Part shown: positions 1 through 36,735 of the stretch, one piece after another | Layout of the letters: every line of letters starts with the position of its first letter | How positions within the stretch are numbered: the first letter of the stretch is position 1 | Source of the DNA: Bacteroidota bacterium | GTDB taxonomy: Bacteria; Bacteroidota; Bacteroidia; Bacteroidales; UBA7960 | Direction: 5' to 3' | DNA: 36,735 nt | NCBI GenBank assembly: GCA_007693555.1 | Contig: REDJ01000185.1 | Span: 1-36,735, forward strand | Position numbers and translations under genes: made by a program | Notes under the pieces: generated by a model | Told to the model about the DNA's origin: nothing | Databases searched by the model: none | The model's input: only the letters and a program-made list of their open reading frames with translations

Positions 1-366
1 ACGAGATACTTCCGGGTACGACTCAAAGTTCGTGCCCGGAATCAAAGAAAGGTAAAAACAAAGTCCGGACGAGAGCTGTAGTCGCACCCGGACGAGATAC
101 TTCCGGGTACGACTCAAAGTTCGTGCCCGGAATCAAAGAAAGGTAAGAACAAAGTCCGGGCAAGAGCTATAGTCGCACCCGGACGAAATACTTCCGGGTA
201 CGACTCAAAGTTCGTGCCCGGAATCAAGGAAAAGTAAAAACAAAGTCCGGGCAAGAGCTATAGTCGCACCCGGACGAAATACTTCCGGGTACGACTTCAA
301 GTTCGTGCCCGGAATCAAGGAAAAGTAAAAACAAAGTCCGGACGAGAGCTGTAGTCGCACCCGGAC
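1..366. repeat. REP/BIME-like array, four 91-bp units, upstream of RAYT
   Basis: Four tandem units with an exact 91-bp period (units begin at 1, 92, 183, 274). Each unit holds two palindromes. Type A is 30 bp (11-40, 102-131, 193-222, 284-313), with arms TCCGGGTACGA and TCGTGCCCGGA. Type B is 31 bp (63-93, 154-184, 245-275, 336-366), with arms starting GTCCGG and ending CCCGGAC. Type B is the same family in inverted orientation, since its reverse complement begins GTCCGGGTGCGACT. Spacers alternate between about 22 and 8 nt and are conserved, so the units have no unique spacers. Paired inverted REPs around a RAYT gene match the BIME concept known from other bacteria. The array runs off the left edge of the window, so its full length is unknown. 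Confidence 0.93.
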
Positions 367-380
367 AAAAAAAATATAAA

Positions 381-995
381 ATGCATTTCGAAACAGGTCA
401 TATATACCACATTTTTAACCAAGGAAATAACAGAGATAAAATATTCTTTGAAGAGAAAAACTATTATTTCTTCCTGGAAAAAATAAAGGCTCACATTATT
501 CCCTTCACTGATATCCTTGCCTGGTGCTTAATGCCTAATCACTTTCATTTTTTAGTCTATGTAAACAAAACTGAAGTAGATTTAAGTCTGGGCACGACTT
601 TTAGTCATACCCAGACTCGCTCACTTCAACAATCGATAGGCATCATGTTAGCTTCATACACCAGAGCAATAAATCAATCCTATAATCGTAGCGGCTCACT
701 TTTCAGAAAGGAGACCAAGGCAATATGTGTTACCAGAGTAGACAAAATTGCTCGTTCATGGCTAAATTCACAGGGTGTAACAATGGTAAATGCTGTAATT
801 CCGGAAAAACAATATCCAAATATATGCTTTAATTATATTTTGTTTAATCCGTTAAAAGATAAGCTTGTAAAGAAAAACGAAGATTGGAAGTTTTCTTCAT
901 ATGCTGACACCATTAACTTAATAAGAGGTAAACTAATTTCACGCGAAAGGATTAGGGAATTTGGATTGGCGGTCATTGAAAATGATGAAGAATAA
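381..995 (+). CDS. REP-associated tyrosine transposase (RAYT, Y1_Tnp / IS200-like family)
   Basis: A 204-residue single-domain HUH transposase. The metal-binding HUH motif is His54-Phe-His56 within MPNHFHFLVY, and the candidate nucleophile is Tyr152 in NYILFNP, which aligns with the YIxxNP block of RAYTs. A WKFSSY block follows at 169-174. Family members cut and join single-stranded DNA at REP hairpins, and they are usually single-copy and vertically kept rather than freely mobile. The gene is full length and starts 14 bp after REP B4. It stops 7 bp before the next palindrome, and its TAA stop lies in sequence identical to the array spacer. Residues about 67-81 are encoded by an embedded REP-like palindrome. 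Base composition looks more AT-rich than the neighbouring trp genes. Function follows from family and context, and activity is not shown. Confidence 0.93.
   Translation: MHFETGHIYHIFNQGNNRDKIFFEEKNYYFFLEKIKAHIIPFTDILAWCLMPNHFHFLVYVNKTEVDLSLGTTFSHTQTRSLQQSIGIMLASYTRAINQSYNRSGSLFRKETKAICVTRVDKIARSWLNSQGVTMVNAVIPEKQYPNICFNYILFNPLKDKLVKKNEDWKFSSYADTINLIRGKLISRERIREFGLAVIENDEE
585..617 (-). repeat. REP-like palindrome embedded in the RAYT coding sequence
   Basis: A 33-bp imperfect palindrome with 15-bp arms and two mismatches: AGTCTGGGCACGACT, three T, AGTCATACCCAGACT. Its reverse complement aligns with the type A REPs of the flanking array with only a few differences. Two of these differences, C to T in one arm and G to A in the opposite arm, preserve a stem base pair. 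Its length is a multiple of three and it is read through as DLSLGTTFSHT. It lies in a region that is variable among RAYTs as I recall them. Homology to the flanking REPs is seen directly, and any function is inference. Confidence 0.85.
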
Positions 996-1002
996 AAACA
1001 AA

Positions 1003-1127
1003 GTCCGGGCGCGAACTGAAGTCGCACCCGGACGGGTAGAAACTTCCGGGTACGACTTAAAGTTCGTGCCCGGAATCAAGGAAAGGTAAGAACAAAGTCC
1101 GGGCGCGAACTGTAGTCGCACCCGGAC
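1003..1127. repeat. REP/BIME-like repeats downstream of RAYT (B-A-B)
   Basis: Three palindromes of the same family as the upstream array: type B at 1003-1033, type A at 1045-1074, type B at 1097-1127. The B arms here (GTCCGGGCGCGA and TCGCACCCGGAC) pair over 12 bp with one mismatch, a better stem than most upstream copies. The last repeat ends 14 bp before the trpF start, so it lies in the trpF leader and would form a strong hairpin just upstream of translation. The RAYT gene thus sits between two type B palindromes, where the array normally has one type A. Confidence 0.92.
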
Positions 1128-1141
1128 GATAAAAACTGAAG

Positions 1142-1795
1142 ATGGTAAAAATAAAAATATGCGGTATCACCCAAACGGACAATATGCTGGAAATTGCAGC
1201 ATTGTTGCCGGATTACATGGGTTTTATCTTTTTTAAGAATTCGCCAAGAGATGTGAGTGACAAAATCGATGGACTACCATTGAACGGTTTGCCCGCGGCC
1301 ATAAAAAAGGTTGCCGTATTTGTAAACATACCACTGGAAGATTCTGAGAATATCATTCGCAAATATGCATTTGACAGAGTTCAGTTGCATGGAAATGAAA
1401 GTCCGGATTATTGCAAAAGCTTGCAGAAAATTGTACCTGTTATCAAGGCTTTTGGAATTACAGATAAACTCCCGGATGAACTTGCTGCTTATGAAAACTG
1501 CTGCGATTATTTCTTATTCGATACCCTTGGTAAAAATGCAGGTGGCACGGGTACAGCATTTGACCATGCTATTCTGAAAAATTATACCATGTCCAAACCC
1601 TTCTTCCTTGCCGGAGGAATTGGTCCGGAACATTTAAAGGATGATGCTTTCAGAAAAGTGACTACTCATCCATCATTGTATGCACTGGACATCAACAGCC
1701 GGTTTGAAACAAGTCCGGGAGTGAAGGATGTGGGGTTGATTGAGAAGTTTATTTTGGGAAAAGACGGAAGACCGAAGACGGAAGACCGAAGTTGA
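1142..1795 (+). CDS. trpF: Phosphoribosylanthranilate isomerase
   Basis: Catalyses the Amadori rearrangement of N-(5-phosphoribosyl)anthranilate to CdRP in tryptophan synthesis, in the cytoplasm. It is a single TIM barrel of 217 residues. KICGIT at 5-10 carries the expected catalytic Cys7. VQLHGNE lies at 80-86, catalytic Asp127 is in LFDT, GGTGTAFD is at 134-141, and the phosphate-binding LAGGIGPEHL is at 156-165. The start 14 bp after a REP hairpin gives the family N-terminus directly, and no clear ribosome binding site is visible. The barrel should end near residue 205. The last dozen residues (to the C-terminal RS) come from a 14-bp tandem repeat and look like an extension without function. 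trpB follows after 52 bp. Confidence 0.97.
   Translation: MVKIKICGITQTDNMLEIAALLPDYMGFIFFKNSPRDVSDKIDGLPLNGLPAAIKKVAVFVNIPLEDSENIIRKYAFDRVQLHGNESPDYCKSLQKIVPVIKAFGITDKLPDELAAYENCCDYFLFDTLGKNAGGTGTAFDHAILKNYTMSKPFFLAGGIGPEHLKDDAFRKVTTHPSLYALDINSRFETSPGVKDVGLIEKFILGKDGRPKTEDRS
1762..1789. repeat. 14-bp direct tandem repeat at the 3' end of trpF
   Basis: Two exact adjacent copies of AGACGGAAGACCGA (1762-1775 and 1776-1789). They cover the last codons of trpF and change its C-terminus. A tiny GGGC-GATA-GCCC hairpin follows at 1796-1807. Confidence 0.85.
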
Positions 1796-1847
1796 GGGCG
1801 ATAGCCCGAAATGCCGAATAAAAGACAAACAATTTAAATAGAAAGTT

Positions 1848-3074
1848 ATGACAGTAAAAACAGATACAAACCCAACCGAAGTAATACGCAAACAAAATAT
1901 CCCTGACGAAAGGGGCTATTACGGTAATTTTGGCGGGGCCTATATACCTGAAATGCTGTATCCCAATGTGGAGGAGCTTCGCAGCAATTACCTGCAGGTC
2001 ATTGAATCTGCTGATTTCAGAAAGGACTTTGAGCTGTTGCTCAGGGATTATGTGGGCAGACCCACACCGTTGTATTATGCCGGAAATCTCTCTGAAACTT
2101 ACGGAGCAAAAATATACCTGAAGCGCGAAGACCTTTGCCATACCGGTGCACACAAACTCAACAGCGTTGTCGGACAGGCGCTGATAGCAAAGCACCTGGG
2201 CAAGAAAAATATCATTGCCGAAACCGGTGCCGGACAACATGGTGTGGCTTCAGCTACGGTGTGTGCTTTGCTCAAAATCCCCTGTACGGTTTTTATGGGA
2301 AGTAAGGATATTGTTCGTCAGCAGCCTAATGTGCTACGTATGAAAATGCTGGGTGCCAAGGTAGTTGCAGTGGAATCGGGCAGCAAAACCCTTAAAGACG
2401 CCACCAACGAAGCTATCCGCCACTGGATCAATCATCCCGATGATACGTATTACCTGATTGGTTCAACCATTGGTCCGCACCCCTACCCTGATCTGGTGGC
2501 CCGGTTGCAATCGGTAATCAGTGAAGAAATTAAAACTCAACTGATGAAACAGGAAGGAAAGAATGCTCCCGACTATGTGCTGGCCTGCGCCGGCGGTGGC
2601 AGCAATGCTGCCGGAGCATTTTTCCATTTTATCGGAAATGAGAAAACCCGGCTCATCGGTACCGAAGCTGCCGGAGAAGGGGTTGACAGTGGATTGACTG
2701 CGGCCACTATTTACAGCGGCACACCCGGTATCATTCACGGTTGCAAAACCTTGCTGATGCAAACACCGGACGGACAGGTTATGGAAGCCCATTCGGTTTC
2801 AGCCGGTCTGGATTACCCGGGAATCGGACCTTTGCACGCCCATTTGCATGCAACCGGACTGGCAGAATATCTCCCGGTAACCGATACCGAAGCGCTGGAG
2901 GCTGCCCAAATGCTGAGTCGCGCAGAAGGTATCATTCCGGCGCTTGAAACAGCGCATGCAGTGGCGGCATTGTCCAAACTAAAGTTCAAACCGGATGATA
3001 TAGTGGTGATATGCCTTTCGGGCCGGGGAGAAAAAGATTTACAAACCTATCAACAATATTTTCAGAAAATATGA
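1848..3074 (+). CDS. trpB: Tryptophan synthase beta chain
   Basis: Condenses indole with serine by PLP chemistry to give tryptophan, working in an alpha2beta2 complex with TrpA. The 408-residue length is typical of TrpB1. Visible motifs are NFGGAYIPEMLYP near 27-39, the PLP Schiff-base lysine Lys103 in HTGAHKLNS, ETGAGQHGVA near 125, and the PLP phosphate loop GGGSNAAGAF near residue 245. The C-terminal CLSGRGEKDL is also a family signature. The chosen ATG gives a normal short N-terminal extension. Its stop overlaps the start of trpA by 4 bp (ATGA), which points to coupled translation of the two subunits. Confidence 0.98.
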   Translation: MTVKTDTNPTEVIRKQNIPDERGYYGNFGGAYIPEMLYPNVEELRSNYLQVIESADFRKDFELLLRDYVGRPTPLYYAGNLSETYGAKIYLKREDLCHTGAHKLNSVVGQALIAKHLGKKNIIAETGAGQHGVASATVCALLKIPCTVFMGSKDIVRQQPNVLRMKMLGAKVVAVESGSKTLKDATNEAIRHWINHPDDTYYLIGSTIGPHPYPDLVARLQSVISEEIKTQLMKQEGKNAPDYVLACAGGGSNAAGAFFHFIGNEKTRLIGTEAAGEGVDSGLTAATIYSGTPGIIHGCKTLLMQTPDGQVMEAHSVSAGLDYPGIGPLHAHLHATGLAEYLPVTDTEALEAAQMLSRAEGIIPALETAHAVAALSKLKFKPDDIVVICLSGRGEKDLQTYQQYFQKI

Positions 3075-3853
3075 ATGCACTGCAAAATCTTTTTCAAAAT
3101 AAGAAACAAAACCTGTTGTCGCTGTTTTTTACAGCGGGTTATCCCCAATTAGATTCTACAGCAGGAATTATAGCAGCATCCCAAAAGGCAGGCATCGATT
3201 TCCTGGAAGTAGGCATGCCCTACTCCGATCCGCTTGCCGACGGACCTGTAATACAGCAAAGCAGCACCCTGGCTATAGCCAACGGCATGACTATCGAAAT
3301 ACTTTTCCGGCAACTGGAAACCCTGAAGGGAAAAACAAGCATCCCCCTGCTTTTGATGGGATATCTGAACCCTGTTCTGCAATATGGCACAGAAAGGTTT
3401 ATGGGAAAAGCGGCAGCCTGCGGTGCTTCCGGACTTATACTTCCTGATTTGCCCATACATGAATACAGAGAAGAATATCAGACTTTGTTTGAAAAATATA
3501 ATCTCAGTCCGGTATTTCTCATCACACCCCACACATCTGATGAGCGGATAAAGCTGATTGATGAGCTTTCCAATGCTTTTATCTATGTGGTAAGTTCAGC
3601 GGCAACTACAGGTAAACAGCAGGATTTTGGGCTAACCCAGCAGGAATATTTTCAAAGGTTGAAGTCCATGAATCTGAAAAACCCGCTCATTGGAGGTTTT
3701 GGTATTCACAACCGGCAAACGTTACAGCAAGCCTGGCAGAATCTGGATGGCGCCATATGCGGATCGGCGTTTTTGAAAAAGCTGGCAGAGGCGCCGGATG
3801 CGAGGAAGGCGGTTGAGGAGCTGAAAAAAGACTTGGGTTTGATGGTGGAATAA
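3071..3853 (+). CDS. trpA: Tryptophan synthase alpha chain
   Basis: Cleaves indole-3-glycerol phosphate to indole and glyceraldehyde 3-phosphate. The indole is channelled to TrpB. It is a TIM barrel of 260 residues. Catalytic Glu46 is in FLEVGMPYSDP and Asp57 in LADGP. LILPDLP, YVVSSAATTG and IGGFGI are typical later motifs. The frame is open further upstream to 3011, but that extension lies within trpB. The ATG at 3071, overlapping the trpB stop, gives the family N-terminus (MNALQNLF). The gene is part of the trpF-B-A run and is followed 129 bp later by a DAHP synthase gene. Confidence 0.98.
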   Translation: MNALQNLFQNKKQNLLSLFFTAGYPQLDSTAGIIAASQKAGIDFLEVGMPYSDPLADGPVIQQSSTLAIANGMTIEILFRQLETLKGKTSIPLLLMGYLNPVLQYGTERFMGKAAACGASGLILPDLPIHEYREEYQTLFEKYNLSPVFLITPHTSDERIKLIDELSNAFIYVVSSAATTGKQQDFGLTQQEYFQRLKSMNLKNPLIGGFGIHNRQTLQQAWQNLDGAICGSAFLKKLAEAPDARKAVEELKKDLGLMVE

Positions 3854-3863
3854 AAATAAAAAA

Positions 3864-3890
3864 TTCGAATATCGAATATCGAAATTCGAA
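3864..3890. repeat. AT-rich palindrome between trpA and the DAHP synthase gene
   Basis: A 27-bp near-perfect palindrome with 12-bp arms TTCGAATATCGA and TCGAAATTCGAA (one mismatch) and a 3-nt loop. It lies 11 bp after the trpA stop. It could act as a weak transcription end or an mRNA 3' stabiliser, or be a copy of a dispersed repeat. No run of T follows it. Confidence 0.6.
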
Positions 3891-3982
3891 AAAAGTTACG
3901 AAGGAACCCAGAGAAGCTACATCCAAAATGCAAATCTCAAATGAATATTTAAGCAGTTAATGATATCTGAAAAACAAAAAAA

Positions 3983-5002
3983 ATGCTGATACAATTACAG
4001 GATAATATACCGGCACAGTTACTGGAATCCATTTTCGAAGAACTGAAAACCCATGGTTTAAAACCCAGCCTGGTGGAAACCCGGCAAGCGAAATACCTTA
4101 TTTGTAATGGAAAGAAAGAATATGACATTCGACAATTTGGCAACTTGCCCGGGGTAAAAGACATACATATTGTTGAAGACCCCAATAAGTTGGTTTCACG
4201 ACAATGGAGAGTACAGGATACCGAAATCAGGTTTGATGACGGCACGAAAATTTCTCGTGATGATTTGACTATTGTCATGGGCCCCTGCTCGGTTGAAAAC
4301 GAGGAGCAAGTGATAAAAACTGTTGAGTTTCTGAAAGAAAATAACATCAGGTTTATGCGTGGCGGAATTTTCAAACCCCGCAGTTCGCCCTACTCTTTTA
4401 GGGGTTTGGGTATAGACGGACTGAAGTTCTTTTCGGCACATTGCCGGGCCAACAGCATCAAGGTAGTGAGCGAGGTCATGCAGGTATCGCAGATTGAACC
4501 CATGTATGATTATGTGGATGTTTTCCAGGTGGGCACACGCAATTCGCAAAACTACAATCTGCTGGATGAGCTGGGTAAGGCAGATAAACCCGTGCTGCTC
4601 AAACGTGGAATGTCGGGCACTTTACAGGAATTCCTGGCTTCTGCCGAATATATTTTCTCCAACGGAAATGAAAAAATAATCCTTTGTGAGCGCGGCATCC
4701 GCACTTTTGAAAAAGCTTACCGTAATACCATGGATCTGAATGCCATCCCCTATTTACGCGATAAAAGCCATTTGCCCGTTTTCAGTGATCCTTCACACGG
4801 AGTCGGCATCAGGAATTATGTTGAGCCCATTGCCCTGGCTTCAGTTATGGCAGGAGCCGATGGGGTGCTCATCGAAATTCATGAATGTCCGCCCAAAGCA
4901 TTTTCCGACGGTGATCAAACCCTTGATTTTTACCAGGCTCGCCGGGCCGTCCAACGACTCAGGGAAACCATGGAGCTGAGAAAGAAGCTGGTGGTGGATT
5001 AA
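3983..5002 (+). CDS. aroF: 3-deoxy-7-phosphoheptulonate (DAHP) synthase, type I-beta with N-terminal regulatory domain
   Basis: Condenses phosphoenolpyruvate with erythrose 4-phosphate, the first step of the shikimate pathway. The 339-residue protein resembles the Thermotoga maritima enzyme in length and layout. Residues 1 to about 70 form a ferredoxin-like domain that in relatives mediates feedback inhibition by aromatic amino acids. The TIM barrel follows, with GPCSVE at 100-105 (metal-binding Cys102), KPRSSPYSF at 131-139, LLKRGM, ILCERGIRTFE, the His of KSHLPVF and DPSHGVG. It lies on the same strand 129 bp after trpA, so it feeds the same product pathway and may be co-transcribed. The symbol follows the B. 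subtilis-type family. Which aromatic amino acid regulates it cannot be read from the sequence. Confidence 0.96.
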   Translation: MLIQLQDNIPAQLLESIFEELKTHGLKPSLVETRQAKYLICNGKKEYDIRQFGNLPGVKDIHIVEDPNKLVSRQWRVQDTEIRFDDGTKISRDDLTIVMGPCSVENEEQVIKTVEFLKENNIRFMRGGIFKPRSSPYSFRGLGIDGLKFFSAHCRANSIKVVSEVMQVSQIEPMYDYVDVFQVGTRNSQNYNLLDELGKADKPVLLKRGMSGTLQEFLASAEYIFSNGNEKIILCERGIRTFEKAYRNTMDLNAIPYLRDKSHLPVFSDPSHGVGIRNYVEPIALASVMAGADGVLIEIHECPPKAFSDGDQTLDFYQARRAVQRLRETMELRKKLVVD

Positions 5003-5030
5003 TACATACTCCCTGAAAACACCAGTTCAT

Positions 5031-5106
5031 TGAGCCTGTCGAAACTACTGTTAAAAAGTCACGCTTCGACAGGCTCAGTGACCACGCTTCGACAGGCTCA
5101 GCGACC
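5031..5106. repeat. Inverted and direct repeat cluster (TGAGCCTGTCGAA family) at the convergent junction
   Basis: TGAGCCTGTCGAA (5031-5043) pairs perfectly over 13 bp with TTCGACAGGCTCA (5065-5077). A 23-bp unit starting ACGCTTCGACAGGCTCAG is then tandemly duplicated (5061-5083, 5084-5106, one difference). The cluster lies between convergent genes ending at 5002 and 5135. It could serve as a two-way terminator, or be a copy of a dispersed palindromic repeat. Short repeats of this sequence are common in many bacterial genomes. Confidence 0.8.
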
Positions 5107-5134
5107 CGGCTGGAGCCCATTTAATTCAGGATGT

Positions 5135-8100
5135 CTAAAACTTCACAAACCGACCCTGCAACTTCTTATCTCTGCTTTGCAACGAAATGATATACGAACC
5201 TGGGGCCAGACTGGAAATATCAATGGTCAGTTCACCCGTAAAGGTATAAATTTCACTTTTTACGGTTTCACCCATCATATTGGTAAGTTTCAGTTCAAAT
5301 TTCTCTTCGCTCCTGAATGGAAGCTCCAGTTTCAGAAAATCATTGGCAGGATTGGGATAAACTCTAAGCGTGAGATATTCATCCACTTCACTAATTCCCA
5401 CTGCCGGGCCAATCAGCACCGAATCAGCAGGCCCCATTATTCCATAAACATATTCGGCTGCATAAACAGGCATCACATCATCTGTATCAACAGTGATGGT
5501 CAGTGTTGTACCCTCTCCGATTATTTGCGTAAGTTGTTCATCAGCAAACCAACGCAGTGAGTCGGAACCCAAAGCTTCAATGGTGATCTGGGTGCCGGTT
5601 TCCATAGGCCCGTCTATGGGGAGAATCTGAGGCTGTGCAATGATAACAAGGTCATCGGCAAGTGAAGAACCTTGTCCGGCTGGGCTAAACTGATGGATGC
5701 CAAAGTAATACCTGCCGCTTTCTTCAATCTCAAAAATATCGCCTACAGGCATGTATGGCTGATCTTCAGGTGCCGTCATCTCGGTTTGCTCCCAAATTAC
5801 ATGACTCATGGCAACAGGATCAGGTGCCATACCCACTGACAATCGAAGGTTGTGGGATCCTGAGCCAAGTCTGTAGAAATAAGCCGCCTTGTATTTCAGT
5901 TCAGCGTTCAATTCATAACAACCGCTGATTACCCAATCGTTGGCCGGCTGAGTAACATTGCCCATAAAATAAACGAGATAGTTATGTCCGCTGTGAGCCA
6001 GCGGCGGATCATTTACACGAAGGCCCCAGTAACGATTATCGTTATTCAGGTTGTGAATGCTCCAGTCAATTTCACGTAGAGCGAAAATGGTCTCAAAATC
6101 CTGGATAAACCAGTTGCCAGGCTCCGTTAAGTCAACACGTGTTCCAAATATCCTGAAAGTTCCCTGGTTGTTACCGGGAACCTCATCTCCGGGAATCTGG
6201 AGGTTGTATTGAAAATCATAGCGCGCCTGACCGGTTATGGAAGCTTCAAAATCCACTTCTGCATGACCAAGCACAGGAATAGCAGGTGTATTCAGGGTTA
6301 AATTTTGCTGCCCGAAAGGACTGTTGATATTGATATCCAGTGTTCCGGCAGGTAACTCCAGCGCTCCAAGATTGGTTACAAGGGCAGATACCGGCGTCTG
6401 CTCGTCAAAATCACAACTCTCAACACCTGCGGTAATGCTGTAAACAGATCCATCCACATCCTTTGCAATGCGCAGGGCAAAGTCATCCATAAACATAAAC
6501 CTGTGGTATTTCGGACTAAAAGCATGCCATACAAAATAGTACTGCCCATCTTCAGGTACAGTAAAAGCATAGGTTACCCTGCGATAATTATAATTGTCCA
6601 TCTCTTCCTTCACATCAAGGTATTCTATTACCGCATCGGGATGCGGTTGGGTTGCGACAGCAAACTTCATATTTTCAGGGTAATCGCCTGAGAAAACCCT
6701 GTACCAGTAGCTTACATTGTATATAGTGCCTGCTTCAAGGTTGGCACAGGATGAGAAAAGCCAGTCGTCGGCATCGTTAGATGCACTGAAAGAGTAATAA
6801 AAAACCTTACGACCTGAGAATGCAAAGTTGGTGAATGTAGTACCCAGGTCCCAGGTGAATCCGTCATTGTTCAAATCAAAAACTGTAAACCCGGTTTCTT
6901 CAAGACTTTCGTACTCTTCAAAAGTAAGGTACAAATCTTCAATGTGAGGGAACATGCTTGTGTTTGTTACGCTGAGTGTACGATGGTTGTTTTCTGTCAT
7001 GGGCTCATCCACCTCATCGGGCAGCGAAACGGTAGCATCTATTGTATACTGGCCATATTTTCTCATATCCACAAGGAAATCAAAATATACAATTTCATTG
7101 ACAGAAATAACCTGATCGATGGTTTCCTGACCGGTAACGGCTGTATTACCCTGGGGATCGGTTATGGTATAGTTCATAGTTACCGGATGATCAAAGGCTT
7201 CATTTCCGGTATTTTTTACTGAGATTCTCAGTGGAGTTTCTGCATTAAATTCGCATGGGCTTGCCATTACAATGATGGAATCAAGGGACACATCCAGATC
7301 ATAATTTCTTTTAATACTGAAATCATCCATGTATATCCAGGCCTGATCAGGATCGCTGTAATGATGAAAACCGATGTAATATGTTCCGTCGGCCGGCGGA
7401 CTAAACGTAATGGTAGCTTTCTGATAATTCAATCCTGTACTGAAGGTTTTATCCCAAAGCAATTCACCCATGGATTCTGATGTTTGATCAGTACCCAGGT
7501 AAACTCCCATTTTCTCTGTAGCTGAGGTAGTACGACCTGTGTAATAAAAGTTAAGCAGATAGTTTTCGCCTTCCTGCATGATAAGACAATTAGAGAAAAG
7601 CCAGTCATCGGCAGCATCAATTGTGCTTCGCCCGGCCCGCATGGAGATCAAGCCAGAATTGGCAAACGGTTCATTTTTTCTCATAATCCATGTTATAGGA
7701 CTGCCGTCGCTGTAGAAATCATTATTGGTGTTTTCATACCACCAACCCAGCTTCGGATCAATCAAATCACTGCCACCATCAACATGAACCAACTCAAAGT
7801 CATTGAAATATTCATGACCTGCCGTGAGGTCCACAGTAGTGTTTCTCATAAAAACTGTTACCGCATCATTTGCGGGGTCCTCATCACCATCTAAAATAAT
7901 TTTCGCTGTAATTGTGTAGATGGTATTAAGCTGTGAAAGGTCGATTTCAAAACTCAGAGTATCCTTTTGACCAAGTTCAAGGGGGTTAGGAATTGACTGG
8001 GTGTAAACTACCGGGTTTTCATTTTCATCTGTAACTGTTACTTCTATTAAAGCATCATCCAGCATAAGGGTTCCGCGGTTTTTATATACCAGTTTAATGG

Positions 8101-11100
8101 GCGTTTCTTCGGTAAATGAGTTACAACCATAAACTTCCTGGATTACATCAAGCATTGCAGCATCTTTTTCGGAAACCTTTTCAATGGTAACATCGTCAAT
8201 GAAAAACTGCACTGAATTGCCAATGTTGGTGTTTACAAAAAAGCCCATATGGAAAATTCCGGTATATGGAGCCTGTACAACATACTCTCTTTCCACGTAA
8301 TCAAAAGTATTTACGTATACGTAGCCAAACTGCATAAGTGTATCAACAGGTTCTGTTCCGGTCATCAGGTAAATGTTGTATTCATCTTCATCACCGCTTC
8401 CCTTGGTAGCAGTATAAAAATTGATGCGATAAAATTCCCCCTCAACCATACTAAGACAATTGGTAATAAGCCAGTCGTTTGTTGTACCATCTGACCCGGG
8501 AGATCTGTAATAATTAATGCTATGAGGAGGTGAATAAGCCTGACCTGACAGGGTGTGAAATCTCCAGGTAAAAGCATCTTCATTAATGTTAACAATTGTC
8601 CAGTCAATTTCATCCAGTCCATTTATATCGTCAAAATTGGTGAAGAATGAATTGGCTTCAAGGTCTACCAGCGAATTGATAACTGTAACAACAAGCGTAT
8701 CATTTTCAGGTCTTTCATCACCTTCCAGCAGAGTAATGGCTCTTATTTGATATTCACCGTAAAGGCTCATATCAACCAGATATAACAATTCATTTTCTTC
8801 ATTGGGGTTCAGTTCTTCTGTATAACTCAAAACATAGGAGTTCGATGTTTCTGTATTGACGTGTGTTACATCCAGTTGTACCTCAAAATTCTGTTGGGCA
8901 TCCAGCCCAATATTCATGAAACTTACGCTAACCGGTGTCTCATTAGAAAAATCGCAACCTTCAGCCTGTACTTCGATATTCGTAGGTGATAAGTCACTGA
9001 AAACCATGCGTTCAAGGAATACATTATCCATGTAAATGAAACGATGATCAGGATCGCTGTAGACGTGGAAGGCAAAGAAATAATTCCCCTCCTCTTCCAC
9101 AGTAAACTGTTCCATAGAGGTAATGAATTCTTCATTGGTAAATCCGGTGATATCCACAATTTCAGTGGTAAGAAATTCCGGATCCGGAATCTGACCCATC
9201 ATAACTCTCATATTTTCCTGGAAATCTGAATTCCATGCTCTGTAGTCGAAGCTAAGGCGGTATATTTCGCCTGGCACAAGGTACATACAGGTTGAAATGA
9301 GCCAGTCATCGGCTTGCTCATCCACTTCTACACCATCGTCTGCCGGGTTTAGAATTCCATAACGCATGGAATTGGCACCATCGCTGGCAAATTGATTGGG
9401 GCCATCAGCTATTCGCAGCATCCAGGAAGCATTGTTGTTGTTCATGTTTTGAATCTGCCATCCAATTTCCTCAATATAAACAATCCCCTCAAAGCTGGTA
9501 TGGTAAGTGTCATCGCTGACAATCCAGCTATCAGATATAAGCTCCCGGGAAAAGGTGTTATTTGCCGGAAGCTGATCGCCGGGATAGTTTACAGTAGCAG
9601 TAAACATAAATTCAAAACCCTGGCTGAGATCGAGCATGACCTCCACATCGGTATTGAGTCCGGCTTCCAGTTCATCTATGGTTGCAGTAGCCTCAGTAAC
9701 GATATTATTGTTCTGATCAGCTACAGTATAATTAACAATCACATTGGTGGCATCCTGCTGTCCTTTGTTTTCAACCCTTACAAAAGCAGGGGTCTGATCA
9801 GTAAAATCACAACCGGATACAAGTACATTGGCATTAGTTACTGCAAGATCTATAGCTCTTTCAGCAATTCCTGAAATGACAAGTGAAAATGACTGGCGTT
9901 TGTTTGCAGGATTTATCGGATCAACAATGTCGCCCTTATGGGATACTTCTACCAGGTACTGACCAGGTTCCGGAAGTAAAATCTCAATCTTTTCCACATT
10001 ATCTACAATATTATCACCGGTAGTTGCAGGTGCTGATGGGTTATCGGGATCCAACTTCCAGGGGTAAAACACTTCATTGTCCGAGAGCCTTGTTATACGT
10101 AGATCCAGGTCATTTACCAGCATAGGTGTACGGTCGTTAAGAGCAGGCTCAGGTGCTTCGGCGGGGACATCTGTCCACACCAGTGTAGCTACCAGCGGCC
10201 GGGTACCTGTGGAATACACTGTGCGTGTATAGGTTGGCACAGTGTTCTGTACAAGGTTTCTTTCCTGTATAATGGTGGTGTTATCCTTTTCAGGAAGGAT
10301 TTTGGCAGCAGCTTCAATATCGGCCAGCCCCCAACCATGGCGATAGTCGGGTCCCGGGTGTTCACCTGCTTCTCTTGCAGTATGAATAGCAAGCGCCTTA
10401 ATGGTAGAAGCTCTCAGGTAGCTGCCGTATAACCTGTGGTTTAGCTCCTGGAGAAGTGCCAGTGAACCTGTAATAGTGGGGGCAGCCATGGACGTACCGG
10501 TAAGTCCGGCGTAACTGGTATTGGTATCCACCCAAGTGGAAAGCAAACTTTGTCCTTTGGCAACCAGGTCGGGTTTGATACGGCCATCATCGGCAGGGCC
10601 TGTGCTGCTGAACTCGCTGAGCACCACGCTTTCGGGTCCTTCATAATTTGAAGCATCTGCAATGGAACCAATAGTAAGTACGTTCTTTCCCAGAACCAGG
10701 GTAGAAATACAATCAAAACCTTCTTCGCCTCCATCGGGCATGCGCCAGGTCGTGGATTTTACCCATTGCCCTATATCATGGTCAAAAACATTATGTTCTT
10801 CCCCTTCTTCAGGGCCGACATCCAGCCGGTCGTTTCCGGCAGCATGTACCTGCAGATAATAGGGTGCCAGGTATGTTATCTCATCGCGTACACGAGTTTC
10901 TTCAGAATAAAACCCAAACTTGTAATCCTCAATTTCACTTATGCGTGTATCACCATACCACCACCATTGGTTGGTATGAAAAACCCAGCCAGTAGGCCGT
11001 CCGTATGAGTGATTAGATAGCAGAGCTCCATTGGCTGCTGCTTCAATCATTTCCTCCTCATCGTTCTGAAAATAATAGGTATGGAGTAATGCTTCCGGTG

Positions 11101-11635
11101 CCATCCCCTTTGCTGTTGGCACCACACCGGCTGCTACCATGGTTCCGGCAACGTGTGTTGCATGACCGTTCATAAAACCACCGGTATCCATCTGTGTGGT
11201 TCGGCCGCCAAACTCCTGATGAGAATGCCTGATGGGACCACCGTCCCATACATGCAGGGTAATTCCGTCACCATTAAGGTTAAGCTCTGACGCACCTCCT
11301 GTCCATAATCTATGCGTGTTCAACGTTTGGGCTGCAAAAAGATTATATGTTTGATAGTATATGGGTTCTCCGGTTTTGCTGAAGCCCATAAACCTTAATG
11401 TCATTAAGGTATCGGCCAGATCGGTTTCTGCCAGTCGGGCATTGGCAAATGTACGGATTTGTTCACGTCGGTTTTCCCATCTGAAAGATACTTCACCATA
11501 TAAGCTTCTTAAAGCCTGGGCATTTTGATGACTTATAAAAGGTGATTCATTAAAATTCTGGGAAAATAATCCCACGGGAAACATCATCAATACCAATATT
11601 CCCCTTCCTAAAAGAGTAAAGAGTAGTTTTTTCAC
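5135..11635 (-). CDS. Giant secreted subtilisin-like (S8) protein with repeated beta-sandwich modules and T9SS sorting domain
   Basis: 2166 residues. A signal peptide (about 1-25) is followed by a propeptide-like part, then a peptidase S8 domain. Catalytic residues appear as Asp131 in HVWDGG, His158 in GHATHVAG and Ser382 in GTSMAAP, with Asn269 in AAGND as the likely oxyanion residue. A beta-barrel segment of the KP-43 type follows (about 460-590). From about 590 to 2000 there are five alternating module pairs. One module type contains a C-x-F-x-x-x-TP signature and resembles CARDB. The other resembles cleaved-adhesin / choice-of-anchor J domains with a (D/N)DWLxSxC motif and a later FMDDF or YMDNV motif. 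The C-terminal about 80 residues (from RVYPNPANDF) form a T9SS sorting domain. It is therefore predicted to be exported and anchored or released at the cell surface as an active protease. Its substrate is unknown. Confidence 0.92.
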   Translation of the reverse strand: MKKLLFTLLGRGILVLMMFPVGLFSQNFNESPFISHQNAQALRSLYGEVSFRWENRREQIRTFANARLAETDLADTLMTLRFMGFSKTGEPIYYQTYNLFAAQTLNTHRLWTGGASELNLNGDGITLHVWDGGPIRHSHQEFGGRTTQMDTGGFMNGHATHVAGTMVAAGVVPTAKGMAPEALLHTYYFQNDEEEMIEAAANGALLSNHSYGRPTGWVFHTNQWWWYGDTRISEIEDYKFGFYSEETRVRDEITYLAPYYLQVHAAGNDRLDVGPEEGEEHNVFDHDIGQWVKSTTWRMPDGGEEGFDCISTLVLGKNVLTIGSIADASNYEGPESVVLSEFSSTGPADDGRIKPDLVAKGQSLLSTWVDTNTSYAGLTGTSMAAPTITGSLALLQELNHRLYGSYLRASTIKALAIHTAREAGEHPGPDYRHGWGLADIEAAAKILPEKDNTTIIQERNLVQNTVPTYTRTVYSTGTRPLVATLVWTDVPAEAPEPALNDRTPMLVNDLDLRITRLSDNEVFYPWKLDPDNPSAPATTGDNIVDNVEKIEILLPEPGQYLVEVSHKGDIVDPINPANKRQSFSLVISGIAERAIDLAVTNANVLVSGCDFTDQTPAFVRVENKGQQDATNVIVNYTVADQNNNIVTEATATIDELEAGLNTDVEVMLDLSQGFEFMFTATVNYPGDQLPANNTFSRELISDSWIVSDDTYHTSFEGIVYIEEIGWQIQNMNNNNASWMLRIADGPNQFASDGANSMRYGILNPADDGVEVDEQADDWLISTCMYLVPGEIYRLSFDYRAWNSDFQENMRVMMGQIPDPEFLTTEIVDITGFTNEEFITSMEQFTVEEEGNYFFAFHVYSDPDHRFIYMDNVFLERMVFSDLSPTNIEVQAEGCDFSNETPVSVSFMNIGLDAQQNFEVQLDVTHVNTETSNSYVLSYTEELNPNEENELLYLVDMSLYGEYQIRAITLLEGDERPENDTLVVTVINSLVDLEANSFFTNFDDINGLDEIDWTIVNINEDAFTWRFHTLSGQAYSPPHSINYYRSPGSDGTTNDWLITNCLSMVEGEFYRINFYTATKGSGDEDEYNIYLMTGTEPVDTLMQFGYVYVNTFDYVEREYVVQAPYTGIFHMGFFVNTNIGNSVQFFIDDVTIEKVSEKDAAMLDVIQEVYGCNSFTEETPIKLVYKNRGTLMLDDALIEVTVTDENENPVVYTQSIPNPLELGQKDTLSFEIDLSQLNTIYTITAKIILDGDEDPANDAVTVFMRNTTVDLTAGHEYFNDFELVHVDGGSDLIDPKLGWWYENTNNDFYSDGSPITWIMRKNEPFANSGLISMRAGRSTIDAADDWLFSNCLIMQEGENYLLNFYYTGRTTSATEKMGVYLGTDQTSESMGELLWDKTFSTGLNYQKATITFSPPADGTYYIGFHHYSDPDQAWIYMDDFSIKRNYDLDVSLDSIIVMASPCEFNAETPLRISVKNTGNEAFDHPVTMNYTITDPQGNTAVTGQETIDQVISVNEIVYFDFLVDMRKYGQYTIDATVSLPDEVDEPMTENNHRTLSVTNTSMFPHIEDLYLTFEEYESLEETGFTVFDLNNDGFTWDLGTTFTNFAFSGRKVFYYSFSASNDADDWLFSSCANLEAGTIYNVSYWYRVFSGDYPENMKFAVATQPHPDAVIEYLDVKEEMDNYNYRRVTYAFTVPEDGQYYFVWHAFSPKYHRFMFMDDFALRIAKDVDGSVYSITAGVESCDFDEQTPVSALVTNLGALELPAGTLDININSPFGQQNLTLNTPAIPVLGHAEVDFEASITGQARYDFQYNLQIPGDEVPGNNQGTFRIFGTRVDLTEPGNWFIQDFETIFALREIDWSIHNLNNDNRYWGLRVNDPPLAHSGHNYLVYFMGNVTQPANDWVISGCYELNAELKYKAAYFYRLGSGSHNLRLSVGMAPDPVAMSHVIWEQTEMTAPEDQPYMPVGDIFEIEESGRYYFGIHQFSPAGQGSSLADDLVIIAQPQILPIDGPMETGTQITIEALGSDSLRWFADEQLTQIIGEGTTLTITVDTDDVMPVYAAEYVYGIMGPADSVLIGPAVGISEVDEYLTLRVYPNPANDFLKLELPFRSEEKFELKLTNMMGETVKSEIYTFTGELTIDISSLAPGSYIISLQSRDKKLQGRFVKF

Positions 11636-11682
11636 TTTCTGTTATTTTAAGAATTTATTTTTTTAGCCGGGGAAAAGCAGAA

Positions 11683-14178
11683 TCATCTTTTAATGATTAG
11701 TCTCTGTACTTTTGAAATGCCCCTGTTATTTTGAAGTTTTAAAAAATAAATACCGGCCGGTAAACTTTCCACATTTATTTTACCACTTATTTCAAGATTG
11801 TCTGTTTTGATTACTTTACTACCAGTAACATTGTATATGAAAATTTCATTTTTTCCTGACGGTAAATCAAAGTAAATTACATCAGTGGCAGGATTTGGAT
11901 AAACCACAAAGCTTTCGTTGTTTATTTCTGAAACTGATGTTTCCTCAAGGGTGAAAAGAATGGTATATGTAAGAGAAGTACCATCTTCAGCAGTTACAAG
12001 AATAGTTGCAGTTCTGTCCTCCTCATCCCCTGTTAAGGAACTTGCCTGTGTAATGTTTACCTGTGCATAGGGACTTGATGGAATAGCTTCAACAAAAGGT
12101 ACATCCGTAGTTATGGGAGGTAGTTCAACTTCATAATGCAATACCTCAGGATCAAAATCAGCCAGAATAATCCCATCTAAATTGATCTGGGTAAGGGTAG
12201 CATCATCTGAAACCTGTCTGAATGACAAATGGTAGCTACTTAAAAAATCGGTATCTTCAGCAAAGACTGTAATTTCAACAATCCACCATGTGTCATCGCC
12301 CGGTTCCTGCAAAGGTTCTGAAATCTCAACAGTAGCATTTTCATCATTTGGAACAGCTGTTATTTCAGGAATCTGCTCAACGGAAGGAATAACAATTTCA
12401 TAGGCAAAAATTTCAGCATCAAAATCCGGAAGAGGCTCACCATCAAGCAATATTTCTGCAAGTGATGAATCGCTGCTTTTCAAACGAAATACTACAAAAT
12501 ATGTTTCTGTAGTTTCTGCATCAGCAGCTGTTACTGTGATTGTTGCAGTTCTGTCAGTTTCTTCTCCGGTAAGCGATACGGCCTGTTCTATATCAACCTC
12601 TGCATTGGGAACTGAGGGTATTGCACTTACTTGAGGTACATCTTCGGTGGTTGAAGGAAGACTCACAGTGTAACTAAAAGTCTCCGGATCGAAACCGGGC
12701 AGTGGTTCCCCATCAATTTCAATGGAAGCCAGACTGGCATCCTGTGATAATGATCCAAGTTTAATAAGGAAAAAATCAAAACTTCCCCAGGCATTAAACT
12801 CAATATCTCCATAAACAAATTCATTCTGAAACCGGCCAATAATATATACATCATCATTAGGACTCACTGCCATTTGACTCACCACTTCATTACTGGCACC
12901 CCCAAAACCAAAACCATCAGAAACTTCACCATCCTTATCAACGACAGCCCAAAATCCATCTGCTGAGCCTTCATTCGATTCCAGAACGAGGTCATCATTC
13001 AATACCATTTCACCTCTGTAAACCCCTGCAACCATAAAATTATCCTGTGAAGTGAATGCTATGGTTCTGATATCAGCGTTTTCATCTGGATCACCAAACT
13101 CTTTTCCCCATAGCCAGTCTTTTGTGCTTCCATCAAATTTTATAATAAAACCATCACTTCGCGTGCTGTTAATTATCGGAAGAAAATTTTCCTGATCCAG
13201 GAAAATACCGGTGCGATACGAACCGGCCAGGTAAATATTATTTTCATCATCAAACTCCATACTGAAACATCTTACACCAGTTGCTATGCTGCTTTCTGTT
13301 GTCATGAATGCATGCCACTCATAATTACCCAAAAGATCAAATTCTATAAGTGCAAATCCTCCTGATCCGTTTGTAGCATGAACATGCCCCCCCACTGATA
13401 AACTATCAGCATATCTCACAGTAAAAAACAATTCATTGTTTTCATTGATATTTATAGCCTGCCCATTGTCTGCCCCTGAATTTGTGGTAGTCCAATGCCA
13501 CTGATAAGCACCATTTGCGTCCAGTTTGGCCACAACAGCATTAAATAAATTTTCGTCGGGAGTGGGATCAGGAACTTCGGTTCCGGCGATATTCAGTGAA
13601 TTGCGAAAGGAGGTGGAAAAATAAACTGCTCCGGTATTATCAACGACAAGATCATGAGTTCCCCCTGTCATTACCATTCCAATACTGTTGCTGGTTGTAA
13701 TGGTTCTAACCCACTCCAGGACACCATTTGTTGCGTATTTGGCAATATACATGGTACGGTATTCATTGGCTGAAACAGTCTGCTCCACGAAGTCCATTGA
13801 GCCAAATGTTGCCGTACCCCTTAGATCACCCATAAGGTATACATAACCATTTTTATAATAGCTTTTGAATCCGGTAACACCTTGCATTGTGTCCGATTCA
13901 GCTGTAACAAGCCACTGTATTTCATTTTGTGGTGACACCTTTGCCAGAAACATACTGTTTCTTTCAGATTCAACAATGGTAGTATCCTCATCAATTACCA
14001 GCCATGTATTAAAATATCCTGTAAAAAATGCATTTCCATCATTATCGGTGGATACACCTTCACCAAATAAAATATTAGGGCTGGTACCATGAATTATCCA
14101 ATCAAGCTGGCTTTGCTGGGCTTTGGAAATTGAAAACAGGCTTAGAAAAATTGTTAGAAATGTAAAAACTCTTCTCAT
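11683..14178 (-). CDS. T9SS-secreted protein with propeller-like N-terminal part and three cadherin-like beta-sandwich domains
   Basis: 831 residues with a signal peptide (about 1-20, ending SKAQ). Residues about 25-475 contain repeated strands of the type FxxGxF and FIIKFD with spaced Gly/Asp, as in SBBP-like or NHL-like beta-propellers that report distances along a track of blades. Three domains of about 88 residues follow (480-567, 568-655, 656-746), each with the pattern SLxxIxxDGxxLPxFDPExxxYxVxLP, matching the cadherin-like beta-sandwich family. The tail from VVYPNPATDV (about 757-831) is a T9SS sorting domain. It lies 47 bp upstream of the S8 gene on the same strand, so the two may be transcribed together. 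No catalytic motif is visible. A role as an adhesin or surface structural protein is inference. Confidence 0.88.
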   Translation of the reverse strand: MRRVFTFLTIFLSLFSISKAQQSQLDWIIHGTSPNILFGEGVSTDNDGNAFFTGYFNTWLVIDEDTTIVESERNSMFLAKVSPQNEIQWLVTAESDTMQGVTGFKSYYKNGYVYLMGDLRGTATFGSMDFVEQTVSANEYRTMYIAKYATNGVLEWVRTITTSNSIGMVMTGGTHDLVVDNTGAVYFSTSFRNSLNIAGTEVPDPTPDENLFNAVVAKLDANGAYQWHWTTTNSGADNGQAININENNELFFTVRYADSLSVGGHVHATNGSGGFALIEFDLLGNYEWHAFMTTESSIATGVRCFSMEFDDENNIYLAGSYRTGIFLDQENFLPIINSTRSDGFIIKFDGSTKDWLWGKEFGDPDENADIRTIAFTSQDNFMVAGVYRGEMVLNDDLVLESNEGSADGFWAVVDKDGEVSDGFGFGGASNEVVSQMAVSPNDDVYIIGRFQNEFVYGDIEFNAWGSFDFFLIKLGSLSQDASLASIEIDGEPLPGFDPETFSYTVSLPSTTEDVPQVSAIPSVPNAEVDIEQAVSLTGEETDRTATITVTAADAETTETYFVVFRLKSSDSSLAEILLDGEPLPDFDAEIFAYEIVIPSVEQIPEITAVPNDENATVEISEPLQEPGDDTWWIVEITVFAEDTDFLSSYHLSFRQVSDDATLTQINLDGIILADFDPEVLHYEVELPPITTDVPFVEAIPSSPYAQVNITQASSLTGDEEDRTATILVTAEDGTSLTYTILFTLEETSVSEINNESFVVYPNPATDVIYFDLPSGKNEIFIYNVTGSKVIKTDNLEISGKINVESLPAGIYFLKLQNNRGISKVQRLIIKR

Positions 14179-14532
14179 CGTTTTGTTTTTAGTTAATTAG
14201 AAATTAGAATTTCCGTAGAGATTGCAAAACATATTGAATTGCAAACAAATAGTGGCTACACAACCGGTAACAGTCAATGTTTTTATTTTGTAAAAATAGG
14301 AGATACTGAAATAATTATCAAATCGAAACAACATGAATAACTCATTGAATAAAAGCATATTTTATGTCTAAACCCAAAATTTAATCTATTTAAATGTAAA
14401 TTATTCACTCCGCAAGTTTTTAAATTATTTAAAAATATTTTAAAAAGGAATACAAGTACCTGAATAATTATTAATTTAACAGCTTATTTTTATTTAGACT
14501 AATTCTTTATAAATTTGCAGTAAAAAAAATGA
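14179..14532. other. AT-rich divergent intergenic region
   Basis: 354 bp between the leftward T9SS gene and the rightward iron transporter. It is strongly AT-rich, especially 14380-14510. An octamer ATTGCAAA occurs twice (14221-14228 and 14238-14245), upstream of the leftward gene. A reverse-strand TATGTTTT at about 14226-14233 resembles a Bacteroidota -7 box but lacks a well-placed -33 partner. No open reading frame or RNA gene is apparent. Both promoters of the divergent pair should lie here. Confidence 0.6.
14510..14517 (+). promoter_or_regulatory. Candidate -7 element of the iron transporter promoter
   Basis: TAAATTTG matches the Bacteroidota -7 consensus TAnnTTTG and lies 15 bp before the start codon, which implies a very short leader. 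No good TTG element is seen at the expected -33 spacing. Confidence 0.5.
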
Positions 14533-15564
14533 ATGAAAATTAAATCAATAATAATATTGCCAGCCCTTTCCATTCTGGTTTTCAGTATGGTTATATCCTG
14601 CAAAAGAGACCAAAATGTTGTTAATGTTTACTCAGGCCGCCATTACCAGGTTGATGAACAATTGTTTCGTGAATTTACCATGCAAACAGGTATCCGAGTC
14701 AACCTTGTTAAAGCTGATACAGACCAGTTAATTAACAGGCTGGAACTGGAAGGTAAAAATTCGCCGGCAGATTTATTTATAACTGCTGATGCAGGTCGCA
14801 TGGTTCAAGCCAAAGAAAAGGGATTGTTACAACCTATGGATGTAGACTTAATTACCCGGTTTGCACCCCCCTCCTTGCGCGACCCTGATAATTTCTGGAC
14901 AGGTTTTACAAAACGTGCAAGAGTTTTTGTTTATAATCCTGAAAGAGTAAAACCTGATGAGCTCTCTACGTATGAAGATTTAACTACTGATAATTGGGAA
15001 GGAAGAATATTGGTTCGTTCTTCACAAAATCACTATAATCAAACTTTAATGGCTTCCATAGTTGCAGCTCACGGACAGAAAGAAGCATTAAACTGGGCAA
15101 CAAAAGTTGTAGAAAATATGGCACAACCTCCGCGTGGAAACGATCGCGATCAGGTAAAAGCCATTGCAGCCGGAACAGGTGATGTTGCCATTGTAAACAC
15201 CTATTATATGGGATTGCTCCTTCATTCGCCTAATTCAGAAGAACGTAACATTGGAAGACAAATGAAAATTTTCTTTCCTAATCAGGAAGACAGGGGAACC
15301 CATATCAACATAAGCGGAATAGCTATTACTGCCCATGCTTCCAATCGGCAAAATGCACAACAACTAATTGATTTTTTGCTTAGTAAGCCAGCACAAATAG
15401 CTTTTGCAGAAGAAAACTTTGAATATCCTGTTAATATGAATGTAGAATGGCCCGAATTATTAAGGGAATGGGGAGAGTTTAAATCAGATACCCTACCTCT
15501 TGAAAAATTAGGAAAATATCTGCATGACGGTATGATTATTTTTAATCAGGCAGGCTGGAACTGA
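14533..15564 (+). CDS. Ferric iron ABC transporter substrate-binding lipoprotein (FutA/FbpA family)
   Basis: 343 residues. An N-terminal hydrophobic stretch ends in the lipobox VISC (Cys23), so the protein is likely a lipoprotein on the periplasmic side. It is a class II binding fold of the Fe(III) family. YSGRHY at 33-38 provides the first-lobe ligands seen in FutA-like proteins. VNTYYMGLLL holds the paired Tyr224 and Tyr225 that coordinate iron in FbpA/FutA. It delivers ferric iron to the permease encoded 4 bp downstream. The start is the in-frame ATG at 14533, because the ATG four bases earlier runs into a stop at once. Iron specificity is inferred from the Tyr pair. Confidence 0.93.
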   Translation: MKIKSIIILPALSILVFSMVISCKRDQNVVNVYSGRHYQVDEQLFREFTMQTGIRVNLVKADTDQLINRLELEGKNSPADLFITADAGRMVQAKEKGLLQPMDVDLITRFAPPSLRDPDNFWTGFTKRARVFVYNPERVKPDELSTYEDLTTDNWEGRILVRSSQNHYNQTLMASIVAAHGQKEALNWATKVVENMAQPPRGNDRDQVKAIAAGTGDVAIVNTYYMGLLLHSPNSEERNIGRQMKIFFPNQEDRGTHINISGIAITAHASNRQNAQQLIDFLLSKPAQIAFAEENFEYPVNMNVEWPELLREWGEFKSDTLPLEKLGKYLHDGMIIFNQAGWN

Positions 15565-15568
15565 ATTT

Positions 15569-17224
15569 ATGCTTAAAAGAATTATAATGCCGGCAATTTC
15601 TCTGCAAACACACAGGCAACTCGTAAATCCATGGATATGGTTAACATTGTTGTCGGCAACAATTATTTCACTTCCACTTTTTGTAGTGTTTTCAAATATA
15701 ATTGTACCCGGAAATGAAACCTGGCAGCATATTCTGAAAAACTTAATTCCCACTTATGTCTTGAACACCATTTATCTGATGGTCGGAGTGGCTTTACTTA
15801 CTTTCCTTTTTGGTGTTAGCACCGCGTGGCTGGTTAGCATGTACCGTTTTCCCGGGCGAAAATTTTTCAGCTGGGCACTTTTTTTGCCAATCGCTTTGCC
15901 GGCCTACATAAGTGGGTTTACCTGGGCAGGAATTCTGGATTATACCTCGCCGGTTTATGTATTTTTACGCAATACCTTTGGGATCGATACAGGTCAGTAT
16001 TTATTTTTCAATATCCTTTCATTGCCGGGAGCTATCATTATTCTATCACTGGCATACTACCCATATGTTTATCTTATCAGCAGAGCTTATTTTTCAAGAC
16101 AAACCTCATCATTGTTTGAAGTTGCAGCTTCACTGGGTAAAAAACCGTTTAAAATATTTTACCAGGTTGCATTGCCTATGGCCCGTCCGGCAATAGTTGC
16201 CGGAGTATCACTGGCTTTGATGGAAGTACTCAATGATTACGGGCTGGTTCGTTATTTTGGCATAGACACTTTTACAACGGGCATCTTTACTGCATGGTTT
16301 GCTTTTTCTAATCCCCAAAGCGCATTGAAGCTTTCTGCATACCTGATGATATTTGTATTGGGGCTTATTCTTCTGGAGCGCTTCCAAAGAGGTCAGATGC
16401 GTTATGACATTGATGGCTCATCATACCGGCCAGTAAAGGCTGTAAATTTAAAAAACACTCATGCAGTTGGAGCGTTTGTTATTTGCAGTATTCCTTTTTT
16501 ACTTGGCTTCCTCATCCCACTGATAATGCTAATTTATTGGGGAAGTCTCACCTATTCCTATGTAGTTGATTACCGATTTGCCGAATTACTGGCAAACAGC
16601 TTCATACTGGCAGGAATAGCTACAGCAGTAGTTACAGTTTTTGCATTATTCATTGCTTATACGGTTAGAAGCTTCCCTTCACGATTTGTAAAACTTCTCT
16701 CAAAGGTTGCCACACTGGGATACGCATTGCCCGGCGCAGTTGTAGCCATTGGTATCCTGGTACCATTTATCTGGATTGACGGAAAAATTGGCACGTTTAC
16801 AACCACCGGGGTCCGGATTGCAATTACGGGTACCTGGTTTGCCCTTGTATTTGCTTACCTGGTGCGATTTATGGCTGTAGGTTACAACAGCATTGACAGT
16901 GGAATGGAGAAAATCTCCAAATCCCTGGATGAAGCTTCCACATCGCTGGGTTTATCTTACTTTAAAACCCTGAGGAAGATAAATTTACCCCTGTTAAAAG
17001 GCTCACTGATAAGTGCTGCTCTCCTGGTTTTTATTGATGTACTCAAGGAACTACCACTTACCCTGATTCTGCGTCCTTTTAATTTTGATACCCTTGCCAT
17101 CAGAGCATTTGAATTTGCTTCAGATGAAAGAGTTGCTGAAGCAGCTCCGGCAGCTCTTATTATTGTTATCACAGGTATGATACCTGTACTTTTATTAAAC
17201 TTTCTGATAGAACGCAAAAATTGA
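15569..17224 (+). CDS. Ferric iron ABC transporter permease (fused two-domain FbpB type)
   Basis: 551 residues with about 12 predicted membrane segments in two homologous halves, each of the MetI-like inner-membrane permease type. The two EAA loops that dock onto the ATPase are visible: EVAASLGKKPFKIFYQVALP near 180-200 and EASTSLGLSYFKTLRKINLP near 453-472. The fused form supplies both membrane halves of the transporter. It starts 4 bp after the binding-protein gene, and the ATPase gene begins 20 bp after its stop. An internal ATG at 15587 is a possible alternative start. Confidence 0.93.
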   Translation: MLKRIIMPAISLQTHRQLVNPWIWLTLLSATIISLPLFVVFSNIIVPGNETWQHILKNLIPTYVLNTIYLMVGVALLTFLFGVSTAWLVSMYRFPGRKFFSWALFLPIALPAYISGFTWAGILDYTSPVYVFLRNTFGIDTGQYLFFNILSLPGAIIILSLAYYPYVYLISRAYFSRQTSSLFEVAASLGKKPFKIFYQVALPMARPAIVAGVSLALMEVLNDYGLVRYFGIDTFTTGIFTAWFAFSNPQSALKLSAYLMIFVLGLILLERFQRGQMRYDIDGSSYRPVKAVNLKNTHAVGAFVICSIPFLLGFLIPLIMLIYWGSLTYSYVVDYRFAELLANSFILAGIATAVVTVFALFIAYTVRSFPSRFVKLLSKVATLGYALPGAVVAIGILVPFIWIDGKIGTFTTTGVRIAITGTWFALVFAYLVRFMAVGYNSIDSGMEKISKSLDEASTSLGLSYFKTLRKINLPLLKGSLISAALLVFIDVLKELPLTLILRPFNFDTLAIRAFEFASDERVAEAAPAALIIVITGMIPVLLLNFLIERKN

Positions 17225-17244
17225 TAATAACTAGTTTATCTGAA

Positions 17245-18303
17245 ATGAATATTCTTGAGCTTAAAAATATTACCAAAAAATTTCCCGAAGCCCGGGACCC
17301 TGCTGTGTATGATTTCAACCTAACTGTAAAAAGGGGTGAAATAGTTGCACTTCTTGGAGAAAGCGGATGTGGCAAAACCACAATTCTGAGAATGATTGCC
17401 GGCTTTGAGCTACCCACCCGGGGAGAAATCTATATAAACGGGGAAATTGTAAGCGGCAAAGGAATTTTTCATGAGCCGCAAGTTCGCAAGGTTGGGATTG
17501 TATTCCAGGATTATGCCCTGTTTCCTCATAAAACTGTATGGGAAAATATTACTTTCGGTCTTTTTCACTTGTCTGCAGACCTGGCCACAAACAATGCCGA
17601 AAAAATAATAGAACTAAGTGGTTTAAAGGGTTTAGAAAAAAGATATCCCCATCAACTTTCAGGTGGTCAAAAACAAAGAGTTGCACTTGCAAGAGCTATG
17701 GCGCCTGAGCCCAAACTAATTCTTTTTGATGAGCCTTTCAGCAATATTGACAGTTTTCGCAAGAACCAGATGCGTGAAGATATCAGGAATATCATAAAAA
17801 ATACAGATGCTACTGCCGTGTTTGTTACCCATGACACAAGAGATGTTTTAAGTATTGCCGATAAGGTTTCGGTAATTAAAGAAGGTAAGCATATGCAAAC
17901 CGATACCCCTGATAAAATTTATAATAATCCTGTTAATGTATACGTAGCCAATTTTTTCGGCAAAACCAATTTTATTAAAGCAAAAATATCTAAGGAAGGG
18001 TTTAAAACTCCATTAGGCATTATAAAAACGACTGATCAAATTCCGGCACACCTGAATGAGGTTTTACTTTCCATAAGACCCGAAGAGTTCACAATAAACC
18101 CTGAAAGTCAGGATTGTTTTTGCGGAAATATTGTTAAAGAAAGATTTATGGGTGATTACAAAGAACTCACATGTAAAGTGGAAAATCCTGACGGAGAAGA
18201 TACTGAAATAATTATACATGTCTCACCCACCCTAAACTGCAGACAACACAAATGTTACTTTAAACCAAATGATGGCAAAATCAATATCCTGAGGGATGAA
18301 TAG
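17245..18303 (+). CDS. Ferric iron ABC transporter ATP-binding protein (FbpC type)
   Basis: 352 residues. Walker A GESGCGKTT is at 38-46, the Q-loop is in FQDYALFPH, the signature is LSGGQKQRVALARAMAP, Walker B is LILFDEPFSNID, and the switch His is in VFVTHD. The C-terminal about 110 residues resemble a TOBE regulatory domain (LLSIRPEEF). A TTG at 17221 is in frame and would overlap the permease stop, but the ATG at 17245 gives the standard MNILELKNITKKF start and is preferred. The protein powers the permease encoded just upstream. A hairpin follows the stop. Confidence 0.94.
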   Translation: MNILELKNITKKFPEARDPAVYDFNLTVKRGEIVALLGESGCGKTTILRMIAGFELPTRGEIYINGEIVSGKGIFHEPQVRKVGIVFQDYALFPHKTVWENITFGLFHLSADLATNNAEKIIELSGLKGLEKRYPHQLSGGQKQRVALARAMAPEPKLILFDEPFSNIDSFRKNQMREDIRNIIKNTDATAVFVTHDTRDVLSIADKVSVIKEGKHMQTDTPDKIYNNPVNVYVANFFGKTNFIKAKISKEGFKTPLGIIKTTDQIPAHLNEVLLSIRPEEFTINPESQDCFCGNIVKERFMGDYKELTCKVENPDGEDTEIIIHVSPTLNCRQHKCYFKPNDGKINILRDE

Positions 18304-18314
18304 GAATTAAATGC

Positions 18315-18337
18315 TGGTTCTGAATAATTTAGAACCA
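18315..18337 (+). terminator. Hairpin after the iron transporter operon
   Basis: Perfect 7-bp arms TGGTTCT and AGAACCA around a 9-nt loop, 12 bp after the stop and followed by TTTC. It resembles an intrinsic terminator, though the T run is short. Confidence 0.55.
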
Positions 18338-18373
18338 TTTCAAATTATGCTTTCAAGGGCCGTTTTTCTCTGA

Positions 18374-18399
18374 TTGTTGCCAAAATTGCAATATATTCG
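18374..18399 (+). promoter_or_regulatory. Candidate promoter of the monohaem lipoprotein gene
   Basis: TTGTTG at 18374-18379 and TATATTCG at 18392-18399, the latter one base from TAnnTTTG. It lies 24 bp before the start codon. The spacing is shorter than the usual Bacteroidota optimum. Confidence 0.4.
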
Positions 18400-18423
18400 C
18401 ATAAACTTTAAAACTCAAAAGTT

Positions 18424-18915
18424 ATGCGAAAAATTCACTTACTACCCTTAGTCTTATTGTTTTTATTTGCTTTTACGCAAGCATGTCAACAGGCACCACA
18501 GGAGACTTATGAGCCCGAATGGCTTGGCGAAACAAAGCAGGAAATAATTAACACGATTGAAGATCAGTTTCAGGGTTTCAGCCGCACTATGGTTGAGGTT
18601 GGCTATCGCTACCAGGAGTTATACTGGGCCGGTATAGACGAAAATTGGGAATATGCTGAATATCAAAGGGAGCACATAGAGGAAGCCATGGAACAAGGAT
18701 TCATTCGCAGACCGGCACGCGAGGCCTCATCGCAGCAATTCATTTCTGTTGCATTACCCGAAATGGAAGAGATCATCAGAAACCGGGATAAAGATGCATT
18801 CCTTCAAAACTTTACCAGGTTTACTGCAAGTTGTAACACTTGCCATGCTATGGAAGATGTGGCTTTTATGATCGTAAAGGTCCCCGAAAAAAGGTATTCA
18901 GTTATTCATTATTAA
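18424..18915 (+). CDS. Small monohaem c-type cytochrome lipoprotein (cytochrome c'-like layout)
   Basis: 163 residues. A signal sequence ends at a lipobox with Cys21 (TQAC). The mature part is predicted to be mostly helical, with many aromatic and acidic residues between 30 and 95. A single haem-binding CNTCH sits near the C-terminus (137-141). Such a C-terminal CXXCH on a four-helix scaffold is the cytochrome c' arrangement, whose members bind NO or carry electrons. Sequence identity to a named family is not clear to me. It stands alone between the iron transporter and the respiratory operon, with its own putative promoter and a following hairpin. A role in electron transfer or NO binding next to complex III is inference. 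Confidence 0.8.
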   Translation: MRKIHLLPLVLLFLFAFTQACQQAPQETYEPEWLGETKQEIINTIEDQFQGFSRTMVEVGYRYQELYWAGIDENWEYAEYQREHIEEAMEQGFIRRPAREASSQQFISVALPEMEEIIRNRDKDAFLQNFTRFTASCNTCHAMEDVAFMIVKVPEKRYSVIHY

Positions 18916-18962
18916 TGATTAGGGGACATTTCATTGTTTTAAATTGCTTAAGTCATAACAAG

Positions 18963-18982
18963 GCAAAGGTTTAAAACTTTGC
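18963..18982. terminator. Palindrome after the monohaem lipoprotein gene
   Basis: GCAAAGGTTT and AAAACTTTGC pair with one mismatch. Outer AGGC and GCCT sequences nearby could extend the structure. It could end transcription of the lipoprotein gene. No clean T tract follows, so a binding site is an alternative. Confidence 0.4.
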
Positions 18983-19133
18983 ATTCTGCCTATTCTTTAA
19001 ACGATAGTTTTAATTCCGGTCATTATTTTGAAAGATTATGAATTACGCAGTTAGGTTGCATACAATGTTTTTTTTCTTAATTTAGTCGCCTGAAAGTCTG
19101 CTATGTCTTTATTAATAAATGATACAGAGTTTT

Positions 19134-19186
19134 TTGACAGGTAACATCCGAATTGACAAGTAATTAGGTATCCGAATTCCTAATTA
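19134..19186. promoter_or_regulatory. Candidate operator: imperfect direct repeat overlapping a palindrome
   Basis: TTGACAGGTAAC followed by ATCCGAATT (19134-19154) is repeated as TTGACAAGTAAT followed by ATCCGAATT (19153-19178), with 5 extra bases in the second copy. The second copy overlaps an 8-bp perfect inverted repeat, TAATTAGG (19161-19168) with CCTAATTA (19179-19186). It lies 57-109 bp before actA. Binding of a regulator is inference. Confidence 0.45.
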
Positions 19187-19230
19187 AGTAAATTTTACTC
19201 ACATTACCGCAAAACACTTTTTTTAGAAAA

Positions 19231-19239
19231 TATTTTCGC
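19231..19239 (+). promoter_or_regulatory. Candidate -7 element of the complex III-oxidase operon
   Basis: TATTTTCGC lies directly before the actA start and is close to TAnnTTTG. The same 9-mer recurs at 33681-33689 before the SLC13 gene, and TATATTCGC occurs at 18392-18400. No clear -33 box is visible. Confidence 0.4.
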
Positions 19240-19242
19240 CAC

Positions 19243-20532
19243 ATGAAGAAGACAATTCCAAAACCCCGAAATGGTTATTTAAAGAAACAGCTTTTTTTGC
19301 CACTAATTCTTCTTTGCCTGATGGGAATCATTGCCATTTTTTCTCTCGGCTCATTCACTCAGAATGAAGAAATTCAGAACCCTGATACAATATTGGAGCC
19401 TGATCAATTGGAGAATGCCGGCATTGACTATCCGGAGGATGGCATAGAACCCGATCAAGAAGAGGTTGAAACTGACCCCGTTGAATCAGAGTTTATAAGA
19501 GGTGAATATACAAGCCAGCAGATAAGAAGAGGAGAAAGGCTTTTTAAAGGACTGGTGCCCTTCACTAGTGGGCAACATGATTGCGCTTCCTGCCACTACA
19601 CACAACCCCAGAAGGAAATTAACTGGAATCCGGCTGCTTACGAAATGGCCGTTTTGTGGAGCAGAAACCCCGATTACAGTATTATGGAGATAATGAATAA
19701 TCCTGTTTCCATGAGGTTGATGGAGGATCATGCCGGAATGACAATTACCCTAGAAGAACAACATCTGCTTGAAGCCTATTTCAGCAAGCTTACTGAACAA
19801 GGCCCCGGAGAGTTAAAGGCATATCCCATCAGGGCATTTATATTCTGGGGACTTGGGGTTTTGATGTTTCTTGCTCTGGTTGATTTGATTATTACACGGA
19901 AAATAAAGTTTAAAGGTGTTCATGTTTTTATACTGTTTGTGGGCATAGCTGTTCACGGACAGTTTGCTGTTGTTGAAGCTCAAAACCTTGGTCGTACAAA
20001 GGGATATGCTCCTGATCAACCCATTAAGTTTTCCCACCTTATTCACTCCGGAGAAAATGATATTGATTGCCGGTACTGTCATTATATTGCAGATTACAGC
20101 TTATCAGCAGGAATTCCTTCAAATAATGTGTGCCTTAATTGTCATAATGTTATAAGAGAGGGCACCTTAAGCGGACGTTTTGAAATAAATAAAATCCATA
20201 ATGCTCTTGAAACCGGTGAAGCTATTGAATGGATTAAAGTTCATAACCTTCCTGATCATAGTTTTTTCAGCCATGCACAACATGTTAATGCCGGTAAGGT
20301 CGATTGCGCCGAATGCCATGGCCAGGTTGAAACCATGCATATATTACAACAGGTAGAAGACCTTTCCATGGGCTGGTGCCTGACCTGCCACAGGGAGCAA
20401 AATGTTGACTTTTTTGATAATCCATACTTTGAGATTTATGAACGGCTGCATGAAAAGATCCGCAATGGTGAAATAGATGCTGTTACAGCGGCTGATCTGG
20501 GAGGTGAGGATTGTATGAGTTGTCACTATTAA
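19243..20532 (+). CDS. actA: Alternative complex III subunit ActA, multihaem cytochrome c with N-terminal monohaem module
   Basis: 429 residues. An N-terminal membrane anchor (about 17-38) precedes a monohaem cytochrome c module with CASCH at 114-118. Hydrophobic segments lie at about 197-217 and 225-245. A cytochrome c3/c7-like part follows with CRYCH 276-280, CLNCH 297-301, CAECH 355-359, CLTCH 379-383 and CMSCH 424-428. Several isolated His residues (for example HLIHSG, FFSHAQH) can be distal ligands. ActA carries electrons from the complex to the oxidase on the periplasmic side. The total of six CXXCH motifs is five in the C-terminal part plus one in the N-terminal module. It is the first gene of actABCDEF, with a candidate promoter immediately upstream. 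Confidence 0.93.
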   Translation: MKKTIPKPRNGYLKKQLFLPLILLCLMGIIAIFSLGSFTQNEEIQNPDTILEPDQLENAGIDYPEDGIEPDQEEVETDPVESEFIRGEYTSQQIRRGERLFKGLVPFTSGQHDCASCHYTQPQKEINWNPAAYEMAVLWSRNPDYSIMEIMNNPVSMRLMEDHAGMTITLEEQHLLEAYFSKLTEQGPGELKAYPIRAFIFWGLGVLMFLALVDLIITRKIKFKGVHVFILFVGIAVHGQFAVVEAQNLGRTKGYAPDQPIKFSHLIHSGENDIDCRYCHYIADYSLSAGIPSNNVCLNCHNVIREGTLSGRFEINKIHNALETGEAIEWIKVHNLPDHSFFSHAQHVNAGKVDCAECHGQVETMHILQQVEDLSMGWCLTCHREQNVDFFDNPYFEIYERLHEKIRNGEIDAVTAADLGGEDCMSCHY

Positions 20533-20566
20533 AAATGAAAAATAAGCCAATAACAATATATTATCA

Positions 20567-23509
20567 ATGGAAAAAAAATACTGGCAAAGCATAGAGGAAA
20601 CGAGGGCGGATTATAAGCCCCCTGCTGAGGAAAAAGAATCTTCTATGATAGAAATCCTGGCCAATGAAGCCAATGAAAAATCATCATCACGCCGTGATTT
20701 CCTGAAATGGTGTGGTATAAGTTTTTTCTCGGCTACGGTTATTTCGGCCTGCGAAAATCCCGTTAAAAAAGCAATTCCTTATCTTCATCAGCCTGAAACA
20801 CTGGTGCCGGGCAAAGCACACTGGTATGCATCTTCTTTTGTGGATGGAAACAGGTTTTGTAGTGTTCTGGTAAAAAGCCGCGACGGACGCCCCATCAAAA
20901 TTGAAGGAAATGATTTGTGTAAGTTTACAGGCGGAGGTACCAATGCCATAACTCAGGCATCGGTTTTGAGCCTTTATGATGATGGTGCACGATATAAATA
21001 TCCCATGAAAAATGGCGAAAAAACCAGCTGGGAAAGAGCAGATCAGGAAATTAAGGATACACTGAGGGAAGCAGAAGAAAATGGTAAAAAATGCTACCTG
21101 GTTACTCCTACCCTTTTAAGCCAAAGCACAGTCGAATTGATAAATAACCTACAAGTAAAGTACCCTTCACTTGAGCTTATCACATGGGATGCATTAGATT
21201 ACAATTCGATTCGCAAGGCACATCAGCAATCTTTCGCAACTGCTGCCATACCCGATTACCGTTTTGACAAAGCAGATCTCATAGTGAGTTTCAGTGCAGA
21301 TTTTCTGGGTACCTGGCTTTCACCGGTAAGTTTTGCTCATCGTTACGCACAAACGCGAAGGGTTTCGGAAGAAAAACCACATATGTCGCGCCACATACAT
21401 TTTGAAGCAGGAATGTCGGTCACCGGTTCCAATGCCGATGAGCGCATTGCAGTAAAACCTTCAACGGAGCTTGATATCATAATGGAGCTATACAATGAAA
21501 TGGCTGCTATTACAGGTAATCAGGTTATCAGTTCTCCATCTGCAGGTTACGATACAAAGGCTTTGGCAGAAGAAATCCTTGCCAACAAAGGCAAAACACT
21601 CGTTGTTTGCGGACATGATAACCTGCAGGCCCAAATCCTTATCAATGCCATTAACCACATGGCTGAGGCTTATGGCAATACCCTTGACAACCGGAAAACC
21701 CTTAATATGGGTCATGGAGATAAAGAGGCTTTTGCACAGATGATTAAAGAAATGGAAACCGGAAATACTGAGCTGGTAATGTTTTATAAAACCAATCCGG
21801 TTTACAATCATCCTGAAGCAGAGCACTTCAAAGCAGCCCTTGCCAATGTACCATTAAGTATTTCATTTGCAACTGCCAAAGACGAAACAGCCAATATGTG
21901 TACATATATTCTACCCGACAATCATTACCTTGAATCATGGGGCGAATTTATGCCGGTATGGGGTACACATACTTTTATGCAACCCGCAATGCATCCCATA
22001 TTTAACACCCGGCAATTCCAGTCATCATTGCTGGCATGGGCGGAAATGAATACAGACTATCACACATATATTAAACAATATGCTGAAAGGGTTTTATTCC
22101 CTAAACAAAATGAATATACTGATTATCAGCAATTCTGGGTAAATTCTCTACAGGCAGGTGTTCTGGAGATTGACGAAATAATGGCAATCAATCCTGTATT
22201 GCAACGACAAGCAATATCTGATGCTGTTGTGCAATTGAAACGGCAAACAGCTCAGGCAGCAGAGGTTCAGTTCTCTGTAACGGAAAATGTGAAGGTTTCT
22301 GACGGAGCTTATGCAAATAACCCCTGGTTGCAGGAACTACCTGATCCCATCACAAAAATATCCTGGGATAATTTTGCTGCGGTATCGCCACGTTTTGCAC
22401 AAGAGAATAACTTGTATGATGGTGATATAATTCGCATCAATGGCATGGATATACCCATGATCATTCAACCCGGTCAGGCATACAACACCATTTCAGTTGC
22501 CCTGGGTTACGGAAGAGAAAATGCAGGGAAAGCAGGCGAAAATGTGGGAGTAAATGCTTTCCGATTAATCAATGATAAACCATTCTCATGGAATGTGGAA
22601 AACTGGGAGAAAACGGGCAAAAAATATGAGTTTGCCAGAAGCCAGACACACCACAGCATGGAGGGACGTCACATTGTTAGAGAATCCATCCTTGAGAAGT
22701 ATCAGACCAATCCCAAAGCCGGAAACGAAATTCGCGATTATCATCTGAAGCATATGGTAACGTTGTATCCGGAAAAGGAATACAAGGGTCATCATTGGGC
22801 ATTGATGGTTGATTTAAATGCCTGCAACGGATGCAGTACATGTGTAATTGCCTGCCAGGCTGAAAACAACACGCCTGTTGTGGGTAAGCAGGAAGTTAAA
22901 AACCGTCGTATCATGCACTGGATGCGTATTGACCGCTATTACACCGGTGATATTGACAACCCCGGAGTTGTGCACCAGCCTCTAATGTGCCAGCATTGTG
23001 ACCATGCCCCCTGCGAAAATGTTTGCCCGGTGGCAGCAACAAACCACAGTCATGAAGGTATCAATCAGATGGCATACAACCGCTGTGTGGGAACCAAATA
23101 CTGTATCAATAACTGCCCATATAAAGTAAGGCGCTTTAACTGGTTCCGCTACGCCATGAATGAAAGATTTAATTTTAATATGAATTCCGAGCTGGGTCGA
23201 ATGGTGCTTAATCCTGATGTTACTGTAAGAGAGCGTGGAGTTGTGGAGAAATGCTCATTCTGTATTCAACGTATACAGGATGGTAAGCTGAAGGCAAAAA
23301 ATGAACGCCGTAAACTAAAGGATGGAGAAATATCCCCTGCCTGTGCGCAGGCATGTCCGTCAAATGCATTGGTATTTGGCGACCTAAACGATCCGCATAG
23401 CCGTGTGGCAAAACTGATTAAAGATCCGCGAAATTACCATCTGCTGGAGGAATTGCATATACTTCCCACGGTTGGGTATTTGACAAAGATTAGAAATAAG
23501 AAAGGTTAA
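20567..23509 (+). CDS. actB: Alternative complex III subunit ActB, molybdopterin-oxidoreductase-like iron-sulfur protein
   Basis: 980 residues. A twin-arginine motif SRRDFLK at 41-47 is followed by a hydrophobic stretch ending in VISAC (Cys62), so it is probably a Tat-exported lipoprotein. Residues about 70-700 resemble molybdopterin oxidoreductases, a domain that in ActB proteins holds no molybdenum. The C-terminal ferredoxin-like part (about 745-945) has the cysteine groups CNGCSTCVIAC (from 753), CQHCDHAPCENVCP (from 808), CVGTKYCINNCP, CSFC and CAQACP (from 926), enough for four clusters. In characterised complexes these clusters are three [4Fe-4S] and one [3Fe-4S]. It starts 34 bp after actA. 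ActB is the peripheral periplasmic module that works with ActC. Confidence 0.95.
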   Translation: MEKKYWQSIEETRADYKPPAEEKESSMIEILANEANEKSSSRRDFLKWCGISFFSATVISACENPVKKAIPYLHQPETLVPGKAHWYASSFVDGNRFCSVLVKSRDGRPIKIEGNDLCKFTGGGTNAITQASVLSLYDDGARYKYPMKNGEKTSWERADQEIKDTLREAEENGKKCYLVTPTLLSQSTVELINNLQVKYPSLELITWDALDYNSIRKAHQQSFATAAIPDYRFDKADLIVSFSADFLGTWLSPVSFAHRYAQTRRVSEEKPHMSRHIHFEAGMSVTGSNADERIAVKPSTELDIIMELYNEMAAITGNQVISSPSAGYDTKALAEEILANKGKTLVVCGHDNLQAQILINAINHMAEAYGNTLDNRKTLNMGHGDKEAFAQMIKEMETGNTELVMFYKTNPVYNHPEAEHFKAALANVPLSISFATAKDETANMCTYILPDNHYLESWGEFMPVWGTHTFMQPAMHPIFNTRQFQSSLLAWAEMNTDYHTYIKQYAERVLFPKQNEYTDYQQFWVNSLQAGVLEIDEIMAINPVLQRQAISDAVVQLKRQTAQAAEVQFSVTENVKVSDGAYANNPWLQELPDPITKISWDNFAAVSPRFAQENNLYDGDIIRINGMDIPMIIQPGQAYNTISVALGYGRENAGKAGENVGVNAFRLINDKPFSWNVENWEKTGKKYEFARSQTHHSMEGRHIVRESILEKYQTNPKAGNEIRDYHLKHMVTLYPEKEYKGHHWALMVDLNACNGCSTCVIACQAENNTPVVGKQEVKNRRIMHWMRIDRYYTGDIDNPGVVHQPLMCQHCDHAPCENVCPVAATNHSHEGINQMAYNRCVGTKYCINNCPYKVRRFNWFRYAMNERFNFNMNSELGRMVLNPDVTVRERGVVEKCSFCIQRIQDGKLKAKNERRKLKDGEISPACAQACPSNALVFGDLNDPHSRVAKLIKDPRNYHLLEELHILPTVGYLTKIRNKKG

Positions 23510-23615
23510 TAATTGTAAGGAATTAACCTGTTTAGAATTGCAAAATGAGCATTTTTAATATGAGTTACCATAACATGAGAACTCTGAGCACAAAAAAATT
23601 GAAAACCAAACGCAT

Positions 23616-24962
23616 ATGATAGCAAGCAGTATTCGATGGCCCCTGGTTCAGGGCGAAAAAAGCTACAGTGATATTTCTAAAGAACTCACTGCTCCCAATG
23701 AAACAAAACCGGCTTTATGGTGGTATATCGGAATGAGCCTGGGTACCATAATGCTGGCTTTTGGAGGTTGGGCATTCTATCAATCACTAACAATCGGATT
23801 AGGCACATGGGGGCTTACCAATAGTGTGGGCTGGGGTTGGGATATTATTAATTTCGTCTGGTGGATTGGCATCGGGCATGCCGGTACTGCTTTCACTATT
23901 TTCTTTCTGGTATTCAGGCAGAAATGGGCAGCATCCATCAACCGTGCAGCTGAAGCTATGACAGTATTCGCAGTAATGTGTGCGGCGTTGTTCCCTCTGT
24001 TACACATGGGCAGGCCCTGGCTGGCTTTCTTTATCATGCCCTATCCCAACACCCGTTTGCTTTGGGTTAATTTCAATTCTCCTCTGCTTTGGGACGTATT
24101 TGCAATCAGTACTTATCTCCTGATGTCAATTACCTTGTGGTATTTCGGAATGATTCCCGATCTTGCTACTATGCGTGACCGGGCCACAAATAAAATCTCA
24201 AAAGCAATTTACGGTTTCTTCAGTATGGGATGGGATGGTTCAATGATCTCCTATAACCGGTATGAAAATCTTACGCGCTTGCTTGGAGGATTGGCAGCCC
24301 CGCTGGTAATATCTGTGCATACCATTGTGGCCCTTGACTTTTCCATTTCCATTCTGCCGGGCTGGCATGCAACCATTTTGCCACCATATTTCTTTGTCGG
24401 GGCTATTTTCTCAGGGTTTGCAATGGTTCTTACCATCATGATTCTCATGAGAAGTGCCTTTAAAATAAAAGATTTTATTACAGACAAACATCTCGACTCT
24501 ATTGCCAATGTATTAAAATTCGGCAGCCTTGTCATTGGCCTTGCTTATGCCATAGAAATATTTATTGCCTGGTATTCAGGGGTTGAATATGAGATTTATA
24601 CATTCTTCAGGGCACGGATCAGCGGATCATTTTCAACGGCATTCTGGATAATGGTAATTTGCAATGCAATTATACCCCAGGTTTTCTGGTTCAAAAAAGC
24701 CCGCAGGAACATATGGACACTTTTTGCTGTCTCGATTATAATTAACATTGGAATGTGGTATGAGCGTTTCATTATTCTTATTTCATCACTTGCTGAGGAC
24801 TTTTTGCCTTCAAGCTGGACCCATTATTCACCAACCCTGGTGGATATAGGTGTTTTTGTGGGAACATTCGGAATTTTTATTTGCGGTATGCTTCTGTTCA
24901 TCAGATTTATCCCAATTATAGCAATCAATGAAATAAAGGCTTATAAGAAACACGGCAATTAA
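23616..24962 (+). CDS. actC: Alternative complex III subunit ActC, NrfD-like quinol-interacting membrane protein
   Basis: 448 residues with about ten predicted membrane helices, a member of the NrfD/PsrC family. It starts with a short hydrophilic segment (PLVQGEKSYSDIS) characteristic of ActC. WDIINFVWWIGIGHAGT and LLHMGRPWLAFF are conserved membrane motifs near the proposed quinol site. ActC is the core membrane subunit beneath ActB. The 106-bp gap from actB holds no recognised element. The downstream gene actD starts 59 bp later. Confidence 0.95.
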   Translation: MIASSIRWPLVQGEKSYSDISKELTAPNETKPALWWYIGMSLGTIMLAFGGWAFYQSLTIGLGTWGLTNSVGWGWDIINFVWWIGIGHAGTAFTIFFLVFRQKWAASINRAAEAMTVFAVMCAALFPLLHMGRPWLAFFIMPYPNTRLLWVNFNSPLLWDVFAISTYLLMSITLWYFGMIPDLATMRDRATNKISKAIYGFFSMGWDGSMISYNRYENLTRLLGGLAAPLVISVHTIVALDFSISILPGWHATILPPYFFVGAIFSGFAMVLTIMILMRSAFKIKDFITDKHLDSIANVLKFGSLVIGLAYAIEIFIAWYSGVEYEIYTFFRARISGSFSTAFWIMVICNAIIPQVFWFKKARRNIWTLFAVSIIINIGMWYERFIILISSLAEDFLPSSWTHYSPTLVDIGVFVGTFGIFICGMLLFIRFIPIIAINEIKAYKKHGN

Positions 24963-25021
24963 AAGCCGGCTGGTTACCCGAATATCTGAAAAAACTTTTG
25001 AATGAAAAAACAATAAAAGAT

Positions 25022-25534
25022 ATGGCTTACAAACACATCATCGCAACATTCAAGGACGAAACAGTTCTTTTGAAAGCACTCACCAGGCTTCAGGAGAACA
25101 AAGTAAACCTTGTGGATATTTATGGTCCGTTTGCCAACCATGATATTCTGAAAAAGTTTACCCGCGAATCAAGATTGCCATATATGGCAGTTTTATACGG
25201 ACTTATATCAATGGTTTCCATATTTGCTTTAATGTATTATACCTCGGTAATTGATTATCCTATTTCTTATGGAGGTAAACCCATTTTCAGTTTCCCTCCC
25301 ATGGTAGTAATAATGTTTCTTGTAACAATTCTGGGCACAACCATTTTATCTGTATTGACCTTTCACGGTCGGGCATTTTTGTTTCCGGGAAAGCCTACAA
25401 AAATTATTGACCCTTCTGTAACAGATGATACCTTTTACCTTGTGGTTGATCAAAATTACAATCCGGATGAAATAAAGGTATGGCTTGAGGAGAGCGGGGC
25501 AGATGAAATCATGGAGAAAGAATTAAATACTTAA
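25022..25534 (+). CDS. actD: Alternative complex III subunit ActD (DUF3341 family)
   Basis: 170 residues. The N-terminal soluble part starts YKHIIATFKDE, as in the DUF3341 family, and carries the VDIYGPFANHDI region. Two membrane helices (about 60-80 and 95-118) follow, then a C-terminal soluble part. The frame continues upstream to a TTG at 24998, but the ATG at 25022 gives the family N-terminus and is preferred. ActD binds no cofactor in known complexes and has a structural role. It is 10 bp upstream of actE. Confidence 0.93.
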   Translation: MAYKHIIATFKDETVLLKALTRLQENKVNLVDIYGPFANHDILKKFTRESRLPYMAVLYGLISMVSIFALMYYTSVIDYPISYGGKPIFSFPPMVVIMFLVTILGTTILSVLTFHGRAFLFPGKPTKIIDPSVTDDTFYLVVDQNYNPDEIKVWLEESGADEIMEKELNT

Positions 25535-25544
25535 AAAAAAACCA

Positions 25545-26132
25545 ATGAATACTATTTCCATCAAAATAAAGCAATACATGATCAGGCCGGCAGGATTCAT
25601 GTTGATACTTTTATTTGCAATTTCCTGTGATCGCAGCAGAGAAGATAAAGGGTATGAATATTTTCCCGACATGGCGCATGGGTATGATTATAAAACATAT
25701 TCTGAAAATCCTGCTATGGAAGACGGAAGGACCATGCGCAAGCCGGTTGAAGGTACAGTTCCGCGTCATATGCAGCCTTATCCTTACACAGCAGACTTTG
25801 AAGGCAGAGAACTGGCAGGTCAAAACCTGAGAAATCCATTAACCATTACTGCAGGATTACTTGAAGATGGCAGAGCACTGTATGATATATTCTGTGCACA
25901 ATGCCATGGAGTGGAAGGTGACGGGCAAGGTTGGCTGCATACAAGTGGCAAATATGTAATTCCTCCTACCAGTCTGCTTGATGATGAAATTGTTGCCCAG
26001 CCTGAGGGAGAAATGTACCATGTTATATCAGCCGGCTGGGGTGTAATGGGTGAACATGGATCGCTTATCACCCCGGAGCAACGCTGGAAAATCGTAGCTT
26101 TTATAGAACATATTATACAGGAAAAAAAATAA
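25545..26132 (+). CDS. actE: Alternative complex III subunit ActE, monohaem cytochrome c lipoprotein
   Basis: 195 residues. The signal sequence ends in the lipobox FAISC (Cys28), so the protein is probably lipid-anchored on the periplasmic face. A single haem site CAQCH lies at 117-121. The C-terminal part (VISAGWGVMGEHG) has Met residues that can act as the distal ligand. The HMQPYPYTADFEGRELAGQNLRNP region is typical of ActE. ActE is one of the haem carriers that link the complex with the downstream oxidase. An internal ATG at residue 12 is a possible alternative start. Confidence 0.93.
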   Translation: MNTISIKIKQYMIRPAGFMLILLFAISCDRSREDKGYEYFPDMAHGYDYKTYSENPAMEDGRTMRKPVEGTVPRHMQPYPYTADFEGRELAGQNLRNPLTITAGLLEDGRALYDIFCAQCHGVEGDGQGWLHTSGKYVIPPTSLLDDEIVAQPEGEMYHVISAGWGVMGEHGSLITPEQRWKIVAFIEHIIQEKK

Positions 26133-26142
26133 ACCCTGCAAA

Positions 26143-27303
26143 ATGGAAACAACCTTTACATATAAAAAGAACATTAATCTGCTTTTTGCCGTCTTGATAC
26201 TTATTGGAATTGCTGCATTGATAGCAGGTTTTATGTCAGACACACAGCGTACCTGGAACAACATTCTTCTCAACAACTATTATTTTATTACAATCTCTAT
26301 AGGGGCGTTGCTTTTTTACAGTTTACAATATATTACAAACTCAGGCTGGTCTGCCTTAATTCAACGAATACCAATGGCACTGGGGGCCTTCTTACCTTTG
26401 GGAGCTTTACTTATGCTACTGATGTATTTTGGATTGCCGCAGGTATATGAATGGGCGCAACCCGGTATTACCGAAACCGATAAACTGATAGCACACAAAG
26501 AGCCTTTTCTTAATGTACCTTTCTTTATGATACGACTGGTAATTTATTTTGTTCTGTTTCTCAGTGTTGCATGGGTTTTGAGAAAATATGCAAAGCTGGA
26601 AGATCAAAGTGCCAATCTGAACTACCATAACAAAAGTCGTTATTACGCCCAGGTTTTTATTTTTATTGCAGCTATATTTTTCTCATTTGCATCTAAAGAC
26701 TGGATCATGACGATTGATTCGCATTGGTATAGTACTTTGTTTGGATTCCGCAATATGGTATTAAGCATGTATTATGGTTCAGCTGCAATCATACTTTTGT
26801 TGTTGTTTTTGCGTTCACAGGGCTACTTTGAAAAAGTGAACGAAGCTCATTTTCACGACCTGGCAAGATATCTTTTCCGGTTCAGTATCGTATTTGGCTA
26901 TCTTTGGTTTATGCAGTTTCTCATTACCTGGTATGCCAACATACCCGAACTCACTGTATATTACTACCCAAGGTTTATTGGTGATTGGCAACCCATGTTT
27001 TATGCCGAATTGTTCATTAACTTTGCCATACCATTTGTGGTGATGATGAGTGATGATCTTGGGAAAAAACCTAAGGTTCTGTTGGGTATTTCAGTCCTCC
27101 TAATGTTAGGATTATGGATAAGTATCTTCGTTCAGATTATGCCTGGAGCATACGGCCCTATGAAGTTCGGTTTCATAGAAATTGGCATATGGCTGGGTTA
27201 TGCAGGACTGTTTCTGGGTGTCACATTCATGGCTCTTGCCAAATCACAACTTGTTCCAACAAATCATCCCTATCTGGAAGAAAGTATTCATCATCATCTT
27301 TAA
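26143..27303 (+). CDS. actF: Alternative complex III subunit ActF, membrane protein
   Basis: 386 residues with about ten predicted membrane helices. ActF is a second NrfD-related core subunit. Signature stretches are WNNILLNNYYFITISIGAL near 38-56, FASKDWIMTIDSHWYSTLFG near 182-201 and WFMQFLITWYANIPE near 255-269. It starts 10 bp after actE. A 100-bp gap without visible elements separates it from the SCO gene. In described complexes ActF pairs with ActC in the membrane. Confidence 0.94.
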   Translation: METTFTYKKNINLLFAVLILIGIAALIAGFMSDTQRTWNNILLNNYYFITISIGALLFYSLQYITNSGWSALIQRIPMALGAFLPLGALLMLLMYFGLPQVYEWAQPGITETDKLIAHKEPFLNVPFFMIRLVIYFVLFLSVAWVLRKYAKLEDQSANLNYHNKSRYYAQVFIFIAAIFFSFASKDWIMTIDSHWYSTLFGFRNMVLSMYYGSAAIILLLLFLRSQGYFEKVNEAHFHDLARYLFRFSIVFGYLWFMQFLITWYANIPELTVYYYPRFIGDWQPMFYAELFINFAIPFVVMMSDDLGKKPKVLLGISVLLMLGLWISIFVQIMPGAYGPMKFGFIEIGIWLGYAGLFLGVTFMALAKSQLVPTNHPYLEESIHHHL

Positions 27304-27403
27304 TTATAACAAACTAAAGCTACAGGAAAACAAATTGCAAAATCACATCATTGAAAACACCGTTAATTCAATCGTTCTTTAAAAACAATAAATCAACAAG
27401 ATA

Positions 27404-28183
27404 ATGAAGAATTTAATATTAATAACACTGTCTTTTTTAATCTGCATGCCTGCAATAGCACAGCGTGGCCGGGGGTATGCTCCTGAGCCGGAAATAGGCA
27501 TTGTGGAAAAACTTGATGAATACCTGCCTGATGATATCTATTTAATCAATACCGATGGTCAACGTGAAAATCTTATGTCCTTGCTTGACAAGCCGACAGC
27601 AATAGCCATTGTATATTATCGCTGTCCCGGCATTTGCAGTCCTTTTATGACTTCCATTTCTGAAGTGGTTCAAAGAAGTGATATGGAATTAGGTAAAGAC
27701 TTTCAGATACTTAGTATCAGTTTTGACCCCACTGAAGGCACTACCCTTTCCCGGTCAAATCAAAACAGCTACCATATGCTTATCGATAAAGAGTTTGATC
27801 CTGATGGTTGGAGATTTTTTACCACTGACAGCCTAAATTCGCGCAAGCTTACTGATGCAGTAGGATTCAGATACAAACGGCAAGGATTGGACTTCTTACA
27901 TACATCAGCACTCATACTTGTTACGGATGATGGAAAAATTACCCGGTATCTGCATGGTACTTATTTCCTGCCCATTGATTTAAAACTAGCCGTAGTAGAA
28001 ACATCACAGGGGAAATCCGGCCCATCCATGAGCCGGCTGTTGTCTTTTTGCTATTCTTATGATCCGGCAGGACAAGCTTATGTATTCAATGTAACAAGAG
28101 TAGCCGGCTCCATTATTTTATTTTTTGCAGTGGTGATTTTTTTGTTCCTGGCACTAAAGCCAAAAAGAAAAACAACAAATTAA
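27404..28183 (+). CDS. SCO1/SenC/PrrC-family copper chaperone
   Basis: 259 residues with an N-terminal signal peptide (about 1-19, PAIAQ). The thioredoxin-like domain has the copper-binding CPGIC (Cys74 and Cys78) and the third ligand His166 in DFLHTSAL. The C-terminus has a single membrane helix (VAGSIILFFAVVIFLFLALK, about 233-252), so the soluble domain is held at the periplasmic face. In this family the protein inserts copper into the CuA site of subunit II, which is encoded four genes downstream. It starts 13 bp before the coxA gene. The C-terminal rather than N-terminal anchor is a noteworthy layout. Confidence 0.93.
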   Translation: MKNLILITLSFLICMPAIAQRGRGYAPEPEIGIVEKLDEYLPDDIYLINTDGQRENLMSLLDKPTAIAIVYYRCPGICSPFMTSISEVVQRSDMELGKDFQILSISFDPTEGTTLSRSNQNSYHMLIDKEFDPDGWRFFTTDSLNSRKLTDAVGFRYKRQGLDFLHTSALILVTDDGKITRYLHGTYFLPIDLKLAVVETSQGKSGPSMSRLLSFCYSYDPAGQAYVFNVTRVAGSIILFFAVVIFLFLALKPKRKTTN

Positions 28184-28195
28184 TTTATATAACTT

Positions 28196-29803
28196 ATGTC
28201 GGAAACAACAACAGCTAAGCACGTAAGCTTTCTCGAATACAAGGGTAAGTATAAAGGTATATTGGGATGGATATTTTCCACTGACCATAAGCGCGTTGGC
28301 TTACTATATCTTTATACGATGCTGGTATTTTTCTCAATAGCAGCTATTTTAGGTTTGCTGATGAAAATACAGCTTATCGCCCCAGGTTATACTATAATGG
28401 GTCCGCAAACCTATAACTCCATGTTTACGGTTCATGGAATTATTATGATCTTTATCATTGTGGTACCGGGTTTACCTGCTGTATTCGGAAATTTCTTTCT
28501 ACCCCTGATGATTGGCGCTAAAGATGTCGCCTTCCCGCGGTTAAATCTTGCCTCATGGTGGATTTATATCATAGGGATATTGGTCGTGTTATCCTCACAA
28601 TTTTTAGGGGGATGGCCTGATACAGGATGGACTTTTTACGCACCCTATAGCTTCCGCACCCCGGCCAATGTTTTGCCTGCACTTTTCGGAGCCTTTATCC
28701 TGGGTTTCTCGTCCATATTAACGGGTATTAACTTTGTGGTAACCATCCACCGGATGCGCGCCCCGGGAATGACCTGGCTTAAAATGCCTCTTTTCCCCTG
28801 GACCCTTTATGCAACAGCATGGATACAAGTTCTGGCAACTCCTGTAATTGGGATTACTCTTCTGCTTACAGTTATGGAAAGAGTGTTGGGAGTGGGTGTA
28901 TTTGACCCTGCATTGGGAGGAGACCCAATTCTATATCAGCATCTTTTCTGGATTTATTCGCATCCTGCAGTATATATTATGATATTACCAGGCATGGGTG
29001 CAATCAGTGAGATTTTACCTGTATTTTCAAGAAAATCGATTTATGGTTATAAAGCCATCGTTCTTTCTTCACTGGCTATTGCTTTTGTAGGGTATTTTGT
29101 ATGGGGACATCATATGTTTACCTCCGGAATGAGTGGAAGAGCTTTATATGCTTTCAGTTTTCTCACCTTTTTGGTCGCCATTCCTTCAGCAATAAAAGTG
29201 TTTAACTGGGTTGCTACCATACACAAAGGTTCTCTTAATCTTCAAACACCATTCTACTGGGCAACTTCTTTTATTTTTGTGTTTATGATAGGGGGCTTAA
29301 CAGGTCTGGTACTTGGTTCTCTTGCAACAAACGTACATGTGCATGATACGCATTTTGTAGTGGCACACTTCCACTTCATAGTATTTGGAGGCACAGGTTA
29401 TGCTTTTATGGCTGCGTTGCATTATTGGTTCCCTAAGATGTTTGGACGTATGTATGATGCCAGCTGGGCAAATATAGGTTGGGCGACATTTTTCGGTGGT
29501 TTCCTTACACTTTATCTGCCTATGTTCGCCCTTGGTTTGCAGGGAATGCCACGCAGATATTACGATTATCTGCCCGAGTTCCATACAGGTAATATCATTT
29601 CATCATTGGGCGCTATTTTGATGATTGCCGGTGCCTTGATAGTGATTACCAACCTGGTAAGATCATCACGGCATGGTGAAAAAGTTACCGGGAAAAATCC
29701 CTGGGGTGGCCGAACCCTTGAATGGGAATCGGATACTCCACCAACTCTTGAAAACTGGGATGAAATTCCTAAAGTAACTGAAGGACCTTACGATTATAAA
29801 TAA
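28196..29803 (+). CDS. coxA: caa3 cytochrome c oxidase subunit I (haem-copper oxidase, A2 type)
   Basis: 535 residues with about 12 membrane helices. Metal ligands are visible: His80 (MFTVHG) and His393 for haem a; His256 (YSHPAVY), His305 and His306 (WGHHMF) for CuB; and His391 (AHFHF) for haem a3. Tyr260 is the cross-linked tyrosine. The motif YSHPAVY replaces the Glu of HPEVY, which places the enzyme in the A2 class, whose proton path uses the Tyr-Ser pair. Rhodothermus caa3 is a known A2 example. It reduces O2 to water and pumps protons at the inner membrane. Confidence 0.97.
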   Translation: MSETTTAKHVSFLEYKGKYKGILGWIFSTDHKRVGLLYLYTMLVFFSIAAILGLLMKIQLIAPGYTIMGPQTYNSMFTVHGIIMIFIIVVPGLPAVFGNFFLPLMIGAKDVAFPRLNLASWWIYIIGILVVLSSQFLGGWPDTGWTFYAPYSFRTPANVLPALFGAFILGFSSILTGINFVVTIHRMRAPGMTWLKMPLFPWTLYATAWIQVLATPVIGITLLLTVMERVLGVGVFDPALGGDPILYQHLFWIYSHPAVYIMILPGMGAISEILPVFSRKSIYGYKAIVLSSLAIAFVGYFVWGHHMFTSGMSGRALYAFSFLTFLVAIPSAIKVFNWVATIHKGSLNLQTPFYWATSFIFVFMIGGLTGLVLGSLATNVHVHDTHFVVAHFHFIVFGGTGYAFMAALHYWFPKMFGRMYDASWANIGWATFFGGFLTLYLPMFALGLQGMPRRYYDYLPEFHTGNIISSLGAILMIAGALIVITNLVRSSRHGEKVTGKNPWGGRTLEWESDTPPTLENWDEIPKVTEGPYDYK

Positions 29804-29812
29804 GCAAGATTT

Positions 29813-30433
29813 ATGGAAAAACACGAAGAACACACTGCACATGTGCACCGCGATGATGAGGGCGATAAGCTTGGCATGTGGTTGTTTATTTTTACAGAAC
29901 TACTGCTGTTTGGGATGCTGTTCCTCATGTATGCAGTTTATCGGCACAAAAATCCTGAAGCATTCCTGCTGGGCGGTGAAGAACTGGATGTATTTATAGG
30001 AACTTTTAATACTGTAATTCTGCTGATAAGCTCTGCTACAGTGGCCATGTCAATCACTGCCATTCAAAGAGGAAATAAAAAACAAGCCCTTGTTTTACTG
30101 GGAATTACTCTTTTCATTGCCGTGTTATTCCTGGTAAATAAATATTTTGAATGGGGTGCCAAAATTGAGTATGGTTTCTACCCGGGGAGTGATTTGCTTC
30201 ACGAGCTGGGTCATGGTACCACTTTGTTTTTCGGACTTTATTATATCATGTCGGGCATACACGCTTTGCATATTCTAATTGGCATCGGTCTTTTTATCTA
30301 TGTGGTTTGGCAAATCCGGCGCGACAAAATTCACAGCACAGATTATGTATGGCTTGAAAATACAGGCCTTTACTGGCACCTGGTTGACCTTATATGGATC
30401 TTTCTTTTCCCTTTGTTTTATTTAATACATTAA
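29813..30433 (+). CDS. coxC: Cytochrome c oxidase subunit III
   Basis: 206 residues with five predicted membrane helices, a short form without the first two helices of mitochondrial-type subunit III. The N-terminus is His-rich and hydrophilic (MEKHEEHTAHVHRDDE). Motifs LGMWLFIFTELLLFG, HGTTLFFGLYYIMSGIHALH and YWHLVDLIWIFLFPLFY are characteristic of the family. It starts 9 bp after coxA. It stabilises the proton-pumping core and carries no metal. Confidence 0.95.
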   Translation: MEKHEEHTAHVHRDDEGDKLGMWLFIFTELLLFGMLFLMYAVYRHKNPEAFLLGGEELDVFIGTFNTVILLISSATVAMSITAIQRGNKKQALVLLGITLFIAVLFLVNKYFEWGAKIEYGFYPGSDLLHELGHGTTLFFGLYYIMSGIHALHILIGIGLFIYVVWQIRRDKIHSTDYVWLENTGLYWHLVDLIWIFLFPLFYLIH

Positions 30434-30445
30434 AAAACTATTGCC

Positions 30446-30730
30446 ATGAGTGAAGAAAAACATCATATATCAAGTTACAAAAGTCATCTTTTTGTATTAC
30501 TTGCACTATTTGTCCTTACCGGAGCCAGTGTTGCCGTTACCAGTCTTGAGATGGGACCCTTCAATACCCTGGTTGCCATGCTGATTGCAGGTGGAAAAGC
30601 AGCAATAGTACTTATATGGTTTATGCATCTGAAATTTGACAATAAGTTGTATGCGATTTTCACAACCTTCGTATTGGTCATATTTCTCCTGGTGCTTTAC
30701 GTAACATTTTTTGATTATTCATACAGATAA
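30446..30730 (+). CDS. Cytochrome c oxidase subunit IV (caa3-type small subunit)
   Basis: 94 residues with three hydrophobic segments. The membrane core has the typical LIAGGKAAIVLIWFMHLKFD segment. It belongs to the bacterial COX4 family of small accessory subunits. It sits 12 bp after coxC and 9 bp before coxB, so co-expression with the oxidase core is strongly suggested. No metal ligands are expected. Confidence 0.92.
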   Translation: MSEEKHHISSYKSHLFVLLALFVLTGASVAVTSLEMGPFNTLVAMLIAGGKAAIVLIWFMHLKFDNKLYAIFTTFVLVIFLLVLYVTFFDYSYR

Positions 30731-30739
30731 TATACGAAT

Positions 30740-31681
30740 ATGATATTAGGAGCTTCAACTTTTGTAGAAGGCGTTGACAATGCCTTTATTTTCATACTGG
30801 GTATTTCTTTTTTCTTTTTGATAGGTATTACTTTAACGATGATAATTTTCATCTACAGGTATAATCAGAAAAGAAATCCAAAGGCCACGCAAGTAAAAGA
30901 CAGTGTTACCCTGGAACTCACATGGACCATCATACCGCTGATCCTTGTTTTAGGGATGTTTTATTACGGATATGTGGGCTGGATACCTATGAAAAGTCCA
31001 CCTGATGAAGGTATTGAAGTAACAGCTAATGCCCGTATGTGGAGTTTTAACTTTCGTTACGAAAACGGAAGGGTAAGCGATAAGCTTTATGTACCCGTGG
31101 ATACTGCAATTATAGTTAATCTGAATGCTTTGGATGTACTACATTCGTTTTATATACCTGCTTTCCGCATCAAAGAAGATATGGTGCCGGGGCTGCCTGG
31201 TAACCGTACCTGGTTTCAGGCAACCAAAACCGGTACATTTACAATATTCTGCAGCGAATACTGCGGGCTGCAACACTCATATATGATAAGCGAGGTAGTA
31301 GTAATGGAACAGGATGAGTTTTGGGAATGGTATGAAGACCCCGATGCAATGGTGCCTGTGATACCGGATGATGCTAACCTGGCACTCCTTGGCAGGCAGG
31401 TTGTAGAAAGAAACGGTTGCCTCGCATGTCATTCTCTTGACGGAAGCACACTCATAGGGCCCACATTTGCAGGTAAATTTGGTGAAACTATAACAGTAAT
31501 TACCGATGGCCAGGAAAGACAAATTGTGTACGACGAAGAATATGTTATACGTTCGATTTACGACCCGGATTATGATATTACTCTGGGATTCCGGCCAGGC
31601 CAGATGCTATCCTATGAGGGAGAAATTACTGAGCAGGAAGTTGAACTTATCATAGAGTTTTTGAAATCTCTGAATGAATAA
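30740..31681 (+). CDS. coxB: caa3 cytochrome c oxidase subunit II with fused cytochrome c domain
   Basis: 313 residues. Two N-terminal membrane helices (about 15-38 and 62-80) are followed by the cupredoxin domain with CuA ligands His135, Cys171, Cys175, His179 and Met182 (FCSEYCGLQHSYM). A cytochrome c domain is attached at the C-terminus, with CLACH at 227-231 and the probable distal Met289 (PGQMLSYEG). This fusion defines caa3 oxidases and would accept electrons directly from alternative complex III without a free cytochrome c. The gene comes after subunits I, III and IV. Its 3' end overlaps ctaB by 8 bp. Confidence 0.97.
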   Translation: MILGASTFVEGVDNAFIFILGISFFFLIGITLTMIIFIYRYNQKRNPKATQVKDSVTLELTWTIIPLILVLGMFYYGYVGWIPMKSPPDEGIEVTANARMWSFNFRYENGRVSDKLYVPVDTAIIVNLNALDVLHSFYIPAFRIKEDMVPGLPGNRTWFQATKTGTFTIFCSEYCGLQHSYMISEVVVMEQDEFWEWYEDPDAMVPVIPDDANLALLGRQVVERNGCLACHSLDGSTLIGPTFAGKFGETITVITDGQERQIVYDEEYVIRSIYDPDYDITLGFRPGQMLSYEGEITEQEVELIIEFLKSLNE

Positions 31682-32540
31682 AACCCTTTACACCGTTTTA
31701 GCTTATCTCAAGCTTACTAAACCTATTATAACCCTGTCAGTGTCTTTTTCAGCGCTGACAGGTTTTGTTTTATTCAGTAAAGCTTTTTCTGATGGGTGGC
31801 TTGTTGTTTATTTAGGTGTCCTTTTGATTGCCGCAGGTTCATCTGTTATCAATCAGATACAGGAAGCTGACTCAGATAAACTTATGGAAAGGACGCGCAA
31901 CAGGCCAATTCCAACAGGAATTGTTGGTAAAAAGCAGGCCTGGCTCTGGGCCGCATTACTTTCAGTTTCGGGTGCCTTGATACTGGGATATCAATTTAAC
32001 CTGCTGACATCTGTTTTGGCAGTTTTTACATTGCTCTGGTATAATGGTATATATACACCTTTGAAGAGGATAACTCCCTGGGCCATATTACCCGGTGCAC
32101 TAGTAGGAGCAATACCTCCTGCCATAGGATGGGTTGCTGCCGGTGGTTCTTTGATACATCCTCACATTTTATTTCTTTCATTCTTTTTCTTTATTGGGCA
32201 GATACCACATTTTTGGCTTATTTTACTCAGATATGGTGAGGATTATCAAAAAGCCGGATTTCCATCCATAACATCAACTTTCAATACAGAACAAATTTCA
32301 AGGCTCACCTTTGTATGGACAACTGCTACAGCTATAGCGGCAGTATTTTTATCTGTATTCGGAATTATTAAATCCCTTACTATTGCATTTATAATTCTGG
32401 GATTATCTTTAGTTCTGGTAATTTCCTTCTACAAATGGCCAGGAATAAAAAGGCCCGCGCTTGTAAACCGGGCCTTTATGATTATGAATCTCTATTTTCT
32501 GCTGATTATGCTGCTGATTATTGCAGATTCAATTTTATAA
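31674..32540 (+). CDS. ctaB: Haem o synthase (protoheme IX farnesyltransferase)
   Basis: 288 residues with about eight to nine predicted membrane helices, UbiA family. The prenyl diphosphate motif is NQIQEADSDKLMERTRNRP from Asn60, with Glu64, Asp66 and Asp68. Classical sequences have Asp where Glu64 stands. A second conserved loop is HFWLILLRYGEDYQKAGFP. The enzyme adds a farnesyl group to haem b, giving haem o, a precursor of the haem a needed by CoxA. Haem a synthase is not in the window. The start overlaps the end of coxB by 8 bp, so it belongs to the oxidase operon. Confidence 0.95.
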   Translation: MNKTLYTVLAYLKLTKPIITLSVSFSALTGFVLFSKAFSDGWLVVYLGVLLIAAGSSVINQIQEADSDKLMERTRNRPIPTGIVGKKQAWLWAALLSVSGALILGYQFNLLTSVLAVFTLLWYNGIYTPLKRITPWAILPGALVGAIPPAIGWVAAGGSLIHPHILFLSFFFFIGQIPHFWLILLRYGEDYQKAGFPSITSTFNTEQISRLTFVWTTATAIAAVFLSVFGIIKSLTIAFIILGLSLVLVISFYKWPGIKRPALVNRAFMIMNLYFLLIMLLIIADSIL

Positions 32541-32682
32541 TCCCTCACCGATTTTCATAATTATTTGTTATTTATTAATGAATGAAATGAGGTGGTATCC
32601 ATTTTTATCAAAGCAAATTAATTGAATACTATACATTTGAATTTGGAAATACGCACCTTAGCTTCATATCAAAATAATTGAT

Positions 32683-32690
32683 TAAATTTG
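32683..32690 (+). promoter_or_regulatory. Candidate -7 element before the lipoprotein gene
   Basis: TAAATTTG, identical to the element at 14510, lies 18 bp before the preferred start at 32709. No matching -33 box is seen at the usual spacing. Confidence 0.45.
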
Positions 32691-32708
32691 AATTTTACCG
32701 TAATAATA

Positions 32709-33623
32709 ATGAAAAAGCACCTGATCCTGATATTCATCATATTTATTGGAGTGGCTTGTGAAACCGAACCAGGTCCTGCAGAAAAACTCACTGATGGTTT
32801 TTGTATTGAATTTGGATTCAACAACTTTTTAACCCACGAAGAAATTGAGTATTACGACTATTCAACACATCTTATTTATTTAAAAAATCCGAGTGAGTAT
32901 CTTGAAAAATTTGAATCAGGAATTGGATTCAGGGTATATGCTTTTGAAGAAATGATCTATCAGGGTGTAATACTACCGGGTTACTCCTCCTTCATTCCTA
33001 ACCGGCCTGTCATCCATAGTGAGCCCTTTATGTACCAGGATTTTGTAATTGGTATTGACTACTTTCCTGAGCTTGGCAATCAAAACCCCTTAAAACCTGA
33101 TCCCAGAAAAGATGATATGATAGCTGAGGCCCTCAAAATGTATGGTCAGTTTCGTGAAAGCCTTTCTGTTGATATGGATACCATAATCTTTGAAAATGAT
33201 CATGCCATCACAGTTGCGCTGAGTTTGTCAAATAAAGATTTCGTTGATTATCTTTTTATTGATCCCGAGAAGACCGGTACAGAGCTCTTTCACTATTTTA
33301 CAAACGGGCTTATTTTCATTAATATTCAAACAAAAGAAAGCTACACACATGAGATTGAGCCCCTATCACCTGAGCCATATGATAAATGGGAAACAGATTG
33401 GTTGTCTTTAATAGAAGCCGGTGACACTCATACATTCAGCATTCATTATGAAGACTTTGACAGTATACCTCCCGGTGAATACAATATTTTTTTCAGGTTT
33501 CCCGGGCTAAAATACCAGGTGAGCCGGGAAGAGTTGCAACAACCTGAAGGAAGAATCTGGCTGGGAGAGGTCAATGTCATTGACAGCATTTACATTGCAG
33601 GTACGGAAATCGAAGAAGATTGA
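32709..33623 (+). CDS. Unrecognised lipoprotein
   Basis: 304 residues. A short signal sequence ends in the lipobox GVAC (Cys17) followed by ETEPGP, so it should be a lipoprotein. A start 21 bp further upstream (32688) is in frame but would put residues MNFTVII before the signal sequence and would lie on the -7 element, so the ATG at 32709 is preferred. The mature part is acidic, rich in Tyr and Phe, and without membrane segments or recognised catalytic motifs. The second half reads like a beta-sandwich (DTHTFSIHYEDFDSIPPGEYNI), a style found in surface-exposed Bacteroidota lipoproteins. I cannot assign a function. Confidence 0.75.
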   Translation: MKKHLILIFIIFIGVACETEPGPAEKLTDGFCIEFGFNNFLTHEEIEYYDYSTHLIYLKNPSEYLEKFESGIGFRVYAFEEMIYQGVILPGYSSFIPNRPVIHSEPFMYQDFVIGIDYFPELGNQNPLKPDPRKDDMIAEALKMYGQFRESLSVDMDTIIFENDHAITVALSLSNKDFVDYLFIDPEKTGTELFHYFTNGLIFINIQTKESYTHEIEPLSPEPYDKWETDWLSLIEAGDTHTFSIHYEDFDSIPPGEYNIFFRFPGLKYQVSREELQQPEGRIWLGEVNVIDSIYIAGTEIEED

Positions 33624-33680
33624 AAGAAGGTTTATTTAAATCTCTTGCAACGGACCAAAACTATCAATTGCTTAATTACA

Positions 33681-33689
33681 TATTTTCGC
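33681..33689 (+). promoter_or_regulatory. Candidate -7 element before the SLC13 transporter gene
   Basis: TATTTTCGC, the same 9-mer as at 19231-19239. It lies 73 bp before the chosen start. TTG occurs at 33668-33670, closer than the usual -33 spacing. Confidence 0.35.
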
Positions 33690-33761
33690 AATTAATTATA
33701 ATTTTGCATTGATTTATCTTTGGCAACTGCGATTCGGACTTACTTCTATTTTATTGATTTT

Positions 33762-36119
33762 ATGACCATTGAGATAATTCTGGTATTTTTCATCCTCCTT
33801 GCAGCCCTGGTATTGTTTTTTACCGGATGGGTGAGGATGGATATTGTTGCCTTGCTGGTTCTGGGAACACTGGCCATAACCGGGCTTGTTTCACCAGCCG
33901 AAGCATTGTCAGGTTTCAGTAATCCTGCTGTTGTGACGGTATGGGCCATGTTTATTTTAAGTGCTTCGTTATATCAGACAGGAGTAGCACGCATCATTGG
34001 CCGGCAGGTTTTGAATCTTGCGGGTACCAGTGAATGGAGAATGATTTTTGTGATTATGCTCACCTCGGGCTTATTATCAGCAGTCATGAATAATATAGGT
34101 GTGGCGGCCCTGATGCTGCCGGTAGTCATGGATATCGCACGTTCTACTAATCGCGCTCCGTCAAGATTACTCATGCCGCTGGCTTATGGATGCTTGCTTG
34201 GAGGTCTTACCACGCTAATTGGAACACCACCCAACCTTTTGGTAAGTTTTGCTCTGCAGGATGCAGATTTGATACCATTTGAACTGTTTGATTTCACTCC
34301 TGTGGGAATGGGGGTTATGCTTGGTGGCATTATTTTCATTTCGCTTGTTGGCAGACATTTTCTTCCTCATAAGGATGTGGCAAAGAATGGCATTAAGAAG
34401 GGGAAAAAGGCATTACCTGCCTCATATGATCTGGAACAACGTACTTTCCTGATTCGGGTAAAACCCGGCTCGGAACTGGATGGAAAAACACTTGCAGAAA
34501 GCCGGCTAAGAGCTGCATTGGGCATCAATGTTCTGTCGGTAAAAAGAGAAGGTGGCGGAACAATGTTAGACCCGGGACCTGACACCATTATACGTGGAAA
34601 AGACAAATTGTTTGTACAAGGTCGGTATGATGCCATAAAAGCCCTTAGTGAGTGGAAAATTCTATTACCTGAGCAATCCGGCTTTATACCTGATGAAGGT
34701 AAGCTTTCTGAACTTAGTTTTTTTGAAGCAAAAATCGGAGAGAAGTCCCCTCTAATTGGTCATTTTACTGCTGGCAGGCATGTATTGAAACAAATAAACC
34801 TGAATATAATTGCCTTGAAAAGAGGTAAAATTATCTCAGGCCATACATTAAAAAGGACAGAATTGCAACCTGGAGATGTTTTGCTGTTACATGGGCCAGA
34901 AGATGAAATTCAAAAAAATGTGGAGGGACGACATTTTGAAAGTTTCTCACGTATACCTGCAAATGAGTTAATGAAGCTATACAAGCTGCACGAGGCACTT
35001 TTTATCATGGAAATAAAAGAAGACTCTGAGCTTTTTGGTAGTGCAATAGCAGAGACCCAACTGGGCGAGGCATTCGGACTTAATGTGCTTGGGATATTAC
35101 GTTCTGGTGATAAATTAATTATGCCTAAGCCAGGAGAAAAATTTGAACCTGGCGACCGGTTGCTTGTTCAGGGAAATATTAAGGATTTACCTTTATTGCA
35201 GGGCCTTATGGAAATTGATTTGCCCGAAGAACAGGCACCTGCAGCGCAAAGTCTGGAAACCGGGGAAATTATCATGGCTGAAGTGGTTTTGGCACCACGC
35301 TCCCTGCTGGCAGGTAAAACACTTCGCGAAATAAACTTCAGGAAAAAATACGGAGTTACTGTTTTGGCCATATGGCGCGAAGGTCGCGCTTACCGCACCA
35401 ATCTTCATAATATTCAATTGCGTTTTGGCGAAGCTTTATTGCTTTATGGAAAAAGAGACAAACTCGAACTAATGGGCAGTGACAATGATTTTATTCTCCT
35501 TACCGATACCATGAGTCAGCCTTTCAGAACCCATAAAGCACTTACTGCGGTAATTGTCATGCTGGGCATTTTAATACCTGTATTATTGGGTATTATACCT
35601 CTTGCTATTTCGGCTGTAATCGGGATTGCATTGATGGTTCTTACAGGATGTCTTAAAATGGAAGAGGCATACAGGGCCATTGAATGGCGCTCGGTTTTTC
35701 TTATTGCAGGTCTTCTCCCCCTGGGTTTTGCCATGGAGCAAACCGGTGCTGCAGCTTTGATGGCAGAACAGGTAGTTGAAATATTTGGACGGTTTGGGCC
35801 ATGGGGAGTAATTGCCGGTTTGTATTTACTTACTCTTATTTCTACCCTTGCCATTCCACCTGCTGCCCTTGTTGTTATTATGTCACCGGTCGCACTGCAG
35901 GCAGCTGCCGGTTTTGATTTTTCTCCCTATACCATCATGATGGCAATTTCTATTGCTGCAGCTGCAAGTTTTCTGAGCCCCATTTCACATCCTGCAAACC
36001 TCCTTGTAATGGGTCCGGGGGGTTATAAATTTTCTGATTACATCAAACTGGGTTTACCACTTTCCCTGGTGGTTATGATTATTGCCATGGTTTTATTACC
36101 CATTTTCTGGCCTTTGTAA
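33762..36119 (+). CDS. SLC13-type (DASS) transporter with four RCK_C (TrkA-C) domains
   Basis: 785 residues. The N-terminal membrane half (about 1-200) carries MNNIG at 109-113 in place of the SNT motif and GTPPNL at 154-159. The C-terminal half (about 595-785) has HPANLLVMGPG. Between them lie four repeats of about 75 residues (224-298, 315-390, 408-482, 503-575), each with the RCK_C pattern of PGDxLLxxG preceded by an NVLxIxR-like strand. The second is less typical. The membrane family moves dicarboxylates or sulfate with Na+, while RCK_C domains usually sense ligands. Substrate is not predictable here. A TTG at 33720 would add 14 residues, but the ATG at 33762 is preferred. It may be cotranscribed with no neighbour. 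Confidence 0.92.
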   Translation: MTIEIILVFFILLAALVLFFTGWVRMDIVALLVLGTLAITGLVSPAEALSGFSNPAVVTVWAMFILSASLYQTGVARIIGRQVLNLAGTSEWRMIFVIMLTSGLLSAVMNNIGVAALMLPVVMDIARSTNRAPSRLLMPLAYGCLLGGLTTLIGTPPNLLVSFALQDADLIPFELFDFTPVGMGVMLGGIIFISLVGRHFLPHKDVAKNGIKKGKKALPASYDLEQRTFLIRVKPGSELDGKTLAESRLRAALGINVLSVKREGGGTMLDPGPDTIIRGKDKLFVQGRYDAIKALSEWKILLPEQSGFIPDEGKLSELSFFEAKIGEKSPLIGHFTAGRHVLKQINLNIIALKRGKIISGHTLKRTELQPGDVLLLHGPEDEIQKNVEGRHFESFSRIPANELMKLYKLHEALFIMEIKEDSELFGSAIAETQLGEAFGLNVLGILRSGDKLIMPKPGEKFEPGDRLLVQGNIKDLPLLQGLMEIDLPEEQAPAAQSLETGEIIMAEVVLAPRSLLAGKTLREINFRKKYGVTVLAIWREGRAYRTNLHNIQLRFGEALLLYGKRDKLELMGSDNDFILLTDTMSQPFRTHKALTAVIVMLGILIPVLLGIIPLAISAVIGIALMVLTGCLKMEEAYRAIEWRSVFLIAGLLPLGFAMEQTGAAALMAEQVVEIFGRFGPWGVIAGLYLLTLISTLAIPPAALVVIMSPVALQAAAGFDFSPYTIMMAISIAAAASFLSPISHPANLLVMGPGGYKFSDYIKLGLPLSLVVMIIAMVLLPIFWPL

Positions 36120-36250
36120 TCGTAAGATTTACCAAATAATTATTTTATTACATCTAAAAAAGAATTTTACTAAACAGTTTACTCATGATTGCTGTTATTA
36201 TGGGTGCAATGCATCATTTTTTGTAGTTCTTTTTTCTAAACATTTTAATC

Positions 36251-36735
36251 ATGCTAAGAATAATCTTTCTTCTTCTATTTTCATTTTTCAGTTTGACATA
36301 TTTACAGGCCCAAACCCACGAAGACTTTTACACCCGCAGCCTCGACATCAATAAATCCGGCATGTACTTCCTGGGAGGCTGGGCGCTGGCCAATATGGCC
36401 ACCGGAACTTACGGCTGGATCCGATATGACGGTGAAAAAAAATATTTCCACCAGATGAATGCCGCCTGGAATGTTGTAAATGCAGGTATTGCCGTTTATG
36501 CTCTGTTCGATATGGCCGGTACAGATATCACTGCATTGAGCGCAGATGAAATGATGAGAAAACACATCCGTTCAGAAAATCTTTTTCTTATCAATGCCGG
36601 GCTTGATATACTATACATGGCCGGTGGAGCATGGTTGATTCATGCTGCAAACAGAAACGAAAAACGCCGTGATATGCTCAGGGGATATGGTCAGTCAGTT
36701 ATTTTGCAGGGCGCTTTCCTTTTCCTGTTCGACCT
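36251..36735 (+). CDS. Membrane protein of unknown function, truncated by the window end
   Basis: A frame opens with ATG at 36251 and stays open to the last base (161 full codons), so the gene continues beyond the window. It begins with a signal peptide-like stretch (MLRIIFLLLFSFFSLTYLQAQ). Repeated hydrophobic segments rich in Gly and Ala follow (GGWALANMATG, NAGIAVYALFDMAG, NAGLDILYMAGGAW), each preceded by polar stretches. The pattern suggests several membrane helices after the signal sequence. I cannot name the family or function. It lies 131 bp after the SLC13 gene, with no hairpin seen between them. Confidence 0.75.
   Translation, partial: MLRIIFLLLFSFFSLTYLQAQTHEDFYTRSLDINKSGMYFLGGWALANMATGTYGWIRYDGEKKYFHQMNAAWNVVNAGIAVYALFDMAGTDITALSADEMMRKHIRSENLFLINAGLDILYMAGGAWLIHAANRNEKRRDMLRGYGQSVILQGAFLFLFD

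Follow-up and report, generated by a model that had tools for sequence, protein, structure and literature searches.

A REP-like palindrome in frame within a Bacteroidales RAYT gene and its link to the flanking repeats

We found that the RAYT (TnpA_REP) gene of the window, i.e., the whole 36,735-nt stretch of Bacteroidales DNA analyzed here, carries an in-frame palindrome of 33 nt which resembles the REPs flanking the gene beyond chance; we regard this observation as confirmed. A survey of related genes shows that the site recurs across the family, with an inner copy that, as judged by alignment scores, matches its own flanks far above those of other loci. It further shows that the inner palindrome has turned over many times together with the flanking REPs, in most but not all cases, and that the constraint acts on the DNA palindrome and not on the peptide. 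The frequent joint change of inner and outer copies suggests that the inner one is part of the element.

The RAYT gene, its palindrome and the flanking REPs

The RAYT gene occupies positions 381–995 (+) and its open frame, encoding 204 aa, is intact. The protein carries the HUH motif N53-H-F-H56 and a conserved Y152 in the YILFNP motif, which we take as the putative catalytic tyrosine; N-H-F-H and Y-I-x-x-N-P are invariant in all 81 aligned proteins. Curated family cut-offs are missed by the window protein, both for NCBIfam NF047646 REP_Tyr_transpos (50.3 bits, E 2.2e-13, in two stretches, cut-off 80) and for Pfam Y1_Tnp (19.3 bits, E 0.0013, cut-off 23), and the insertion may be what splits the family-model match. 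We base the assignment to the RAYTs on motifs, fold and flanks: the gene combines the HUH and Y---NP motifs with the TnpA_REP fold and with flanking REPs that recur in the genome. The AlphaFold model of the protein (pLDDT 89.9) has its best PDB fold match in 4er8, the TnpA_REP-hairpin complex (E 2.5e-7, 15% identity over the match), which is also the only entry found by profile search at E ≤ 0.01 (E 7e-5). Residues 69–79 are predicted to form the tip of a β-hairpin (strands 65–68 and 78–81), placed in the model between the HUH strand and helix 82–100.

The palindrome lies at positions 585–617 (+) and reads AGTCTGGGCACGACTTTTAGTCATACCCAGACT, with two stems of 15 nt around the apex TTT; on the sense strand, two positions of the stem are C.A mismatches. 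As the sequence-only reading had claimed, it is in frame and read through: no stop occurs within 585–617 and the frame of ORF 381–995 continues across it. Its 33 nt encode residues 69–79 (SLGTTFSHTQT), not residues 67–81 as stated in that reading. When the gene was aligned with one copy each of REP A and REP B, the best local score was 18, against a maximum of 14 in 1000 dinucleotide shuffles and again of 14 in 1000 codon shuffles, and an equal or better palindrome arose in 3 of 3000 synonymous recodings of the window loop. Folded as single-stranded DNA, the segment reaches −8.9 kcal/mol on the sense and −11.6 kcal/mol on the antisense strand; none of 200 shuffles folded as well on either strand, nor did any of 200 as RNA.

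Upstream of the gene, positions 1–379 (+) hold an array of about four 91-bp units (repeat families D1–D3), each with one type A REP (CCGGGTACGACTYMAAGTTCGTGCCCGG) and one type B REP (GTCCGGRCRAGAGCTRTAGTCGCACCCGGAC). Stretches of 182 nt shifted by one or two units are 96% and 92% identical, respectively, which points to a recent amplification of the array. Downstream, type B copies are located at 1002–1034 (+; 23/33 identical to the embedded palindrome) and 1096–1128 (+; 24/33, in the same orientation), and a type A copy at 1043–1075 (+; 19/33 in reverse complement). The GT[AG]G foot of canonical REPs is absent from the window REPs, which by eye start with GTCC or TTCC; GTGG feet are found in REPs of some relatives, e.g., L003 and L022.

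The palindrome had been described as an antisense type A REP. Its match to a REP is borne out, but the antisense type A assignment is only one of two readings, because types A and B are near reverse complements of each other. Without gaps, 585–617 is best matched by type B read forwards (24/33 at 153–185, 244–276 and 1096–1128, all +), with 19/33 for reversed type A, whereas a local alignment permitting gaps reverses this preference (18 for reversed type A, 15 for type B). The claim of a paired change that keeps the stem holds for one or two pairs, depending on the type B copy taken as reference, and a C-G pair turned into C.A has to be added to it. Inspection by eye against the downstream copy at 1096–1128 shows two pairs in which both partners differ but pairing is preserved (C-G to T-A and G-C to A-T), and a third, C-G, that now reads C.A (T.G on the antisense strand); relative to the upstream type B copy, there is a single such compensated pair.

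Recurrence of the inner palindrome and its match to own flanks

Loci for the survey were drawn from the best 80 of 431 confirmed matches and from matches in 14 of 59 genomes, the own genome included. From the 103 loci entered, five without usable motif (L106, L111, L117–L119) were dropped, four were removed by the loop-end rule (L112, L116 and two RAYTs with readable loops, L084 and L090) and the duplicates L100–L103 were taken out, leaving 90 scored genes, the distant proteins L107–L110 and L113–L115 among them. A palindrome (score of at least 8) is present in the hypervariable loop of 68 of these 90 genes; same-length control segments reach this threshold in 35 of 293 cases (94 loci, with the four duplicates still included), and L071 and L115 do so through hairpins without any flank match. 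The interpretation offered in the sequence-only reading is supported in part: its suggestion of a domesticated REP insertion is borne out by this frequency, by the palindrome being often cognate to the flanks and by such insertions having been published for this protein class. The idea that the insertion would be confined to REP-bearing relatives is too simple, as 19 of the 22 palindrome-free genes have at least one flank hairpin, some of them not REP-like. Four palindrome-free loops (L048, L055, L061, L094) share a conserved peptide around D-K-[YF]-G-V-K-W-G and may have gained a protein role. The distant RAYTs L107, L108 and L113 have a different REP apex (GTTT/AAAC type) and a same-place palindrome matching their own flanks. 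Another type of hairpin, in which ACT and AGT arms enclose a long inner loop (approximately TTTGCAAGATG), occurs in the L037 gene and in the flanks of L099, and the nearest flank hairpin of L021 looks similar.

Scored against their own flanks, 50 of the 68 palindromic loops reach the match threshold of 15, but only 2 of the 22 non-palindromic loops and one of 90 control coding segments do so (L114, score 111, taken as an artefact of its short frame). Flanks of other loci often reach it too (1231 of 6052 pairs, 20%), because REP families are common to several loci. When the flanks were scanned for a match to the inner copy, the summed score of inner copies against own flanks is 1460, compared with a mean of 752 (sd 36, maximum 914) in 10,000 permutations, and the own flank ranks first of 90 for 27 of the 68 inner palindromes and among the top five for 42. 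With an independent choice of flank, i.e., the hairpin nearest the gene picked blind to the inner copy (found in 57 of 63 loci), the summed score is 1108 versus 516 (sd 35, maximum 680; 10,000 permutations). Given protein distance, a partial Mantel r of 0.34 was obtained (maximum 0.13 in 2000 permutations). Among 57 loci, the inner copy is nearer its own flank in 34 and nearer the inner copy of the closest relative in 18, with five ties; in L060 and L066 it is identical to a flank copy over the 33 nt. The 18 palindromic loops scoring below 15 comprise five loci with a clearly different flank REP (L040, L041, L046, L052, L081), five whose 400-nt flanks hold no hairpin with a score of 9 (L033, L043, L065, L089, L093) and eight with other hairpins (L038, L071, L077, L086, L087, L095, L109, L115; the upstream flank of L095 is 22 nt only).

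Besides the gene studied here, the window's genome encodes two closely related RAYTs and a third, distant one. The paralogue L002 has a different flank REP and, at the same place in the gene, an inner palindrome matching the L002 flanks, and the paralogue L003 is without a palindrome there; loop scores against own flanks (and those of the others) are 20 (10, 11) for L001, 29 (11, 13) for L002 and 11 (12, 12) for L003. When 12 genes from five genomes with two or three genes each were compared in this way, the own flank was best in L001, L002, L029, L034 (20 vs. 18), L045, L026 and L032, and also in L097, where 12 vs. 10 is no real match. It was not best in L003, L028, L095 and L051, with L028 fitting the flanks of the same-genome L026 better than its own (40 vs. 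28).

Paired differences between inner copy and nearest flank copy were counted in those 47 of 62 loci whose flank match is 22/33 or better: both partners differ in 54 pairs, 49 of them Watson-Crick, against 13.3 expected (sd 2.9), an excess inflated by both sequences having been selected as palindromic. With the same caveat, paired changes of the kind that the sequence-only reading had proposed to look for are thus present. We distinguished 19 inner-stem types in 62 labelled genes, amounting to 38 changes on a quick tree of 86 rows (L109, L110, L114 and L115 left out) in which 40 of 83 inner branches are weak. In a coarse look at whether gene halves had been swapped at the inner REP, N-half and C-half protein distances showed a correlation of 0.69 (n = 63).

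As for the DNA-level constraint, 59 of the 90 loops beat all 200 of their synonymous recodings, as compared with one of 90 control segments beating all 60. Of the 56 in-phase genes, 44 use the codon ACT just ahead of the apex and 45 the codon AGT just behind it; elsewhere in these genes, ACT makes up 103 of 427 Thr codons and AGT 45 of 480 Ser codons. A like palindrome is read in different frames in L035 (TEGFAQSEALGT) and L041 (RPRASLKAKPSV); further near-identical palindromes differ in frame between L043 and L036, L049 and L063, and L104 and L028, and those of L037 and L113 are likewise out of phase. The 35-nt palindrome of L021 is unchanged in L030, with 46% third-position agreement outside the loop; for L040 and L065 this agreement is 41%. 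It is the synonymous recodings beaten, together with near-identical palindromes read in different frames, that place the constraint on the DNA. Odd-length palindromes are centered at codon position 2 in 56 of 62 cases, and flank REPs would have an open frame in 48, 76, and 50% for codon positions 1, 2, and 3, respectively. RNA energies reveal no strand preference (sense stronger in 15, antisense stronger in 17, within 1 kcal/mol in 31; n = 63), and a favoured sense-strand mRNA hairpin was rejected on this ground.

The palindrome has been lost in L020, the closest relative among the matches listed (87% identical), which keeps the gene and the same flanking REPs as the window, with a similar start of the downstream gene. 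The L020 loop is of the same length, and the 33-nt stretch is 16/33 identical as against 521/582 in the rest of the gene. Outside the loop, the 93% amino-acid versus 78% third-position identity of the pair suggests purifying selection on the protein. Since L020 keeps gene and flanking REPs without the palindrome, the latter is not essential. Other near relatives with flanking REP hairpins (L003, L022, L023, L027) also lack a loop palindrome. The drift of the window copy from its flanks (24/33) and the loss in this sister locus indicate that the window copy is probably ageing and not an essential control element.

In-gene REPs are not limited to this loop. In the surveyed genes, 70 hairpins lie in the loop (12,027 bases, seven genes with two hairpins each) and 24 of score at least 9 outside it (44,907 bases). 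Seven of the latter, in six genes (L026, L032, L047, L076, L088 twice, L105), score at least 17 against own flanks. Their sites, in another loop or nearer the C-terminus, point to insertion into tolerant places; L076 and L105 have no loop palindrome. Copies of the inner REP, itself recognized by its coordinates, were sought in 16 genomes, each with an inner REP conforming to one of three patterns (2, 1, and 2 mismatches allowed), and six genomes held no other copy within the allowed mismatches (L033, L035, L041, L052, L087, L089). As these genomes were hand-picked, partly for unmatched flanks, and several are draft assemblies, this share is not a rate; the genomes of L059 and L081 were also searched, their inner REPs being outside the three patterns. 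An inner palindrome can therefore be near perfect even where no REP family surrounds it, as these cases demonstrate.

Explanations for the inner copy

The explanation which we hold to be somewhat better than evenly probable is that of a cognate REP copy residing in a tolerant in-frame loop and repeatedly re-matched to the flanking family. A REP copy would lodge in frame in the β-hairpin predicted between the HUH strand and the next helix, and would be treated like any other REP by the enzyme, or by hairpin-driven template switching at the replication fork. It would then be inserted, replaced or corrected repeatedly from the flanking copies, i.e., undergo concerted evolution, with coding potential acting as a mere filter for stop-free frames in protein-tolerant loops. 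We infer the conversion or insertion events from comparison, and several observations do not favor them. Most inner copies look inherited in place and not freshly inserted, as the excess at codon position 2 goes beyond the open-frame shares of the flank REPs. No donor copy for conversion was found in 6 of the 16 picked genomes, own-flank scores stay below 15 in 18 of 68 loops, a relative's inner copy is nearer in 18 of 57 loci, and L028 fits the flanks of L026 better.

Alternatively, the palindrome could be a selected cis-element, at which the RAYT would bind or nick its own gene or transcript and so limit itself, a self-limitation also raised in the sequence-only reading, with the inner REP having to follow each change of specificity. 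We consider this unlikely, albeit compatible with inner REPs that track own flanks beyond protein distance, with palindrome DNA kept despite diverged third positions (L021/L030, L040/L065), with the near-perfect palindromes of the six solitary copies and with the REPs elsewhere in the L076 and L105 genes. Against it speak the 22 of 90 genes without a loop palindrome of score at least 8, including L020, L003, L022, L023 and L027, the lack of strand preference, and the occurrence of inner REPs at several different places. Another reading, which we hold to be equally unlikely, is a self-tagged transposase: in this branch of RAYTs, the gene would carry its own recognition hairpin as a functional component, and the specificity of the enzyme would switch jointly with the inner and the outer copies. 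If true, a gene moving away from its flanks would, through the inner copy, keep its enzyme linked to the repeat, or the inner copy would serve as a built-in brake. The solitary inner REPs and the alternative-place REPs of L076 and L105 would fit, and losses such as L020 would represent degenerate members.

An old one-off insertion followed by vertical inheritance and decay, with the likeness to the flanks due to shared locus ancestry, is improbable. Position and phase are mostly constant, the window copy has fallen to 24/33 and L020 has lost the palindrome, and the 18 of 57 inner copies nearer to a relative's fit this scenario as well. Against it are the 38 inner-stem changes, on the quick tree described above, with 50 of 68 copies matching own flanks, the partial Mantel correlation given protein distance, and the same-genome paralogues scoring best against own flanks (L001, L002, L029, L045, and L034 by only 20 vs. 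18). Template switching can turn quasi-palindromes into perfect ones while the DNA is single-stranded during replication, and such self-correction of the hairpin, without selection or copying from flanks, might account for the paired differences (54 vs. 13.3 expected, as inflated by palindrome selection) and for the near-perfect solitary palindromes. By itself it leaves the own-flank match unexplained, and we find it very improbable as the whole explanation. Chance, ruled out by the shuffles and synonymous recodings, and a peptide-level constraint, ruled out by the recodings, the codon use at the apex and the same palindrome standing in different frames, retain a negligible probability. The sequence-only reading had held that the same residues persisting without a palindrome would indicate chance or a protein constraint; the residues of L020 differ, and near-identical palindromes of other genes are read in different frames.

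Relation to known systems and REPs elsewhere in the genome

In-frame REPs at this place of tnpA_REP genes are of a kind already known: they were described between the HuH and Y motifs in subclass 2.4, where the main text regards the loop as peripheral, perhaps with little impact (Quentin et al., 2018, BMC Genomics 19:475, PMC6006769). The family studied here shares the hallmark of that subclass, a variable β3-αC insertion with in-frame REPs (in 68 of 90 loops here). The 2.4 consensus motifs given there, NH[IFV]H, WQ and YIxNNP, fit only in part, and we have therefore not filed the window family as 2.4: NHFH occurs in 81 of 81 proteins, YIxNNP in 17 of 81 (YILFNP in the window), and at the presumed W place, located by position alone, 80 of 81 have F. 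The E. coli TnpA_REP belongs to subclass 2.2, while the β3-αC insertion is restricted to 2.3 and 2.4 (PMC6006769). The window element has the HUH-Tyr fold and flanking palindromes in common with E. coli-type RAYT/REPs (REPtron, 4ER8) but differs from their enzyme in the insertion class and in sequence, its model being 15% identical to 4er8.

Short in-frame palindromes inside protein genes are likewise shared with intragenic REPs and Rickettsia palindromic elements (RPEs), e.g., in uvrA and uvrB (PMC3733652, in the parts consulted); here, in contrast, the host gene encodes the enzyme that presumably acts on the repeat, and the inner copy follows the flanks of that gene. In the literature surveyed, the one report recognized on RAYT-internal REPs or their co-variation with flanks was that of Quentin et al. 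(2018), and the RPE papers offered nothing nearer; the parts consulted of Quentin et al. (2018) contain no test of inner-flank co-change. Relative to these sources, what appears new is the quantitative link between inner copy and own flanks, the palindromes read in different frames, the comparison with synonymous recodings and the solitary inner copies. Inner REPs bear on the host role of RAYTs and on the spread of REPs. Where an inner REP tracks its flanks, nature has recorded which enzyme and repeat belong together (50 of 68), and this can be used to predict specificity. A palindrome can also be retained as DNA within coding sequence, whichever of several frames it is read in.

Elsewhere in the window's genome, the window REP pattern (at most three mismatches) occurs at 35 further places, and its reversed control at none. 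Of 29 such places checked, one is enclosed by an open frame that reaches 40 codons to either side; this frame, of 110 codons, is a candidate gene at most. A second, the window-type REP at 4731–4761 of L125, is separated by 35 codons from the upstream end of an open frame of 904 codons and may lie inside, or just ahead of, that gene. The remaining 27 places checked lack such an enclosing frame. In the window itself, a very long minus-strand ORF (5135–11635, 2166 aa) was also noted.
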